Positions 1 to 64,000 of a stretch of 64,000 bases of DNA are shown one piece after another. A program made the position numbers and the translations under genes. Source of the DNA: Marinomonas sp. THO17. Lineage in GTDB: Bacteria > Pseudomonadota > Gammaproteobacteria > Pseudomonadales > Marinomonadaceae. Positions within the stretch are counted from its first letter, which is position 1. Every line of letters starts with the position of its first letter. The stretch covers positions 248,001 through 312,000 of the forward strand of contig NZ_AP031575.1 in NCBI RefSeq assembly GCF_040436405.1, read 5' to 3'. Below the pieces are notes generated by a model that was not told where the DNA came from, searched no databases, and saw only the letters and a list, made by a program, of their open reading frames with translations.

Positions 1-1
1 T

Positions 2-259
2 GGTTGTGCCGGTTGTTACAGTGCTTGGTCAGCCTTGGAGCTTTACACTCAAGTATTTGAAGAGCTGGAGGCGTTAGATAAGTTAGAAGGCTTTGCTAGC
101 TTGCATGGCCCAGATTTCTATGGTCTTCCACACAACACAGAAACCGTTACTTTAATCAAAGAAGAGTGGCAAGTGCCAGACAGTATTAACTTGGCGAATG
201 GGGAGCCAATTGTGCCTTTCTATTCTGGCCAAGAAGTGTCTTGGAAGCTAAAAGCTTAA
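2..259 (+). CDS. pyrC: Dihydroorotase, C-terminal end (partial)
   Basis: The reading frame enters from outside the window and gives the last 85 residues of a class II (PyrC-type) dihydroorotase, which cyclises N-carbamoyl-aspartate to dihydroorotate in pyrimidine synthesis. The AGCYSA start, the FEELEALDKLEGF helix, the GPDFYGLPHN motif and the VPFYSGQEVSWKL ending match, from memory, the C-terminus of the E. coli enzyme almost position by position. The catalytic metal ligands lie upstream and cannot be checked. There is no sign of truncation at the stop, and a terminator follows about 30 bases later. Confidence 0.9.
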   Translation, partial: GCAGCYSAWSALELYTQVFEELEALDKLEGFASLHGPDFYGLPHNTETVTLIKEEWQVPDSINLANGEPIVPFYSGQEVSWKLKA

Positions 260-287
260 GGGACAGTTTAAAGTTTGTGAAATACAC

Positions 288-320
288 AAAGCCGAATTCA
301 ATAATGGGTTCGGTTTTTTT
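288..320 (+). terminator. Rho-independent terminator after pyrC
   Basis: A short stem (AAGCCGAA against TTCGGTTT, with one G-T pair) is followed by seven T residues. It lies 28 bases after the pyrC stop, before the opposing tRNA gene. Confidence 0.65.
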
Positions 321-345
321 ATTGATGTAATAGATAAAGAAAGCA

Positions 346-430
346 TGGTGCGGATGGAGAGACTCGAACTCTCACGCCGTGAAGCACTGGAACCTAAATC
401 CAGCGTGTCTACCAATTCCACCACATCCGC
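346..430 (-). tRNA. leuW: tRNA-Leu (anticodon UAG)
   Basis: The minus strand folds as a type II tRNA of 85 nt. The acceptor stem is GCGGATG/CATCCGC with an A discriminator, and CCA is encoded in the DNA. The D-arm contains GGTAGAC, and the anticodon stem CTGGA/TCCAG carries loop TTTAGGT, so the anticodon is TAG (plus-strand positions 394-396). There is a long variable arm and a T-loop GTTCGAGTC. The long variable arm and the anticodon identify leucine CUA/CUN decoding. The gene stands alone between pyrC and a DUF599 gene. Confidence 0.97.
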
Positions 431-450
431 ATCTTGTGTAGGAAGCAGGG

Positions 451-478
451 ATGTTACCGATATTCTTTGTGGATGCAA
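451..478 (-). promoter_or_regulatory. Possible sigma70 promoter of the tRNA-Leu gene
   Basis: On the minus strand TTGCAT and TAACAT are separated by 16 bases, and the tRNA 5' end lies about 20 bases further on. Four of six bases match the -10 consensus. This is a placement by eye only. Confidence 0.35.
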
Positions 479-611
479 GTTTTATTCAAGTGTATTGAAC
501 AATAAAACTCAATAATGGGATGAAATAATATCGGCTATAAATTTACACAGGCCCGATGAAAAATGCTCTAATTAAGTCTTAGATTTTAATGCTTAGGAGG
601 AGCTGAGTATT

Positions 612-1343
612 ATGGAGAAGCATTCCGTGTTCTTGTTATTAAATCCGTTGGATCTGATGACCTTGTTTGTGTTTTTTGCGTGTTGGTGGGGCTACGCTTT
701 TTATGCTCAGTATAACTCTAAAAGGCGTTCATGTTTGGTAAGTGTATTACATCAGTTTCGCTTGGCTTGGATGTCGAGATTGTTACGCCGGGATAATCGC
801 ATTGCCGATGCCTCTGTGATGGCAAACTTGGAACGCAGTAGTTTGTTTTTTGCCTCCAGTAGTTTGTTGATCATTGCCGGTCTTTTTACCGCGTTTAATT
901 ATTCAGAAAAAGCATTAGGCATCATTTCTGACTTTTATTTATTGGCACCTATCAGTCAACAAGAATGGGAGTTGAAGATCATAGTGCTAGTGGTAATTTT
1001 TGCTTATGCCTTTTTCACTTTTACCTGGTCAGTTCGACAATATAACTTTTGTTCTGTGCTAGTTGGCAGTGCTCCTTTAGCAACCGAGCGGGGCATTGAA
1101 GACAGTGAACGAGAACTTTATGCCAGTCACATGGCGCTGGTCTGCAGTTTGGCGGCGAACCAATTCAACTATGGTTTAAGAGCTTATTATTTTGCTATGG
1201 CGTTTTGTGGTTGGTTTTTAGGCCCCTATTTCTGTATGGCGGCCAGTGTGATGGTGGTTGCAGTGCTTTATCGTCGAGAATTCCGTTCTAAAACCTTTAA
1301 AACCTTAAGTCGTGGATTGGTGATGACTTCAAATGCTGCCTAA
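612..1343 (+). CDS. DUF599 family inner-membrane protein
   Basis: A 243-residue protein with about four hydrophobic segments (roughly residues 12-30, 75-96, 118-140 and 188-225). The spacing and the LNPLDL, WSVRQYNFCSVLVGSAP and NQFNYGLRAYYFA motifs resemble the DUF599 family, whose function is unknown. A strong ribosome site (TAGGAGG) lies 11 bases before the ATG. The last 11 bases overlap the downstream methyltransferase, so the two are probably translated together. Family assignment is from memory of the motifs; no biochemical role can be stated. Confidence 0.75.
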   Translation: MEKHSVFLLLNPLDLMTLFVFFACWWGYAFYAQYNSKRRSCLVSVLHQFRLAWMSRLLRRDNRIADASVMANLERSSLFFASSSLLIIAGLFTAFNYSEKALGIISDFYLLAPISQQEWELKIIVLVVIFAYAFFTFTWSVRQYNFCSVLVGSAPLATERGIEDSERELYASHMALVCSLAANQFNYGLRAYYFAMAFCGWFLGPYFCMAASVMVVAVLYRREFRSKTFKTLSRGLVMTSNAA

Positions 1344-2052
1344 TTTTCCAAAGCCAGTTTCAGAAGACAATCGACCCGTAAATCGAACGGTAAAAGTCGA
1401 TGATAGATTGTACGATTACCTGATTGATCACTCGGTACGAGAACCCCAAATATTAGAAGATTTACGCCGTGAAACGGCACAATATCATATGGCGCGAATG
1501 GCGCTTTCTCCGGAAGTGGGGCAGTTTTTAACTCTTTTGGTGAAACTGTTAAACCCCCAAAAAGTGATGGAAATTGGTGTCTTTACTGGTTATAGCACTA
1601 TTTCTATTGCCTCAGGTTTGTCTGCTAGTGCCAGTATGTTGGCGATAGATAAAAAACAAATGTGGCTCGACATTGCTAATAAATACCTAGCACAGGCCGA
1701 TTTATTGGCCAAGGTAGACACCTTGTGTGCTAATGCGCTGCAAGTAATGCAAGAAAAAGCCCAGCAAGAAAGCGAAAGTTTTGATTTCCTCTTTATTGAT
1801 GCGGATAAGGCCAATTTACTCAACTATTATTCATTGGGTAAGAAATTGCTGCGACCCGGAGCTTGCATGGTGATTGATAATACCTTGTGGTGGGGGAATG
1901 TGGCCGATGAAAGTTTTGATGACAAAGACACTAAAATTGTTCGACAGCTCAACGATACCATTCATCGAGATACTGATGTAAGTCTGTCGCAATTGCCTAT
2001 CGGAGATGGTTTGACCCTAGTGCGAAAAAATACTATCTCCTCAGAGCCTTGA
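1333..2052 (+). CDS. Class I SAM-dependent O-methyltransferase (caffeoyl-CoA OMT type)
   Basis: A 239-residue cytoplasmic methyltransferase of the cation-dependent CCoAOMT/COMT-like family (PF01596). The SAM-binding glycine motif is VMEIGVFTGYST at about residues 78-89. FLFIDADKANLLNYY (about 150) and VIDNTLWWGNV (about 180) carry the usual metal-ligand Asp and Asn residues. Bacterial members methylate small catechol-like substrates, and the natural substrate here cannot be predicted. The start overlaps the DUF599 gene by 11 bases and no separate ribosome site stands out, which fits translational coupling. A perfect terminator hairpin follows. Confidence 0.88.
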   Translation: MLPNFPKPVSEDNRPVNRTVKVDDRLYDYLIDHSVREPQILEDLRRETAQYHMARMALSPEVGQFLTLLVKLLNPQKVMEIGVFTGYSTISIASGLSASASMLAIDKKQMWLDIANKYLAQADLLAKVDTLCANALQVMQEKAQQESESFDFLFIDADKANLLNYYSLGKKLLRPGACMVIDNTLWWGNVADESFDDKDTKIVRQLNDTIHRDTDVSLSQLPIGDGLTLVRKNTISSEP

Positions 2053-2086
2053 TAGTGATTTGAAAAACCACAAAAAAATTGCGTCT

Positions 2087-2120
2087 AAGCCTCTTGAAAT
2101 CCCATCAAGAGGCTTTATTT
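2087..2120 (+). terminator. Terminator after the methyltransferase
   Basis: A perfect 11-bp stem (AAGCCTCTTGA/TCAAGAGGCTT) with a 7-base loop is followed by TATTT. It closes the DUF599-methyltransferase unit before htpG. Confidence 0.8.
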
Positions 2121-2195
2121 ATGTTGCACATGTAAAACTGATATACCTTCACCTTAAGTAAGGTAAGGTTCAATCAAATAGGAGCAATAAATAAC

Positions 2196-4124
2196 ATGGC
2201 AACTGATACTCAAAAAGAAACGTTAGGGTTTCAAACGGAAGTAAAACAACTTCTGCATTTGATGATCCACTCTTTGTACTCAAACAAAGAGATCTTTCTT
2301 CGTGAACTTATTTCAAATGCGTCAGATGCGGTGGATAAGCTTCGCTTTGAGTCTGTCGCGAACGCTGACCTATTATCTGATGATCCAAATCTTCGTGTGC
2401 GTGTTGAATTTGATAAAGATGCAGGCACAGTCATTATTGACGACAATGGTATTGGTATGTCTCGTGAAGAAGCCATTGCCAACCTGGGTACCATTGCAAA
2501 ATCCGGTACATCGGCTTTTCTAGAGCAACTCAGTGGTGATCAGAAAAAAGACAGTCAACTGATTGGTCAATTTGGCGTGGGTTTCTATTCTGCCTTTATC
2601 GTGGCCGATAAGGTAACGGTGGAAACCCGTCGTGCTGATGTCGCAGAAGGTGAAGCTGTGCGTTGGGTGTCGGATGGTTCTGGTGAATTCACCATCGAAA
2701 ACATAGATAAAGATACGCGTGGTACACGCATTATCTTACAGCTAAAAGCGGATGAAAAAGAATTTGCTGATAACTATCGTTTGCGTTCCTTAGTGACAAA
2801 ATACTCTGATCACATTTCTATTCCAGTAGAGATGGAAAAAGTGGTTTATCCAGAAATGGATGAAGAGGGCAATCCAAAACCAGTAGATGAAAACAAAGCC
2901 CCTGAGTTTGAAGCAGTAAACTCAGCGAAAGCCTTGTGGACGCGTTCTCGTAACGAAGTGAAGGACGAAGAATACAAAGAGTTCTACAAGCACATTTCAC
3001 ACGACTTCCAAGAACCATTGAAGTGGTCTCACAATAAGGTTGAAGGTAAGTTGGAATACACAAGCTTGCTGTACATTCCTTCCAAAGCACCATACGACCT
3101 ATGGAATCGTGACATGCAGCGCGGTCTGAAATTGTATGTTCAGCGCGTCTTTATTATGGATGAGGCAGAAGCTTTCTTGCCGCCATACATGCGCTTTGTA
3201 AAAGGTGTAGTGGACTCCAATGATTTATCTTTGAACGTATCTCGTGAAATTCTGCAAAACGACAGTGCTGTAGATTCCATGCGTTCTGCATTGACCAAGC
3301 GTGTTTTGGACATGCTGTCTAAAATGGCGAAGAACGACCCAGAAACCTACCAAACTTTCTGGAATGAGTTCGGTAATGTATTAAAAGAAGGCCCGGCGGA
3401 TGACATGGGCAACAAAGACAAGATCGCTGCTTTGTTGCGTTTCAGCTCGACGCATACAGACAGTGCAGATCAGACAGAATCTTTGGCTGACTATGTTGCT
3501 CGTATGAGCGAGGGTCAAGATAAGATCTACTACATTTACGCGGAAAATCACAATACGGCTAAGAACAGCCCGCACCTAGAAATCTTGCGTAAGAAAGGTT
3601 TTGAGGTCTTGTTGCTAAGTGACCGTATCGATGAGTGGATGATGTCGTCTCTGCAAGAGTTTGAAGGTAAGTCTTTCCAAGACGTGACTAAAGGCAAGCT
3701 CGATTTGGCTGAAGAAGATAACGAAGAAGCCAAAAAAGAGAAGGAAGAAAAAGCAGAGCAAATTAAGCCATTACTTGAGCGCATGAAAACAGTGCTGGAA
3801 GAGAAGGTGGCTGATGTGAACTCTACGGATCGCCTAACCAATTCGCCAGCTTGTTTGGTGGTAGGCGAATACGACATGGGTCTGCAAATGCGCCGTTTGC
3901 TTGAGCAAGCGGGTCAAAAACTACCAGACTCTAAGCCAACCTTGGAAGTCAATCCAGATCACCCTATAGTGGTGAAAATGGACGCAGAAGCCGATGAAGA
4001 GCGTTTCGCTGACATGGCTTGGTTATTGTTCGAACAGGCGACCTTGTCAGAAGGGGGTCAACTAGAAGACCCGGCGACTTTTGTTTCTCGTATGAATAAG
4101 CTGATTGTGCAATTAAGCCAATAA
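2196..4124 (+). CDS. htpG: Molecular chaperone HtpG (bacterial Hsp90)
   Basis: A 642-residue Hsp90-family ATP-dependent chaperone, close to the usual 620-640 residues. The N-terminal GHKL ATPase domain shows [18 protein letters not shown] (about 33-50), DNGIGM and [11 protein letters not shown]. The middle domain carries the [18 protein letters not shown] motif, and the C-terminal dimerisation part is complete. A charged acidic/lysine stretch around 510-530 lies within the C-terminal half. The ribosome site is AGGAG nine bases before ATG. Hsp90 genes are usually heat-inducible, but no convincing sigma32 promoter was seen upstream. A structured palindromic element lies between the stop codon and the likely terminator. 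Confidence 0.98.
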
Positions 4125-4138
4125 TCTTAGCTGCTTTA

Positions 4139-4403
4139 GGGAAGGTGAGAATAAGTCTTCTGAACATCAGTCTTATCAGAGAAACGGCCTATCAAGGCAA
4201 GAGTGAGCAGGAATGTTAATACCTTTCAATCACTCTTAACACAGAGAGGCCGTTTCTCTGAAAAACCCGGAGGGCGTGGTCTAAGCTCTCTTTATTCTTT
4301 GTTAAGCTTCTTGCCAATATACTTATATTGGACTGCGAAACTTGCCTCGAATAAAGGAGAGTTATCCACACGCTGAAGTCAGTGGACTTGTTCGTACCTT
4401 CCC
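4139..4403. mobile_element. MITE-like palindromic element, copy 1 (265 bp, best preserved)
   Basis: It is bounded by TA on both sides (4137-4138 and 4404-4405). The terminal inverted repeats both start GGGAAGGT and then run as GAATAAGTCTTCTGA (left) and CGAACAAGTCCACTGA (right, read inward). Inside are two nested stem-loops. One is a perfect 14-bp arm pair CAGAGAAACGGCCT (4177-4190) with its complement at 4247-4260, and a second stem AAGAGTGA/TCACTCTT within it. The other has 12-13 bp arms around 4286-4297 and 4349-4361, containing CCAATATA-CT-TATATTGG. There is no coding capacity. TA target duplication suggests mobilisation by a Tc1/mariner-IS630 type transposase acting in trans; no such gene lies in the window. 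It is placed between the htpG stop and the next terminator, so it is probably transcribed with htpG. Confidence 0.75.
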
Positions 4404-4408
4404 TATAC

Positions 4409-4445
4409 AAGCCGGTATGGTCACTAGGTCATGCCGGTTTTTTTT
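4409..4445 (+). terminator. Terminator, probably of htpG
   Basis: The stem AAGCCGGTATG/CATGCCGGTTT (one G-T pair) is followed by a run of eight T residues. It lies 285 bases after the htpG stop, directly beyond MITE copy 1, so the element seems to have landed between htpG and its terminator. Confidence 0.8.
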
Positions 4446-4560
4446 AAGCGTTAATAGGTGACATCGGCATTATGGCAATAAATAGGGAAAACGACTGAGG
4501 GCGTTGATTTGGATAAAAGCTCAGCGCTAGACTGAGTCTACTTTTTAATGGAGGTGATCT

Positions 4561-5262
4561 ATGAGTCAAGATTTTGATTCTTTGTTTAAGCATAATATCG
4601 AGCGACATCATTACCAGAAAAGTGCCGCGACAGCGCAATCCGCCTTGCAGATTTTAATTTGGCCGACTTTCTCGGGCTTGAGCGATTTTGAAAAACAGTT
4701 TGCGGATCGGTTGGCAGAGCAAGGTTACTCAGTAACAGCTATCGATTTATATGGTCAAGGACAAAACCCTCAAGACCTACCGGAAAAACAAGCCAAAATG
4801 GGAGCCTTGTTGGCCGAAGCGGAAGCTTTGCACGGCTTGCAACAGGAATTAACTCAGCAAGCGTTGCAGGGAGATTCCCCCATTGTGCACATTGGTTTTT
4901 GTTTAGGTGGTCGCTTGGCGTTAGAGGCGGGTCTGCACTTCAAAGAAACTCTGGGCGCGGCAAGTTTTCACGGATTAATGTCTTTCTATCGTGCCCAGTC
5001 AGCAGAGCTTGCCAATCAAGAGGTGAAGCTGATGATAATGAATGGCTATCAAGATCCTTTGGTGAGCGATGAAGACGCCCAATCTGCGAAAGAGTACTGG
5101 TCCAGTTTGGGGATCGATTTTCAGTTTTTTGATTTTGGCAACACTGTGCATTCCTTTATGTTACCAAGTGCCAACAACCCAGATCATGGCAGCTTATACA
5201 ATCCTGTGGTTGCTCAGCGTGGTTTTGCTTACCTCACGCATTTTTTAGCGGAGTTGTCTTAG
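4561..5262 (+). CDS. Dienelactone hydrolase family protein
   Basis: A 233-residue alpha/beta hydrolase. The nucleophile motif GFCLGG (about residue 118-123) has Cys where serine hydrolases have Ser, as in dienelactone hydrolases (PF01738). The remaining triad residues are likely the Asp in YQDPLVSD (about 163) and the His in NTVHSFM (about 198). There is no signal peptide, so it is cytoplasmic. The ribosome site GGAGGTGAT, an almost complete anti-Shine-Dalgarno match, fixes the start. It is a single gene with its own terminator. The true substrate is unknown; many family members act on xenobiotic or sugar-derived lactones or esters. Confidence 0.85.
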   Translation: MSQDFDSLFKHNIERHHYQKSAATAQSALQILIWPTFSGLSDFEKQFADRLAEQGYSVTAIDLYGQGQNPQDLPEKQAKMGALLAEAEALHGLQQELTQQALQGDSPIVHIGFCLGGRLALEAGLHFKETLGAASFHGLMSFYRAQSAELANQEVKLMIMNGYQDPLVSDEDAQSAKEYWSSLGIDFQFFDFGNTVHSFMLPSANNPDHGSLYNPVVAQRGFAYLTHFLAELS

Positions 5263-5303
5263 GTTAGCTGAGCTGAGCATTAACTCATACTGAACAAACA
5301 TAC

Positions 5304-5336
5304 AAAAGCCACTCCATTAGTGAAGTGGCTTTTTTG
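5304..5336. terminator. Bidirectional terminator between convergent genes
   Basis: AAAAGCCACT and AGTGGCTTTT form a 10-bp stem with A and T runs on both sides. It sits between the hydrolase gene (+) and the sugar ABC ATPase (-) and can serve both. Confidence 0.8.
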
Positions 5337-5363
5337 CGTTTTTAGAGCGAGGTAATGTAACGC

Positions 5364-6464
5364 TTATCTTTTTGGAACCGGGCGTTGGATGATGGATTCG
5401 CCTGCTTTATTGAATAAGTAGCAATCCTCTTTCTTGATGCCAACGGTGATATTTTCACCATGGCGAGTCAAGTTGCCACCGCTGACTTCAATGGTCAGTT
5501 TTTCATTATCGTATTGACCGTATAGATAGGTTAGGCCACCAAGGTGTTCTGCCACATCAATGTCTAGATTCAAGCTGAAATCCGCAGCCTCTGTGTCTTC
5601 AGTGATGTGTTCTGGGCGCACGCCCAATTTTATCTGACTGTTGACTGATACCTTGTTGGTATCAACGGGTAATTGGATGCTTTGTCCGGCTACCGTTATG
5701 GTGGCTACATTATCATCAATACTCGTTACGCTAGCGGCGAGGAAATTCATTTTGGGTGAACCAATGAAGCCGGCGACAAATTCATTGCTAGGGTTATGAT
5801 AAAGCTCTAATGGGGAACCAACTTGTTCTACGTTTCCAGCGCGTAGTACGACGATTTTATCCGCCAAAGTCATGGCTTCGACTTGGTCGTGAGTAACGTA
5901 AATCATGGTGGATTTGAGGCGATTATGCAGTTGCGCAATCTGGATGCGCATATCAACACGTAATTCGGCATCCAGGTTGGACAAAGGCTCATCGAATAAA
6001 AAAACTTCAGGCTGACGCACAATGGCGCGGCCAATCGCGACACGTTGACGCTGACCACCTGAAAGTTGCTTTGGTTTACGGTCAAGCAGTTCATTCAATT
6101 GCAAAATATTCGCAGCATTCGCTACCTGTTCTTTGATTTTCTCTGCTGCGACACCGTTCATACGTAGACCAAAGCTCATGTTCTCTTCCACTGTCATATG
6201 TGGATAGAGGGCATAAGATTGGAAAACCATGGCCACACCGCGATCCGCTGGTGCGACATCATTCATGTTGACATGGTTGATCTCTAAGCTGCCTTCGGTG
6301 ATGTCTTCAAGCCCGGCTATTAGACGTAAGAGGGTGGATTTGCCACAGCCTGATGGACCGACAAAGACAACAAATTCACCGTCTTTTAAATCAAGGTCGA
6401 CGCCATGAATGGTTTCTATGTCATTAAATCGTTTGATGACGTTTGTTAGTTTTATCGTCGCCAT
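5364..6464 (-). CDS. Sugar ABC importer ATP-binding protein (MalK/UgpC/MsmK type)
   Basis: A 366-residue ATPase of the CUT1 carbohydrate importer class. Walker A is GPSGCGKST (about 37-45), the signature is LSGGQRQRVAIGRA (about 134), Walker B is VFLFDEPLSNLD and the switch His is in THDQVEAM. A C-terminal TOBE/OB regulatory domain follows (about 235-366, including KLGVRPEH). It would energise the two permeases at 7477-9203. It is encoded just after the IclR-type regulator on the opposite strand from the rest of the locus (17-base gap), so regulator and ATPase form one unit. ATPases of this type are often shared between several sugar importers. Confidence 0.93.
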   Translation of the reverse strand: MATIKLTNVIKRFNDIETIHGVDLDLKDGEFVVFVGPSGCGKSTLLRLIAGLEDITEGSLEINHVNMNDVAPADRGVAMVFQSYALYPHMTVEENMSFGLRMNGVAAEKIKEQVANAANILQLNELLDRKPKQLSGGQRQRVAIGRAIVRQPEVFLFDEPLSNLDAELRVDMRIQIAQLHNRLKSTMIYVTHDQVEAMTLADKIVVLRAGNVEQVGSPLELYHNPSNEFVAGFIGSPKMNFLAASVTSIDDNVATITVAGQSIQLPVDTNKVSVNSQIKLGVRPEHITEDTEAADFSLNLDIDVAEHLGGLTYLYGQYDNEKLTIEVSGGNLTRHGENITVGIKKEDCYLFNKAGESIIQRPVPKR

Positions 6465-6481
6465 AATGGACTTTTCCTATG

Positions 6482-7264
6482 CTATTTAGAGGCCACGGCC
6501 CCCATTCGAATGGATACTTTCGTACAGGCGTCTTTGACCAGTGTTTGAAAGTGTTGAAAGCGAGCATCATCGACGCGAAATTTCGGAGCGGTAATGCTCA
6601 TCGCGGCAATGGGTTCATTGTTATGATTTAGAATCACCGAAGCAGCACATTGGATGCCTTCTTCGTGTTCTTCTAAATCCAAAGAAACGCGGCTACTACG
6701 AATCTGGTTCAGCGCCGCTCGTAACTCGGCCTCGTTTTTTAACGTGGTTTTAGTGTGTTCAATAAAATTTTGTTCTTGGATGGCTTGCGCCAAATTGTCT
6801 TCATCTAAAAATGCCAGCATGGCTTTGCCAACCCCGGTGCAATAGGCAGGGCCTTTTTTGCCTACTGCCGAAAAGAGGCGTAAGCTTTTTTGGCTTTCTA
6901 ACTTATCAATGTAGATGACTTCACCGCGATCTAAAACAGCAAGATGAATGGTTTCTCCGGTTTCTTGCCAAAGTGCTTTCATTTGGTCGGCAGCAATATC
7001 ACGAACATCCATACTTGCCCAAGCCTGATGTGCCAATTCTAATAATCCATAGCCTGGGTGATAGAGTTGGCTTTCTTCGTCAAAACGCACTAAACCTTTA
7101 TCTGTGAGGGAGGTGAGAGTGCGATGTGCGGTCGCTTTAGGTAAGTCTGTTTTTTCAACCAATTCAGCAAAGCGCAAAGGCACAGGCGTCATACATACCT
7201 CTTGTAGTAAGCTCAGCGCCTTATCGAGAGAGGAGCCAGCTGTTTTGTTGTCCGATGCTGCCAT
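6482..7264 (-). CDS. IclR-family transcriptional regulator of the galactoside locus
   Basis: A winged-helix DNA-binding domain lies near the N-terminus (SSLDKALSLLQEV, LPKATAHRTLTSLTDKGLV). The IclR effector-binding domain includes YCTGVGKAMLAFL, LEEHEEGIQCAASVI and the closing PIAAMSITAP. I start it at the ATG at 7264 (260 residues), preceded by AAGG eight to nine bases upstream. An in-frame GTG at 7339 would add a lysine-rich extension of 25 residues but has no ribosome site. It is divergent from the permease operon, and a 15-bp palindrome between them is its likely operator. The effector is probably galactose or a pathway sugar acid; this is inferred from neighbours only. Confidence 0.9.
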   Translation of the reverse strand: MAASDNKTAGSSLDKALSLLQEVCMTPVPLRFAELVEKTDLPKATAHRTLTSLTDKGLVRFDEESQLYHPGYGLLELAHQAWASMDVRDIAADQMKALWQETGETIHLAVLDRGEVIYIDKLESQKSLRLFSAVGKKGPAYCTGVGKAMLAFLDEDNLAQAIQEQNFIEHTKTTLKNEAELRAALNQIRSSRVSLDLEEHEEGIQCAASVILNHNNEPIAAMSITAPKFRVDDARFQHFQTLVKDACTKVSIRMGAVASK

Positions 7265-7376
7265 AGCTTTTACCTTGTTATTTTTTAATGCTGCTTTTTT
7301 TGCTGTGCTTTTTAGTGCAGTTATTGGCGCATTTCGCACCTTGTTAAAAATGTTATGAAATCAGTATTGCAAAAAA

Positions 7377-7391
7377 TGGAACTTTATTCCA
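7377..7391. promoter_or_regulatory. Candidate IclR operator O1
   Basis: The 15-bp palindrome TGGAACTTTATTCCA lies in the divergent control region between the regulator and permease genes. It overlaps a possible promoter (TTGCAA at 7367-7372, 17-bp spacer, CATTAT at 7390-7395). The same TGGAAC-N3-RTTYC pattern recurs twice before the binding-protein gene at 18349 and 18396, the only other control region of the locus. Confidence 0.6.
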
Positions 7392-7476
7392 TTATTTTAT
7401 TAGGCGAGTGAAGTGTCAAGTTTGACAATTGATACGGTTCACAAAAAAGTTATAAAAATAAAGAGGTATGTGCGCC

Positions 7477-8352
7477 ATGCAGAAGTTGCATAGCAAGCAG
7501 CAGCAATGGATGCCGGTTCTGTTTTTAGCACCTGCAGTCATTTTGTTTGTAGTCTACGTTATTTTTCCCATCTTACAGAGTATCTGGTTAAGCTTTTACG
7601 ATTGGGATGGTATCGGTGAAAAGGTATTCGTTGGTTTTGAAAACTACATCGAACTGTTCGATGATTATCAATTCTGGGTGGCACTGAAAAATAATATCTA
7701 CTGGTTGATTTTCTTTATGCTGGCACCGCCGATTGGGCTTGCCATTGCACTCTTCCTCAATCAAAAAGTCATGGGCATTCGCGTCGTCAAATCCATGTTC
7801 TTCTTTCCTTTCGTTATCTCTCAGGTTGTTGTCGGTCTGGTGTTCTCTTGGTTTTACGATCCCTCTTTTGGTTTGTTCAATAAAGCCATTGGGGTATTTG
7901 GTTTTGAACCTGTTGCGGTTTTGTCAGACGAGAACTGGGTTACTTTTGGCATTATTGTAGCGGGTCTTTGGCCACAAATTGCCTATTGCATGATTTTGTA
8001 CCTCACAGGCTTAAACAACCTCAACCCTGACCAAATCGAAGCGGCGCGTTTAGACGGTGCGCATGGTTGGAAAATGTTACGTCATGTGATCTTGCCTCAG
8101 TTGCGACCAGCAACCTTTATTGCTGTGGTGGTAACCGTGATAGGCGCGCTTCGCAGTTTCGATTTGGTGGCAACTATGACCAGTGGCGGACCCTTCGGCT
8201 CTTCCAGTGTATTGGCCTACTTCATGTACGAACAATCCATTTTCAATTATCGCGCAGGCTATGGTGCCGCCATCGCGACAGTATTGTTCTTAATTATGGA
8301 TGTCTATATTGCCTATTTCTTGTGGCGCATGCTGAAGAGTGAGAAAGCCTAA
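7477..8352 (+). CDS. Sugar ABC importer permease (MalF/UgpA type)
   Basis: A 291-residue inner-membrane permease of the binding-protein-dependent CUT1 class with six predicted membrane segments. The EAA-type ATPase-docking motif EAARLDGAHGWKMLRHVILPQL lies at about residues 190-210. I choose the ATG at 7477 because the AGAGGT ribosome site directly abuts an earlier in-frame ATG at 7468 and is correctly spaced from 7477. The stop codon overlaps the next start (TAATG). It is the first gene of the long galactoside operon and pairs with the next permease as the transmembrane heterodimer. Confidence 0.93.
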   Translation: MQKLHSKQQQWMPVLFLAPAVILFVVYVIFPILQSIWLSFYDWDGIGEKVFVGFENYIELFDDYQFWVALKNNIYWLIFFMLAPPIGLAIALFLNQKVMGIRVVKSMFFFPFVISQVVVGLVFSWFYDPSFGLFNKAIGVFGFEPVAVLSDENWVTFGIIVAGLWPQIAYCMILYLTGLNNLNPDQIEAARLDGAHGWKMLRHVILPQLRPATFIAVVVTVIGALRSFDLVATMTSGGPFGSSSVLAYFMYEQSIFNYRAGYGAAIATVLFLIMDVYIAYFLWRMLKSEKA

Positions 8353-9203
8353 TGTTTCCTACACCCATTGAAAAACGATCTTTACCTTTTAATCTAAGTT
8401 ACCGTGTGGCCATTTGGGTGGCTTTACTACTTTGGTTGTTGCCATTGATTGCTGTTATGTTGACTTCCGCGCGATCTACTGCAGACATCAATGCCGGTAA
8501 TTATTGGGGTATTCCATCCGAGTGGATGTTGTTGGAAAACTATACTCTGGTGTTTACTGAAACCCCTATGTTTCGGTATCTACTGAACTCTCTCATCATT
8601 ACTTTGCCAGCAGTGTTTGGTGCGGTTGCCTTGTCTACATTAGCAGGCTATGCCCTGGCTAAGTTTAAGTTTCGTGGTAATGTGGCTTTGTTTGCTACCT
8701 TTATTGCGGGTAACTTTGTGCCCTTTCAAATCTTGATGATCCCAGTGCGTGATTTAACCATTGGCATGGGGTTATACGATACGGCAACGGGTCTGATCAT
8801 CTTTCATATCGCCTTCCAAACCGGCTTTTGTACCTTGTTTATGCGTAATTTCATTGTGGGTTTGCCGGATGAGTTAATTGAAGCGGCTCGAGTTGAAGGA
8901 GTCAGTGAGTGGAAGATCTTTTGGTACGTGGTTTTGCCTTTGGTAAGGCCCGCTTTAGCCGCTTTGTCAGTGTTGATATTTACCTTCATCTGGAACGACT
9001 ACTTCTGGGCATTGGTCTTGGTGCAAAGCGATGAAGTTCGACCTATTACTGCCGGTATCAGTGCCTTAAAAGGTCAATGGCTGGCGTCTTGGCAATTGAT
9101 CGCGGCTGGCTCCATTGTAGCTGCTTTACCGCCCGTTATCTTGTTCTTTGCCATGCAGCGTCACTTTATTGCAGGGCTGACACTGGGTGCCACAAAAGGG
9201 TAA
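8352..9203 (+). CDS. Sugar ABC importer permease (MalG/UgpE type)
   Basis: A 283-residue second permease with the motif EAARVEGVSEWKIFWYVVLPLVRPA at about residues 176-200 and about six membrane segments. The N-terminus is cytoplasmic with SYRVAIWVALLLWLLPLIAV as first helix, and the C-terminus GLTLGATKG is typical of the family. It overlaps the preceding gene by one base. Together with the 5364-6464 ATPase and the 18443-19666 binding protein it completes one carbohydrate importer. Confidence 0.93.
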   Translation: MFPTPIEKRSLPFNLSYRVAIWVALLLWLLPLIAVMLTSARSTADINAGNYWGIPSEWMLLENYTLVFTETPMFRYLLNSLIITLPAVFGAVALSTLAGYALAKFKFRGNVALFATFIAGNFVPFQILMIPVRDLTIGMGLYDTATGLIIFHIAFQTGFCTLFMRNFIVGLPDELIEAARVEGVSEWKIFWYVVLPLVRPALAALSVLIFTFIWNDYFWALVLVQSDEVRPITAGISALKGQWLASWQLIAAGSIVAALPPVILFFAMQRHFIAGLTLGATKG

Positions 9204-9208
9204 TCGCT

Positions 9209-11353
9209 ATGTCTGTATTAGAACACACTAGCTTGTATCGTGTAGATCAAAATGACAAAACACTGGTGATTGCCTGTCATCAAAAGGCGTCCCCTGAATT
9301 GGTGTATTTTGGCGATGCTTTGCCGATAGAGACGGTCTTGGACACTGTGTATTTGTCACAACAGGCGGGTATTCCTCAGGCCATGCTGGATCAACCTGCG
9401 CCGATGAGTTTAATCCCCGAAGCGGGAAGGGGGTGGCTGCAATCACCAGCGGTGGAGGCCCATGCCCTTGACCGTCCGGTATGGGCCATGCGTTGGCAAC
9501 AGGTTCGAGTGGATCAGCAAGGTCAGGATATATTTATTGCCCTTGAGGATCCGATTGCTCAGTTGGCGTTGACACTGCAAATAGGCTTATTGCCTTCGGG
9601 TGTGCTGCGTCAGCAAGTGACCTTAACTAACTTGGGGGCAGCTCATGTGCAAGTACAGCGTTTGGCTTGTACCTTGCCTGTGAGTGTGGAATTAACAGAA
9701 CGCATCAGTTTTTATGGACGTTGGTGTCAGGAATTTCAACAGGCCAGAGAGCCTTGGCAAAGTACTTGGTTACAAGAAAACCGCAATGGTCGCAATGGGC
9801 ATGCTAATTTTCCGGGTGTGATAGTAGGTGAATCTGGCTTCAGTGAGCAACAAGGTCAAGTGGTGGGTATGCATTTGGCTTGGAGCGGGAACCATAGACT
9901 GAAAGCTGACTATAGCATTGAAGGACATCGCTATTTGCAGGGGGAAGCCTTGTACCTGCCAGGTGAAATAGTGCTTGAGGCAAATGCCAGTTTAACCACA
10001 CCGCAAATGTTGGTCAGTCACAGTGCTGCTGGGGCGAATCAAATGAGTCAGGCTTTTCATCGTGAAGCTCGAGCGCGATTACAATTAGACAAACCTCGAC
10101 CAGTCCATCTAAACACTTGGGAAGCCTTTTATTTTGATCATGATATGGCCCAATTAAAAGCCTTAGCGTCAGCGGCGGCTGAGGTCGGAGTGGAGCGCTA
10201 CATATTGGATGATGGTTGGTTCAAAGGGCGCAATGATGATCATGCCGCCCTTGGTGATTGGTTTGTTGATGAAGCCAAATACCCAGAGGGTCTCATGCCG
10301 TTAATTCGCCATGTGAAAGGACTGGGTATGGAGTTTGGTCTTTGGTTTGAACCAGAAATGGTGAATCCAGATTCCGATTTGTATCGTGCTCATCCTGAAT
10401 GGGCTCTACAACTGCCACAATACAGTGCCTGCTTAGGGCGCAACCAACTGGTGCTCAATCTGGCTATTCCTGAAGCCTATGATTATCTGCGTGAACGCTT
10501 ATTCGATCTTTTCAAAGCCTATCCCATTGATTATGTGAAATGGGATATGAACCGAGATTATTCTCAACCCGGTGGGGCCATTGCACCGCAAGCTCAAGCT
10601 CAGGTAATTGCTTTGTACCGTTTATTGGCGGAGATCAATCAGGCTTTCCCTCACATGGAAATTGAAAGTTGCTCTTCGGGCGGCGCACGAGTGGATTTTG
10701 GTATTCTGAATTTCACCAAGCGCTTCTGGACATCGGATTGCAATGATGCCTTGGAGCGTCAGAGCATACAGCGTGGCTTCAGTTACTTTTTCCCACCGGA
10801 AGTGATGGGCTCACACATAGGGCCAGATAAGAGCCACACCACGAGTCGTATTCACGATGTGGCGTTTCGTGCAGGCACGGCCATGTTGGGGCATCTTGGT
10901 ATTGAATGGAATTTGTTGGCAGCCAATGCTGAACAGAAAGTCACTATAGCCAATTGGATTAAACAATATAAGCGTACCCGTGATTGTCTACATCAAGGAA
11001 ACAATTGGCGTTTGCCGAGTGCTGATGGGCGTGCGCAAACCCACTGGGCGCTTAGACAGGACGCGCAGCAGGGTATCGCGGTTTACAGTCAGCTTGCCAT
11101 GCCAAAGCAGGCACAAAGCTTACCCATTCGATTACCAGGCTTACTTCCTGAGCAGAATTATCGAGTCACAGTATTAGAACACAGTCCTTTACCAGGTCAT
11201 TTGATGAAAGCCAAACCGGCTTGGTGGGACACTGAATTAGAGTTAAACGGTGCCAGTTTGATGCAGATTGGAGTGCAACTTCCTATCTTAGATCCAGAGT
11301 CCATTGTCTTAATGGAAGTCAAGGCTGTGCCCAGCGCGGAGAAAAATGCATGA
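9209..11353 (+). CDS. Alpha-galactosidase, glycoside hydrolase family 36
   Basis: A 714-residue retaining alpha-galactosidase releasing galactose from alpha-galactosides. An N-terminal beta-sandwich (about 1-300) is followed by a TIM barrel containing YILDDGWF (about 331). The nucleophile Asp is in YVKWDMNRD (about 446), the acid/base Asp in WTSDCNDALERQS (about 509), and EIESCSSGGARVDFG lies between. It has no signal peptide, so it acts in the cytoplasm on imported sugar. The upstream open frame runs back to 9077 within the permease gene, but the ATG at 9209, five bases after the permease stop, starts family-like sequence. It ends in an ATGA overlap with the dehydratase. Confidence 0.95.
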   Translation: MSVLEHTSLYRVDQNDKTLVIACHQKASPELVYFGDALPIETVLDTVYLSQQAGIPQAMLDQPAPMSLIPEAGRGWLQSPAVEAHALDRPVWAMRWQQVRVDQQGQDIFIALEDPIAQLALTLQIGLLPSGVLRQQVTLTNLGAAHVQVQRLACTLPVSVELTERISFYGRWCQEFQQAREPWQSTWLQENRNGRNGHANFPGVIVGESGFSEQQGQVVGMHLAWSGNHRLKADYSIEGHRYLQGEALYLPGEIVLEANASLTTPQMLVSHSAAGANQMSQAFHREARARLQLDKPRPVHLNTWEAFYFDHDMAQLKALASAAAEVGVERYILDDGWFKGRNDDHAALGDWFVDEAKYPEGLMPLIRHVKGLGMEFGLWFEPEMVNPDSDLYRAHPEWALQLPQYSACLGRNQLVLNLAIPEAYDYLRERLFDLFKAYPIDYVKWDMNRDYSQPGGAIAPQAQAQVIALYRLLAEINQAFPHMEIESCSSGGARVDFGILNFTKRFWTSDCNDALERQSIQRGFSYFFPPEVMGSHIGPDKSHTTSRIHDVAFRAGTAMLGHLGIEWNLLAANAEQKVTIANWIKQYKRTRDCLHQGNNWRLPSADGRAQTHWALRQDAQQGIAVYSQLAMPKQAQSLPIRLPGLLPEQNYRVTVLEHSPLPGHLMKAKPAWWDTELELNGASLMQIGVQLPILDPESIVLMEVKAVPSAEKNA

Positions 11354-13083
11354 GTGATGATAACAAAAGTAAAAAGCCGTTACGTAGCCAAGAATGGTAC
11401 GGAAAGCTCGATAAGGACGGCTTTATTCATCGCAGTTGGATGAAAAACCAAGGCTTACCAGATCACAGTTTTGATGGTCGTCCTATTATCGGTATTTGTA
11501 ACTCTTGGAGTGAATTAACGCCATGTAATGCGCACTTACGCGAATTGGCCGAATACGTGAAACGTGGTGTGTGGGAAGCGGGCGGTGTGCCGCTTGAGTT
11601 TCCTGTTATGTCCTTGGGTGAAACGCAAATGAAACCTACGGCCATGCTGTTTCGAAATCTGATGAGTATGGACGTGGAAGAGTCCATTCGCGCCTACGGT
11701 ATGGACGGCGTGGTCTTATTGGGTGGCTGTGATAAAACCACGCCCGCGCAATTAATGGGTGCCTGTTCAGTTGATTTGCCTGCTATCGTGGTCAGTTCTG
11801 GCCCCATGTTGAACGGTAAATATCGTGGTAAGGACATAGGCTCGGGTACCGATGTATGGAAATTCAGTGAAGCGGTGCGTGGCGGAAAAATGAGCCTAGA
11901 TGAATTTATGCGCGCTGAATCTGGTATGTCGCGCTCCCGTGGAACTTGTATGACTATGGGAACCGCGTCCACCATGTCTTGCTTGACAGAAGCTTTGGGT
12001 ATGTCTTTGCCAGAAAACGGTACGCTTCCAGCGGTAGATGCTCGTCGTCAGGCGTTGGCTCATTTGACCGGTATGCGCATTGTAGAAATGGTCAAAGAAG
12101 ACCTGAAACCATCGGATATACTGACCAAATCTGCGTTTGAAAATGCCATTCGAGCCAACGCCGCCATTGGTGGTTCGACTAATGCTGTGGTGCATTTGTT
12201 GGCCATTGCGGGTCGTGTCGGTGTGGAACTGACGTTAGACGATTGGGATCGCATAGGTGCCGAAATTCCTTGTTTAGTAGATCTCATGCCGTCAGGGCGT
12301 TTTCTAATGGAAGATTTTCATTATGCCGGTGGATTTCCCGCTTTGATTCAGCGTTTAAAGGACGCCTTTGACATGCAGGCGATAACGGTATCGGGGTCCA
12401 GCCTTGCCGACTCAACCAAAGAAGCAGAATGCTTTAACGACGAGGTTATTCGACCGCTAGACAAACCGTTGCGTGAAAAAGCCGGTATTGCGGTGCTGAA
12501 AGGAAATTTGTGTCCACAAGGTGCCATTATCAAACCCAGTGCCGCCACGCCAGCTTTGTTACAGCACACAGGTAAAGCTGTGGTGTTTGAAAACATTGAA
12601 GACTACAAAGCGCGCATTGATTCACCAGAATTGGAGGTGGATAAAGACTCTATTTTAGTGCTAAAAGGCTGTGGTCCTAAAGGTTATCCAGGCATGCCGG
12701 AAGTGGGCAATATGGCACTGCCGAGTAAATTGTTAGCGCAAGGTATTACCGACATGGTTCGCATCAGCGATGCCCGCATGAGTGGTACAGCCTTTGGTAC
12801 TGTGGTCTTGCATGTGGCACCAGAAGCCACCATGGGTGGCCCGCTAGCCTTGGTGAAAAATGGGGATGAAATCACCTTAGATGTGGCTGGACGTGGTTTG
12901 CATTTGCACATTTCGGATGACGAGATGACAGAGCGTCAAGCGAGCTGGCAAGCAGAAGAAAGTGAGTATCACCGCGGTTACGCCAAACTTTATATCGATC
13001 ATGTGATGCAAGCAGATCGTGGTGCTGATCTCGATTTCTTAGTGGGCAAAAGTGGCTCAAAAGTGAGTAGGGAGTCTCATTAA
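11350..13083 (+). CDS. IlvD/Edd-family sugar-acid dehydratase (predicted galactonate dehydratase)
   Basis: A 577-residue Fe-S dehydratase. The likely cluster cysteines are in SELTPCNAH (about 57), GGCDKTTP (about 125) and SRGTCMTMG (about 198), as in the pentonate/hexonate dehydratase branch of IlvD/Edd. Its length suits arabinonate/xylonate-type enzymes. The neighbours (galactose dehydrogenase, lactonase, KDGal kinase and KDPGal aldolase) make D-galactonate to 2-keto-3-deoxy-galactonate the likely reaction. Classical E. coli DgoD belongs to the unrelated enolase superfamily, so this would be a non-homologous replacement. The ATGA start overlaps the alpha-galactosidase stop and the stop overlaps the SDR start. 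A true valine-pathway dihydroxy-acid dehydratase is unlikely here. Confidence 0.88.
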   Translation: MSDDNKSKKPLRSQEWYGKLDKDGFIHRSWMKNQGLPDHSFDGRPIIGICNSWSELTPCNAHLRELAEYVKRGVWEAGGVPLEFPVMSLGETQMKPTAMLFRNLMSMDVEESIRAYGMDGVVLLGGCDKTTPAQLMGACSVDLPAIVVSSGPMLNGKYRGKDIGSGTDVWKFSEAVRGGKMSLDEFMRAESGMSRSRGTCMTMGTASTMSCLTEALGMSLPENGTLPAVDARRQALAHLTGMRIVEMVKEDLKPSDILTKSAFENAIRANAAIGGSTNAVVHLLAIAGRVGVELTLDDWDRIGAEIPCLVDLMPSGRFLMEDFHYAGGFPALIQRLKDAFDMQAITVSGSSLADSTKEAECFNDEVIRPLDKPLREKAGIAVLKGNLCPQGAIIKPSAATPALLQHTGKAVVFENIEDYKARIDSPELEVDKDSILVLKGCGPKGYPGMPEVGNMALPSKLLAQGITDMVRISDARMSGTAFGTVVLHVAPEATMGGPLALVKNGDEITLDVAGRGLHLHISDDEMTERQASWQAEESEYHRGYAKLYIDHVMQADRGADLDFLVGKSGSKVSRESH

Positions 13084-13856
13084 TGGCAAATAATAACAAT
13101 AAAACCTCTTACCCGAGTTTGGCTGGGCGACATGCTTTGGTCAGTGGCGGAGCATCCGGCATAGGTGAGGCCCTAGTCCGTGCCTTAGCAGCACAAGGCT
13201 GCAAGGTCAGCTTTTTCGATATTGATCAGAACGCAGGAGCTGCCCTAGCAAGTGAATTGCAGCAACAAGGTCATCAGGCCCATTTTGACTTAGTAGATCT
13301 GACGCAAATTGACCTGTTAAAAACCACCATTGAGAAGCGTATAGAAGCTTGGGGTGCAGTGCGTATTTTGGTCAATAACGCGGCCAATGATCATAGGCAC
13401 AGTTTGCAAGAACTGACCTCAGAGCAATTTGATCAATGCATGGCGGTGAATCTAAAGCATCACTTTTTTGCTGCTCAGGTGGTTGCGCCGGGCATGGCCG
13501 CCTCTGGCGGTGGCAGCATCATCAACATGAGTTCCAATTCTTGGATGTTGGGTTTGTCTGGTTACCCGGGTTATGTCACAGCCAAAGCGGGTATTTCTGG
13601 TTTGACCAAAGGCTTAGCTCGTGAGCTAGGTGCAGACAAAATCCGCGTCAATACTGTGTTGCCGGGTTGGGTCATGACAGAGAAACAGAAACGTCTATGG
13701 CTGACGCCTGAAGCGGAAGCTGAATTAATGACGCAACAAGCCTTGAAAGAAAAGATTGAGCCTGAAGATGTGGCGGATCTGGTGCTGTTCTTGGGTGCGG
13801 ATGACAGTCGTATGATTTCAGGTCAGAGCTTAGTCGTTGATGGAGGGCGTTTGTAA
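13083..13856 (+). CDS. Short-chain dehydrogenase/reductase, predicted galactose 1-dehydrogenase
   Basis: A 257-residue classical SDR. The cofactor motif SGGASGIGEAL is at about 19-29, an Asp at the end of beta-2 (FFDIDQN) points to NAD, NNAAND is at about 98, and the catalytic Ser (NMSSNS) and YVTAK (about 160-164) are present. Predicted role: oxidation of D-galactose to galactonolactone, the first step of the De Ley-Doudoroff pathway, inferred from the operon. The sequence alone would not separate it from other sugar dehydrogenases. It is coupled on both sides by TAATG overlaps. Confidence 0.85.
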   Translation: MANNNNKTSYPSLAGRHALVSGGASGIGEALVRALAAQGCKVSFFDIDQNAGAALASELQQQGHQAHFDLVDLTQIDLLKTTIEKRIEAWGAVRILVNNAANDHRHSLQELTSEQFDQCMAVNLKHHFFAAQVVAPGMAASGGGSIINMSSNSWMLGLSGYPGYVTAKAGISGLTKGLARELGADKIRVNTVLPGWVMTEKQKRLWLTPEAEAELMTQQALKEKIEPEDVADLVLFLGADDSRMISGQSLVVDGGRL

Positions 13857-14821
13857 TGACCTCTGTGAACTCTGTTTCGCCATTATCAAAATCCTCTGCA
13901 AACTTCATTGCTGTAGATTGGGGAACCACCAATCTGCGTGCTTTTTTGATGAATCAGCAGGGGCAAATCCAAGCCCAGCGAAGCAGTGATAAGGGGATGT
14001 TAACACTGTCGAGCGACGAGTTTGAAAAGACGTTGGCTGATCTTTTAGACGATTGGTTGGATTCGGGTCTGCCAATATATATGGCGGGCATGGTTGGCAG
14101 TCGTGGCGGTTGGCAAGAAGTGCCTTATCAAAGTTGTCCCATGCCGTTAACCGAGCTAGCCAATCATCTACATTGGCTAACCACCTCCTTACCAAATCAA
14201 GTTGCCATAGTGCCTGGACTGCAAAGTAAGGGCGTTGCTGGCATGGCAGATGTCATGCGCGGTGAAGAAACGCAATTGTTAGGGGCATTGGATTGGTTAG
14301 AAAGCCAAAATCTCAGCAGTGAAGAGCGTGTGTTTTGCTTGCCTGGAACCCACTGTAAATGGGTGCAGATTGAACAAGGGCAAGTGACCGGCTTCTCAAC
14401 GGCCATTACGGGGGAGTTGTTTGCTCGCCTAAATGATGAATCCAGTCTGGTGAAGGGCTTGCCTCACCCTGACCAATTACAAGTAGATTCATTTCAGCAA
14501 GGTCTCAAAGCCAGCCAACAAGCCGGTGGCATTATGCATCAATTATTCAGTGCGCGCAGCCGCTATGTGTGCGGTGAATTAGCGGCTGAAGAAGTACGTG
14601 ATTACTTGTCTGGCATAGTGATAGGTCACGATGTCAATGACATCTTGGCAGACCTGCCTTACCCAGTGAAAAGTGTATTGATTATTGGCAGTAAAGCGTT
14701 AAATGAGCGCTATCAATTGGCCTTGGCTGAACATGATGTGCAGGTGGACTTCATGGAAGCTGGAGAGGCCAGTATTCGTGGTTTAAAACGTTTGGCGAAC
14801 TCTCTGGTGCGCCAAATTTAG
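13856..14821 (+). CDS. dgoK: 2-dehydro-3-deoxygalactonokinase
   Basis: A 321-residue DgoK-family kinase phosphorylating 2-keto-3-deoxygalactonate. It shows the nucleotide-binding IAVDWGTTNLRAFLM near the N-terminus, YMAGMVGSRGGWQEVPY (about 76-92), PGLQSKG, DVMRGEETQLLG (about 131) and LPGTHCKWV (about 162). TGELFARL and the C-terminal GSKALNERYQLAL also fit. The start codon overlaps the SDR stop by one base. The aldolase follows after 16 bases, giving the kinase-aldolase pair diagnostic of galactonate breakdown. Confidence 0.94.
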   Translation: MTSVNSVSPLSKSSANFIAVDWGTTNLRAFLMNQQGQIQAQRSSDKGMLTLSSDEFEKTLADLLDDWLDSGLPIYMAGMVGSRGGWQEVPYQSCPMPLTELANHLHWLTTSLPNQVAIVPGLQSKGVAGMADVMRGEETQLLGALDWLESQNLSSEERVFCLPGTHCKWVQIEQGQVTGFSTAITGELFARLNDESSLVKGLPHPDQLQVDSFQQGLKASQQAGGIMHQLFSARSRYVCGELAAEEVRDYLSGIVIGHDVNDILADLPYPVKSVLIIGSKALNERYQLALAEHDVQVDFMEAGEASIRGLKRLANSLVRQI

Positions 14822-14837
14822 CTGAAGGAAAATAATA

Positions 14838-15479
14838 ATGACGCATTCCTTTGATGCATTCATGCAAGAATTTCCCATGGTGGCCATTTTACGTGGCGTG
14901 CAACCGGATGAAGTGGTCGAGCATACACAAGTTTTGTTGGATGCTGGCTTTAAGATGATAGAAGTACCACTTAATTCTCCAGATCCTTTCACCAGCATTC
15001 GTCTTTTGCAAGACACCTTTGGAGAGCAGGCACTGATAGGTGCGGGCACTGTGTTAACCCAACAAGATCTGGCGCAGTTAATTGCTACGGGCGCAGGGCT
15101 TATGGTGTGTCCACATACGGATGTTGAGCTGATTAAAACAGCGAAACTAGCCGGGCTATTTGCTTTACCGGGCTTTTTCACTGCCAGCGAAGCTTTTGCC
15201 GCCTTACAGGCAGGGGCTGACGGGTTAAAACTCTTTCCCGCAGAAGCCTTGCCTTCACTCAAAGTGATTAAAGCCTTGGGCGCGGTGATCCCGAGTGATA
15301 CTTGGATTTGCCCAGTCGGTGGCGTTACGCCAGACAATGTGCCTGAGTATTTTGCTGCAGGAGCAAAAGGCTTTGGTTTGGGTTCTGCTCTTTACAAGAA
15401 AGGCCAATCTGTTGCCACAACGAAAACCAATGCACAGGCTTTTGCTAACGCGTGGCAAGCTTGGCAGGGAGCAAACTAA
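14838..15479 (+). CDS. dgoA: 2-dehydro-3-deoxy-6-phosphogalactonate aldolase
   Basis: A 213-residue KDPG/KDPGal aldolase splitting KDPGal into pyruvate and glyceraldehyde 3-phosphate. Visible are ILRGVQPDE, the EVPLNSPDP motif (about 41-49), GAGTVLT (about 70), and the Schiff-base lysine region ADGLKLFPAEA (about 126-136). NSPDPFTSI favours the DgoA rather than the Eda branch. The ribosome site AAGGA precedes the ATG by nine bases. One base separates its stop from the lactonase start. Confidence 0.93.
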   Translation: MTHSFDAFMQEFPMVAILRGVQPDEVVEHTQVLLDAGFKMIEVPLNSPDPFTSIRLLQDTFGEQALIGAGTVLTQQDLAQLIATGAGLMVCPHTDVELIKTAKLAGLFALPGFFTASEAFAALQAGADGLKLFPAEALPSLKVIKALGAVIPSDTWICPVGGVTPDNVPEYFAAGAKGFGLGSALYKKGQSVATTKTNAQAFANAWQAWQGAN

Positions 15480-15480
15480 G

Positions 15481-16359
15481 ATGCAGCAAATCAGTGTACA
15501 GCGTCATCAATTGGCAGAAGGGCCGTTTTGGTGCGCACAGCAGCAAGCTTTGTATTGGGTGGATATTCCAGCTTGTCAGGTTTGGTGTTGGCATCAGGCA
15601 AGCAATCAAACCCAGCATTGGACCTTACCGAAAAAAGTCTCGGCCGTATTTACCACTCAAGGTGAACGTTTGTTAGTGACCTTAGCAGACGGTGTTGCTT
15701 ATTTGGATAAGCAAACCGGTGAGCTGGAATACCTTTGTGAGCTTGATAAAGATATTCCCGGTAATCGCAGTAACGATGCTAAATGTGACCCTGACGGTAC
15801 CTTGTGGGTCGGAACCATGGACGACGCCGAACAAAAAGCCAGTGGACGTTTATGGAAAGTGACTGCTGAGGGTAAGAAAACTCTGATGTTAGAAGGGATT
15901 GGCATTTCTAATACTTTAGCATGGGATCTGTCCCGTGGTCGTTTTTACTTTGGCGATTCCATGACACGCAAAGTACATGCTTTTCCTTATCCGGAATTCG
16001 ACGATATTCGTTCTCAGAAACCCTTTTTTGAGGTGAAAGAAGGCATAGGAGCTGACGGTTCTTGCATTGATCAGCAAGCCTGTTTGTGGAATGCCAATTG
16101 GGACGGTTCTCGTATCGTGCGTTATAGCCCTGAAGGCGAGGTGTTACAGACCATTGAGTTGCCATTTAAAAAGCCAACCAGTTGTGTCTTTGGTGGAGTG
16201 GATGGCAATACCTTGTTCGTTACTTCTGCCAGTGTCGCAAGCAGTGAAGAAGAACTGGCCAACCAGCCACTAGCAGGTCATGTGGTGGCGATCCATCTTA
16301 AAGCAGAGTACGGCATGGACGTGACAGGTGAGCCAAGTCAGCCGTTTGCTGGAGCATAA
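15481..16359 (+). CDS. SMP-30/gluconolactonase family sugar lactonase (predicted galactonolactonase)
   Basis: A 292-residue six-bladed beta-propeller lactonase (PF08450). LAEGPFW carries the first metal-ligand Glu (about 12). RSNDAKCDPDGTLWVGTMD (about 97-115) supplies the Asn/Asp ligands, and ISNTLAWD and GADGSCIDQQACLWNANWDG follow. It opens galactonolactone to galactonate between the dehydrogenase and the dehydratase. An open frame extends upstream into dgoA, but the ATG at 15481 directly after the dgoA stop begins the family sequence. It lacks a signal peptide. Confidence 0.9.
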   Translation: MQQISVQRHQLAEGPFWCAQQQALYWVDIPACQVWCWHQASNQTQHWTLPKKVSAVFTTQGERLLVTLADGVAYLDKQTGELEYLCELDKDIPGNRSNDAKCDPDGTLWVGTMDDAEQKASGRLWKVTAEGKKTLMLEGIGISNTLAWDLSRGRFYFGDSMTRKVHAFPYPEFDDIRSQKPFFEVKEGIGADGSCIDQQACLWNANWDGSRIVRYSPEGEVLQTIELPFKKPTSCVFGGVDGNTLFVTSASVASSEEELANQPLAGHVVAIHLKAEYGMDVTGEPSQPFAGA

Positions 16360-16360
16360 A

Positions 16361-18346
16361 ATGAAATTAGGCGTTTGTTATTACCCAGAGCATTGGCCAA
16401 AAAGCCGTTGGCGAGCCGATGCCGAGCATATGAAGAAAATTGGTATAGAGTACGTTCGTGTTGGTGAATTTAGTTGGAGCACCATTGAACCAAGATCGGG
16501 TGAATTTCACTGGCAATGGCTGGATGAATCACTGGATATTTTGCATGAATACGGTTTAAAAGTGATCCTTGGCACGCCGACCGCAACGCCACCTAAATGG
16601 TTGGTTGATCGTTATCCTGGCATGTTGGCGAAAGATGAACAAGGCCGTATACGTGGTTTTGGGTCGCGTCGTCATTATACTTTTGCCAGCTTGGAGTATC
16701 GAGAAGAATGCCGCCGTATCACTTGTTTGATGGCGCAGCGTTATGGTAATCACCCCGCGGTTGTCTCTTGGCAAACCGACAATGAGTTCGGCTGTCACGA
16801 TACCATTTTGAGTTATGCTGAAGCGGACTTAGCGGCATTTCGTATTTGGTTAAAAGAAAAATACGGCAGCATTGAGGCGCTTAATCAGGCTTGGGGGAAT
16901 GTTTTTTGGAGCATGGAGTACCTTAGCTTTAATGAAATCGAGTTGCCTAATCTGACGGTGACAGAAGCTAACCCTTCCCACCGTTTAGACTTTCAGCGTT
17001 GCTGCTCGGATCAAGTGGTGGTCTATAACAAGTTGCAGGTGGATATTTTACGAGAGCATTCTGCTGGTCGTGAATTGGTTCATAACTATATGGGATTTTT
17101 CACTGCATTTGATCATCATAAAGTGGGGCAGGATCTCGATGTCGCGAGCTGGGATACTTACCCACTGGGTTTTCTAGATCAAGAAGCCATTTACAGTGAA
17201 GAAGAAAAGCATGCTTATTTGCGTGTTGGTCATCCTGATTTTGGCGCTTTCCATCATGACTTGTATCGTGGCTGTGGTAAAGGTCGCTTATGGATCATGG
17301 AGCAGCAACCCGGCCCGGTAAACTGGGCGCCTCACAATCCGACTCCCGCTGATGGTGCGGTGCGTTTGTGGACATGGGAAGCCTTTTCCCATGGTGCTGA
17401 ATTGGTGTCGTATTTCCGTTGGCGTCAAGCGCCCTTTGCCCAAGAACAAATGCACGCCGGTTTATTACGCCCCGATGCGGAAGAAGCCGAAGCCGCTAAA
17501 GAGGCAGCGCAAGTGGCACAGGAAGTTGCGCAATTGTCTGCTGCTCTGGGTATGGATGCCGATGAGCTATTGTCTTTACCAAGTGCCGGTAAAGTGGCCT
17601 TGATGTTTGACTATGACGCTTGTTGGTCGTTGGACATTCAGCCGCAATCACGGGCTTATCGTTATTTGTTTTGGTGTTATCGCATGTATGAAGCATTGCG
17701 TGAATTGGGCTTGTCCGTTGATATCATTCCTGCCAATGCTTCTTTGGACTCCTATCCAATGCTGGTGTTACCAGCGCAAGCCCATATTAGTGACGATCTG
17801 CTAAAACGTTTAGAGGCATTTGATGGTGTGTTATTGGCTGGTCCAAGAACGGGCAGTAAAACCTCGAGTTATCAGATTCCAGAAAATCTAGCACCAGGTC
17901 CATTGGCCAAATTAATACCATTGCAGGTAGAGCGAGTTGATGCTTTGCCAAATCATACTCAATTAGCGGTTTCTGGTGTATGGGGAGAAGGTTCGCTCAA
18001 ACATTGGCATGAGCAAATCGCCACTGACTTACCTTGTTTGTTAAAAGACGATTCTGGTAACCCTGTGCTGGTTGGCAAAAATCAACATTATTACCTAGGC
18101 TCATGTTTGGACAAGGGCGCATTGAAAGCCAGTTTGGTTAAGTTAACTGAAAAAGCGGGTTTAGCAAGCTATTACTTGCCGAAAGGTTTAAGAATTCGTG
18201 AGAGAGGCGAGCTTATTTTTGTCATGAATTACGCTTCTCGTACGATTGATTTCGCACCCGAAGGAGCAGAATTGCTGATAGGTAGTCGTCAAGTTGGAGC
18301 GGTGAATGTAGCAATTTGGAAGAAAACAGCCAGCAGCAAAAAATAA
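16361..18346 (+). CDS. Beta-galactosidase, glycoside hydrolase family 42
   Basis: A 661-residue GH42 enzyme of usual length. The N-terminal GVCYYPEHWP motif, acid/base Glu in WQTDNEFGCHDT (about 142) and nucleophile Glu in WIMEQQPGPVNW (about 314) are all present. They are followed by the trimerisation and C-terminal beta domains. No signal peptide is visible, so it cleaves imported beta-galactosides in the cytoplasm. I start it at the ATG at 16361, one base after the lactonase stop, rather than at upstream in-frame codons inside the lactonase gene. It is the last gene of the tightly packed run that starts at 7477; the binding protein follows behind its own control region. Confidence 0.95.
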   Translation: MKLGVCYYPEHWPKSRWRADAEHMKKIGIEYVRVGEFSWSTIEPRSGEFHWQWLDESLDILHEYGLKVILGTPTATPPKWLVDRYPGMLAKDEQGRIRGFGSRRHYTFASLEYREECRRITCLMAQRYGNHPAVVSWQTDNEFGCHDTILSYAEADLAAFRIWLKEKYGSIEALNQAWGNVFWSMEYLSFNEIELPNLTVTEANPSHRLDFQRCCSDQVVVYNKLQVDILREHSAGRELVHNYMGFFTAFDHHKVGQDLDVASWDTYPLGFLDQEAIYSEEEKHAYLRVGHPDFGAFHHDLYRGCGKGRLWIMEQQPGPVNWAPHNPTPADGAVRLWTWEAFSHGAELVSYFRWRQAPFAQEQMHAGLLRPDAEEAEAAKEAAQVAQEVAQLSAALGMDADELLSLPSAGKVALMFDYDACWSLDIQPQSRAYRYLFWCYRMYEALRELGLSVDIIPANASLDSYPMLVLPAQAHISDDLLKRLEAFDGVLLAGPRTGSKTSSYQIPENLAPGPLAKLIPLQVERVDALPNHTQLAVSGVWGEGSLKHWHEQIATDLPCLLKDDSGNPVLVGKNQHYYLGSCLDKGALKASLVKLTEKAGLASYYLPKGLRIRERGELIFVMNYASRTIDFAPEGAELLIGSRQVGAVNVAIWKKTASSKK

Positions 18347-18348
18347 AG

Positions 18349-18363
18349 TGGAACTAAGTTTCT
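18349..18363. promoter_or_regulatory. Candidate IclR operator O2
   Basis: TGGAACTAAGTTTCT matches the TGGAAC-N3-RTTYC pattern of O1. It lies just upstream of the -35 hexamer of the binding-protein promoter. Confidence 0.55.
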
Positions 18364-18367
18364 TTTA

Positions 18368-18396
18368 TTGAAAAAAACATAAAATTATTCGATACT
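18368..18396 (+). promoter_or_regulatory. Possible promoter of the sugar-binding protein gene
   Basis: TTGAAA (18368-18373) and GATACT (18391-18396) are separated by 17 bases. The pair is bracketed exactly by operator candidates O2 and O3, which would suit repression at this start site. Confidence 0.5.
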
Positions 18397-18410
18397 GAAA
18401 CTTGGTTCCA
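18396..18410. promoter_or_regulatory. Candidate IclR operator O3
   Basis: On the minus strand this reads TGGAACCAAGTTTCA, a near-perfect palindrome of the same pattern as O1 and O2. It covers the end of the -10 hexamer and the expected transcription start. Confidence 0.6.
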
Positions 18411-18442
18411 GTAAATAAAAAGAAAAAGAGGACTTGCTCAAA

Positions 18443-19666
18443 ATGAAAAAGATCCAATCTATGTTGGTCGGCGCTATGGCAATGACCGCAGCTTCATTGG
18501 TTAATGCGGGCACTTTGGTGATCAACTCGGATCAGGCTGATCCAGCACCGAAGAAAGCTTTCGCAGAGATCATTGAAAAATTTGAAAAAGAAAACCCTGA
18601 TATCACAGTGAAATACAACCTTTATGATAAAGAAGGTTATAAAACCGCCATTCGCAATTGGCTATCTACCACTCCGCCTGACATTGTCTTCTGGTATGCT
18701 GGTAACCGTATGAAGGCTTTCGTTGAACGTGGATTATTTGAAGACGTGAGTGATATTTGGGATCAAAATGGCCTGAAGCAAACCATGTCTGCAGCCACTC
18801 CAGCCATGACGATTGATGGAAAGCAGTGGGGCATGCCATACACTTATTATCAATGGGGTATTTACTACCGTAAAGACATCTTTGAGAAATTGGGATTGTC
18901 TGAGCCGAAAACTTGGGATGAGTTTTTAGCAGTAAACGCCAAATTAAAAGCCAACGACGTCACACCTGTTACCATTGGTACTAAGTACCTATGGACTGCT
19001 GCGGGTTGGTTTGACTACTTAAACATGCGTACCAATGGTCTGGATTTCCACATTGACCTAATGGACGGTAAAATTCCATACACAGACGATCGCGTTCGTA
19101 AGACGTTCGAAAACTGGAAAGTCTTAGTGGACAATGGTTATTTCTTGGATAATCACGCGTCTTACTCTTGGCAAGAAGCTCAGCCTTTCTTATACAATGG
19201 CCAAGCAGCAATGTACTTGATTGGTAACTTCATTACGCCAAATTTCCCGAAAGAATTGGATGGTAAAATTGGCTTCTTTCAATTCCCACAAATCAATCCA
19301 AATGTAGGTATGTCTGAGGATGCACCTATGGATACTGTGCATATTCCAGCCAAAGCGAAGAACAAGGCGGATGCGCGTAAGTTCCTAGAATTTATGTCGC
19401 GTGCTGACAACCAAACTTTGGTGAATGCAGCTTTGATTCAGATTCCACCCAATGTGAATGCACAAGCACCGGATAACTACTTCCTAAATAAAGGGGTGGC
19501 AATGCTCAATCAGGCATCTGGTACGGCACAGTTTTATGACCGTGATACGGATCCAAGTATGGCGCAAGAGGGCATGAAAGGTTTCCAAGAATTTATGGTC
19601 AAACCTGAGCGCTTGGATGCCATTCTTAAGCGTCTTGAAAGAGCCAGAAAACGCGCTTTCCGTTAA
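18443..19666 (+). CDS. ABC importer sugar-binding protein (periplasmic)
   Basis: A 407-residue extracellular solute-binding protein of the CUT1 class. A clear signal peptide (MKKIQSMLVGAMAMTAASLVNA, cut after AxA-like VNA) is followed by LVINSDQADPAPKKAFAEII and further family sequence. RBS AAGAGGA precedes the ATG at 18443; an in-frame TTG at 18434 is less likely. It would deliver alpha- and/or beta-galactosides to the permeases at 7477-9203. It has its own operator-flanked promoter and terminator, a common way to make excess binding protein. The ligand cannot be read from sequence. The arginine/lysine-rich last ten residues are a little unusual. Confidence 0.92.
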   Translation: MKKIQSMLVGAMAMTAASLVNAGTLVINSDQADPAPKKAFAEIIEKFEKENPDITVKYNLYDKEGYKTAIRNWLSTTPPDIVFWYAGNRMKAFVERGLFEDVSDIWDQNGLKQTMSAATPAMTIDGKQWGMPYTYYQWGIYYRKDIFEKLGLSEPKTWDEFLAVNAKLKANDVTPVTIGTKYLWTAAGWFDYLNMRTNGLDFHIDLMDGKIPYTDDRVRKTFENWKVLVDNGYFLDNHASYSWQEAQPFLYNGQAAMYLIGNFITPNFPKELDGKIGFFQFPQINPNVGMSEDAPMDTVHIPAKAKNKADARKFLEFMSRADNQTLVNAALIQIPPNVNAQAPDNYFLNKGVAMLNQASGTAQFYDRDTDPSMAQEGMKGFQEFMVKPERLDAILKRLERARKRAFR

Positions 19667-19699
19667 TTCAGTCTTTATAGACCTTATTTTTTAATGTTA

Positions 19700-19735
19700 A
19701 AGAGCCAGCTTCATTATGAAGCTGGCTCTTTTTTA
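19700..19735 (+). terminator. Terminator of the galactoside locus
   Basis: A 14-bp perfect stem AAGAGCCAGCTTCA/TGAAGCTGGCTCTT with a 3-base loop is followed by a T run. It is strong and ends the locus. Confidence 0.9.
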
Positions 19736-19844
19736 TTAAGATAAGTGTGAATAAATCACCTTCCTTAACATCTTGTATCACTTAATGTTTTTCAAGTGAA
19801 ATAGGATATTTTTCAACTTAAATAAGTGTGATTCTCATAAAATA

Positions 19845-19859
19845 TGTTATATCATAACC
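19845..19859. promoter_or_regulatory. Zur-like box upstream of the nickel/peptide-type ABC operon
   Basis: TGTTATATCATAACC matches the gammaproteobacterial Zur consensus TGTTATANTATAACA at 12 of 14 defined positions and ends 31 bases before the GTG start. If real, it would place the transporter under zinc control. The surrounding 224-bp gap also holds repeated AAGTGTGA-type motifs of unknown meaning. Confidence 0.45.
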
Positions 19860-19890
19860 TTTCTTTTTGGGTTGAATAGGAATTAAGTCT

Positions 19891-21426
19891 GTGACTAGGC
19901 TATTTATTGTTTTATTGGGGTTGTTGAGTGGCTTGATCAGCGTGTCTGCGCAAGCACAACCAACCGCAAGTAATACTCTTTCGATCAGTGCTGCGTTTGA
20001 ATTCACTAGCATGGATCCTTCTAAAAATGGTTACATTTTCAGTCGCATGCAGGTGATTGAAACCTTATTAGATGTCAATGCTAAGGGCGAATTGGTGCCT
20101 GCATTGGCCAGTGATTGGAAGGTGAGTGATGACGCGAAAACCTGGACATTTACACTGCGTGATCAAGTGACCTTCCATGATGGTAGCCCGCTTAATGCTG
20201 ATGCTGTTGTAAAGAGTTTAGAGATTGCCTTGAAAAAGCACGGTGCTTTACGCAAAGCGCCTATTGTCGCTATTAAGGCGTTAGACCAAAAAACGGTCGT
20301 CATTGAGTTGAGCAAACCTTATGTGGTGCTGGGTGCTGTCTTAGCCAATTATGCAAATGCCATTTTGTCTCCTTCCGCTTATGGTAAAGAGGGCGAGGTG
20401 TTAGCTTTATCGGCAACTGGCCCGTATCAATTATTGCAATTTTCACCACCACATAAGCTAGTGGTGGAAAAATTTGATGATTATTGGGGTAAAAAAGCCA
20501 GCATTCCTTATGCTAGTTATCTAACGGGTCACCGTGCGGAAAGTCGAGTGCTACAAGCTCGTAGTGGTCAGGCGGATGTGGTCTTTGGATTAGACCCTGC
20601 CAGTTTGCCCTTGTTAAAGCGTATGCCAAACCTGTCTCTGCATTCAGATGCCATTCCTCGCACCATTGTGATTAAACTGAATTCGGGCGACCCTCAGTTG
20701 AAAGACGTGAAAGCACGTCAGGCACTTAGCTATGCATTAAACCGTTCTGGTATTGCTGCTGGCGTGTTGCGCATTCCTGGTGCTGGCACAGAACAAATCA
20801 TGCCGGCTTCTATGGGCGATTGGTATTTAAACATTGCTAATCAGGAAGAGAATGGTCAGCAAAAAGCCTTGTCTTTACTCGCTGAATTGGGTTGGCAGAA
20901 AAATGCTAATGGTTACCTAGAAAAAGACGGCAAAGAGTTTTCCATTCGTTTGATTACCTATGCGGATCGTCCGGAGTTGACTACGGTTGCGACTGCCATT
21001 CAGGCACAATGGGAAGCCATTGGGGTCAAAACCAAAGTGGATGTGACTAATTCAAGTGCTATTCCAATGGGACATCAAGACGGTTCATTGCAAGCGGCTT
21101 TGATTGCGCGTAATTATGGTTTCATTGCTAATCCATTGGCGGTGATTATGGCGGATTACGGCAGCAACGGCGGTGGCGACTGGGGAGCAATGAATTGGCA
21201 TAATGCAAAAGTCAGTGAGTTGGTGAGCAAGTTAGAGAAAACCGCGGACCCTGACATTTTCCGTCAATACGCTCAGCAAGTGGCGCAATTGATTTACGAT
21301 GAGCGTCCAGTCATTCCTGTTACTTCCTATGTGCAGCAAACGTCAGTGAGCAATCGCGTAAAAGGTTTCCATTTTGATCCTTTTGAACGCAGCTTCTTTA
21401 TCAATGACATGGAGTTTGTGCGTTAA
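19891..21426 (+). CDS. ABC transporter substrate-binding protein, nickel/peptide family (SBP_bac_5)
   Basis: A 511-residue periplasmic binding protein of the NikA/DppA/OppA class. A GTG start is followed by a signal peptide (about 1-23, ending SAQAQ). SMDPSKNGYIFSRMQVIETLL and LASDWKVSDDAKTWTFTLRDQVTFHDGSPLNADAVV-type family motifs follow. RBS TAGGA lies nine bases upstream. Its length equals NikA, and the next genes have the NikB/NikC/NikDE order. The ligand may be a metal-chelate (nickel or zinc with a metallophore) or a short peptide; the Zur-like box argues for metal but is not proof. It overlaps the first permease by one base. Confidence 0.9.
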   Translation: MTRLFIVLLGLLSGLISVSAQAQPTASNTLSISAAFEFTSMDPSKNGYIFSRMQVIETLLDVNAKGELVPALASDWKVSDDAKTWTFTLRDQVTFHDGSPLNADAVVKSLEIALKKHGALRKAPIVAIKALDQKTVVIELSKPYVVLGAVLANYANAILSPSAYGKEGEVLALSATGPYQLLQFSPPHKLVVEKFDDYWGKKASIPYASYLTGHRAESRVLQARSGQADVVFGLDPASLPLLKRMPNLSLHSDAIPRTIVIKLNSGDPQLKDVKARQALSYALNRSGIAAGVLRIPGAGTEQIMPASMGDWYLNIANQEENGQQKALSLLAELGWQKNANGYLEKDGKEFSIRLITYADRPELTTVATAIQAQWEAIGVKTKVDVTNSSAIPMGHQDGSLQAALIARNYGFIANPLAVIMADYGSNGGGDWGAMNWHNAKVSELVSKLEKTADPDIFRQYAQQVAQLIYDERPVIPVTSYVQQTSVSNRVKGFHFDPFERSFFINDMEFVR

Positions 21427-22358
21427 TGAAGTCGATGCTTTTTAAGCGACTATTACAACTGATCACTGTGGTATGGGGCGTAGGCACATTAACTTTTGTG
21501 TTGATGCGCTCTTTGCCGGGTGACATGGCGTATCGCATCGCTGCTAGTCGTTATGGACAAGATAATGTGGATTCACAGGCAGCGGCTTTGGTGCGTGAAG
21601 AGCTAGGGTTAGATCAAAGTGCTTTTCAGGCCTATTGGCATTGGTTAACGGATTTGCTTCAGTTTAATCTAGGCAATTCTCTAGTCAGTGGTTTGCCTGT
21701 GATGGAGTCAGTACAACATATGTTGGGCCATTCTTTACTGTTGGCTTTGGCTGGCTTGTTGGTATCTATCTTAATTGCTGTGCCATTGGGCATACTGTCT
21801 GCTTGGCGAGGCAATCCTTTGGACTCTGTTTTAATGGGGTTGTCGAGTGCAGTGCGTGCCATGCCTGTGTTTGTACTTGGTGTGTTATTTGTATTGTTGT
21901 TCGCCCTGCATTGGGGTTGGTTCCCTGTGGCGGGTTACGGTACTTTCGCGCATTTGGTATTGCCAGCAGTGACATTGGCCATCAGTTTGGCGGCCGTATC
22001 CAATCGTGTGGTCAGAGATTCAGCAAAACAGACCTTCCAGTCTATTTTCTATCAATTTTCCAAGGTGAAAGGCTTAACCAGTTGGCAGACGTTTCGTCGT
22101 CATGGTGTTCGTAATATTGCTGTCCCCGTGGTGGCCTTTTTAGGGATTCAGCTAGTGAGCATGATTGAAGGCATCGTCATGATCGAGTCTTTATTCTCTT
22201 GGCCTGGAATTGGTCATGGTTTGGCACATGCTATCTTTGCGCGAGACATTCCTGTTATTCAAGGGGCGGCATTAGCTATGGGCGTAGTGTTTGTGTTGCT
22301 TAATACTTTTGTCGATCTATTATGTTTGTGGATTGATCCACGTGGAGGAGAGCAATGA
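21426..22358 (+). CDS. ABC permease, NikB/DppB type
   Basis: A 310-residue inner-membrane permease. The N-terminal KRLLQLITVVWGVGTLTFVLMRSLPGD is the hallmark of DppB/NikB subunits, followed by about five further membrane segments. The ATPase-contact region is around KVKGLTSWQTFRRHGVRN, and the C-terminal GIGHGLAHAIFARDIPVIQG is conserved. A TAATG start overlaps the binding-protein stop. It ends with an ATGA overlap into the second permease. Confidence 0.92.
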   Translation: MKSMLFKRLLQLITVVWGVGTLTFVLMRSLPGDMAYRIAASRYGQDNVDSQAAALVREELGLDQSAFQAYWHWLTDLLQFNLGNSLVSGLPVMESVQHMLGHSLLLALAGLLVSILIAVPLGILSAWRGNPLDSVLMGLSSAVRAMPVFVLGVLFVLLFALHWGWFPVAGYGTFAHLVLPAVTLAISLAAVSNRVVRDSAKQTFQSIFYQFSKVKGLTSWQTFRRHGVRNIAVPVVAFLGIQLVSMIEGIVMIESLFSWPGIGHGLAHAIFARDIPVIQGAALAMGVVFVLLNTFVDLLCLWIDPRGGEQ

Positions 22359-23143
22359 GCATGAGTTTACGTTCTTCTCAATGGTTTGGTTTAAGTATTT
22401 TGCTTGCCTTATTGGCTTTTGCTTTGTTGGGTATGAATTTTTCATCTTACAACATCGCTCAGCAAGATCTGAACGCCATATTGCAACCACCTAGTGCCCA
22501 ACACTGGTTAGGTACGGATCATTTTGGCCGCAGTATGCTAAGCCGTATGGCGCATGCGGTGGCCTTGTCATTTGCCTTGGGGCTACTTTGTGTAGTGACT
22601 TCGGCTATTTTAGGGACTGTGCTTGGTGTGACGTCGGTATGGGCGGGTAAGCGAGTGGATCAGGCTTTGGCTATTGTGGTCAATATTTTACTGGCGCTGC
22701 CGGGGTTGGTTATTGTGCTGTTGTTTGCCGCGATTGCGCCAGGTTCATTTTGGGTGCTCTATTTGGCCATTTCTCTGGTGCAGTGGGTCGAGTATTTTCG
22801 TGTTACTCGTGCTATTACGCAAAATGTCATTCAAAGTCCTGCACGTCAGTCTTCCAAAATGATGGGGTTTGGTACTTGGTATCAGTTCAAACGTCATATT
22901 TGGCCTGCGATTGCGCCCTCGGTGTTTACCTTAGCTGCCTTTGGTGGGGCTAATGCAATTTTGACCATGGCTTCATTGGGTTTTGTTTATGTCGGTATTC
23001 AGCCGCCTCTCGCTGAGTTGGGCTTAATGACAGTGGAGTTGTTTCCTTTTTACAGTGAAGCGCCTTGGGTATTGGCTCAACCTTTGATTGTCATCGCTCT
23101 GATGGTATTGGGTTTTCATCTATTGGCAGGTAAACGAGCATGA
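22355..23143 (+). CDS. ABC permease, NikC/DppC type
   Basis: A 262-residue second permease, slightly short for the class. HWLGTDHFGRSMLSRM (about residues 48-63) is the DppC/NikC signature. The coupling motif lies around MMGFGTWYQFKRHIWPAI and the C-terminal half is hydrophobic. ATGA overlaps join it to both neighbours, so the four genes form one translationally coupled operon. Confidence 0.92.
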   Translation: MSMSLRSSQWFGLSILLALLAFALLGMNFSSYNIAQQDLNAILQPPSAQHWLGTDHFGRSMLSRMAHAVALSFALGLLCVVTSAILGTVLGVTSVWAGKRVDQALAIVVNILLALPGLVIVLLFAAIAPGSFWVLYLAISLVQWVEYFRVTRAITQNVIQSPARQSSKMMGFGTWYQFKRHIWPAIAPSVFTLAAFGGANAILTMASLGFVYVGIQPPLAELGLMTVELFPFYSEAPWVLAQPLIVIALMVLGFHLLAGKRA

Positions 23144-24528
23144 CAAGTTTATTAAATGTGACTAATTTGGCTGTGTATGCAGGCAATATTTGCTTGCTTG
23201 AACCCATCAGTTTTCGTCTTGAAAAAGATCAGCCGCTGACCATTCTTGGGCAAACAGGTTCAGGTAAGAGTCTGTTGGCACAAGCTATTATGGGGTTATT
23301 GCCAGAAGAATTATCGGTTTCTGGAGACATAGAGGTTTTTGGAAAATCCTTAACCCTCGCGCAACGTCGAGCCTTATGGGGCCGGGAAATGGTAATGTTA
23401 CCTCAAGAGCCTTGGCATGCTTTAGACCCTTTGATGAAAGGTGTGAATCAAGTATCTGAGGTTTATCATTTGGTGCAAGGTGAGACGAAACTTGATGCCA
23501 ATATTCATGCCCAACAAGACCTGCAACAGGTGGGATTGGCTGACAATGGACATAAGCGTCCCGGTCAGTTGTCTGGCGGTATGGCGCAGCGTTTGGCCAT
23601 TGCAGCAGCCACCGCGGCGGGGGCAAATTTGATACTGGCAGATGAGCCAACCAAAGGTTTGGATGTGAATCGTCGTGATGGCATTGTGCGTTTATTGCAA
23701 TCTCGTTCAGCTGGCGGTGGTTTATTGACCATCACCCACGATGTAGCCATTGCTCGACAGCTGGCGGGTCGTATGATGGTTATCAAGGGCGGTAATTTGG
23801 TTGAGCATGGCGATGCCATCGACATTCTAAACCAACCTAAAGATGCCTACACCAAAGCCTTAATTGCCGCTGAACCAAAACAATGGACGCATGCGCCAAG
23901 CGCAAGACTTTCCAATGAAAAAGTGGTGGAAGTGAGCGATTTAGCTTTGGAGCGTGGTGGTAAACGCCTGTTTGATTCCGTGTCTTTTAATGTTCATCAG
24001 GGCGAAGTGGTTGGTGTGGTTGGTGACAGTGGCTGTGGTAAGTCTTCTCTTGGGGATGCTTTACTTGGTTTGTTGCCATTACAAGCGGGTGATGTCAAAA
24101 AGTGCTTAGATAATACCCAGCCTTATCAATGGTTGAAGTTGTATCAGGATCCACCATCTGCCTTTACGGCCAGTGTTACCTTGCAGCAATTGCTTGATGA
24201 CTTGGTAAGACTACACAAGATAGACAGGGCTCGTATTCCTGTGTTGATGAAACGTTTGAATTTACCAGAAGGTATATTGACGCGTAATTGTCTTGGTGTG
24301 TCAGGAGGTGAGCTGCAACGCTTTGCGATTCTTCGTGCTTTGTTGTTAGACCCTGTTTTTTTATTCGCTGATGAACCCACTTCGCGATTGGATCCGATAA
24401 CGGCTCAGCAAGTGACGGAACTTCTAGTGGAACTGGCTCGTGAAACGGGATGCTCTGTACTGTTAGTCAGCCATGACCCTGATCTTGTGGCGAAAACCTG
24501 TGATCAGGTGATTAAGTTAACAGCTTAA
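23140..24528 (+). CDS. Fused ABC transporter ATPase (NikD-NikE type, two nucleotide-binding domains)
   Basis: A 462-residue protein with two complete ATPase domains. Domain one (about 1-240) has Walker A GQTGSGKS, signature LSGGMAQRLAIA and Walker B LILADEPTKGLD. Domain two (about 265-462) has Walker A GDSGCGKSS, signature VSGGELQRFAIL and Walker B FLFADEPTSRLD. In E. coli these are separate NikD and NikE proteins. Both domains are on the short side and the usual oligopeptide C-terminal cysteine motif is absent, as in nickel-type rather than Opp-type ATPases. It is the last gene of the operon, with a terminator after it. Confidence 0.93.
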   Translation: MTSLLNVTNLAVYAGNICLLEPISFRLEKDQPLTILGQTGSGKSLLAQAIMGLLPEELSVSGDIEVFGKSLTLAQRRALWGREMVMLPQEPWHALDPLMKGVNQVSEVYHLVQGETKLDANIHAQQDLQQVGLADNGHKRPGQLSGGMAQRLAIAAATAAGANLILADEPTKGLDVNRRDGIVRLLQSRSAGGGLLTITHDVAIARQLAGRMMVIKGGNLVEHGDAIDILNQPKDAYTKALIAAEPKQWTHAPSARLSNEKVVEVSDLALERGGKRLFDSVSFNVHQGEVVGVVGDSGCGKSSLGDALLGLLPLQAGDVKKCLDNTQPYQWLKLYQDPPSAFTASVTLQQLLDDLVRLHKIDRARIPVLMKRLNLPEGILTRNCLGVSGGELQRFAILRALLLDPVFLFADEPTSRLDPITAQQVTELLVELARETGCSVLLVSHDPDLVAKTCDQVIKLTA

Positions 24529-24564
24529 GTTGATGACAGGATAATTTGCCTTATCTTGCAAGCT

Positions 24565-24597
24565 AAGCCCAAGTCGTTCATGACTTGGGCTTTTTTA
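24565..24597 (+). terminator. Terminator of the nickel/peptide-type ABC operon
   Basis: A perfect 11-bp stem AAGCCCAAGTC/GACTTGGGCTT with a 6-base loop, then a T run. Confidence 0.88.
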
Positions 24598-24671
24598 CCT
24601 GCATTTTGCTTTAATTCTCATATCCTGTGTGGTCTAATTTTCCTGATATATCAAATTATTAGGATGCCATA

Positions 24672-24920
24672 ATGTCATTAAATAAAATCGTTTTGTTGCC
24701 AGTTGTTTGTTTGATAACGAGCTTCTCTTCCAGTCTGTTGGCGTTTGATGATTATTGCACACCCAAATTAAACACCTACATTAAAAATGTTCAAAAAACG
24801 GTGGATTCAAAATACATTTCCCAGCGCCAAAAAGAGGTGGCGCAAAAAATACTGGATAGAGTAAAAAATAGCCGTAATGATACAAAAGATTGTGTTTTAT
24901 TAGATAAATTATTGCCATAA
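24672..24920 (+). CDS. Small secreted protein of unknown function
   Basis: An 82-residue protein with a plausible signal peptide (MSLNKIVLLPVVCLITSFSSSLLA, cut before FDDYC). The mature part of about 58 residues is lysine-rich and helical, with two cysteines (in DYCTPK and KDCVLL) that could form a disulfide. RBS-like AGGA lies ten bases before the ATG. I recognise no family. It stands alone between a terminator and MITE copy 4. The signal peptide and paired cysteines make it more likely than a chance frame. Confidence 0.5.
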   Translation: MSLNKIVLLPVVCLITSFSSSLLAFDDYCTPKLNTYIKNVQKTVDSKYISQRQKEVAQKILDRVKNSRNDTKDCVLLDKLLP

Positions 24921-24976
24921 ATTCAGCGCAGTTTAATAAAACTTCAAATGTCTGTTATCGGCTAAAGGCTTGTTTA

Positions 24977-25115
24977 AAGGAAAGTAAGAATAAGCCTCTG
25001 TACTTGTCTTGATAGGCTATTATTTAGAAAGCCCGCAAGAGAACTACTTAGATGTTGATTATTAGTGCAACAAAGAAGCTATTGTATTGGCCAATAGACT
25101 TGTTCGTGTTTTTCT
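24977..25115. mobile_element. MITE-like palindromic element, copy 4 (degenerate)
   Basis: The left end (GGAAAGTAAGAATAAGCC, from 24979) resembles the left end of copy 1. The right end read inward (AGAAAAACACGAACAAGTC, from 25115) aligns with the right end of copy 1 over 19 positions. The flanking dinucleotide is TA on both sides (24975-24976 and 25116-25117). CTTGATAGGC inside also occurs, inverted, in copy 1. The middle is shorter and more diverged than in copy 1. Confidence 0.55.
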
Positions 25116-25160
25116 TAATGCATTGATATAAAAATTATTAAAGGGTCATGGAGAGATGTT

Positions 25161-28100
25161 ATGTCTAAAGTAGAGGCCACGTTAAAAATTGCACAATCTT
25201 TGATGGCTGCACCCTATGCTGCTTTGGTATATCAAAACGGGCAAATCGTTTCTAATGGTAAATTAAAGCACTATTCTTTCGCCGATGCTTTGGCCACCAA
25301 TTTGGCCATGCAAGGTTCTCATCGCATTGTCGATATTGAAACCGAAGTGGATTTGCCTCCGATTCTTCGAGACATATCGTCATTGCGACTTTGTTTTGTT
25401 GAGCCTATTAAGCAGTGTCGCGCGACTTTAGTTTGTCTTGGTGAAGAGCCTTATTCAAGAACAGGAGCGAATCTTGACCAAGATTTGGAAGCTTTGGTGA
25501 GTTTGCTTGCGACGATTTTGTCCGGTCAAAGTGGAGGCATTGCTCGTCAAGATCTGTTGAACCTACACGATAATATCCCGGCATTTGTCGCTCTAGTCGA
25601 CAAAGATTTGCGTTATGAATTTGTTAATGAAACCTATGAGCGTCGTTTTTCCTTACCAAGACAGGAAATTATCGGCAAGCGTATTCCTGAACTCATACCA
25701 GCAGAATATTTCTCGAAAATTAGCGACAAACTTGCTGAGGGTCTGTTGGGTAAACCTGTGAACTATAATTATCAAGTGAACATTGGTGATAATAAAGAGC
25801 AGCGTTTTATTCAATCATCCTATGTACCAAGATTCGAAAATGGTCAGGTAACAGGTTTATATCTATGCATGCAAGATATTACTGCTCAACGGCGTACCAT
25901 AAACACGCTTAAATCCTTGCATAGTGTGACTGCCGACAGTGAGTTATCACTCGATGAAAAGTTACAAAAAATACTGTCAGTTGGCTGTAAGCAGTTTTCT
26001 TTGCCTTTTGGCTTGATCAGTAAAATTGATGGTTCGCTGTATGAAGTTAAACATGCTTTTACGCCAAATGGAGAGGTGCCTGTTGGGGCAACCTTTGAAC
26101 TTGATGGAACCTATTGCGTTCATACCTTAAACAATGACTTGCCAACGGCCTATCATCATACCGGAATCAGTGAAATTCAAAACCACCCATGTTATCAAGC
26201 GTTTGGCTTGGAAGCTTATATTGGCATTGTTATCTATGTGGATAATCAGCGCTATGGAACATTAAACTTTTCCAGTCCTAACCCTAAGTTTGAAGCATTT
26301 GGAGAAGATGACTTTGAGCTGATGAAGCTATTAGGACAGTGGGTTGGTAATGCGATAACGACTCACCTTGCTGAGGTCAAAATTAAACAAGCTAAACGTC
26401 AACAAGAGTTGATTTTAGAAGCCGTTCATGAAGGGATATTTGGTATCAGCTTAGAAGGTGAAATTACCTTTGTAAATACGGCTGCTTGTAACATCTTAGG
26501 CTATTTATCAGAAAACATATTAGGTAAAAATATACTCAACCTTGTTAACACATCTGAGCCAAGTTACTTATCCTGCCAACCTGTTTTGACCGCTATTCAG
26601 CATACTTTGTCATCTGGACAACAGAGTCAAGTCAGAGCAGAGCACGTCTCACAAACGGGGGAGCAATTTGTTTGTGAGTATTCCTGTATGGCGGTTCGTG
26701 ATGAGCAGAATCGTATTACGGGGGCTGTGGTTTCCTTCCAAGATAGAACGGAACAAATTCATGCTGAACAAGATTTGCGTGAGCAGAAAAAAATGTTCGA
26801 GTCTTTGTTCATGAATGCACCAGAAGCCATAGTCTTTGTCGACCATCAGCGTGTTATCAAAATGGTGAATCCTGCTTTTTGTGACATGTTTGGTTATCAA
26901 GTTGATGAAGTGATTGGTCAAACGACTGAACATTTGTATGCCGCTGAAAGTGATTATGTGGATTTAGGTCATAAATATTATGGCGAACAGCACATTGAAT
27001 CAGACCGATATCTAGCCGCTTATCGTAGCAAACAGGGGGGGATTTTTCATGCGGAAACCATAGGCAGTCGTATTGAGGACCAGGATGGACAGTTGCTTGG
27101 CTACATAGCCCATGTGCGTGATGTGAGTCAGCGTCTTGAGGTTGAGCGTAAAATGATCAATACCAATATACGCTTGTCGATTGCTGCAGATGCGGCTGGT
27201 ATTGGTGTGTGGGAATTTGATTTAGCTGATCGTCACTTGCAATGGGATGATTGGATGTACCGTTTATATGGTATTTCAAAAGACCACAAAACCTCGCCTA
27301 TGGAAGTATGGGAAGCGAGTGTTCATCCAGAAGACAGAGAGAAGCTGCAAGAAATTCTCAGTGGCATTGAGCAAAGTGGTTTTCAAGTAGAAAATCAACA
27401 AGAAGCATCCGCTATTGCGCAAAAATTGGATTTTGATTTTCGTATTACTCGTCGTGATGGACAGTTACGTTATCTTAAATCGAATGCAGCCGTATTGTTT
27501 GACGAGCAAGGTGTCGCCACTCGTTTAGTTGGTGTGAACATGGATATCACGTCACGTAAAGAAACGGAGGAATTACTCCGTACCGCGAGTGAACAGGCGG
27601 TGGCGGCCAGTAAGGCGAAAAGCAACTTTTTAGCCACCATGAGTCATGAAATCAGAACGCCATTAAATGGTGTACTTGGGATGGCTGAACTGATGGCGGG
27701 AACCAAATTAGATCGAGAGCAAAGCGAGCAATTACGTGTGTTGCGAGACTCAGGTGAAAGTTTGTTGGAGTTGATTGACGGTATTCTAGATTTTTCTAAG
27801 ATTGAGGCTGGTCACTTGTCTATTGAACGGGTGGATTTTGATCTGGAAAAAGCCATCTTTGATGTGGTGCGATTACTGATGGTGAAAGCGGAGGAGAAAG
27901 GCATTGATTTATTGGTTGAGTATCAAGATTCCTGTCCGCGTTATTTGGTAGGTGATGTTTTCCGTATTAAACAAGTCCTCACTAATTTGGTCAGTAATGC
28001 GATTAAATTTACTCATGTGGGACATGTGCTGATTTCTGTCAAAGGTCAGACCGATAAGCAAGGTCGCGTTTCTTTTGTGATGAGTATTTCTGATACAGGA

Positions 28101-29597
28101 GTGGGCATAGCGAAAGAGGCTCAACCACATTTATTCAATGCTTTTGTACAGGCTGATAGTTCAACAACGCGTAAATTTGGTGGTACAGGGTTGGGGTTAG
28201 CCATCACCAAGCAATTGGTTGGATTAATGAATGGCAGTGTAGCATTGGATAGTGAGTTAAATATTGGTTCCTGTTTTAGTGTCTCGTTAACCTTACCTGA
28301 AAGTCATGCCAAACCAAGGCCAGAAGTTGTTGCCGATGAGGCTTTATTGGTCGGCAAGAAAACCATTGTTATTGATGACAATGAAACCAATCTAACCATT
28401 CTTAAAAACCAATTATCTTCTTTCGGTATTGCGGCGCATACCGAGTCGAAACCACAAAAAGCCTTATCTCGAATTCATGGGGCTTACGATAATAATCAAG
28501 CCTACGAGATCATTATATTGGACTACATGATGCCCGAACTAGATGGCCTAATGCTATCAAGAAAAATTCGTGAATTATGTGGTTCTTTATACCAGCCAAT
28601 TATCTTGATTACTTCTTCAGCCGGCTTGTTGTCTCATCAAGAATTAACGGATGCAGGGATAAACTTGTGTATTGCAAAGCCCATGGGGGCCAGAAGCTTG
28701 AAGAAAGGCCTTGCTTATTGTTTGTCCAAAGACGTTTTGGCTTATCAGGTCATTAGCGACGATCAGACTGCCATAGAAGAGGTTAGTTCTGAACAAACGC
28801 TTAGCAAACGAGACTCTCGTGACCGTATTTTGGTAGTCGAGGATATGAAAGCCAATATGGCGGTTGCTCATGGCGTATTGAGCCGCATGGGTTTTGAGGT
28901 AATTGAAGCAACGAATGGTGCTATCGGTGTGGAATGTTGGCAAGAATATCATCCAAATTTGATTCTGATGGATTTACACATGCCTGTGATGGACGGTTTA
29001 ACGGCCATGAGGCACATTCGACAAGCGGAAAAAAATCAGCAATTAAAAAAACGTGTGCCGATTTTTGCGCTAACGGCCGACATTATGCCTGAAACCTCAG
29101 CTGAAGTTTTTCGTGCTGGTGGTGATGGTGTCCTTCCTAAACCTTTTAAACAGATTCATTTGTCTCAGATTATTGAAGAGTGGTTGCCAAATCATGACCA
29201 TGATTCATTAGGCGGTGAAGATCTTATACAGCCTGCTCAGTTGGAAGCAAAAGATAGTGTGATTGATATTAGCGTTCTGCATGGTTTAAAGGAGGCGCTA
29301 GGAGGTGATATCCGTTTATTAGTGAATGCTTTCTTCGAAGATACGGAGAGTTTGATGTCTCGCTTTGATGAGATTCATTATTCATCAGAAGCAGCAGAAA
29401 AAATTAGTCAGTTAGCGCACAGTTTAAAATCTGTCAGTCAGAATGTGGGGGCAATGGCATTATCTGAATTGGCTGCTAGGCTTGAAATACAAGGACGCGA
29501 AGGAGAGATTATGGATTACGCACAGCAAGCGAAGAATCTTAAGGTTATGTATCAAAAAGTGAAAAATGAATTAAATCGTGTGATGGTCGAATTATGA
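25161..29597 (+). CDS. Hybrid sensor histidine kinase (PAS-GAF-PAS-PAS-PAS-HisKA-HATPase-REC-REC-Hpt)
   Basis: A 1478-residue signalling protein with no obvious membrane segment. In order: an N-terminal region of unknown type (1-125), PAS (about 130-245, HDNIPAFVALVDKDLRYEFVN), GAF (about 265-405) and PAS (about 415-535). Two more PAS follow (about 545-665 and 680-800). HisKA has the phospho-acceptor His in MSHEIRTPLNG (about 829), followed by HATPase (NLVSNAIKFT, DTGVGI, GTGLGLAI). Then come REC1 (Asp about 1121, LDYMMPELDG), REC2 (Asp about 1271, MDLHMPVMDG) and a C-terminal Hpt domain with LAHSLKS (His about 1420). It overlaps the following REC-GGDEF gene by ATGA, pointing to a phosphorelay ending in cyclic-di-GMP control. 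The signal is unknown. Confidence 0.93.
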   Translation: MSKVEATLKIAQSLMAAPYAALVYQNGQIVSNGKLKHYSFADALATNLAMQGSHRIVDIETEVDLPPILRDISSLRLCFVEPIKQCRATLVCLGEEPYSRTGANLDQDLEALVSLLATILSGQSGGIARQDLLNLHDNIPAFVALVDKDLRYEFVNETYERRFSLPRQEIIGKRIPELIPAEYFSKISDKLAEGLLGKPVNYNYQVNIGDNKEQRFIQSSYVPRFENGQVTGLYLCMQDITAQRRTINTLKSLHSVTADSELSLDEKLQKILSVGCKQFSLPFGLISKIDGSLYEVKHAFTPNGEVPVGATFELDGTYCVHTLNNDLPTAYHHTGISEIQNHPCYQAFGLEAYIGIVIYVDNQRYGTLNFSSPNPKFEAFGEDDFELMKLLGQWVGNAITTHLAEVKIKQAKRQQELILEAVHEGIFGISLEGEITFVNTAACNILGYLSENILGKNILNLVNTSEPSYLSCQPVLTAIQHTLSSGQQSQVRAEHVSQTGEQFVCEYSCMAVRDEQNRITGAVVSFQDRTEQIHAEQDLREQKKMFESLFMNAPEAIVFVDHQRVIKMVNPAFCDMFGYQVDEVIGQTTEHLYAAESDYVDLGHKYYGEQHIESDRYLAAYRSKQGGIFHAETIGSRIEDQDGQLLGYIAHVRDVSQRLEVERKMINTNIRLSIAADAAGIGVWEFDLADRHLQWDDWMYRLYGISKDHKTSPMEVWEASVHPEDREKLQEILSGIEQSGFQVENQQEASAIAQKLDFDFRITRRDGQLRYLKSNAAVLFDEQGVATRLVGVNMDITSRKETEELLRTASEQAVAASKAKSNFLATMSHEIRTPLNGVLGMAELMAGTKLDREQSEQLRVLRDSGESLLELIDGILDFSKIEAGHLSIERVDFDLEKAIFDVVRLLMVKAEEKGIDLLVEYQDSCPRYLVGDVFRIKQVLTNLVSNAIKFTHVGHVLISVKGQTDKQGRVSFVMSISDTGVGIAKEAQPHLFNAFVQADSSTTRKFGGTGLGLAITKQLVGLMNGSVALDSELNIGSCFSVSLTLPESHAKPRPEVVADEALLVGKKTIVIDDNETNLTILKNQLSSFGIAAHTESKPQKALSRIHGAYDNNQAYEIIILDYMMPELDGLMLSRKIRELCGSLYQPIILITSSAGLLSHQELTDAGINLCIAKPMGARSLKKGLAYCLSKDVLAYQVISDDQTAIEEVSSEQTLSKRDSRDRILVVEDMKANMAVAHGVLSRMGFEVIEATNGAIGVECWQEYHPNLILMDLHMPVMDGLTAMRHIRQAEKNQQLKKRVPIFALTADIMPETSAEVFRAGGDGVLPKPFKQIHLSQIIEEWLPNHDHDSLGGEDLIQPAQLEAKDSVIDISVLHGLKEALGGDIRLLVNAFFEDTESLMSRFDEIHYSSEAAEKISQLAHSLKSVSQNVGAMALSELAARLEIQGREGEIMDYAQQAKNLKVMYQKVKNELNRVMVEL

Positions 29598-30505
29598 AAG
29601 TACTAATTGCCGATGATACTAATACGGATCGTTTGTTGCTGAAATTGCTTTTGAGCAAGCTTGGATGTGATGTGATTGAAGCCAGAGACGGTTTAGAGGT
29701 AATTGAAGAGTATCAAAGCCATATTAATGACATTGATCTTATTTTGGTTGATGTGCAAATGCCCAAGATGAATGGTTTTGCTGCAGTTAAGCAGATTCGC
29801 TCCTTACAACAAGAGGGTGGGCAAGAGTGGTTTCCCATCATCTTTCTGAGTGCCAGTGATGAGGAAGGTGATATTGAAGACGCGATTCACGCCGGTGGTG
29901 ACGACTACCTGATTAAACCCATCAGTCAAAAAATCCTCTCTGCCAAAATGCTAGCGATGAGGCGAATAGCGGATATGCGTGGCCGCCTCGTTGCCTCTAA
30001 CAAGATGCTTGAAGAGTTGGCATCAACGGATCATTTAACTGGCGTCGCTAACCGTCGCAGTTTTGAGGTGATGCTGGATGATGCGTTAGAAAGTGTTGAT
30101 AGTGAAGGCATATCCATTGCGTGCGGTATATTTGATTTGGATAAATTTAAACACATTAATGATGCTTATGGTCATGATGTGGGTGACAAGGTGCTTATTG
30201 AGATAAGCAATTGTGTTCGAGATAATCTATCTGAAAAGGATAAGTTGGGACGTTTAGGTGGCGAGGAGTTTGGTTTGATTCTGTTTGATGATCATCAAGA
30301 TAAGCTGGTTAAGCGTTTAGAGCATATTCGATCGAAAGTTGAAGAATGCGTGATAAAGAGCAAACAAGAGGAGATTAAGGTAACCATTAGCATGGGAGCA
30401 GTCGTTTTATCCCCCGAGTTGAATACTAAGCGTAAAGTGCTTAAGCGAGCGGATGAGCTCTTGTATAAAGCCAAGGATCAAGGCCGTAATAGATTGTTGA
30501 TGTAG
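29594..30505 (+). CDS. Response regulator with GGDEF (diguanylate cyclase) domain
   Basis: A 303-residue protein. The REC domain (1-125) has Asp53 in LILVDVQMPKMNG and a C-terminal lysine in YLIKPI. The GGDEF domain (about 145-303) has active-site GGEEF in GRLGGEEFGLIL, a substitution still compatible with activity, plus DLDKFKHINDAYGHDVGD. The inhibitory I-site RxxD expected before the motif reads SEKD, so product feedback is probably absent. It is translationally coupled to the hybrid kinase, whose Hpt domain is the likely phosphate donor. Predicted output: cyclic-di-GMP synthesis. Confidence 0.93.
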   Translation: MKVLIADDTNTDRLLLKLLLSKLGCDVIEARDGLEVIEEYQSHINDIDLILVDVQMPKMNGFAAVKQIRSLQQEGGQEWFPIIFLSASDEEGDIEDAIHAGGDDYLIKPISQKILSAKMLAMRRIADMRGRLVASNKMLEELASTDHLTGVANRRSFEVMLDDALESVDSEGISIACGIFDLDKFKHINDAYGHDVGDKVLIEISNCVRDNLSEKDKLGRLGGEEFGLILFDDHQDKLVKRLEHIRSKVEECVIKSKQEEIKVTISMGAVVLSPELNTKRKVLKRADELLYKAKDQGRNRLLM

Positions 30506-30522
30506 CATGGGGGCGTTATAAT
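30494..30522 (+). promoter_or_regulatory. Possible promoter for the marC-family gene
   Basis: TTGTTG (30494-30499) and a perfect TATAAT (30517-30522) are 17 bases apart. They overlap the end of the GGDEF gene and lie 35 bases before the next ATG. Confidence 0.5.
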
Positions 30523-30556
30523 CCCGCGCACTTAAAATTGAATAAAACGAAACCCT

Positions 30557-31168
30557 ATGAATACCGATTTTTCCATACTTTCCGCTACCTTGTTATTTCT
30601 CTTTGTTATTGATCCTTTTGGCAATATTCCTATTTTATTAGCAGCCATGAAAGGCGTGGCGCAAAGACGCCAATCGCAAATCGTCCTGCGTGACGGCATC
30701 ATTGGTTTGGTCATTCTAGTGTGCTTTTTGTTTTTCGGGGCAGAGTTTTTGGCTTTATTGCATTTGGAAACCGAGTCGATTTCGATCGCTGGTGGTGTGG
30801 TGCTATTTGTCATTGCCTTAAAAATGATTTTTCCCAGCGTGGTTCAAGCAGATAAACATCAACCCCTAGAGCCTTTTATTGTTCCTATCTCTATTCCTAT
30901 GCTAGCAGGTCCATCTACTTTGGCGACTTTGTTGGTTATGGTAAAAAGCTATCCACAACAACAAACGGGTTTATTAATTTCTGTCTTTGCTGCTTGGGGA
31001 ATCTCTGTGGTGATTTTAGCCTTGGCACCTTTATTGAATCGCATTTTGAGAGAGAAGGGCTTGGCTGCCCTCGAACGATTGATGGGGATGTTGTTATTAA
31101 TGATGGCTGTTCAAATGCTGGTTAATGGTGTCCGTAGTCTCTTTACCCATACTATGGCTGCACTTTGA
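30557..31168 (+). CDS. MarC/YhgN-family membrane protein
   Basis: A 203-residue inner-membrane protein with about six hydrophobic segments. The opening LFLFVIDPFGNIPILLA and the PISIPMLAGPSTLATLLV motif (about residues 112-129) are characteristic of the MarC/UPF0056 family. Despite the name, the family is not established as a drug-resistance determinant and its transport role is unsettled. No strong ribosome site precedes the ATG. It is transcribed alone, convergent with rraA. Confidence 0.88.
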   Translation: MNTDFSILSATLLFLFVIDPFGNIPILLAAMKGVAQRRQSQIVLRDGIIGLVILVCFLFFGAEFLALLHLETESISIAGGVVLFVIALKMIFPSVVQADKHQPLEPFIVPISIPMLAGPSTLATLLVMVKSYPQQQTGLLISVFAAWGISVVILALAPLLNRILREKGLAALERLMGMLLLMMAVQMLVNGVRSLFTHTMAAL

Positions 31169-31197
31169 TTGGTGTTTGAGGATGTTAAGCGCTTGCT

Positions 31198-31686
31198 CTA
31201 TTGAGGTAGAGCAAGCTCATGTTTGGCAACCAAAACCCCGTTTAGGTCACAGTAAATAAAGTCACCCGATTCAATATGAATGCCAGCAAAACTTAAGGCC
31301 TTACCTATGTCTCCTAAGCCACGTTTTTCAGTGGGCATGGGGTGAGCACATAATGCTTTAATGCCAATGTTTAATTCGGCTTGAGCCGCCACATCACGAA
31401 TGGCGCCATAGATGACAAAGCCTTCCCAGCCATTATTTACCGCTTTTTCTGCTAACATATCACCTAATAGGGCACGACGTTTACTACCGCCGCCATCCAC
31501 TACCATTACTTTGCCACGACCATCTTGACTGACTAACTCGCGAACTCGACTATTGTCCTCAAAGCAAGCCACAGTAACAGCTTGACCATAAAAATGCGTC
31601 TTTTTACCAAACGATTGAAAAACTGGCTCGGCTATGTCGATTTCTTTTGGATAGAGATCACATAAATCGGGCAGTAAATCTTTCAT
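31198..31686 (-). CDS. rraA: Ribonuclease E activity regulator RraA
   Basis: A 162-residue protein of normal length (E. coli 161). TPDLCD-like PDLCDLYP opening, FGKKTHFYGQAVTV, VDGGGSKRRALLGDMLA (about 82-98), GWEGFVIYGAIRD and the HPMPTEKRGLGD motif identify the family. RraA binds RNase E and inhibits its activity, altering mRNA turnover. RBS GAGGA precedes the ATG by nine bases. A 10-bp perfect hairpin (31191-31216) straddles the stop codon but lacks a T run, so termination there is doubtful. Confidence 0.95.
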   Translation of the reverse strand: MKDLLPDLCDLYPKEIDIAEPVFQSFGKKTHFYGQAVTVACFEDNSRVRELVSQDGRGKVMVVDGGGSKRRALLGDMLAEKAVNNGWEGFVIYGAIRDVAAQAELNIGIKALCAHPMPTEKRGLGDIGKALSFAGIHIESGDFIYCDLNGVLVAKHELALPQ

Positions 31687-31792
31687 AAGCTTTCCTCATC
31701 TTTTGGATTTATTGTTCTTTGACTTTAAAAGCACTATCAGAATTTAACCACTTTCGTCTTAGTATAATGAGTATAGACAAAGGTGATAAAAG

Positions 31793-32302
31793 TTATTCTG
31801 GATTCAGTTCACTGGTATCAATTAACTCGTATTCGGCGGCGATCTGCAGTAATTGCACGATCAATTCGTCTGGTGGAAGTAGATGCAGGGCAGAATGTTG
31901 TCCTTGATCTTCAAATGCTTCGTTTAGATCGACACCATGTTCATTAAACCATTGATGGATACTAAGTATCTCAAAGCTTGGGTCTAAAGCTTTGGTATCG
32001 TAAGTGGCTTCTACTAATTTAGAAAGCATTTCTGGATCCAGTGCATAAATGACATCTGTGTCAAATTCATTGGTCCATTCAGCCAATATATCACTGGCTT
32101 CAAAACCGAATTCATAAAGCTGTTGTTCGTCCAAATCCTGAGCATTTGGCTCAATTGTATAATGATGAAGCCAGTCATCATCTGGTATGACTAGGACCTC
32201 TTTCACTTGAGCGTCATGGGTTGACCAAGTAAATAATAAAGGGAAAGTAGGATCGTCAGGAGAGTTGGCGACAGCTGTGATGAATATAGGTAAACTTGCC
32301 AT
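31793..32302 (-). CDS. Conserved-looking hypothetical acidic protein
   Basis: A 169-residue, strongly acidic soluble protein without signal peptide or membrane segment. Codon use and a full-length frame support a real gene, divergent from the carboxypeptidase gene by only 31 bases. The arrangement VLVIPDDDWLHHYTIEP followed by helices faintly recalls DnaQ-like RNase H-fold exonuclease relatives, but the catalytic acidic motif DxE is not visible at the N-terminus. I would not assign that function. No strong ribosome site is seen before the ATG. Confidence 0.6.
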   Translation of the reverse strand: MASLPIFITAVANSPDDPTFPLLFTWSTHDAQVKEVLVIPDDDWLHHYTIEPNAQDLDEQQLYEFGFEASDILAEWTNEFDTDVIYALDPEMLSKLVEATYDTKALDPSFEILSIHQWFNEHGVDLNEAFEDQGQHSALHLLPPDELIVQLLQIAAEYELIDTSELNPE

Positions 32303-32333
32303 AATTTAGAACCATGCTTGTTAAGGAAGAAAA

Positions 32334-33482
32334 ATGACCAGCCGAATCAAGATCAGCAGTGCATTTGATGGTGGAAATATCTCTGTTATTAATGCCTTAG
32401 AGCCGGACAATATTAGAGTAAAGATCCCTCATGATACAAACTCTAAATTTTTGCAGTGGTTTTATTTCCGTCTTCAAGGAGGCATGGGTGAAGAATGTGT
32501 GATTTATTTTGACAATGCCAGTGAGGCAGCTTATCCGGACGGATGGGTGGATTATCAAGCTGTCGCATCCTATGACAGGGAAGAATGGTTTCGCGTGCCG
32601 ACCGATTATCAAGATGGAAAATTAGTGATTCGTCATCAGCCAGAACAGGACAGCATTTATTATGCTTATTTCGCACCATACAGCTATGAGCGCCATTTAG
32701 ACATGATAGCGTGGGCGGCGAGTCATCAAGATTGTATAACGCATCATCTTGGTGAAACGGCTGAAGGTCGTGATATTACTATGTTGGAAATTAGTCAAAC
32801 TCAAGGTTTGGCAAAGAATGTTTGGATTATCGCCAGACAACATCCTGGAGAAACCATGGCGGAGTGGTTTGTAGAAGGATTGTTGGAACGTCTTTTTGAT
32901 GAATCTCACCCAATTGCGCGCAGTTTATTACAAAGTTGTCGTTTTTATGTGGTGCCTCACATGAATCCTGATGGGGCAGTGCATGGTAACTTACGGGTTA
33001 ATTCTAAAGGTGTAAATTTGAATCGTGAGTGGAAAAATCCAACTCAAGAATTCAGTCCAGAAGTCTTGGCAGTACAGACGAAAATGGCGGAAACCGGGGT
33101 GGATTTGTTTCTGGATATTCATGGTGATGAAACTTTGCCTGTTAACTTTGTTGATGGTTGTAAAGGTATTCCGTCCTTTGATGCACGTATGCAAGGCATG
33201 GAAACCTTGTTTGAAGATGTTTTTAAAGTGGTCAGTCCAGATTTTCAGACCGATATTGGCTATGCAGCAGATCAGTTTGGAGAGGCGAATTTGACCGTTG
33301 CCACCAAATGGGTAGGTGAAACATATCGCTGTTTGTCATTTACCTTAGAAATGCCTTTTAAAGATAATCAGAATTTGCCCGATGACATAGTAGGATGGTC
33401 TCCTGAAAGAGCGAAAATATTAGGTGCGGATGTACTTTATCCAATATATCAAGTTATTCATAGTGCCTACATGAAGGTCTAA
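32334..33482 (+). CDS. M14-family zinc carboxypeptidase (cytosolic carboxypeptidase/Nna1-like)
   Basis: A 382-residue protein. An N-terminal beta-sandwich domain (about 1-125, including LQGGMGEECVIYFDNASEA) precedes the catalytic domain. The zinc ligands are His and Glu in ARQHPGETMAEW (about 168-171) and His in LFLDIHGDE (about 263). RVNSKGVNLNREW lies between, and the general base Glu is in SFTLEMPF (about 341). This matches the M14D cytosolic carboxypeptidases such as the Pseudomonas aeruginosa structure PaCCP, relatives of eukaryotic tubulin deglutamylases. There is no signal peptide, so it is cytoplasmic. The bacterial substrate is unknown. RBS AGGAAG precedes the ATG; efpL follows after 37 bases. 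Confidence 0.9.
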   Translation: MTSRIKISSAFDGGNISVINALEPDNIRVKIPHDTNSKFLQWFYFRLQGGMGEECVIYFDNASEAAYPDGWVDYQAVASYDREEWFRVPTDYQDGKLVIRHQPEQDSIYYAYFAPYSYERHLDMIAWAASHQDCITHHLGETAEGRDITMLEISQTQGLAKNVWIIARQHPGETMAEWFVEGLLERLFDESHPIARSLLQSCRFYVVPHMNPDGAVHGNLRVNSKGVNLNREWKNPTQEFSPEVLAVQTKMAETGVDLFLDIHGDETLPVNFVDGCKGIPSFDARMQGMETLFEDVFKVVSPDFQTDIGYAADQFGEANLTVATKWVGETYRCLSFTLEMPFKDNQNLPDDIVGWSPERAKILGADVLYPIYQVIHSAYMKV

Positions 33483-33519
33483 CCTCACTTTTTGTTGTTG
33501 ATTTATTAGGAAGATAAAC

Positions 33520-34092
33520 ATGCCAAAGGCAAGTGAAATCAAAAAAAATGCTGCCATTGAATTCGAAGGCAAAACCTACATAGTGAAAGACGTTGAACGC
33601 TCAGTCCCGCAAGGACGTGCAGGTGGTAGTTTATACCGCATGCGCATGTATGATGTGGTGTCGGGTCGAAAATTGGATGAAACTTTTAAGGATTCTGACA
33701 TGATCAATCTGGCGGATTTGATTCGTCGTCCTGTCATGTTTTCCTATCTAGATGGCGAAGAGTATGTCTTTATGGACAGTGAGAATTTCACGCCATACAA
33801 CTTAAATCAACGCAGTATCGAAGAAGATATTCTATTCTTAAATGAAGAAACCAGTGGCATTCAAGTGGTGTTGGTCAATGATATACCTGTCGCATTGGAC
33901 ATGCCAACCAATGTTGAGTTGGAGGTTATTGAAACGGATCCGTCTATTAAAGGCGCTTCGGCAACATCGCGAACTAAGCCCGCCGTACTTTCAACCGGTG
34001 CAGTGGTTCAGGTGCCTGAGCACATTTCAACCGGTGATCGCATTAAAGTTAATATTGACGAGCGTAAATTTGCTGGCCGCGCAGAAAAATAA
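33520..34092 (+). CDS. efpL: Elongation factor P-like protein EfpL (YeiP)
   Basis: A 190-residue three-domain EF-P paralogue. [24 protein letters not shown], the KOW-like first domain, [17 protein letters not shown], and the closing [28 protein letters not shown] all match EfpL/YeiP rather than canonical EF-P. The loop that in EF-P carries the modified lysine reads [11 protein letters not shown], with Arg near the tip as known for EfpL, so it should act unmodified. EfpL relieves ribosome stalling at difficult motifs such as polyproline. RBS AGGAAG precedes the ATG. Confidence 0.95.
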
Positions 34093-34160
34093 CAGGCATT
34101 CATATCGTTCATCAGCAATATGACAGGAAATCAGGATAGTTTAGGGGCGCAGGAGCAATA

Positions 34161-34174
34161 ACATCTTAAGATGT
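34161..34174. repeat. Perfect 14-bp palindrome upstream of the chemoreceptor gene
   Basis: ACATCTTAAGATGT reads the same on both strands, 162 bases before the chemoreceptor ATG. The rest of the 243-bp gap (34093-34335) shows nothing else clear. It could be a regulator site or chance. Confidence 0.35.
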
Positions 34175-34335
34175 CTTCCCTAGCAAAGTGATTAATAGCA
34201 GCTTAGCTACTTTTAATCGAGTAGAACTGAGAGAGGGTTATATTGTCTCAAGGTGCAATAGTAGCTTTCTTTCTAACTGTGTTTTCCTATAAACAGTTGT
34301 TAACACAGGGATTCTTTGTCAATTTGAGGTTTAAA

Positions 34336-36225
34336 ATGACGTTGCATCGTAAATTAATCTTAGCCAGTTGCTCTACACTGGTAGTGGCGGCTTGTGTCTT
34401 GGCGCTGATCTCCATCACTTCAATGCGTAATCAGATCCTAAATGATTTAGAGATCAGTATGCATCAGTATGGCGTGAGTAGTGCGAGTCGAATTAGCAGC
34501 TGGTTGGAGGGCAAGCAACAAGTAGTGCTGTCTATGAAAAAAATCATAGAAAGTGATCCTACGGATGATCAAGCCATTGTCGATGCTTTAATTCAAGGTA
34601 AGATTGCTGGTGATTTTATTAGTGTTTTGTATGGTACAGATCAGGGAGACGCTTACCGTGTAAATGGTAAGAATACAAAAGCAGGTTATGATGTAAAAGC
34701 TCGTGACTGGTATCAAGTGGGAGCAAATTCTAATGCTCCTACCATTACCGAACCTTTTTTTGCTGCGACTTCTAAAGTGTTTATTTTGTCAGCGGTGGAT
34801 CAAGTTCAATCTGATGGTAAATTTTTGGGTGTAGTAACGGCCAATGTTGCCTTAACAGGTATCAATGAAGTGGTATCCAGTTTAAAAGCGCCAGGCAATG
34901 GTTTGGCTTTTATTGTGTCTGATTCAGGCAATATTATTTCTTACCCAGATGGTAGTTTAAATAACAAGCCGTTGGAAGAACTGCAGTCGGAACTGAATTT
35001 AGCGCAAATCCAAGAAAATATTCGTACCGAGGCTTTAGACGAAGTCAGTGTTAATGATGCTGATTATTTGATGTCGTCTGTACGTATCGAGGGGACTGAG
35101 TGGTCCATGGTGTCATTGGGCAATAAATCTATTTTATTGGCTCCTATTCAAAAGCTAATGTTATATCAAATCATTACAGTTATTGTGTTGATTGTAGTAT
35201 CGACAGTGATATTGAGTTTGTTAATTCGTTATTTACTGACTGACTTGCTAAAAGTATCAACTGCTCTAGAGGATATTGCTCAAGGCGATGGTGATTTGAC
35301 TGTTACGATTGATACGAAAAGCCAAGATGAAGTGGGTAAACTGGCCAATAATTTCAATGCCTTTGTGTTGAAGTTGAGAGACATTATTAAGAATATAGAT
35401 GAGTTAAGTAATATTCTATTTGAGCAGTCTCAAAGCAGTGCTCAATCCGTTGCTGAAAGTACCAAGCGATTGAACCGTCAGCAGGATGAAATGGTATCGG
35501 TTGTGGCGGCAGTTGAACAAATGACAACGGCAACACAGGAAATTGCTACCAATGCTGAACAAACAGCGTCACAGGCCAATGATACGGTAGAAGTCAGTAG
35601 CAGTGGTCAAGCTCTTGCTAAAACCAGTTTGTCCTCTATCAATCAGTTGGCGCAAGAAGTAACTTTGGCAACAGAAGTAATCACCGAATTGAATCAACAA
35701 GGCGATAAAATCAATTCGATTGTTTCCACAATCAGCGATATCGCAGAACAGACCAACTTATTAGCGTTGAATGCTGCCATCGAAGCAGCACGAGCGGGAG
35801 AACAAGGTCGAGGTTTTGCTGTAGTGGCAGATGAAGTGCGTGTGTTGTCACAGCGTACTCATACTTCTACTGAAGAAATTTCTTCTATGATTTCCAGTTT
35901 ACAAACCACAACTGCAAAAGCAGTAGATGTGATGGCTTTGTGTCATAAGTTGGCTTCTACTAGTGTGGAGGATACGGAAAAATCAGGTAGTAGCTTTGTG
36001 GAAATCGCAAAATCTATTGATATGATTAATGGCATGACAGCGCAGATTGCTACGGCGGCGGAAGAGCAGACCAGTGTGATCAGTGAGATAGGCCAAAATA
36101 CCTATGCCATTCGCGAAGTGTCCACTCAATTACAAGATGAAATGGGCGAGGGATTAGCGCAAGCCAATAAACTTAAAGAACTGGCAGAAAACCTGAGAGG
36201 CCAAGTAGATAAGTTTAAATTGTAG
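34336..36225 (+). CDS. Methyl-accepting chemotaxis protein with dCache-type sensor
   Basis: A 629-residue chemoreceptor. First membrane helix about 10-30 ([19 protein letters not shown]), a periplasmic double-Cache domain (about 35-270), including [12 protein letters not shown], and second helix about 277-300 follow. Then come HAMP (about 300-355) and a cytoplasmic helical bundle with tip [33 protein letters not shown]-type sequence (about 470-500). The RxWY part of the amino-acid dCache motif is visible, but the later Tyr/Asp ligands are replaced (EPFFAATS), so the ligand may not be an amino acid. It lacks the C-terminal CheR/CheB-tethering pentapeptide. I start it at ATG 34336 after GAGGT; in-frame TTG at 34243 is upstream. 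Confidence 0.93.
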
Positions 36226-36283
36226 TTTGGGTGTAATGGACATGCGATAGCATGTTTACTATTTTAGGATGGGACATCTGATC

Positions 36284-36319
36284 AAAAAAAACGGGCCAGT
36301 TTGATTGCCCGTTTTTTTT
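36284..36319 (+). terminator. Terminator of the chemoreceptor gene
   Basis: AAAAAAACGGGC and GCCCGTTTTTTT pair around an 11-base loop, with a long T run. Confidence 0.85.
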
Positions 36320-36375
36320 ATCCTTTATAAGTGTATTTTGACTATATGTCTTTAGTGTAAATGCACTGACTCTAT

Positions 36376-36416
36376 GTAAAAGAAAACCCTCTGACAAGGA
36401 ATTTGTCAGAGGGTTT
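36376..36416 (-). terminator. Terminator of the TonB-dependent receptor gene
   Basis: A 14-bp perfect stem AAACCCTCTGACAA/TTGTCAGAGGGTTT lies 28 bases beyond the receptor stop, followed on the minus strand by TCTTTT. Confidence 0.8.
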
Positions 36417-36443
36417 AGGTGTTATGACATTTCGATTAGCTAC

Positions 36444-38348
36444 TTAGAAAGAAGCATCTAATGCAACCCAGTATTCGCGTCCGTGATCAACAAAGCCGTA
36501 TTCTTCGTCGGTAAACTCTTCATCTAGGAAGTTGTTCATACCAAGACTGACTCTCAAATGTTTGTTGATAGTGTAGTTAGCACCTAAGTCTACTAATTTG
36601 TAAGAAGGAGTTGGATCTTCTTCTTCATTGGTTTCACCATAATAGGTGCAGCTGGTCCATACTTTCAGCTTATCATTCACAGACCAATTGACAGAGGCAG
36701 TAGCCATATGAAGCGGTATGCTGGTTAGCGGAGAGCCTTTGTCATCACCTGTCAGTATTTCTGAGTCTGTGTAGGTGTAGCTAAGAGAAGCTGATACAGC
36801 GTCTGTTAAGTAAGCTTTTCCAGAAATCTCTAGGCCTTTGGTTTCAGCTTCGTCAACATTATACCAGCCTCGGTCCCTTGTACCTACTCCACTTGGGCAT
36901 TCAATTTCTGCTTCAGAACAGTTTCCATTCTCGATTTTATCTTCGAAGTGATTATTAAACACAGTAATACTAGCTAATAGTTTATCATTTTCAAAAATAG
37001 CGCTGATTTCTGTATTAACAGAGGACTCTGGTTTTAAGCTTGCATTACCATATGTTGTTGCATTGTCTGATCGGATTGCCCAATCTTCGGACAATTGTCT
37101 TAATTTGGGGGCTTTATAGCCTGTGGATACGCCACCTTTTAAAGTTAGCGTTTCTGTAGCAGAAAAGACACCATATATCTTCGGGCTCAAATGGTTTTTG
37201 AAATTCTCATTTTTGTCGGCGCGTAAACCTGTGATTAATGAGAATTGATCTGTCATATACCACTCATCTTCTGCAAATAGAGATAATTGGTTGTTGGATA
37301 GCTCAGTTAGGCCGCTAGAAGAAAGGTTATCTTCGTCTTTAAGTTGTGCATCATTATAGCTACCACCAACGGATGTAATATGCTCTTCAGTTGGTAAAAT
37401 CCAAGTGCTACTTAAAAGAGTGTTTTGAATTTTTACTTCATTTGTTCGATTCAAGTCGTCTTTTAAGTTTTTGGTTGTATCAATTTGTATATAACTGGAG
37501 TCTGTAATTTGCCCATATTTACCTGAATGAGTTAAAGCAATGGATTCTTTTTCGTTTTCTTGTTCTTCATCATCCTCCTCAAATAGTCTTTTTTGATGAA
37601 TTTTAGTCAGATCAAGTCCGAAAGTATGGTTGTCGTTTGCTACTAAATTAAACTTAGCGTTCAAGTTGTTAATTTTTTTCTCTGGATTACCATCTTCAAT
37701 CTCATCGGCTTCTTGATCATAGTATCCAATGTTTATTTGAGCACTTAAAACGTCTTTTAGAATGGGGCCAGATAAAGAAACGGAGCTCTTTTTAGAATCA
37801 TTAAATTCACTACCTTCGGCTATTACAACTTCATGTCGAAGGGCACCAGTCCATTCATTACTGGTTTTCTTTGTAATTATGTTGATTACACCGCCAATTG
37901 CGCTTGAACCATATAGAGTAGACATCGGGCCACGAATGATTTCAATTCGCTCTATCATAGAAAGTGGTGGCATCCATTCTTGATCATAGCCATCAGCTCG
38001 TTTTGCTCTGGTTTCTCTGGAGGTTTGAGGACGTCCATCAATCATAAAGAGTGTGTAATCAGGTGCAAGCCCACGCATCTGAATGTTTGTTGAACCTGCT
38101 CCTGATGCTTGAGTGGCTCTAGCCAATTGAACCCCAGGCACGCTTTCGATGGCTTCTGCAAGGTCGCGATAAGCGCCTTTCTCGATGTCTTCTGCAGTAA
38201 TAACACTAATGGAAGCAGGCGCTTCTGTGGTTTCTTGCTCAAAACCAGAGGCAGTGATAACAAGGTTATCTAGTTGTTCTTCAGCAAGAGCGGCATTGGA
38301 AATGGCGACGGCCATAGCGGTGAACGTCAGTACACAGTTTTTTTTCAT
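36444..38348 (-). CDS. TonB-dependent outer-membrane receptor (probable siderophore receptor)
   Basis: A 634-residue receptor with a signal peptide (1-22, ending NAALA), TonB box-like DNLVITASG (about 26-34) and plug domain (about 40-160). The plug includes SVPGVQLARA, MRGLAPDYTLFMIDGRP and IEIIRGPMSTLYGSSAIGGVINIITKK. A beta-barrel follows and ends in the aromatic-rich YWVALDASF with a terminal Phe. The plug motifs resemble the FepA/CirA/IrgA group of catecholate siderophore receptors. A Fur-like box upstream supports iron control. An acidic, low-complexity loop (EEDDEEQENEKES, about 257-269) is noticeable. No TonB or siderophore genes are adjacent. Confidence 0.92.
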   Translation of the reverse strand: MKKNCVLTFTAMAVAISNAALAEEQLDNLVITASGFEQETTEAPASISVITAEDIEKGAYRDLAEAIESVPGVQLARATQASGAGSTNIQMRGLAPDYTLFMIDGRPQTSRETRAKRADGYDQEWMPPLSMIERIEIIRGPMSTLYGSSAIGGVINIITKKTSNEWTGALRHEVVIAEGSEFNDSKKSSVSLSGPILKDVLSAQINIGYYDQEADEIEDGNPEKKINNLNAKFNLVANDNHTFGLDLTKIHQKRLFEEDDEEQENEKESIALTHSGKYGQITDSSYIQIDTTKNLKDDLNRTNEVKIQNTLLSSTWILPTEEHITSVGGSYNDAQLKDEDNLSSSGLTELSNNQLSLFAEDEWYMTDQFSLITGLRADKNENFKNHLSPKIYGVFSATETLTLKGGVSTGYKAPKLRQLSEDWAIRSDNATTYGNASLKPESSVNTEISAIFENDKLLASITVFNNHFEDKIENGNCSEAEIECPSGVGTRDRGWYNVDEAETKGLEISGKAYLTDAVSASLSYTYTDSEILTGDDKGSPLTSIPLHMATASVNWSVNDKLKVWTSCTYYGETNEEEDPTPSYKLVDLGANYTINKHLRVSLGMNNFLDEEFTDEEYGFVDHGREYWVALDASF

Positions 38349-38395
38349 TATGAAAGAAACTCCAAGTATGGGTGTGGTGTTTTTTTGTTTAAATG

Positions 38396-38414
38396 TTAAT
38401 TGTTCTCATTATTG
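38396..38414 (-). promoter_or_regulatory. Fur-like box upstream of the TonB receptor
   Basis: The minus strand reads AATAATGAGAACAATTAAC, matching about 14 of 19 positions of the classical Fur box. It lies 47 bases before the receptor ATG. Scored by eye. Confidence 0.5.
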
Positions 38415-38574
38415 CATTAATTCCTATTTGGTTGTTGCAACATTGTGTTCCGCTTTGTGCAATGTATACAAATTACTGACATTAAAATGCTGTATTTAGG
38501 AAGACGTATTGCGAGATGAGTTCTGTTACTGTGCTAACATAGCAGCACAAATATCCAGTTTTTTGAGAAAAATC

Positions 38575-38904
38575 ATGTCATTGCCACCTTGCGTAAGTTG
38601 CCAATCTGAATACGTATATCAAGATCACATACTATTGATTTGTCCCGAATGTGGTTATGAATGGAATCCGGATGAGGAAGAGAGTGTTAAGCTAGTGGAC
38701 GCCAATGGTAACCTTTTGACAGAAGGTGACAAGGTAACGCTTATAAAAGACTTAAGAGTGAAAGGTCGTTCTCAAGTGTTGAAAATAGGCACGAAAGCCT
38801 TGGTTAGACGAATTAAAGACGCTAAAGATCATCAGTTGGACTGTCGTGTAGATGGGGCTGGTGAAATGTTTATTTCTGCACACTTTGTGAAGAAGTTGAA
38901 TTAG
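38575..38904 (+). CDS. PhnA/YjdM-family zinc-ribbon protein
   Basis: A 109-residue small protein. An N-terminal zinc ribbon (CVSCQSEYVYQDHILLICPECGYEW, two CxxC pairs, about 6-27) is followed by the PhnA domain (VKLVDANGNLLTEGDKVTLIKDLRVKG to the C-terminal VKKLN). The alternative name alkylphosphonate utilisation protein comes from map position in E. coli; a phosphonate role is not established and no phn genes are nearby. I start it at ATG 38575 after GAG; an in-frame start at 38509 would add 22 unrelated residues. Confidence 0.88.
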   Translation: MSLPPCVSCQSEYVYQDHILLICPECGYEWNPDEEESVKLVDANGNLLTEGDKVTLIKDLRVKGRSQVLKIGTKALVRRIKDAKDHQLDCRVDGAGEMFISAHFVKKLN

Positions 38905-39068
38905 ATTGAGTTTGATTTTCTTGACTTATTTTGATTTAAGCTAAGTTTTTAATCTGATTAGTGATTATGAAAATATCTTGCCGTATTCAGTTTATTTTTG
39001 TTAACATTTTCCCGTGATAGACGTTTAAGTTCTCTCATTGTTGCAAAGCGTTTGCATGAGGAATATAA

Positions 39069-39869
39069 GTGAAAAATGTTAGTTTTTTGATTGCTGATGA
39101 TAGTCCTTCTATACGATCGGTGGTGAAGAGTACTATTTATGATCAACTAGGAAGCCAAAGAATTTTATCTGCTGTCAATGGACTAACAGCCAAACTGATT
39201 TTACAGAAACAAGCCGTAGACATTATCATCTCGGATTTAGATATGCCTCATCTCGACGGCTTTCAATTGCTGTCATTTGTTCGTTCACATTCGAAATTGA
39301 AAGACACGCCTTTTATCATGATGACGTCGGAAGACAGCAAAGAATCTGTTGTTGATGCTATTCAGAAAGGTGTGACTCAGTATTTGGTGAAACCCTTTAC
39401 ATCAGAACGATTAGAAGAAGCTATTCGTCGTGCTTGGTATGGATCAGAACAAAGGCGTAGCGCACGTATTACGGATTTACCTCCTCATAGTCTAGAAGTG
39501 TCGTTTGACTTAGAAAAGTCAAAAAAAGGTTCAATCAAAAATCTGAGTAAAACTGGCATACTGATTGAGTTGCCTTATTCAGATGAAATTAAACTTTTTG
39601 CTAAATGTCGTGTTGCTTTTAAATTTTCCTTAGGTAAAAGGGGAACATTTAAAGTGACCGAGCTGGTTTATAACACGGTACGTATTGAAACAGCGGATTA
39701 TTCCACGTCATCTAATACCATGTGCCATGTCGCCGTAAATCTTGATGCGGATGCCAGCCAGCAGGAGAGTATTAATCAACTCACTGAGTTGATGGATATT
39801 CTTACCTTGGAAGGTGTAAAGCATGCCACGGTAGAGCAAGAACTTGAGTCACTTGATTTTGAAGATTAA
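39069..39869 (+). CDS. Response regulator with PilZ cyclic-di-GMP-binding domain
   Basis: A 266-residue two-domain protein. REC (1-122) has Asp56 in IIISDLDMPHLDG and Lys in YLVKPF. The PilZ domain (about 127-235) has the binding motifs RRSAR (about 128-132) and NLSKTG (about 158), fitting RxxxR and (D/N)xSxxG. It should therefore receive both a phosphoryl signal and cyclic-di-GMP, perhaps for motility or surface behaviour. The GTG start has RBS GAGGA eight bases before it. It stands alone; no dedicated kinase adjoins it. Confidence 0.9.
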   Translation: MKNVSFLIADDSPSIRSVVKSTIYDQLGSQRILSAVNGLTAKLILQKQAVDIIISDLDMPHLDGFQLLSFVRSHSKLKDTPFIMMTSEDSKESVVDAIQKGVTQYLVKPFTSERLEEAIRRAWYGSEQRRSARITDLPPHSLEVSFDLEKSKKGSIKNLSKTGILIELPYSDEIKLFAKCRVAFKFSLGKRGTFKVTELVYNTVRIETADYSTSSNTMCHVAVNLDADASQQESINQLTELMDILTLEGVKHATVEQELESLDFED

Positions 39870-39908
39870 CGAAGAGAACTGTAGCTAGTGCGCTGTTATT
39901 AATACAAG

Positions 39909-40346
39909 TTAGGGTAATGGCAAAGAATGTTGTTGAGCAATTTCCATAAATCGCTTTTTCACGTATTTCGGTAAGCTTGGTGGAATGATGAGTTCAGAGG
40001 AATCTGAGTCACCCACCTTGATTAACATGACCATACCCATAGTGAAATGAGGCTGGCATTTTACGCCGTAAAATCCGTTTACATCAAATTTCATTGTGAT
40101 TTCTTCATTGATTGCGCCAGTGATTGCTTTGGCTTGGCGTGGTTTCATGAAGCGAATAATCTGGGCATTGTGGCCCAGATCCACGGCTTTAAAGGTAACA
40201 GTATCTCCTAATTTTAGTTGCAAAAAACTTGGTTCGAACACCATGTAACCAAGTTCCCCCTGGTTTTTCATCTCTACCTGATAATCTTGTGCTGTTGCAT
40301 GAGAAATCATGAAAATGGATACGATAAAAAGTGATAAAAGTTGCAT
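39909..40346 (-). CDS. Pseudoazurin (type 1 copper protein)
   Basis: A 145-residue periplasmic blue copper protein. The signal peptide (1-19, ending ATA) is followed by QDYQVEMKNQGELGYMVFEPSF. Copper ligands are His59 (GHNAQ), Cys97, His100 and Met105 in KCQPHFTMGM, with the C-x2-H-x4-M spacing typical of pseudoazurin. It carries single electrons in the periplasm, classically to nitrite or nitrous-oxide reductases. No denitrification gene is in this window, so its partner here is unknown. It is convergent with the REC-PilZ gene. Confidence 0.93.
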   Translation of the reverse strand: MQLLSLFIVSIFMISHATAQDYQVEMKNQGELGYMVFEPSFLQLKLGDTVTFKAVDLGHNAQIIRFMKPRQAKAITGAINEEITMKFDVNGFYGVKCQPHFTMGMVMLIKVGDSDSSELIIPPSLPKYVKKRFMEIAQQHSLPLP

Positions 40347-40455
40347 ATCGACCTATCTATAGTTTTTATTGACTAGTTTGTTGAATTTAATTTTGTTGTT
40401 GTATTTAGTTCAGGTTCTTATCCTAGTATGGTCATAACATAATAGGGTGAAACTC

Positions 40456-40578
40456 ATGTTGAAAAAACTATTTACTCTGAGCTTAGCACAACAACAAAGT
40501 CTGGATATTGAGATGTGGCAAGGTTGGGATGCTTGGGTCAGTGTTGATTTCAGTGACTATGAAAGCCTTTCTCATTAA
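40456..40578 (+). CDS. Possible 40-residue small protein
   Basis: An ATG with a good ribosome site (AGGGTGA, five bases away) opens a 40-codon frame. The protein starts MLKKLFTLSLAQ and ends in an acidic, tryptophan-containing tail (MWQGWDAWVSVDFSDYESLSH). No membrane segment or family is recognised. The ZIP transporter gene begins 51 bases later on the same strand, so it could be a leader or a free-standing microprotein. Chance cannot be excluded at this length. Confidence 0.4.
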   Translation: MLKKLFTLSLAQQQSLDIEMWQGWDAWVSVDFSDYESLSH

Positions 40579-40629
40579 GCATTTTTTGCTAAAGTGTGAT
40601 GTGAAATAAAATGGATTTGAGGGATAAAA

Positions 40630-41346
40630 ATGACACCAATGCAGTGGGCTTTGATTCTCACTTTAATGGCAGGAATGGCTATGCCATTTGGAGCCATCAT
40701 TGCACACTTTTTACAGATTAAACCTCGTTGGTTAGAAAAAGAAATCTTGCATGGTATTACCGCATTTGGCGGTGGTGCCTTATTATCTGCAGTATCACTA
40801 GTTCTAGTACCTGAAGGGATTAAACACTTTAATGCTGTGCAATCTGCGAGTTTGTTTTTATTAGGCGGTGTGATTTTTATGCTCTTGGATTACCGTTTAT
40901 CCAAAAGTGGCTCATCCATGAGTCAGCTGATTGCCATGTTGTCTGATTTTATTCCTGAATCTTTAGCCCTTGGAGCGGCAGTGGCAGTAGGGCGAAAAGA
41001 CGCTATGTTAATTACCTTGTTAATTATTATGCAGAATTTGCCTGAAGGTTTTAACGCTTTTCGTGAGATACGGCAAAGTCGCCAATTTAGTGTGAAAACA
41101 GTGATTGGTATTTTTCTTTTACTGGCATTAACCGGGCCAATTGCAGGCATGGCTGCGTACATCTGGTTATCTGAATGGCATGGTATGATTTCTGGCATCA
41201 TGCTGTTTTCTGCCGGTGGTATTTTATACATTGTGTTTCAAGACATAGCACCACAAGCGGTTCTTGCAAAACATTGGGGACCTCCACTCGGGGCTGTTTT
41301 GGGTTTTGCTCTAGGTCTTATTGGTTATGTTATGGTGAACCAATAA
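40630..41346 (+). CDS. ZIP-family divalent metal transporter
   Basis: A 238-residue inner-membrane protein with about seven to eight membrane helices. LSDFIPESLALGAAV (about 105-119) and IMQNLPEGFNAFREI (about 137-151) are the two amphipathic ZIP helices with the metal-binding Pro-Glu motifs. The usual histidine (HxxPEG) is replaced by Ile or Leu next to PE(S/G). This is unusual for zinc-type ZIPs and may change metal preference. The ribosome site GAGGGA is seven bases before ATG. Confidence 0.85.
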   Translation: MTPMQWALILTLMAGMAMPFGAIIAHFLQIKPRWLEKEILHGITAFGGGALLSAVSLVLVPEGIKHFNAVQSASLFLLGGVIFMLLDYRLSKSGSSMSQLIAMLSDFIPESLALGAAVAVGRKDAMLITLLIIMQNLPEGFNAFREIRQSRQFSVKTVIGIFLLLALTGPIAGMAAYIWLSEWHGMISGIMLFSAGGILYIVFQDIAPQAVLAKHWGPPLGAVLGFALGLIGYVMVNQ

Positions 41347-41484
41347 TCTGACCGTTTTTTAGCTTGTGCGTCTCTCATTTCAAATTTCATCTTGTCTGTA
41401 AAACCCATATTCGTTCTTTCAGTTTGTTAGTAAAAATGAATTCTTTTTTTAGATAAAAAGTGATTATTTATGCTTAGTATAAAT

Positions 41485-41496
41485 AATGTATACATT
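41485..41496. promoter_or_regulatory. Candidate GntR-family operator upstream of benE
   Basis: The perfect 12-bp palindrome AATGTATACATT lies 69 bases before the benE start. A TGTATACA core is common for FadR/VanR-type GntR regulators, one of which is encoded just after benE. The remaining 218-bp gap shows no terminator for the ZIP gene. Confidence 0.45.
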
Positions 41497-41564
41497 TTTT
41501 TGTGTTGTCCGATTATAGTGGTTCATAGTAAGCGATTTGCTGGATGTAAAATAAGGTGGACAAG

Positions 41565-42734
41565 ATGCTGGTATCAATATTAAAGGACGTTAGCTTGAGT
41601 GCTGTGGTCGCTGGATTTGTAGCTGTATTGATTGGTTTTGCTAGCTCGGTAGCCATTGTCTTTCAAGCGGCACAAGCAGCAGGAGCGAGCGAAGCCATTG
41701 TGGTGTCATGGATTATGGCATTGGGTCTAGGCATGGGGGCTAGCTGTTTTTGCCTCTCTTTATGGTTTCGTGCTCCTGTTATTACGGCTTGGTCCACGCC
41801 AGGGGCGGCTTTATTAACGACAAGCTTGGCTGGTTATTCCTATCCAGAGGCCATTGGCGTGTTTATTTTTGCTGGAACTTTGACGCTTATCGTCGGCGTA
41901 TCAGGATGGTTCGATCGTTTGATGAACTGGGTACCATTACCTATAGCCTGTGCCATGTTAGCGGGGGTGTTGTTTCAGTTTGGTATAAGCATTTTTACTG
42001 CTATGCAAGGGGATATTTGGCTAGTAGGGATTATGCTGTTGGCCTACTTAGTTAGTAAACAATGGTTACCGAGATACGCTGTTCTTGGTGTGCTTTTGGT
42101 AGGTGTGATGATGGTGGTAGGTCGTTCTAATCAGGCTATTTTTACAGGAATCCCGCTTACTATTGGACATCCTATTTGGGTGTGGCCCGAATGGAACGTT
42201 AGTGCTTTGATCGGTATTGGTATTCCTTTGTTTATCGTTACCATGACATCTCAGAATATTCCTGGTGTGGCTGTATTGCGAAGCAGTGGTTATCAAACTC
42301 CTGTGTCACCTTTGATTAGCTCAACCGGTTTGGCTTCTATATTTCTAGCACCGCTGGGCGGCTTCGCTTTTAACCTAGCGGCTATTACTGCGGCGATTTG
42401 TGCTGGTGATGAATGCCATAAGAATCCAGCAAAGCGATATATTGCTGGCCTTTCAGCAGGTGTGTTCTATGCTATAGCGGGTTTGGCTGGGGCATCGGTG
42501 GTTGGTTTATTTACTGTTTTTCCGGCGAGCATGATAGCGGCTTTGGCGGGTATTGCTTTGCTAGGTACGATTGGTACAAATTTAAAAGTCGCAATGCAGG
42601 AAGATAGGTATCGCGAAGCGGCTTTAGTTACTTTTTTAGTTACCGTTTCCGGAGCGTCTTTTTTTGGTGTGGCTTCGGCGTTTTGGGGAATCTTATTAGG
42701 GATTGCATGTCTGTTAGTCAATAAATGTCGTTAA
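41565..42734 (+). CDS. benE: BenE-family (benzoate/H+ symporter-like) membrane transporter
   Basis: A 389-residue membrane protein with about 12 hydrophobic segments. SLSAVVAGFVAVLIGFASSVAIVFQAA at the start, APVITAWSTPGAALL (about 65-79), MTSQNIPGVAVLRSSGY (about 225-241) and LAPLGGFAFNLAAITAAICAGDECH (about 260-284) are typical of BenE. The name comes from Acinetobacter, where it adjoins benzoate genes. No aromatic-degradation gene lies here, so the substrate is open. AAGGTGG is correctly spaced for ATG 41565; an upstream in-frame GTG at 41556 lies within that site. The next gene is its probable regulator. Confidence 0.9.
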   Translation: MLVSILKDVSLSAVVAGFVAVLIGFASSVAIVFQAAQAAGASEAIVVSWIMALGLGMGASCFCLSLWFRAPVITAWSTPGAALLTTSLAGYSYPEAIGVFIFAGTLTLIVGVSGWFDRLMNWVPLPIACAMLAGVLFQFGISIFTAMQGDIWLVGIMLLAYLVSKQWLPRYAVLGVLLVGVMMVVGRSNQAIFTGIPLTIGHPIWVWPEWNVSALIGIGIPLFIVTMTSQNIPGVAVLRSSGYQTPVSPLISSTGLASIFLAPLGGFAFNLAAITAAICAGDECHKNPAKRYIAGLSAGVFYAIAGLAGASVVGLFTVFPASMIAALAGIALLGTIGTNLKVAMQEDRYREAALVTFLVTVSGASFFGVASAFWGILLGIACLLVNKCR

Positions 42735-42747
42735 TTAAGGTGGTTTA

Positions 42748-43374
42748 ATGGATTTAGTCGCCGTCATAAAAGAAGATATATTGCACCAGCGCTTACCGAC
42801 AGGAGTGCCATTAAGGCAAAGTGTGTTGTCAGAACAATATGCTGTCAGTCGTATACCGGTGCGAGATGCTTTACTGAAACTCAAAGGAGAAGGGTGGTTA
42901 GTCGCGCATGGCAAAGCTGGGGTGATGATTCCTGAGTTGAATTGGCAAGAGGCGGAGGAGCTTGCTTGGATGCGGGCCAAACTGGAAGTATTAGCACTTG
43001 AGCTGGCTTGGTCAAAGTTAACAGTCGAGCATCTTTCAAGTGCTCATTCTTATTTGGATAAACTGGAACAAAAAAATTTGCCTTTAATGACGCGAGGCGA
43101 TTTGAACTGGTCTTTCCATAGTGCTATTTACGAGGCTTGCCAACGGAATACTTTATTGAGAAATATAGCCTCTCTTAATCAGCAAGCCAGTCGATATTTG
43201 GGTTTTCAATTTGGTCCATTGGACTATCACCAACATAGTCAGCAGGAGCATAGGGACTGGTTGGATTGCATTAAGCGAGAGGATAAAACAAGTGCCATAG
43301 TTTTGCTTGAGAAGCATATTTTAGCGGCGGGACAACGACTCTCTGAACATTTAAAGAGAAGCGTAGAAGATTAA
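42748..43374 (+). CDS. GntR-family (FCD domain) transcriptional regulator
   Basis: A 208-residue regulator. The N-terminal winged helix (GVPLRQSVLSEQYAVSRIPVRDALLKLKGEGWLV, about 19-52) is followed by an all-helical FadR-type C-terminal FCD domain (about 70-205). The metal- or acid-binding histidines are plausible in NWSFHSAIYEA, QQEHRDW and LEKHILAAG. It follows benE by 13 bases with RBS AAGGTGG, so they are co-transcribed and it probably controls benE through the palindrome at 41485. Such regulators usually sense small organic acids. The stop overlaps the convergent kinase gene stop by four bases. Confidence 0.9.
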   Translation: MDLVAVIKEDILHQRLPTGVPLRQSVLSEQYAVSRIPVRDALLKLKGEGWLVAHGKAGVMIPELNWQEAEELAWMRAKLEVLALELAWSKLTVEHLSSAHSYLDKLEQKNLPLMTRGDLNWSFHSAIYEACQRNTLLRNIASLNQQASRYLGFQFGPLDYHQHSQQEHRDWLDCIKREDKTSAIVLLEKHILAAGQRLSEHLKRSVED

Positions 43375-44042
43375 TCGTGACTTTGCGGAATATGAATAGA
43401 AAGGCAAGCGCCGCCAAGTCTCGTCGACTGACTTTTACGAGTAAAGCCTAGCTTATTATTTTTGCTATGAGCATTAGCCGATAATTCCGCGAAATACAGG
43501 CCTAAGCCAGTGTTGTCGTCAAGCAGGGCATCAAGGTGATGCTCTTCATCTTCATTAAAGCCTGGGCCATCGTCTTCCACGGTTATAATCAGATACTGAT
43601 CTTCTTTGTAAGCCGACAGCAATATACTGCTTTTCGCGTAACGAAAGGCATTGTATACGCCAGTACTGACGACTGCTGTCATCAGCCTTTCATCAAAACT
43701 GCCGGACAGTCCGGTTTCACAATCAAAGGACAGCTCTAATTTTTTTGCGTTCGCTGAAGATGATAAAGCAAATACTTGATCGTCTAAGAATTCTTCCATA
43801 AGAAAGGTATCTGGATGTAATTCATAGCCGTCAGATGCCAAGCGATATAAATACAGGTACTCTACCCATTCATCATTGAGTTTTTTTAAGGACTCTTCGA
43901 TATGGACGATTTTTTTGTTCTGGGGAGCTTTATCGCCAAGGCTTTCTTTCACCGTTTGTAATTGGTACAGAAGGGTGCCAACTTGGTTTTTGCTCTCATG
44001 AATGGCGCTTGCCAATATGGTGCTAATGTCGACTTTTTCCAT
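43371..44042 (-). CDS. Soluble histidine kinase-like protein (no sensor domain)
   Basis: A 223-residue protein consisting only of a dimerisation/phospho-acceptor helix pair and an ATPase domain. SAIHESKNQVGTLL carries the likely His15. The HATPase part has VYNAFRYAKS (N box), EDDGPGF (G1) and TGLGLYFA (G2), and GGACLSIHIP closes the fold. With no input domain, it must be controlled through a partner, most likely the REC-TPR protein encoded six bases upstream. It is cytoplasmic. Confidence 0.85.
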   Translation of the reverse strand: MEKVDISTILASAIHESKNQVGTLLYQLQTVKESLGDKAPQNKKIVHIEESLKKLNDEWVEYLYLYRLASDGYELHPDTFLMEEFLDDQVFALSSSANAKKLELSFDCETGLSGSFDERLMTAVVSTGVYNAFRYAKSSILLSAYKEDQYLIITVEDDGPGFNEDEEHHLDALLDDNTGLGLYFAELSANAHSKNNKLGFTRKSQSTRLGGACLSIHIPQSHD

Positions 44043-44048
44043 CTTAGA

Positions 44049-45260
44049 TCAATTTCCAAAAAGTTTGGCATAACGGTCATTTTGTTCCTTGGTTGGGGCG
44101 GTGGTCGTGGCAGAACCTACCTCACTTAGCCAAACTTCAAAAATTTGCTTGGCTGTAGTGGTCTCTCCGCTAGCAATACAAACATCCATTTCGTATTCAT
44201 AAGATTTAGCACGTGTTTCAGGTTCTTCAAAGAAGTTCTCGTGAATTTTCTTTAAAGTACTATCAAAGTTATCTTGCTGGCGAGGAAGCAGAGTGCCAGC
44301 GTCAGAAATTCTTGCTAAAGACTCTAGGTGTTTTAAATATACCTCAGAGGTATTGTAGCAGGAATGTTTCGCTAAAAAGACCGCTTTACGATAAGCCATT
44401 TCAGCGGTGATACTGTCTTCAATCATTAAACTGATGCGACCTAATTCCATTTGCCGCAAAATATTTTTTGGTGATTTGGTGATGGCTTCTATTAAGGCTG
44501 CTTGAGCTTCTTTTGGCTTATCTTGCTTGAGTAGTACTTTGGCTAGCCAATCATATGCACTAACGAAAAAGCGATTGTCTAACATAAGCTGGCGCAGCAG
44601 TTTTTCTGCCTTGTCCTGTTCATTTGTGAAGTAATAGCATTTGGCCTTGCCAAATAAGGCCCAAGGCATCTTGCGGCTTTTGGCAACTTTGTCAAATAAG
44701 CTAAAGGCTTTTCTGTAATCTCGTAACTCTAATAAGCAATCACCAATAATTCGTTCGCACTTACCTTCCAGTGAAGGATGGTTTTCAATGACTTTTTCGG
44801 CTTGCTTGATGGCGTCTGAATATTTTTTTGAATCCAAAGCTTTATTTACTTTGAAAAGGCGTTCCTTGGTTTCTAACAATTTATTCAATCGGCGTTGTAG
44901 CATAGCCTGAGAAAATGGTTTGGTAATGTAGCCATCAGGTTGATATTCAATAGCGCCCATAACCATTTCAATGGAGGTTTCTGCGGTAACCATCAAATAG
45001 GTCGCCGTGTTGGGAATCAGCTTAGAGTGGCGAACTTCCTCTAGTAGTTGTTGGCCGTCCTTGCCTTTACCAAGATTGTAATCTGACAAAATGACGTCGA
45101 AGGACTTGCTGCGCAGCAGTTCAATTGCTGTTTCTGCTTTCATCGCAATATCAATGGAAGTAAAGCCAAAATCTGTCAGCATTTTACGCTGCATAATACG
45201 AGCTTCAGCCATATCTTCAATCAATAGAGCTTTCTTAGTCGAAAAATCTTGTTGAGCCAT
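44049..45260 (-). CDS. Response regulator with C-terminal TPR repeats
   Basis: A 403-residue protein. The REC domain (about 8-130) has Asp60 in VILSDYNLGKG and Lys in YITKPFS. About 250 residues of TPR-like helical repeats follow (for example YSDAIKQAEKVIENHPS, YRKAFSLFDKVAKSRK, KAEKLLRQLMLDNRF and PKEAQAALIEAITKSPK). There is no DNA-binding output, so it likely acts by protein contact. It is co-directional with, and six bases before, the sensorless kinase, forming an orphan-looking two-component pair. REC-TPR proteins of this type occur in several marine gammaproteobacteria, with unknown targets. Confidence 0.88.
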   Translation of the reverse strand: MAQQDFSTKKALLIEDMAEARIMQRKMLTDFGFTSIDIAMKAETAIELLRSKSFDVILSDYNLGKGKDGQQLLEEVRHSKLIPNTATYLMVTAETSIEMVMGAIEYQPDGYITKPFSQAMLQRRLNKLLETKERLFKVNKALDSKKYSDAIKQAEKVIENHPSLEGKCERIIGDCLLELRDYRKAFSLFDKVAKSRKMPWALFGKAKCYYFTNEQDKAEKLLRQLMLDNRFFVSAYDWLAKVLLKQDKPKEAQAALIEAITKSPKNILRQMELGRISLMIEDSITAEMAYRKAVFLAKHSCYNTSEVYLKHLESLARISDAGTLLPRQQDNFDSTLKKIHENFFEEPETRAKSYEYEMDVCIASGETTTAKQIFEVWLSEVGSATTTAPTKEQNDRYAKLFGN

Positions 45261-45286
45261 AAAACGTTAGGTTCCCAATCGATACA

Positions 45287-45505
45287 TCATAAAAAAGACT
45301 TATTAGGGTCGGCTGCTAAGTCTTCGGAGAAGATTTCGTCTTCTTCAGAGGTTTGTTGAGGAATAGCATAAGATTCTCTCGCCCACTCACCAAGATCAAT
45401 TAATTTACAACGTGCACTGCAAAACGGACGGTCAGGATTGTCAGTTGACCAAGCTGTTTTATTTTGACAGGTTGGACAGGAGACAAGGCTAGAATTTTGT
45501 ATCAT
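45287..45505 (-). CDS. yacG: Zinc-ribbon protein YacG (DNA gyrase inhibitor family)
   Basis: A 72-residue protein with the zinc-binding pattern SCPTC and FCSARCK (CxxC-x15-CxxxC), then LIDLGEWA and a acidic tail, exactly as in YacG. E. coli YacG binds GyrB and can inhibit gyrase. It overlaps coaE by four bases (ATGA), the usual coaE-yacG coupling found downstream of pilD. Confidence 0.95.
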
Positions 45506-46107
45506 TTGAGCAGACCTAGTATTTTTTCATGCATAGATAAAACTTTAGCATTCATCTTGTTAATATTTCCAGCATTTTCAAGGCTGAAGTCAGCTTTGTT
45601 GAGTCTTTCATGGTTGCTGAGTTGGGAATGAATGATGTTCAGTGCGGTAGATTCATCACAGTGATCACGTGATATAACACGCTTTAGCTGGATATCTTGT
45701 GGTACATCTAATGCAACAACAAAGTGACATAAACTATTTTGACCTGTTTCAAACAATAGAGGATGAACCAAAAGTACGTAATCTGATTGGGCAGCTTGCA
45801 GTTGCTTTTGTAACTCTTTTCGAACGGCTGGATGCGTAATGCTTTCTAACCATTTCTTCTCATCGACATTATGGAAAATAATCTCTCTAAGGGCTTTACG
45901 GTCTAAAGAGCCGTCGGTTAGAAGAATACCGTCACCATATCTTTGTTGGATCTGTTGTAATGGGACAGATCCAGGTTCAACCACTAAACGAGCTACATCG
46001 TCCGCGTCTACGGTTTCAATACCTAAGTCTCGAAAGTATTTTGCAACTGTGCTTTTACCAGAACCGATGCCGCCGGCCAAGCCAATGATAGGAGGTGCTA
46101 ATGCCAT
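45502..46107 (-). CDS. coaE: Dephospho-CoA kinase
   Basis: A 201-residue enzyme catalysing the last step of coenzyme A synthesis. The P-loop is [17 protein letters not shown] (about 9-25), followed by [16 protein letters not shown] and PLLFETG. Length and motifs are normal. The start lies inside the last codons of the pilD remnant, as expected from the ancestral pilD-coaE overlap, so translation must now rely on its own initiation. This essential gene survives next to the decayed pilus gene. Confidence 0.95.
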
Positions 46108-46537
46108 AAAACCTGTATGTAGAATAAATCAATACCTGAAAAAGCCAAAAAAGAGTCAAACGCTAATTTAGTCCTTCTCAGCTTAGATTGATAAATACTA
46201 TATAAGATTCCCAGTAAAGATGCACAAACTAGTATGCCAGCAAGTTGAAAAAATACCTGTCCTAACGGTTAAAACGCTCGTTAATTTAGCATCTCCCAGA
46301 TTAACACCATGAAGCTTTAACGCAGCATAATGAAGCTTATTGATAGCATAGATAAGAAAGAAAACCATACACTTAACTACGCAATACAGACCAATGAATG
46401 ATGATGAATAATCAAAGTGGGTCGCAGAGAAAACCAGATACACGCGTCGGTTAGGTATATTGGTTGGTTGGGTATTAAAAAATGGTTTTTATCAATTAAG
46501 GTGGCGGTAATGATACTGCACATGATGTCAACATGTA
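46098..46537 (-). pseudogene. pilD: Prepilin peptidase remnant (pilD), N-terminal half missing and frameshifted
   Basis: Conceptual translation in three overlapping frame segments reconstructs the C-terminal half of a type IV prepilin peptidase. Segment one reads CSIITATLIDKNHFLIPNQ, the first catalytic Asp motif (LID...LIP). The frame then shifts near 46440 to VYLVFSATHFDYSSSFIG and LKLHGVNLGDAKLTSVL, the second Asp motif GDxK. It shifts back near 46262 to VFFQLAGILVCASLLGILYS and LAFDSFLAFSGI, the ending of the family. The stop overlaps the coaE start. The N-terminal CxxC/methyltransferase half, about 140 residues, is absent. Homology stops exactly at the palindromic element at 46538. Gene order pilin-ATPase-pilC-pilD-coaE supports the call. 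Two of these pieces appear as short open frames that would otherwise be annotated as unrelated small proteins. Confidence 0.85.
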
Positions 46538-46593
46538 ACGAAGGTGCGAACAAGTCCACTGATTTCAGCGTGTGGACTTGTTAGTGCCTTCCT
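46538..46593. mobile_element. MITE-like palindromic element, copy 2 (56 bp, ends only)
   Basis: The left arm GAAGGTGCGAACAAGTCCAC and a right arm reading inward AGGAAGGCACTAACAAGTCC form a near-perfect hairpin separated by about 10 bases. TA flanks both sides (46536-46537 and 46594-46595). The left 35 bases continue as CTGATTTCAGCGTGTGGA, the same as the right-end interior of copy 1. It looks like an element with its middle deleted. It fills the junction between pilC and the broken pilD, and its right-hand TA completes the TAA stop of pilC. Confidence 0.7.
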
Positions 46594-47657
46594 TAACTCA
46601 GATTAAACAAGGGCTGATAAATAGCAATAAGGGTATTGGCAACGAAGCTACCTGCAATCATTAAGCAGACAGCAGGAATTAACTTCTCTAAAAAAATAAT
46701 CTTTTGTTGCCAGTGGTTTTCATGCTTACGAGCAGCCAGTTGTAAGGCACGTTCTAAATCACCATCTTGTTCGGCCGAATGCAGTGCTATATGGGATTCG
46801 CCAGGAAACCAACTTTCAGGAAAGCTGTCTACATAGCTCTGCCCTAATTTTAATTGATAATAAATTTCTAAGCTCTGATCTATGCAGTTTTGATTAGTCA
46901 AAAAGGTATGTAGGTTTAATAAGGATTGCTGCAAACTGTTGCCTGTTTTGCGGGCATTACTGAGTATGGAGAATATTTTAGCTAATCGAAAGGTGGGGCT
47001 GATTTTTTCTAGCCAAAAGCAAGCTGTGCCATTACGCAAAATGAATATGAGATAAATTTGTGCCGTGCAGGTCACTAAGTAGCTAAGGGTAGGTTTTGCC
47101 ATAGCGAGTACCATGTTGTTATCATCCGGTGTTTGCCAATAGGTATTAGTGAGGGCGATAACCAAGGCAATTTGAATGACGCAGAAAGGGTAGGCACAGG
47201 CTTTTAATAAACGCTGTGACCAATTTAATAAGCCATTCAGTTGTTGAATGGACACAGTCAAGCTTTGTATGCAATCTTCACGAGTACCTTTTGTATTGAT
47301 TAATTGACAATAGGGTGCCGCCATTGTTAAGGATAAACTGGCCAGTAAATTATTGAAGGATCTACCTTTATTCAGCTCACTTAGTAAGGCTTTATTGATT
47401 AAGCATATGTTTCTATTTCGCGATGACATACTAAGATGCTTTATCGCTTCGTGTAGTTGTAAGCCGGAGGTCAGTGCGCTCTGTATTTCTTGATAAAACA
47501 ACAAGAGAGTGGCGTAATTTAGATAATGAGGCCGCCATGGGCAAATTTGAACATGCCATTGTTTTTGACGAATAAACTGAAACGTCAAACTGGCCGCAGA
47601 TTTGGCGTAATGTATTTCCTCTTTTTGGTTGGCTATTTTTACTTGATACCAAGGCAT
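46593..47657 (-). CDS. pilC: Type IV pilus inner-membrane platform protein PilC (GspF family)
   Basis: A 354-residue GspF-family protein with two repeated membrane-domain halves. LLLFYQEIQSALTSGLQLHEAIKHLS (about 56-81) opens the first and IFSILSNARKTGNSLQQSLLNL the second. The C-terminal helix KLIPAVCLMIAGSFVANTLIAIYQPLFNLS is conserved. It is shorter than typical PilC (about 400), chiefly at the N-terminus. I start it at ATG 47657 (RBS AAAGGAAA); the open frame extends 14 codons upstream into the ATPase gene. The last few residues are lost: the stop is formed at the junction with MITE copy 2. Confidence 0.87.
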   Translation of the reverse strand: MPWYQVKIANQKEEIHYAKSAASLTFQFIRQKQWHVQICPWRPHYLNYATLLLFYQEIQSALTSGLQLHEAIKHLSMSSRNRNICLINKALLSELNKGRSFNNLLASLSLTMAAPYCQLINTKGTREDCIQSLTVSIQQLNGLLNWSQRLLKACAYPFCVIQIALVIALTNTYWQTPDDNNMVLAMAKPTLSYLVTCTAQIYLIFILRNGTACFWLEKISPTFRLAKIFSILSNARKTGNSLQQSLLNLHTFLTNQNCIDQSLEIYYQLKLGQSYVDSFPESWFPGESHIALHSAEQDGDLERALQLAARKHENHWQQKIIFLEKLIPAVCLMIAGSFVANTLIAIYQPLFNLS

Positions 47658-47676
47658 GTTATTTCCTTTTTCAATA

Positions 47677-48591
47677 TTACAGTGCCTGCCAAAGCTCACT
47701 AGATTGAATCAAGTCTGCATAACTGGAGGGGAATATTTCCTGCCAGCGAGGTCGTATGGCAGTGAATTTTGCGTGTTGCTTGGAATCGTTATAGTGCATG
47801 GATTGATGAATAATAAGCTGCAGGGAACTGACTAAAGAAAAGAAATCGACTTGCCAAGTATGACAACGGTGAATGGCATCAAGTGCTGAGTTGGTATGTA
47901 ATGTTGCGAATACTAAATGACCAGTAAGCGCGGCGCTTACCGCTAAATTGGCGGTTTGTGCATCACGAATTTCGCCAATCATAATAATGTCAGGGTCTTG
48001 TCGTAAAAAGGCCTTTAATAAAGCAATCGCATCCAAACTAATGGCCGGATTCGGCTCACATTGAAATATGCCAGCTAGTTCGTACTCGACTGGGTCTTCT
48101 ATGGTGAAAATACTTTTTTTACCACTGTTGATAGCATCTAAACAGGCATAGAGAGTGGTGCTTTTACCTGCTCCGGTGGCCCCGCACACAAGGATTAGAC
48201 CGCTGGGCTCTTGTAGGCAAAATTTCAACTGCTCGAGTATGGCGGCAGGCATATTCAAATCATTCAAGCCTAATTGCTGTTTTTCTGGTAATAGGCGTAA
48301 GGCTACTTTTTCACCTCGTATGCTAGCCATAATGCTGACGCGTACAAACCAAGTATTATCTTGATCAACAAAAGTAAATTGACCCTCTTGTACTCGTCGT
48401 GATTCCGACAGATCTAAATTTGCCTTCATTTTAATGCGATTGAGCAGCTTTTCAGAAGTGGATAAATCCACCATTTTACTTAGTTTTCCATGTTGTCTGT
48501 GTAACACAGATATGCCATTTTGACTTTGCTCAATATGGATGTCACTGGAGCCAGCTTGACTGGCGGTTGCCAGTATTTCTTCGAGTGTCAT
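47677..48591 (-). CDS. Short PilB/GspE-type pilus assembly ATPase
   Basis: A 304-residue ATPase. ASQAGSSDIHIE starts the N2 domain, Walker A is CGATGAGKSTTLYA (about 136-149), and IEDPVEYEL (Asp box), Walker B DIIMIGEIRD (about 209-218) and HLVFATLHTNSA (His box) follow. Full PilB has about 560 residues; this one lacks the N1 domain. It also lacks the C-terminal tetracysteine zinc motif (the region after LQLIIHQSM has no cysteine pairs), so it resembles ComGA in size. RBS AGGAGG sits before ATG 48591, which overlaps the pilin stop (ATGA). It is intact as a frame, but whether it powers a pilus without PilD is doubtful. Confidence 0.87.
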   Translation of the reverse strand: MTLEEILATASQAGSSDIHIEQSQNGISVLHRQHGKLSKMVDLSTSEKLLNRIKMKANLDLSESRRVQEGQFTFVDQDNTWFVRVSIMASIRGEKVALRLLPEKQQLGLNDLNMPAAILEQLKFCLQEPSGLILVCGATGAGKSTTLYACLDAINSGKKSIFTIEDPVEYELAGIFQCEPNPAISLDAIALLKAFLRQDPDIIMIGEIRDAQTANLAVSAALTGHLVFATLHTNSALDAIHRCHTWQVDFFSLVSSLQLIIHQSMHYNDSKQHAKFTAIRPRWQEIFPSSYADLIQSSELWQAL

Positions 48592-49040
48592 TCTGCCTCC
48601 TCGTTTTGTTGTTGACATTGTTGAGGCAAAATCTGTGCGTTGATATTACTGATACAAGCCCAGTTGCGATTGGCGTCTCTTTGATAAGTAAGGATGTCAC
48701 CTTCATTTATTTCAGTGCTGTCGTTTAAGGTAAGGATTACATCGCCTTGAACTTTATTTTGATTGGCCACGGATATGTTTTTTACGATGGAATCATCGGG
48801 CAAGATATGTTTTATTTGATGAAAATCATCGCTCGATGGAAAGCGCCCATTGAGTAAAATAAACTCTTCAACTAAGGCTTGGTGTTGCGTAGCGACATTT
48901 TGTGCATCAATCAGTTTCGCCTTGGCGATTTGTCGGTTAAAAGATGGGGCTGATAGACTGGCTAAAATAGAGATAATGGCGATAACCACCATTAATTCCA
49001 ACAAGGTAAACCCCCGTTGAAAAACAAGAGACATTGACAT
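48588..49040 (-). CDS. Type IV pilin (PilA-like major pilin candidate)
   Basis: A 150-residue prepilin. The leader MSMSLVFQRG is followed by FTLLELMVVIAIISILASLSAP, with the G/F cleavage site and Glu at +5. The mature protein is about 140 residues with a C-terminal cysteine pair (NWACISN and PQQCQQQ), as in PilA pilins with a D-region disulfide. Processing needs a prepilin peptidase, and the local one is broken. It is the first gene of the compact pilin-ATPase-pilC group. Confidence 0.92.
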   Translation of the reverse strand: MSMSLVFQRGFTLLELMVVIAIISILASLSAPSFNRQIAKAKLIDAQNVATQHQALVEEFILLNGRFPSSDDFHQIKHILPDDSIVKNISVANQNKVQGDVILTLNDSTEINEGDILTYQRDANRNWACISNINAQILPQQCQQQNEEAE

Positions 49041-49114
49041 TCTTCACTCCTTGAAGATGTATCAGGCTTCCTGCCTGAATTTGTTAGTGATACATGATAT
49101 TGTTTGGATGAATG

Positions 49115-49480
49115 TTAAACAGTTTGATCTAGCATTTCACCTCTAGGTGTTTGTTCCGAGTAATAGGGTGACTGATTAATTTTTCCGAATATGGGTAAAT
49201 CCTGTTCGTCGTCAAACACTTCATCGAAGTCATTCGCTTCTTCTTCTTTTCTTTTACTTTTGATGTCGTCGTCTTTTTTACGTGTTTGACCCTGTAGCGC
49301 TTGTCCCTGCTCTGAAATGGTCACAATTAAATCACTGGACGCTTTAGCATTGCGTGCATGAAGTGCCGCTAGGTTGTTGTCTTCATCTGAGCGTACGTCA
49401 TAGGTAGTATAGCCAGGTTGAGCTGTACTTGAATGAGTATGATTTGAAACGGCAATAGAATGAGGGACGCTGCCGGACAT
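49115..49480 (-). CDS. Hypothetical acidic/basic low-complexity protein
   Basis: A 121-residue hydrophilic protein with no signal peptide or membrane segment. A charged stretch TRKKDDDIKSKRKEEE and an acidic DFDEVFDDEQD segment lie around 65-97, suggesting disorder. I start it at ATG 49480 after AGGTGG; an in-frame GTG is 12 bases upstream. I recognise no family; composition recalls small proteins linked to catalase-like or flagellar loci only vaguely, so no function is proposed. It lies between pta and the pilin gene on the same strand. Confidence 0.6.
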   Translation of the reverse strand: MSGSVPHSIAVSNHTHSSTAQPGYTTYDVRSDEDNNLAALHARNAKASSDLIVTISEQGQALQGQTRKKDDDIKSKRKEEEANDFDEVFDDEQDLPIFGKINQSPYYSEQTPRGEMLDQTV

Positions 49481-49542
49481 AATATTCACCACCTAGTATG
49501 TAAAAAAATGTTAATGGTTAAATATTAGACGGCTTTGAATTA

Positions 49543-49584
49543 ATTGTCCAATCTGACATCAGGAGTCATGACAGATTGGACAAT
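49543..49584 (-). terminator. Perfect inverted repeat after pta, possible weak terminator
   Basis: ATTGTCCAATCTG (49543-49555) and its exact complement (49572-49584) face each other across 16 bases, six bases beyond the pta stop. The minus strand continues TAATTC without a real T run, so it may be an mRNA-stabilising hairpin or a protein site rather than a terminator. Confidence 0.45.
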
Positions 49585-49589
49585 GAAGG

Positions 49590-51689
49590 TTATTTTAAAT
49601 CGATTTTACCCGCTTGAATGGCCGTGATTGCGATTGTGTAAACGATATCATCTACCAAAGCACCGCGAGACAAGTCGTTTACAGGCTTACGAATGCCTTG
49701 CAGCATAGGTCCAATACTAATGACATCAGCACTCCGTTGAACTGCTTTGTAAGTCGTATTTCCTGTATTCAGATCTGGGAAAACAAATACCGTTGCTTTA
49801 CCGGCCACCTTGCTGTTTGGTGCTTTTTGCTTGGCGACTTTTTCCATGATCGCAGCGTCATATTGTAATGGTCCGTCTATCAATAGGTCTGGGCGCAGCT
49901 CTTGAGCGAGCTTGGTGGCTTTTCGTACTTTTTCGACATCGTTACCACTACCTGATCCCCCCGTACTGTAACTGATCATAGCGACTTTTGGGGTAATACC
50001 AAAAGCGGCAGCAGAATCGGCGCTCTGGATGGCAATTTCAGCAAGTTGCTCAGCACTTGGATCTGGGTTGATTGCACAATCTCCGTATACCAATACTTGA
50101 TCAGGTAAACACATAAAGAAAACAGATGATACCAAGCTGGCAGTGGGAGAAGTTTTAATCAATTGTAAGGCAGGACGAATTGTGTTTGCCGTGGTGTGAA
50201 CGGCACCTGATACTAGACCATCTACATCATCTGTTTGTAGCATCATGGTACCAAGTACCACGTTATCTTCTAGTTGCTCGCGTGCCACAATATCGGTTAG
50301 ACCACGGTTCTTACGAAGCGTCACCATAGGACCCACGTAGCGCTCACGAATGCTCGCCGGGTCGAGAATGTCTACTCCGTGACTTAATTCAATGCCATTA
50401 TTTTGTGCAGTACGAAGAATTTCTTCTTCGTTTCCAAGTAGAGTGCAGCGAGCAATGCCACGTTCTGCGCAAATAGAGGCTGCTTGAATGGTGCGAATTT
50501 CTTCTCCCTCTGGTAATACGATGCGTTTATTCAGTGAACGGGCCAGTTCGATTAGACGAAAACGGAATGCTGGTGGGGACAATTTCCTTTCTTCTTGGTT
50601 CAGGGCAAATGAATTGATCCAGTCATGATCGATACAACGAGCAATATGCTCTTTCACCATGGAAACACGCTCTTTATCATCGAGGGGGATTTCTTGGTTG
50701 AAGGATTGCATGTTGATCACAGTTTCCCAGCTGTTGGAGTTGACTGATAATACAGGTAATCCCTTTGCCATGGCTTTGCCGCACAAAGACATTAAGGCTT
50801 CACTAGGCTGATAACCCCCAGTGACTACTAAAGCGGCGATCTTAATGTCGTTTAAAGCCGCAATGGCTGTTGCCATGATGACATCAGTACGATCCCCAGG
50901 AGTGAATACCAAAACTCCTGGCCGCAATGCTTCGAGTACGTTTTCAACACCACGGGCACAAAGGGTATAGGATTGTACTCGACGAGTGTCCATTTCCCCT
51001 GCGTTTACCACGGTGGCACCAAGAAAATCGGCCACGTCTTTGACGCGAGGGAAGGTGAGTTCATCAGCGGCAGGAATCTGTCCTAGTAAACTGAAGTTGC
51101 GTTTGAAAATGCCACGTTGCGCGAAGAGATCGCCATAGGATTTTACGCCCAAGGAGCCGGGTGTGGTTTTGTTTAGGATACAGCCAATAACATCATCAGC
51201 CTTGATACCACCGTATGATCCTGCTGCAATTTCTACATGGTGCTCAAGTTCATTAACACGCATGTTATTTGGTGCGGTGACCAAGACTAGACCAGCATCC
51301 AAAGTTCGGGCAATGGCTTTGTTTAATCGTGTTGCATATGGATGACCAGCAATTTGGGCTAGGCCCTCTACAATGACGGTTGAATCCGGTTCTACACTGG
51401 CTTGAAAACGACCAACAATTTCTTCCATCAGCTCATCTATGTTGTCGTTATATAGATAGCGTTCTGCTTCATGAAGGGGGATTGGCTCAGCAGGTGTTAA
51501 GGAAGAGCCTTGTGCAACCATAGCTGTGGATTTATCAGGCCCTTTATCGCCAGGCTGTGGTTGAGCTACTGGTTTAAAGAAGCTGGCTTTTAAACCTTGT
51601 TGTTCTAAGGCGCGAACTAGGCCAACTGAAACAGATGTTAAGCCGACACCTGGCCCTGTTGGGACTGTCATAAGTACGTTGATTGTCAT
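49590..51689 (-). CDS. pta: Phosphate acetyltransferase (long, DRTGG-containing form)
   Basis: A 699-residue enzyme interconverting acetyl-CoA and acetyl phosphate. The N-terminal P-loop-like dethiobiotin-synthetase domain starts TINVLMTVPTGPGVGLTSVSVGL. A DRTGG domain follows (about 220-340, with FTPGDRTDVIMATA), then the C-terminal catalytic PTA_PTB domain (about 375-699). This last part includes RIVLPEGEEIRTIQAA, SGAVHTTANTIRPALQLI and PDLNTGNTTYKAVQRSA. The size matches E. coli Pta (714). It follows ackA by 29 bases in the ackA-pta operon used for acetate overflow and acetate scavenging. Confidence 0.97.
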   Translation of the reverse strand: MTINVLMTVPTGPGVGLTSVSVGLVRALEQQGLKASFFKPVAQPQPGDKGPDKSTAMVAQGSSLTPAEPIPLHEAERYLYNDNIDELMEEIVGRFQASVEPDSTVIVEGLAQIAGHPYATRLNKAIARTLDAGLVLVTAPNNMRVNELEHHVEIAAGSYGGIKADDVIGCILNKTTPGSLGVKSYGDLFAQRGIFKRNFSLLGQIPAADELTFPRVKDVADFLGATVVNAGEMDTRRVQSYTLCARGVENVLEALRPGVLVFTPGDRTDVIMATAIAALNDIKIAALVVTGGYQPSEALMSLCGKAMAKGLPVLSVNSNSWETVINMQSFNQEIPLDDKERVSMVKEHIARCIDHDWINSFALNQEERKLSPPAFRFRLIELARSLNKRIVLPEGEEIRTIQAASICAERGIARCTLLGNEEEILRTAQNNGIELSHGVDILDPASIRERYVGPMVTLRKNRGLTDIVAREQLEDNVVLGTMMLQTDDVDGLVSGAVHTTANTIRPALQLIKTSPTASLVSSVFFMCLPDQVLVYGDCAINPDPSAEQLAEIAIQSADSAAAFGITPKVAMISYSTGGSGSGNDVEKVRKATKLAQELRPDLLIDGPLQYDAAIMEKVAKQKAPNSKVAGKATVFVFPDLNTGNTTYKAVQRSADVISIGPMLQGIRKPVNDLSRGALVDDIVYTIAITAIQAGKIDLK

Positions 51690-51718
51690 GTGTGATAATC
51701 CTATGTTAGTCCAATCTC

Positions 51719-52912
51719 TTATAAACCTTGTATCAGGCTGATAGCATCCAGCGCAATCATAAGTTCTTCATTTGTTGGTATGACCCAGATTTGCGTGGCA
51801 CTGTCTGCAGCTGCGATCCTGCTCACTTTGCCACGTGTGGCATTATCATTTAATGCGGCATCTAATTTAATATTAAAGGCTCTTAGTTGCTGACAGATAA
51901 CTTGACGTAAATAGCTAGAATTCTCGCCGATTCCACCCGTGAAAACCAAATGATCAATACTTTCTAAAGTTGTTGCTGTGCTGGCGAGATATTTTGCCGT
52001 TCTTACCGCAAACATATCCAGCGCTAATTTGGCACGTTCGTCCCCTGATACCATCGCGTCTTCAAGGGTTCGACAGTCGTTCGACAGTTCAGAAATACCC
52101 AATAAGCCGCTTTGTTTGTTCAGAATGTTTAGCGCTTCTTCTGCACTGATATTTTTGGCCTGCATAATGAAAGTCAGTAGGCTTGGGTCCAGACTACCCG
52201 AGCGTGTGCCCATCATCAGGCCTTCCAGTGGTGTGATGCCCATACTGGTATCCGAAGATAGGCCGTGATGAATGGCACAGGTGCTGGCACCATTGCCAAG
52301 GTGGGCTACCAAAACACCTTGTTGATCACTGTTTGGCGCTAATTTAGCAAGTTGTTGACTAATATAGCGGTAACTGGTGCCGTGAAAACCGTATTTACGG
52401 AAATGGTGTTCACGATAAAACTCCATAGGAATAGGGTAGAGGTATTGCTCTTGGCTCAGTGTCTGGTGGAATGAGGTATCAAATACCGCGACTTGCGGAA
52501 GGCCTGGGAAGAAGTTCATGGCAACATGAATACCTTGTATATGCGCAGGATTATGCAAAGGTGCCAAGCTGCTGCACTCGCGAATGCCATTAATGACCTC
52601 TTCATCGATCAATACTGACTGACCAAAGGTTTCGCCACCATGCACAATACGGTGGCCTATGCCCATCATGCTGTCGCGAATGTCGGCATGTTGATCAAGC
52701 CATAGTTTGATCTGTTCCACTGCGTTTTCATGGCTGCTGACTGTGAGATGAGTGAGCTCTTTTTGTCCCTGATACTTAAAGGTAATGGTGCTGTTATCCG
52801 AGCCAAGCTGATCTGCAATGCCTTCAAAAAGAGTGTCTTGTCCAGAGTTTGCCAGCATGGCAAATTTTAATGATGAACTGCCACAGTTAATTACTAAGAT
52901 GCTGTCTTTCAT
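51719..52912 (-). CDS. ackA: Acetate kinase
   Basis: A 397-residue acetate kinase making ATP and acetate from acetyl phosphate. VINCGSSSLKF (about 5-15), GHRIVHGG (about 86), DTSFHQT (about 145), RKYGFHGTSYRY (about 173), AHLGNGAS (about 206) and FTGGIGENS (about 325) are all intact. Its start overlaps the nadC stop by one base (TAATG), so nadC, ackA and pta form one transcription unit, an unusual first partner for the pair. Confidence 0.97.
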   Translation of the reverse strand: MKDSILVINCGSSSLKFAMLANSGQDTLFEGIADQLGSDNSTITFKYQGQKELTHLTVSSHENAVEQIKLWLDQHADIRDSMMGIGHRIVHGGETFGQSVLIDEEVINGIRECSSLAPLHNPAHIQGIHVAMNFFPGLPQVAVFDTSFHQTLSQEQYLYPIPMEFYREHHFRKYGFHGTSYRYISQQLAKLAPNSDQQGVLVAHLGNGASTCAIHHGLSSDTSMGITPLEGLMMGTRSGSLDPSLLTFIMQAKNISAEEALNILNKQSGLLGISELSNDCRTLEDAMVSGDERAKLALDMFAVRTAKYLASTATTLESIDHLVFTGGIGENSSYLRQVICQQLRAFNIKLDAALNDNATRGKVSRIAAADSATQIWVIPTNEELMIALDAISLIQGL

Positions 52913-53763
52913 TATTTCTCCTGAGACACGCGAAGGGATAAATCGATTGCGCTAATGTGTTTGGTAAGAGCACCAATGGAAACATAATCAACGCCAGTGG
53001 CGGCAACAGCGGAAAGGCGGTCTTGATCCATATTGCCTGACGCCTCAAACTTCACCTGATCTTTGTATTTTTGTACTGCAGTACTCATATCTTCATATGA
53101 AAAGTTGTCTAGCATAATAATGTGAGCGCCAGCTTTTACCGCTTCATCTACTTCCGCAAGACTTTCAGTTTCAATTTCAATGGTCTTACCTGGCGCTATT
53201 TGTTCAGCCATGGCAACGGCTTTAGTAATCGACCCTGCTGCCATAATATGATTTTCTTTGATGAGAAAAGCATCATACAAACCAATACGGTGATTCTGTC
53301 CACCACCGGTCCGCACAGCATATTTTTGTGCCAGTCTCATACCGGGTATGGTTTTGCGAGTATCAAGAATGGTCAGTTGAGTGTCTGCAACTATTTGACA
53401 ATAATGATGTGTCTCAGTCGCAGTGTAAGATAGAGTTTGAAGAAAATTTAAAGCAGTCCTTTCACCAGTTAAAATACTTCTGGCGTGTCCTTTGAGTGTT
53501 AAAAAGACTTCATTGGCTTGGATTAAATCCCCATCTTGTTTATGCCAAATTAAAGACACATTTTCACCTAACTGGGAAAACACTTCGTTTGCCCAAGCCT
53601 GGCCACATAGTACTGCTTCTTCTCGACTGATTAGGTTAGCGGTAATAATTTGATCATAGGGGATTAATTGAGCAGTAATGTCGCCACTGCCGATGTCTTC
53701 TTTTAGTGCAAAAGCAACTTGAGTTTTAATGTGCTCAATCAGTTGAGCGTCCAACGGGCTCAT
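52912..53763 (-). CDS. nadC: Nicotinate-nucleotide pyrophosphorylase (carboxylating)
   Basis: A 283-residue quinolinate phosphoribosyltransferase of NAD synthesis. EDIGSGDITAQLIP (about 20-33), GERTALNFLQTLS (about 100), DTRKTIPGMRLAQKYAVRTGGGQNHRIGLYDAFLIKENH-type core (about 134-171) and EVDEAVKAGAHIIMLDNF identify it. The length is normal. It heads the nadC-ackA-pta unit and diverges from aceE across 973 bases. Confidence 0.96.
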   Translation of the reverse strand: MSPLDAQLIEHIKTQVAFALKEDIGSGDITAQLIPYDQIITANLISREEAVLCGQAWANEVFSQLGENVSLIWHKQDGDLIQANEVFLTLKGHARSILTGERTALNFLQTLSYTATETHHYCQIVADTQLTILDTRKTIPGMRLAQKYAVRTGGGQNHRIGLYDAFLIKENHIMAAGSITKAVAMAEQIAPGKTIEIETESLAEVDEAVKAGAHIIMLDNFSYEDMSTAVQKYKDQVKFEASGNMDQDRLSAVAATGVDYVSIGALTKHISAIDLSLRVSQEK

Positions 53764-53913
53764 GTAATGTCCTAGTTAACGTTTTTCTTGAGTGCATTAT
53801 TGTAGCTCTATATTGTGATGTCGTCAGTGCTGATTTCACTATTATGATTGATTTATATGACTTTCCGCAGCACATTCAAAGAAATAGATGATTTAACTAA
53901 TAGGCATTTTTTA

Positions 53914-54012
53914 AACAAGGTACGAACAAGTCCACTGACTAAGGTAAGCTTCTCCTGCGTTGCTCTAACCCCCAACATCCATGTGATGTTAGAAGATTTA
54001 TTCGCACCTTTC
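53914..54012. mobile_element. MITE-like palindromic element, copy 3 (99 bp)
   Basis: The left end AACAAGGTACGAACAAGTCC (then ACTGACT) equals the right end of copy 1, and the right end read inward GAAAGGTGCGAATAAATCTT equals the left end of copy 1. The copy is therefore inverted and internally deleted. TA flanks both sides (53912-53913 and 54013-54014). A small hairpin AACATC/GATGTT lies near the right end. It is placed between nadC and the aceE control region. Confidence 0.75.
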
Positions 54013-54736
54013 TAAACTGAGTAAATTTTGTATTAGTTAATGAGGTACAAAATGAGTGCCGATTGTAAAAAAATAGTGCATATTTTGTTCAAAAATAAGT
54101 TTATATTTATGAATTATAGTCTCCATAAGTTTTGTGAATATGGAATGATGTGGTTAGACTGAGTCAGATTTGCTCGGACTTACACCCTATTTTTGTCAAT
54201 AATATGTAATGTTTTAAAGCGACAAAAGTGCTCTTTGTCAGTTTGACATGAGTTGTTTGGCTAGGCGATTTCTTGTTTAGGTGTTAACCTTACGCCCAAA
54301 TTAGAAGAGCATAAGATTGAAATGAACCCGTTTTACGGTAATCGGGTAAGGATATAGAACACTTCATTTGCGCTTTCTATTTTGCGTTTTTAAAGTACTG
54401 TATTTAAATTTTACGTATCCAAACTTGGAGTGAAGGCTAGGTAAAATTTTTAATAAGAGGTCTGTTGAACCAGACCAAAATGGAAGCGGGCCGACCAGCG
54501 TATTTCAGTTGGTGGTCGACGCAATGGCACAAAATTAAAACAACAAACATGACCATTGATGCAGATAAAACGACACCGTCCTCCAAAGAGAAGGGTGTCC
54601 TTTTATCAAGGTCGACTGAAACAAAATGGTGTAAAACATTGTTTGTTTCTGGCTCGTTTAAGTAGCTGTTGGTGTTTACTAAAAAGTGAACGTCAATGGT
54701 TAAGTATCTGTTCTAATAGCGGGAGTTATTAACACG
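54013..54736 (+). promoter_or_regulatory. Long control region upstream of aceE
   Basis: This 724-base stretch has no convincing gene. It is AT-rich to about 54450. It contains inverted repeats GGTCTG-N6-CAGACC (54459-54476) and CGACCA-N15-TGGTCG (54492-54518). A GACACC/GGTGTC hairpin (54572-54599) is followed by TTTT and could be an attenuator. The promoter was not placed. The length and the clustered repeats in the last 280 bases suggest regulation of aceEF at transcript level, but no known riboswitch was recognised, and no PdhR gene is adjacent. Confidence 0.4.
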
Positions 54737-57403
54737 ATGACTGAGCAGCATATTCTCGAAGACATCGATCCAATTGAAACCAAAGAATGGGTCGATGCGC
54801 TTGAGTCTGTCCTTCGCGAAGAAGGTCCTGATCGCGCGCAATACATTTTAAATCGTCTGAACGGTGAAGCCTCTAAAGCAGGTACTTCCCTTCCAGCCTC
54901 CATCACAACTGCTTATCGCAATACGATTGCCCCTGAAGACGAAGCGCCTTTACCTGGCGATGTTTTCATGGAACGCCGTATTCGTTCCATCATTCGATGG
55001 AATGCCTTAGCAATGGTAATGAAAGCGAACCGTGAAGATTCCTCTCTTGGCGGCCACATTACCAGCTTTTCATCTGCCGCTACACTTTACGATATCGGTT
55101 TTAACCACTTCTTCCGTGGTAACAGTGAAAAGCAAGAAGCCGACATGGTCTTTTTCCAAGGTCATATCTCTCCTGGTATTTATGCACGTTCATATATCGA
55201 AGGGCGTTTGACTGATGAGCAACTCGATAACTTCCGTCGTGAAGTGGATGGTAAAGGTATTTCTTCATACCCGCATCCTTGGTTGATGCCGGATTACTGG
55301 CAATTTCCAACGGTTTCTATGGGTCTTGGACCATTGCAAGCTATTTATCAAGCCCATGTGATGAAGTACCAACACAGTCGTGGCTTGATCGATCAAGGTG
55401 ATCGTAAAGTCTGGGCTTTCCTGGGAGATGGTGAATGTGATGAGCCTGAATCTTTAGGTGCTATTGCTCTTGCTGGTCGTGAGAAGCTGGACAATTTGAT
55501 CTTCGTGATCAACTGTAACCTACAGCGTCTTGATGGCCCGGTACGTGGTAACAGTAAAATCGTGCAAGAGCTGGAAGGCGTTTTCCGCGGTGCTGGTTGG
55601 AATGTTGTTAAGTGTCTATGGGGACGTCATTGGGATCCTCTGTTTGAAAAAGACACCAAAGGTTTGCTGGTTAAGCGCATGAATGAAGTGTGCGATGGTG
55701 AACTGCAAAACTACAAAGCGAATGGCGGTGCGTACACTCGCGAGCATTTCTTTGGCAAATACCCTGAATTGCTAGAAATGGTCAAAGACATGACTGACGA
55801 TGAGATCATGAATCTCAATCGCGGTGGTCACGATCCATACAAGGTTTATGCAGCTTATAAAGAGGCGACTTCTCACAAAGGTCAACCGACAGTTGTTTTG
55901 GCGCAAACCGTTAAGGGTTACGGCATGTTCAAAGCGGCTGAGGCGCAAAACACAGCGCACCAGACGAAGAAGTTGGATGAAGAGTCTTTAGCTCAATTCC
56001 GTGATAAGTTTGGTATCCCGATCAGCGATGAAGAGCTGAAGGACCTGCCTTACTATCGTCCGGCAGAAGACAGTCCTGAAATGCAATACTTGCGCGCTCG
56101 TCGTAAAGAGTTAGCGGGTGATTTCCCTGTTCGTCGCCGTGACTGTGAAGCACTTGAAGTACCTTCTTTGGAAGCTTTCAAAGCACAAATCGCGGGTACT
56201 AAGGGGCGTGAAATTTCAACAACCATGGCATTCGTGCGTGCTTTGAATGTAATGGTTAAAGATAAGCAGATTGGTCCACGTGTAGTGCCTATTCTAGCTG
56301 ATGAAGCGCGTACTTTCGGTATGGAAGGTATGTTCCGTCAGTTGGGTATTTACTCTTCTGAAGGTCAGCGTTACACGCCACATGACCATACTCAGATCAT
56401 GTACTATAAAGAGTCTGAAGACGGTCAAATTCTGCAAGAAGGTATTAACGAAGCGGGTGCTTTCTCTTCTTGGTTGGCTCTTGCTACTTCTTACAGTAAC
56501 AGTAATCTGCCGATGATTCCTGTTTACATCTATTACTCTATGTTTGGTTTCCAACGTGTTGGTGATTTGGCATGGGCGGCAGGTGATTCTCAGGCTCGTG
56601 GTTTCTTGATTGGTGCCACCGCTGGTCGTACTACACTAAACGGCGAAGGTCTGCAGCACGAAGATGGTCATTCTCATATTTTGGCCGGTACGATTCCAAA
56701 CTGTGTGTCTTACGATCCGACTTATTCTTATGAAGTAGCGGTTATCGTTCAAGATGGCTTGCGTCGTATGTACAAAGAGAAAGAGAGCGTTTTCTATTAT
56801 CTAACTGTAATGAATGAAAACTATGCTCACGAAGATATGCCTGAAGGTGTTGAAGAAGGCATTATTAAGGGTATGTACAAGCTGAAATCTCACGCTAAGA
56901 AAACCAATAAGAAACAGGTTCAACTGCTTGGTTCTGGTGTGATTTTGCGTGAAGTAGAAGCTGCTGCTGAGATTCTATACAAAGATTACGGTGTTAATTC
57001 TGACGTATGGAGTGTGACATCTTTCAATGAATTGCGCCGCGAAGGTTTGGATGCAAGTCGTTGGAACATGCTACACCCAGAAGAAGCACCACGTTTATCT
57101 TACGTTGAGTCTTGCTTAAATGACAAAGGTCCTGTGATTGCATCAACTGACCACGTTAAGTTGTTTGCTGATCAGATCCGTCCATTCGTTAATGGCACTT
57201 ACAACGTACTAGGTACAGACGGCTTTGGTCGAAGTGATACTCGCGCTAAATTGCGTCACTTCTTCGAAGTTAACCGTTACTGGGTGGTTGTATCTGCACT
57301 AAGTGCATTGGCGAAAGACGGTGTGATTGATGCATCTGTAGTGAGTGAAGCGATTGCTAAGTTCGATTTAGATCCAAATAAACCGAATCCAGTTATTTGC
57401 TAA
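54737..57403 (+). CDS. aceE: Pyruvate dehydrogenase E1 component (homodimeric type)
   Basis: An 888-residue thiamine-diphosphate enzyme, the length of E. coli AceE (887). GGHITSFSSAATLYDIGFNHFFRG (about 100-123), the ThDP motif GDGECDEPES-(x)-NLIFVINCNLQRLDGPV (about 230-270) and YIYYSMFGFQRVGDL are conserved. DGFGRSDTR near the C-terminus also matches. It decarboxylates pyruvate and passes acetyl groups to AceF. RBS GGGAG lies upstream. AceF follows after 89 bases, which contain a hairpin. Confidence 0.98.
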   Translation: MTEQHILEDIDPIETKEWVDALESVLREEGPDRAQYILNRLNGEASKAGTSLPASITTAYRNTIAPEDEAPLPGDVFMERRIRSIIRWNALAMVMKANREDSSLGGHITSFSSAATLYDIGFNHFFRGNSEKQEADMVFFQGHISPGIYARSYIEGRLTDEQLDNFRREVDGKGISSYPHPWLMPDYWQFPTVSMGLGPLQAIYQAHVMKYQHSRGLIDQGDRKVWAFLGDGECDEPESLGAIALAGREKLDNLIFVINCNLQRLDGPVRGNSKIVQELEGVFRGAGWNVVKCLWGRHWDPLFEKDTKGLLVKRMNEVCDGELQNYKANGGAYTREHFFGKYPELLEMVKDMTDDEIMNLNRGGHDPYKVYAAYKEATSHKGQPTVVLAQTVKGYGMFKAAEAQNTAHQTKKLDEESLAQFRDKFGIPISDEELKDLPYYRPAEDSPEMQYLRARRKELAGDFPVRRRDCEALEVPSLEAFKAQIAGTKGREISTTMAFVRALNVMVKDKQIGPRVVPILADEARTFGMEGMFRQLGIYSSEGQRYTPHDHTQIMYYKESEDGQILQEGINEAGAFSSWLALATSYSNSNLPMIPVYIYYSMFGFQRVGDLAWAAGDSQARGFLIGATAGRTTLNGEGLQHEDGHSHILAGTIPNCVSYDPTYSYEVAVIVQDGLRRMYKEKESVFYYLTVMNENYAHEDMPEGVEEGIIKGMYKLKSHAKKTNKKQVQLLGSGVILREVEAAAEILYKDYGVNSDVWSVTSFNELRREGLDASRWNMLHPEEAPRLSYVESCLNDKGPVIASTDHVKLFADQIRPFVNGTYNVLGTDGFGRSDTRAKLRHFFEVNRYWVVVSALSALAKDGVIDASVVSEAIAKFDLDPNKPNPVIC

Positions 57404-57420
57404 CTACTGTACAAGCTAGG

Positions 57421-57450
57421 TATCAGGCTTCGCTTTAATGAAGCCTGATA
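57421..57450 (+). repeat. Hairpin between aceE and aceF
   Basis: A perfect 11-bp stem TATCAGGCTTC/GAAGCCTGATA with an 8-base loop is followed by AGATTTTA. It may be a partial terminator or a processing/stability element that sets the aceE:aceF ratio. Confidence 0.5.
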
Positions 57451-57492
57451 AGATTTTATGTTTGATGCGTCTAAACGACAAAGGAGATTTCT

Positions 57493-59394
57493 GTGAGTAC
57501 TGAAATCATTCGAGTACCGGATATTGGCGGTGCGGCTGATGTCGATGTTATCGAAATCAGTGTTAAGGTTGGCGATACAATCGAAGCTGACCAATCAATT
57601 ATCGTTTTGGAGACAGACAAAGCGTCTATGGACGTACCTGCTCCTAAAGCGGGTAAAGTTACGGCTATTCATATTAAAGAAGGCGATACTGTTTCAGAAG
57701 GCGATGACATTCTTACCATTGAACTAGAAGCTGGTGCATCCGAAACAGCGCCTGCTGTTGAAGAAGAGACAGCACAAGCAGCGCCAATGACAACAGCTGC
57801 CAGTGAGCAGACTGTGATGGTACCAGACATTGGTGGTGCAGAGGGTGTTGATGTCATTGAAGTATGCGTTGCAGAAGGCGATGATGTTCAAGAAGGCGAC
57901 TCCATTATTGTGCTGGAAACGGATAAGGCATCGATGGACATTCCGTCTCCTTTTAGCGGCAAAGTCGTTAAGCTGATGATCAAAGAAGGTGATACAGTTT
58001 CTGAAGGTGACGAGATTCTTGCTGTAACGGTTGAGGGTGCAGCTGCGCCTGTTGCTGAAGCGAAATCAGAGCCGGCTCCGGCGCAATCGGCATCCGCACC
58101 TATAGCTGGTGGTGTTGAAGCGGTAAATGTACCAGACATAGGTGGTGCAACGGACGTTGATGTCATTGAAGTGTCTGTTGCTGTAGGTGATAAAGTAGCG
58201 GAAGGCGATTCCATCATTGTGTTGGAAACCGACAAAGCCTCTATGGACATTCCTGCACCTAAATCTGGTACAGTCAAATCTCTTTCTCTTAAGGAAGGCG
58301 ACAAGGTATCTGAAGGCACCTTGATTCTTGAACTTGAAGTGGAAGGCGATGTTGCAGCACCTCAAGCGCCAGCGACGCCTGAGAAAGTGGCTGCGCCTGC
58401 TGCCCAATCTCCAGCAACTAAAGCGCCTGCGAAAGCAGCGCCAGAAGTAGATCAATCTGCGGTGCTAGCTGAGCCTTCTAAGAAAGTTCATGCTGGTCCA
58501 GCGGTACGTATGTTGGCTCGCGAGTTAGGTGTTGACTTGTCATTGGTTCGTCCAACAGGCCCACGTAACCGAATCTTGAAAGAAGATTTGCATGCCTATG
58601 TGAAAGCAGCGGTGCAAAAAGCCGCTTCTGCTCCAGCAGCAGGTGCCACAGGCGGTGCTGGTTTACCAACTGTTCCAGACCAAGACTTTAGCAAGTTCGG
58701 TGAAGTCGAAGTTGTTAAAATGAGCAAGATCCAGCGCTTGACGGCTGAGAACATGGTGCGCAACTCACTTGTTGTGCCACAAGTGACTCAGTTCGACAAA
58801 GCGGATATTTCTAACCTAGAAGAGTTCCGTAAGAGCTTGAAGCCAGAAATGGAAAAACAAGGTGTGAAATTGACGCCTCTGCCATTCCTGATCAAAGCGG
58901 TTGCACAAGCTATGGTGGCGAATCCTTCTTTCAATGTGTCATTAATGTCTGATGGTGAAAGCTATGTACAGAAGCATTATGTGCACATTGGTATTGCGGT
59001 CGATTCTCCTGTGGGTCTTGTGGTGCCTGTATTGCGTGATGCGGATAAGAAGTCCGTGGTACAGATAGCTAAAGAAGCAGGTGAGTTAATCAAGAAAGCG
59101 CTTGATAAGCAGCTTAAACCTGCAGATATGCAAGGCGGTTGTTTCACTATCTCTAGTCTAGGTGCTATTGGTGGTACTGGCTTTACTCCTATCGTTAACT
59201 GCCCAGAAGTGGGTATCTTAGGTGTGTCTAAAGCAGACATTGAGCCTCGTTGGAATGGTAAAGAGTTTGAACCTCGCACCATGTTGCCACTGTGTCTATC
59301 TTATGACCACAGGGCAATCAACGGTGGTGATGCAGGTCGCTTCCTGACTTACTTAAATGCTTTGTTGAGCGATGTACGTCGTTTAACTTTGTAA
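57493..59394 (+). CDS. aceF: Dihydrolipoyllysine acetyltransferase (E2) with three lipoyl domains
   Basis: A 633-residue E2. Three tandem lipoyl domains (about 1-78, 110-187 and 210-288) each carry the lipoylated lysine in ETDKASMD, separated by Ala/Pro-rich linkers. A peripheral-subunit-binding domain follows (about 335-372, HAGPAVRMLARELGV). The catalytic acyltransferase domain (about 405-633) has SYDHRAINGGDAGRF with the active-site His. The repeats are visible at the DNA level too. GTG start, RBS AAGGAGAT. Unlike E. coli, no lpd (E3) gene follows: the next genes are umuDC, so E3 must be encoded elsewhere. Confidence 0.97.
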   Translation: MSTEIIRVPDIGGAADVDVIEISVKVGDTIEADQSIIVLETDKASMDVPAPKAGKVTAIHIKEGDTVSEGDDILTIELEAGASETAPAVEEETAQAAPMTTAASEQTVMVPDIGGAEGVDVIEVCVAEGDDVQEGDSIIVLETDKASMDIPSPFSGKVVKLMIKEGDTVSEGDEILAVTVEGAAAPVAEAKSEPAPAQSASAPIAGGVEAVNVPDIGGATDVDVIEVSVAVGDKVAEGDSIIVLETDKASMDIPAPKSGTVKSLSLKEGDKVSEGTLILELEVEGDVAAPQAPATPEKVAAPAAQSPATKAPAKAAPEVDQSAVLAEPSKKVHAGPAVRMLARELGVDLSLVRPTGPRNRILKEDLHAYVKAAVQKAASAPAAGATGGAGLPTVPDQDFSKFGEVEVVKMSKIQRLTAENMVRNSLVVPQVTQFDKADISNLEEFRKSLKPEMEKQGVKLTPLPFLIKAVAQAMVANPSFNVSLMSDGESYVQKHYVHIGIAVDSPVGLVVPVLRDADKKSVVQIAKEAGELIKKALDKQLKPADMQGGCFTISSLGAIGGTGFTPIVNCPEVGILGVSKADIEPRWNGKEFEPRTMLPLCLSYDHRAINGGDAGRFLTYLNALLSDVRRLTL

Positions 59395-59412
59395 TCTGAG
59401 TATTTAAATTTG

Positions 59413-59439
59413 AAAAGCCGCTCGTTGAGCGGCTTTTTT
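59413..59439 (+). terminator. Terminator of the aceEF operon
   Basis: AAAAGCCGCTC/GAGCGGCTTTT forms an 11-bp stem with a 3-base loop and a T run. Confidence 0.9.
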
Positions 59440-59462
59440 ATTATTTGTTCACAAAAAGTAAC

Positions 59463-59492
59463 TTGGTAAAAATCGCATAGTAAAACTATAAT
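59463..59492 (+). promoter_or_regulatory. Promoter of umuDC
   Basis: TTGGTA (59463-59468) and a perfect TATAAT (59487-59492) are spaced by 18 bases. The LexA box begins two bases later, over the expected start site. Confidence 0.6.
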
Positions 59493-59494
59493 TA

Positions 59495-59514
59495 TACTGT
59501 TCAAATATACAGTG
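59495..59514. promoter_or_regulatory. LexA (SOS) box of umuDC
   Basis: TACTGTTCAAATATACAGTG has the CTGT-N8-ACAG core with AT-rich spacer of the gammaproteobacterial SOS box. It covers the predicted transcription start 15 bases before the umuD ATG. Confidence 0.92.
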
Positions 59515-59529
59515 TATTGAGTATTAAAT

Positions 59530-59976
59530 ATGCGTTTAACTTATCTTGGAGCATCTGGCTCCGCTTCATATATTGCGGAAAACAGTATTTTGATTCCACT
59601 TTATGGGGAATCTGTGTCTGCAGGTTTTCCTTCTCCAGCTCAGGACTTTGTTGAGAAAACTCTGGATCTAAATGAGTTGTGTATACCGCATCCGGCAGCG
59701 ACCTTTTTTGTACGAGCACAAGGCGATTCAATGATAGAGGCGGGTATCTACAGTGGTGATGTATTAGTGGTAGATCGTTCTTTATCAGCATCCCATGGTG
59801 ACACTATTATTGCTTGTTTACACGGTGAAATGACAGTCAAGGTGTTGGAACTAAAACCTAATGTATTGTTAAGACCGAAAAATAAAGCTTATAAAGCGAT
59901 TCCCATTACGGAAGAATCAGAGTTTGAAGTGTTTGGCGTCGTGACCAGTGTGATTCGTAAACTAGATCGCATGTAA
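59530..59976 (+). CDS. umuD: UmuD-type self-cleaving SOS mutagenesis protein
   Basis: A 148-residue LexA-fold S24 peptidase without a DNA-binding domain. The cleavage site is Ala31-Gly32 in SVSAGFPSP. The catalytic dyad is Ser67 (GDSMIEAG) and Lys104 (TVKVLEL), with the same 37-residue spacing as in E. coli UmuD. After RecA-stimulated cleavage UmuD' should join UmuC to form translesion polymerase V. It is directly behind a LexA box and overlaps umuC by one base. Confidence 0.95.
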   Translation: MRLTYLGASGSASYIAENSILIPLYGESVSAGFPSPAQDFVEKTLDLNELCIPHPAATFFVRAQGDSMIEAGIYSGDVLVVDRSLSASHGDTIIACLHGEMTVKVLELKPNVLLRPKNKAYKAIPITEESEFEVFGVVTSVIRKLDRM

Positions 59977-61247
59977 TGACAACCGTGTTTGCTTTGGTGG
60001 ATTGTAATAACTTTTACGCCAGTTGTGAGCAATTATTTCGTCCAGATTTAAAGAACAAGCCTGTCGTGGTTTTATCCAATAATGATGGTTGTATTGTGGC
60101 TCGCTCACAGGAAGCTAAGACGTTAGGGTTGAAAATGGGCGTTCCTATGTTTCAGGTGCAAGCAGATATTGAGAAGCATAATGTCGTGTGTTTTTCCTCT
60201 AACTATGCTTTGTACGCGGATATGTCGAATCGAGTCATGACATTGTTGGAACAAGAAGCACCACAAGTCGAGGTGTATTCTATTGACGAGGCGTTTTTGG
60301 ATCTGAGTGGCGTATCGGCAGTGGAAGATTTATTGTCTTTTGGCCAAGCTGTCAAAGCTAAGGTGGATAAATGGACAGGAATTAGTGTGGGTATCGGCAT
60401 TGCCCCGACGAAAACACTGGCTAAATTGGCGAACTATGCCGCGAAAAAATATCCAGCAACGGGCTCTGTGGTCGACTTGATGAGGCGGGACAGACAGCAG
60501 CGTCTACTCGCCTTGACGGATGTGGGAGAAGTTTGGGGGGTAGGACGACGCTTGAGTAAGCGACTGCAAGAACAGGGAATTTATACTGCTTTAGATCTAG
60601 CGCGCACGGATCCTAAAAGAATTCGCCATGAGTATTCTGTGGTATTGGAACGTACGGTGCGAGAGCTTAATGGCGAGTCCTGTATTGCTTTGGAGTCTGT
60701 TCGTCCAGTAAAGCAGCAGATTATTTGCAGTCGCTCTTTCGGTCATAAAATTACTGAATCTAGAGAGTTGCGCGAAGCCATATCTAAATATACCTACCGC
60801 GCAGCGGAAAAATTACGGGCAGAGCAACGTTTGTGTCGAGTGATGAGTGTCTTTATTCGTACTAGCCCTTTTATCAAAAATGCGCCTTTTTATAGTAAAA
60901 ATTTGTCGGTAGAGCTGCCTTGTCCAACCGATGACACACGAGATCTACTGGCAGTTGCTAATAGCATTTTTCGACGTATTTGGCGGCCAGGTTTTCGCTA
61001 TATGAAGGCTGGTGTGATTTTATCGGATTTTTATGAGCCGGGAAGTTTTCAGGCTGATTTGTTTTCTCCTGTAGGGAGTAGGCGTCATGCAAAGGGAATG
61101 ATGAAGGTGCTTGATCAGATCAATCATAGTGGTATTGGTCATGTTTTCTTTGCTGCGCAGGGTGTCTCTCCCCAATGGACAATGAAGCGTGACTATTTGT
61201 CGCCTCGCTACACAACTTGCTGGCAAGATTTACCCCGTGTGAGTTAA
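59976..61247 (+). CDS. umuC: Y-family DNA polymerase V catalytic subunit UmuC
   Basis: A 423-residue translesion polymerase of normal length. The palm motifs FALVDCNNFYASCEQLF (about 4-20) and VYSIDEAFLDLSG (about 98-110) hold the metal-binding Asp and Glu residues. VGIGIAPTKTLAKLANYAAKK (about 133-153), the HhH-like region GEVWGVGRRL and the little finger follow. The C-terminal region includes SPRYTTCWQDLPRV, typical of UmuC. TAATG overlap with umuD. Confidence 0.96.
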   Translation: MTTVFALVDCNNFYASCEQLFRPDLKNKPVVVLSNNDGCIVARSQEAKTLGLKMGVPMFQVQADIEKHNVVCFSSNYALYADMSNRVMTLLEQEAPQVEVYSIDEAFLDLSGVSAVEDLLSFGQAVKAKVDKWTGISVGIGIAPTKTLAKLANYAAKKYPATGSVVDLMRRDRQQRLLALTDVGEVWGVGRRLSKRLQEQGIYTALDLARTDPKRIRHEYSVVLERTVRELNGESCIALESVRPVKQQIICSRSFGHKITESRELREAISKYTYRAAEKLRAEQRLCRVMSVFIRTSPFIKNAPFYSKNLSVELPCPTDDTRDLLAVANSIFRRIWRPGFRYMKAGVILSDFYEPGSFQADLFSPVGSRRHAKGMMKVLDQINHSGIGHVFFAAQGVSPQWTMKRDYLSPRYTTCWQDLPRVS

Positions 61248-61292
61248 AGACGTGTTGGGAAATGAGTTAAGGGAGTATCGGGAAAATAGAGA

Positions 61293-61325
61293 GTTGACAT
61301 ATTTTCTGTATCAAAATATGTCAAC
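61293..61325. repeat. Perfect inverted repeat between umuC and trmJ
   Basis: GTTGACATATTTT (61293-61305) and its exact complement (61313-61325) are separated by seven bases. No T run follows on either strand, so a classical terminator is unlikely. It lies between convergent genes. Confidence 0.5.
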
Positions 61326-61387
61326 AAAGCGAGAGTATTTGAAGCCAATGGATAGCTAAGAGACTTTTCGCAGGAGAAGGGTTGAGG

Positions 61388-62167
61388 TTAGTGATCAGAC
61401 TTGGTATCTGTTGTCTTGTCTGCGTCTTTTGGCTGATGGTTATTTGCCTCGACTAATCCCGCTTCCCTTTGAACTGCTGCTAGTACGCCACGAAGTATAC
61501 CCAGTTCTTGTTTTTCGGGGCGAGAGCGGTTAAAGAAACGATGCAGCTTGTCCAGAACCTTACCCGGATGGTTACGAATAATAAAATTGATCCCGTATAA
61601 GGTTTCTTCTAAGTGCTGATAAAAAAGGTCCATATCCTTTTTATGCGGGTATTCTGGTGTTTCTTTGCTATGCAGGCTTTTATGTTGATTGGCCATCCAA
61701 ATTTCGTAAGCAACAATTTGTACTGCTTGTGAAATATTTAATACTGGGTACTCATCATTGGCATCAATGTAAACTTGGCGATGACATTGAGCGATTTCTT
61801 CATTAAGTAAGCCTGTGGTTTCACGTCCAAAGACAATGGCCACTTGATGGTTAACCGCCTCGGGAATGACAGTTTCAGCACATTCTCGAGCATTCATAAT
61901 AGGCAATTGAAAGGTGCGATGTCGGGCGCTAGTGCCAATGACCAAGCTGCAATCGGCTATAGCTTCTTCAAAGGTATCGACTATTGTGGCATTTTCTAGT
62001 AAATCGACGGCACCTGCTGCGCGACTAGTGGCTTCTTCAGAAGGGTAATCATTAGGATCAACCAGGTACAGGTTAGTTAAGCCCATATTCTTCATGGCCC
62101 GTGCAATAGCACCCACATTACCCGGATGAAAAGTATTGATTAATACAATGCGAATGTTATTTAACAT
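61388..62167 (-). CDS. trmJ: tRNA (cytidine/uridine-2'-O-)-methyltransferase TrmJ
   Basis: A 259-residue SPOUT methyltransferase modifying position 32 of tRNAs. IRIVLINTFHPGNVGAIARAMKNMGL (about 5-30), VIGTSARHR, VAIVFGRETTGLLNEE (about 108-123) and the knot motif YPVLNISQAVQIVAYEIW (about 138-155) are characteristic. A C-terminal helical extension of about 85 residues follows, including MDLFYQHLEETLYGINFI. The last 20 residues are Asp/Lys-rich and variable. Confidence 0.94.
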   Translation of the reverse strand: MLNNIRIVLINTFHPGNVGAIARAMKNMGLTNLYLVDPNDYPSEEATSRAAGAVDLLENATIVDTFEEAIADCSLVIGTSARHRTFQLPIMNARECAETVIPEAVNHQVAIVFGRETTGLLNEEIAQCHRQVYIDANDEYPVLNISQAVQIVAYEIWMANQHKSLHSKETPEYPHKKDMDLFYQHLEETLYGINFIIRNHPGKVLDKLHRFFNRSRPEKQELGILRGVLAAVQREAGLVEANNHQPKDADKTTDTKSDH

Positions 62168-62256
62168 GAATTTAACTGTCTCGTTTTTATAATCTGATTA
62201 AGTGAGCGATGAAGGGAAAATCAAGCTTTTCGTTATTTCTAATGCTCTGGAGGAGA

Positions 62257-63558
62257 TTAGAAATCACTCAATGTCAGGGTTTGTTCTGTGCTGGCAAAAT
62301 CCACTTTATCTAGGATAACACGGCGTTTGTCATTAAATAGAAACTGTTGACAAGCGTGATGATACAGGGAACCTGTCTCTAGTACCAATCGATATTGACC
62401 TTTTGGAATGAAGTTAGCGGCGAAGGCTTGCTTGCGGGCTAGAAAAATTGAAAAAGGTGGCTTTCCGTCATAAGACTGAAAGGTTAACAGACTTTGAGTA
62501 GGCAATTGATTGAGTATACGTAAGCGACTTTTACCCTGAGCGTCACCAATCAAATCACCATGATCTGGTGCTACTCCAGGGTAACCAATACAACCAGTGC
62601 GTCTTGCTAGCTGAATACTACCAAAGCCTGTGTTTTTTGCAGCTAGCCAACCATTTATGTTCTGGTAACGAACACTCAGCCAGTCACCTTGCTGATTAAA
62701 AACTTGTATATCCACTTGTGCAGGCACTTCTTCCAGTACACGACTTGATGCGTTAGGTTCAGCAAACAGCTCAGCTGTGTCTAAGGTGTAATTGGTTCCG
62801 ATACGGTATTGTGGATACAACCCCGCTACATATTGATTGTTTGGTTGCTCGTTTGTGGTCTGTTGCTCATTGTCTTGCCAATACAAGGTGGCGTAAACGC
62901 CGGCTGCGAAAACGGCAATATAAGTGGCAGCGCGAAATGCGGCTTTGGCGGCATCAAGTTTTACGGAGTGAATTTTTTCTTCATTTGCTGAGGTGTGAGT
63001 CTGATTGTCAAATGGCTCATCAACAAAGGTGTGATAAGGGGGAATGTCGTATTGTTTGTGAGACTGATATGGGTTTTCTTTGTAGCCTTCTACGGTAAAG
63101 TTCTCTGATGCTTTAAAGGCTTCTTCGTAAATGGCTTTGATGCGCTTTTCGTTGAGAGTGTTACGTGCCGCTTTGATGGCTTCGTTACGAACCTTTTCTT
63201 GATGGGCGTTGTTGCGTTTCATTTCTTCATAAGCGCGTTGGCGTTCACGAATCAGTTCTTCTTGTTGTTTGTCCGATTGTTTATCCGTTTGTTGTTTAAA
63301 GCGGAAAGAGTTTGCTTGATAACTATCTGCCTCAGAAAAAGAAAAAGGTTTCCAGTCACTGGTTTGCGCCCCTTGGCGAATGGCATTTAAGACATTTTCA
63401 TAGGCGGCTTGTAAACGTTGAAAATGTTCTGTTGTGTCGGTTTGTGGGTTTTTGTCAGGATGATATTTTCTAGCCAGACGTCGAAAAGCACTTTTGGCTT
63501 CTTGCTCGCTCGCATTGGTGGGTATTTCCAATAGCTGGTAATCGTCTATGAGGCTCAT
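62257..63558 (-). CDS. Membrane protein with N-terminal J domain and C-terminal SH3-like domain
   Basis: A 433-residue protein. The J domain (about 1-65) has YQLLEIPTNASEQEAKSAFRRLARKYHPDKNP with the HPD tripeptide that stimulates Hsp70. A long charged helical region follows (about 80-190), then one membrane segment (about 203-225, AAFRAATYIAVFAAGVYATLYW). The segment about 248-310 looks like a bacterial SH3 (SH3b) domain: AELFAEPNASSRVLEEVP, QGDWLSVRYQNINGWLAA. The last 120 residues match no family I know. Topology would put the J domain in the cytoplasm and the SH3b part in the periplasm. I start at ATG 63558 near the J domain; a TTG at 63591 adds 11 residues. Neither has a strong ribosome site. 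Confidence 0.8.
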   Translation of the reverse strand: MSLIDDYQLLEIPTNASEQEAKSAFRRLARKYHPDKNPQTDTTEHFQRLQAAYENVLNAIRQGAQTSDWKPFSFSEADSYQANSFRFKQQTDKQSDKQQEELIRERQRAYEEMKRNNAHQEKVRNEAIKAARNTLNEKRIKAIYEEAFKASENFTVEGYKENPYQSHKQYDIPPYHTFVDEPFDNQTHTSANEEKIHSVKLDAAKAAFRAATYIAVFAAGVYATLYWQDNEQQTTNEQPNNQYVAGLYPQYRIGTNYTLDTAELFAEPNASSRVLEEVPAQVDIQVFNQQGDWLSVRYQNINGWLAAKNTGFGSIQLARRTGCIGYPGVAPDHGDLIGDAQGKSRLRILNQLPTQSLLTFQSYDGKPPFSIFLARKQAFAANFIPKGQYRLVLETGSLYHHACQQFLFNDKRRVILDKVDFASTEQTLTLSDF

Positions 63559-63644
63559 TGTCTTGATTAAGTCTGTATTCAATCTATACAAAAAGTCATT
63601 ATGCCTGATTTATTAATTGGCACAAACTCTTATCTCACAACTGA

Positions 63645-64000
63645 TTATATAGAATCTGAGTGATTGTTTTGCATGCGGTTTTGTTTGACCAATTGCTGGA
63701 GGTATTGCTCCGGCGACAGGGGTTCAAAGAGGAAATAGCCTTGACCTACTTCACATTGCCATTGTTTGAGTGCATTTAAGGTCGCTTCATCTTCAATGCC
63801 TTCAGCAACGCTACTGATATTGAGTTGCTGACACAAGCGAATCATATTCTGGCAAAGATATTGATTGGATTCTTGTTTGAATAATCCCATGACAAAAAAT
63901 TGGTCTATTTTCAGTTCATTGGTTTTTAGTGACACCAAATTCAGCATAGAACTGTAACCAATTCCAAAATCGTCAATGGACAATTTAAAGCCAGCGGCAT
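63645..64000 (-). CDS. EAL-domain protein, C-terminal part (cyclic-di-GMP phosphodiesterase type)
   Basis: The frame runs off the right edge. Visible is the last third of an EAL domain: AAGFKLSIDDFGIGYSSMLNL with the DDFG(T/I)GYSS metal-binding motif, LKIDQFFVMGLF, then VAEGIEDEATLNAL and GQGYFLFEPLSPEQYL. The catalytic residues seen (DD and the late E in AEGIE) are present; the EAL motif itself and any sensor or GGDEF part lie outside. Catalytic activity is therefore likely but unproven. Confidence 0.92.
   Translation of the reverse strand, partial: AAGFKLSIDDFGIGYSSMLNLVSLKTNELKIDQFFVMGLFKQESNQYLCQNMIRLCQQLNISSVAEGIEDEATLNALKQWQCEVGQGYFLFEPLSPEQYLQQLVKQNRMQNNHSDSI

Follow-up and report, generated by a model that had tools for sequence, protein, structure and literature searches.

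A conserved four-way-junction fold and changing ends in a superfamily of putative non-autonomous mobile elements of about 263 bp

Introduction

MITEs are usually seen as short-lived relatives of one insertion sequence (IS) with which they share their ends, as described in the available part of one account (PMC10969869). MITEPsy1 of Pseudomonas syringae resembles the elements reported here in its IS5-type ends (GGAAGGTCTGAAAAAGCC), its 4-nt CTAG/YTAA duplication and its lack of genes, and its transposition has been trapped (PMC3189936). It differs in being 100 nt long and in the presence of a likely partner, ISPsy2, and the available portion of that paper reports no conserved fold. Its authors found well-conserved copies in some P. 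syringae only and suggested that similar sequences may be widespread (PMC3189936).

The Correia/NEMIS, ERIC (RU-1) and RUP repeats are likewise mostly intergenic and mobile and give long-stem transcripts, and RNA containing Correia repeats is cleaved by RNase III (PMC2229807, PMC10969869). Unlike the present superfamily they measure about 100-200 bp and form one stem loop from their two ends, and the available parts of these sources describe no exchange of ends. The CIR repeats of Caulobacter and Brucella share with our elements two hairpin arms joined by a linker, an intergenic position and conservation between alpha-proteobacteria, whereas they are about 110 bp long, lack terminal repeats and carry GANTC in a loop; an identity with CIR, raised by a motif resemblance, was dropped on account of that length and lack of terminal repeats (PMC2229807, available part). 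GANTC is missing from 17 of the 20 superfamily elements examined. A motif resemblance also raised integron attC sites, which were dropped on comparison with the general features of such sites.

E. coli IS5 (InsH) shares its terminal 16 bases, with 0-1 mismatch, with most family ends of the genome studied here; it differs in encoding a transposase and in not being matched by our superfamily model, R1. A search of open-access full text, which covers few subscription papers, returned no title or abstract describing a family of about 263 bp with the fold reported below.

Results

Copies in the window

The DNA analysed (the window) is a stretch of 64,000 nucleotides from Marinomonas sp. THO17 (NZ_AP031575.1, positions 248,001 to 312,000). 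A first-pass annotation had described at least four intergenic places in it with common inverted-repeat ends, bordered by TA. We assign the following features; the limits of P1, P2, P3 and the central mini-hairpin are approximate.

4140..4402, plus strand: complete element of 263 bp with IS5-type ends, matching positions 1-263 of model R1
4136..4139, no strand: TTAG, left target site, degenerate partner of CTAT at 4403-4406 under the YTAR rule
4403..4406, no strand: CTAT, right flank
4140..4169, plus strand: 5' strand of P1, terminal inverted repeat and subterminal stem
4170..4266, plus strand: P2, left hairpin arm
4267..4273, plus strand: CCGGAGG, central mini-hairpin (superfamily consensus CCCGNAGGG)
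4274..4373, plus strand: P3, right hairpin arm (right arms as a class fold better on the minus strand)
4374..4402, plus strand: 3' strand of P1, terminal inverted repeat
24979..25114, no strand: diverged copy with family likeness at its ends only, by end-motif and full-copy comparison
46539..46592, minus strand: 54-bp deletion derivative, right-end sequence with a closing second terminal repeat
53915..54012, minus strand: 98-bp deletion derivative of a long variant

The end motif GGAAGGTGCGAACAAG, with up to 3 mismatches, has 6 matches in the window against 0.35 expected, and none of 100 shuffles reached 6. Three of the four annotated places hold up on this evidence (4140-4402, 46539-46592 and 53915-54012). 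The fourth, 24979-25114, has no match to the motif at 3 mismatches: its ends lie 2 and 4 bases off a relaxed motif and it resembles the full copy over 21 bases at its start and 20 at its end only. With diverged ends and an interior unlike that of the full copy, this place is the least well supported of the four. The first copy does lie where it had been placed, except that the annotated limits, 4139 and 4403, reach one base too far on either side, into the target site. R1 scores this copy at 209.6 bits on the plus strand versus 83.1 bits on the minus strand.

Among the shortened copies, 53915-54012 retains 34 bases that resemble the right end and 26 that resemble the left end and, by eye, carries part of an insert common with two genus loci, L045 and L046. 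The copy at 46539-46592 consists mostly of right-end sequence, and its second terminal repeat is not assignable to the left end. The flanks of the four copies, in order of position, are TTAG/CTAT, TAAA/TTAA, GTAA/TTAA and TTAA/TAAA, so that none of the four has an intact duplication.

Mobility and IS5-type ends

The genome-wide end-motif search that the first-pass annotation had proposed did find further copies: an 18-base motif, with up to 2 mismatches, matches the 3.92-Mb genome 87 times and its reversed control 0 times. A blast of the first copy on the same genome gave 50 matches, 13 of them nearly complete at 90% identity or more. Some of the further copies are lengthened by a central insert. 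In L044 and L083, from two Marinomonas species, a hairpin-bearing sequence of 48-50 bp (CCTACATGGATGTAGG ... GCAGGAGC) lies within the central mini-hairpin; by eye a similar insert occurs in L045 and L046 and, diverged, in L047. This insert is a small repeat placed in the loop of another repeat.

Across the genus we collected 106 loci (one place, L084/L197, is counted twice), of which 96 matched over 90% of a reference; both ends could be placed in 94. The same 4-mer stands on both sides of 59 of these 94 copies and fits YTAR in 58 (24 CTAG, 24 TTAA, 5 CTAA and 5 TTAG); 153 of the 188 flanks fit YTAR. The bare TA border of the first-pass annotation thus gives way to a 4-bp YTAR site, and YTAR is the target site of IS5.

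The ends point the same way. The first window copy matches IS5 at 15 of 16 bases at each end. Among the 14 copies of its genome with ends placed, the left end equals one end of E. coli IS5A over 16 bases in 9 and the right end is one base off the other IS5A end in 12; the left-right difference AATAAG/AACAAG is identical in the family and in IS5A. For the 94 genus copies, 72 left and 55 right ends show 0-1 mismatch per 16 bases to the IS5A ends. Conversely, 28 of 30 IS5-like loci from relatives have at least one end of the family type beside the gene, at up to 3 mismatches. By their ends and 4-bp YTAR duplication, the Marinomonas members fit IS5-type MITEs. The mobiliser of Tc1/mariner-IS630 type previously suggested for the window family is not supported, and we reject it on these same two features.

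We aligned the region of the first copy with eight congener loci. In two of them, from G004 and G032, the copy is missing from the orthologous gap and the flanks are continuous; a few bases at the junction align uncleanly and the exact target is not seen. With many copies, target duplications and an element-free site in two sister species, the earlier reading as non-autonomous insertions is borne out, and the window repeats are almost certainly real insertions of mobile elements.

Candidate transposases

Searches for InsH and PF01609 and a reading of ORFs between widely spaced end motifs found no transposase gene bounded by the family ends in the window's genome. InsH gave 0 matches there. The single PF01609 (DDE_Tnp_1) gene of the genome was rejected as a partner, being IS4-like by eye and without family ends. 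Three pairs of end motifs about 1.2-2 kb apart were considered as autonomous copies and rejected, as their ORFs show no transposase; by eye they are chemotaxis-like receptor, aminotransferase-like and dehydrogenase-like genes. More widely, InsH homologues occur in 44 of 94 genomes searched, and InsH-like proteins (E <=1e-15) in 7 of 40 carrier genomes searched.

In G540, a genome with abundant elements, identical ends form 22 pairs with a spacing of 262-263 bases. The other three end matches are weak and unpaired, and no longer element between such ends was seen. Where IS5 ends could be compared with element ends of the same genome, they resemble them in G230 and G243, one IS5 end does so in G412, and those of G540 are unlike the ends of its abundant elements. 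In one congener (G045, loci L189-L195) both ends have shifted to GGARCCTGCG or GGAARCTGCG types; an IS5-like element in the same genome (L130) has similar ends, GGAACATGCG.

A conserved fold with compensatory change

Folding returned one architecture, in which the paired ends (P1), the two arms (P2 and P3) and the central mini-hairpin CCCGNAGGG form a four-way junction. For alignment A1, thinning at 93% identity reduced 91 aligned copies to 30. A2 combines 8 Marinomonas copies with 20 complete copies that were selected by hand, leaving out partial, mislocated and near-duplicate ones. A3 is a second set of 45 loci that stood outside model building; because its loci were found and aligned with R1, it leans towards the structure. 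CCCNNNGGG stands at the centre in 27 of the 28 A2 elements and in 42 of the 45 A3 loci.

RNAalifold gives A2 86 pairs, 71 of which have changed on both sides. Doubly changed cells number 527, versus 159.6 after shuffling and 80-97 in slid controls, and column shuffles of A2 fold at about zero energy. In A3, with the lean just noted, double changes occur at 79 of the 86 pairs, and pairing holds in 95.1% of cells, versus 36-41% in slid controls. Against a phylogenetic null all 11 significant pairs of A2 lie within the structure; A3 has 74 significant pairs, of which 65 coincide with pairs of the structure and 72 do so when an offset of 1 nt is allowed. Among the 62 Marinomonas copies alone no pair rises above the null, the same kind of test being positive on the wider sets A2 and A3. 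The window copy folds at -110.1 kcal/mol (z -9.57), and an Alcanivorax copy has a z of -15.68. For whole elements the mean energy is nearly equal on the two strands (-142.4 and -142.8 kcal/mol).

These elements could still be ordinary IS5-derived MITEs, whose ends matter and whose interior is junk conserved by common descent only. Such an origin would explain the IS5-like ends and duplications, and has a precedent in MITEPsy1, an IS5-type MITE that was trapped transposing (PMC3189936). We nevertheless consider it very improbable. A2 and A3 together comprise 73 elements, selected for completeness; all measure 252-269 bases except two of 271 and 284, and pairing with compensatory change is maintained at pairwise identities down to 0.42. 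Seven IS5 loci gave no match to R1 except one of 44 nt (E 0.0013), which we take as a hairpin fooling the model. Within the genus, 88 of the 94 copies measure 252-266 bases (80 of them 262-265) and six 277-325, at about 70% identity between clades; near-constant length at such identity would be odd if the interior were junk.

The body of the element is thus a conserved four-way-junction fold of about 263 nt, kept by compensatory change in genomes across the phylum even as paired terminal bases give way to other pairs, and this fold is very probably under selection. For the covariation of P1, recognition of the two ends by a transposase would be a sufficient explanation.

At the base of P3 the window copy carries TTATCCACA (4362-4370), which we take to be a DnaA-box-like word. 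It is present in 32 of 37 aligned Marinomonas copies and in 0 of the 20 non-Marinomonas A2 elements on either strand.

Distribution of the superfamily

A core pattern taken from the genus alignment also matched five records of the Alcanivorax group, with the same core and different ends. Among the matches listed (80 of 81), 71 were from Marinomonas and five from the Alcanivorax group; four (L214, L224, L265 and L280) had no surrounding element by eye and were taken as chance. R1, whose E-values are rough, was then applied to two overlapping draws of genomes; its counts are lower bounds for weak or numerous copies, given strict filters and five candidates scored per genome. Within the class it found members in at least 109 of 369 genomes, from 87 of 272 genera, with 97 genomes at E <=1e-10; within the phylum it found them in at least 73 of 398 genomes, 71 of them at E <=1e-10 and 36 outside the class. 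With 150 candidates scored and both strands counted, the two richest genomes scored gave at least 99 and at least 128 matches. Of the 36 carriers outside the class, 28 belong to one family (f246), mostly with small and often incomplete genomes.

As a model can be fooled by hairpins, the core was also tested with a sequence-only HMM that excluded the ends. It matched 45 of 45 A3 loci (worst E 1.6e-4) and, in a later set, 18 of 20 loci at E <=0.005; the other two were unmatched (E 0.85 and 2.2), and for one of them, L461, the minimum-energy fold is rod-like and lacks the junction. The most distant members therefore rest on the model more than on sequence. Membership of the R1 superfamily, as core homology without the ends together with the four-way junction, is established, more weakly for the most distant loci. 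In framing its test, the first-pass annotation had opposed insertions to a conserved RNA in distant relatives. That was a false choice: the elements are insertions, and they carry a conserved fold, whose conservation over a phylum was beyond what the window by itself could reveal.

At the gathering score, Rfam 15 had no match in 20 loci, nor in the window apart from the tRNA gene at 349-430 (minus strand). For two elements the search was repeated with permissive settings; its matches, microRNA-like ones among them, scored far below that threshold, and identity with a known Rfam family was rejected. The exact 22-base core pattern had no match in IMG/VR. Plasmid searches found the L473 element in two Vibrio plasmid records and the L475 element in four plasmid records, and neither the L244 nor the L474 element; phages and E. 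coli genomes had no L473 element. In G540 three further matches (L406-L408) of 279-285 bases have TAACCCGG ends and a midpoint without CCCGNAGGG, and may be a remote branch or a chance structural match.

Replacement of the ends

In the 39 loci listed of the 45 in A3, the terminal 24-mers are complementary at 18-24 of 24 positions; they differ strongly between lineages. Single genomes hold several kinds: in G475 bodies of 255-269 bp carry four or more end types, and in G540 one body plan carries two or more. For pairs of loci, identities are 0.81 in the core and 0.50 in the ends for L293/L294, and 0.77 and 0.34 for L338/L348, on a measure with a high chance level (0.54 for shuffled arms). In these pairs the sequence comparison shows the ends apparently changing faster than the cores.

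The flanks differ as well. Among the matches listed, 3 of 3 in G976 and 3 of 4 in G540 are flanked by TA and not by YTAR, as judged by eye at an ambiguous border. Members with different ends and flanks may use different transposases, which these patterns suggest and do not prove. In G540, elements of two different subfamilies (L404 and L405) adjoin with a YTAR-like junction in common, an arrangement that would arise if the target site of one had received the other.

Strand sense of the arms and gene context

Arms were taken from 71 of the 73 A2 and A3 elements, leaving out the two above 270 bases. Left arms fold better on the plus strand in 62 of 71 and right arms on the minus strand in 61 of 71, so that the strand read inward is the better-folding one in 123 of 142 arms. 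Over pairs called on both strands, G-U outnumbers A-C by 225 to 62, in cells that are not independent. In the consensus fold the right arms (-37.5) are weaker than the left arms (-60.0). Both arm consensuses share CAAGGCG-like and GCAACGC-like motifs, the core HMM also matches the opposite strand of many loci, and plain alignment of left with right arms gives a weak likeness (0.595 versus 0.539 shuffled, higher in 60 of 71). From these similarities, the two arms appear to be related in inverted orientation.

Two explanations without RNA-level selection bear on these data. Imperfect palindromes are the substrate of a template-switch mutation process, and both arms are imperfect palindromes; neutral mending of quasi-palindromes could therefore yield compensated pairs. 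Under such mending mismatches should vanish, yet similar internal loops (AAGGCG opposite CAACGC) recur, the excess of G-U over A-C persists and length varies little, and we judge this explanation improbable. Alternatively, selection could act on DNA, with hairpins or a cruciform needed for transposition or for replication of a single-stranded intermediate. P1 consists of the two ends of the transposon, the arms meet it in a single junction, and both strands can fold, all of which would suit such a role. The opposite strand preferences of left and right arms tell against it, as no single DNA strand has both arms at their best, and IS5-type DDE transposition is not known to require hairpins in the interior. 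We regard selection on DNA as unlikely, though worth keeping in mind. Selection at the RNA level is, on these sequence patterns, the probable explanation.

Of 157 elements placed in their gene context, 135 were classed: 35 co-oriented with and 39 opposite to flanking co-directional genes, 32 with divergent neighbours and 29 with convergent ones. Between co-directional genes there is thus no orientation preference (35 versus 39). With naive ORF calling, 7 of the 157 lie mostly inside a large ORF. One relative, in a plasmid record of Pseudomonas aeruginosa, sits between two genes of its own strand, 6 bp past the first and 30 bp ahead of the second; with this spacing between same-strand genes, a strong terminator seems unlikely at that site.

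Discussion

We favour, as the probable overall reading, that the non-autonomous elements of this superfamily, about 263 bp long, are mobilised in trans and that their interior is kept as a cis-acting RNA. DDE transposases recognising the terminal bases would move the elements in trans, with IS5-type enzymes acting on the YTAR members and perhaps others on the TA-flanked members. Transcription from a neighbouring gene would enter the element from either side; since left arms fold best on the plus strand and right arms on the minus strand, the entering transcript would in either case meet a well-folding arm first. That first arm to emerge would fold as a cis-acting RNA, either a site for RNase III-type processing or an element that counters polarity. 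Its folding would make an insertion tolerated in either orientation, and hence the interior would be kept.

Which RNA function the arms might serve is a guess by analogy with Correia/NEMIS (PMC2229807, PMC10969869, available parts), and either candidate, RNase III-type processing or anti-polarity, is doubtful as the specific role. On a wider scale, the elements may form a mobile structured-RNA chassis across the phylum, an ancient body of about 263 nt that swaps terminal repeats, rides different transposases and presents a cis-acting RNA arm in both orientations; we offer this picture tentatively, as a possibility. For the specific RNA role, antitermination RNAs provide a further analogy.

In contrast with the usual view of MITEs, the interior here seems older and better kept than the ends. 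If the RNA reading is true, the superfamily would represent an RNA structure that hitchhiking has made widespread among bacteria, and it would allow direct tests of how small mobile elements spare adjacent genes.
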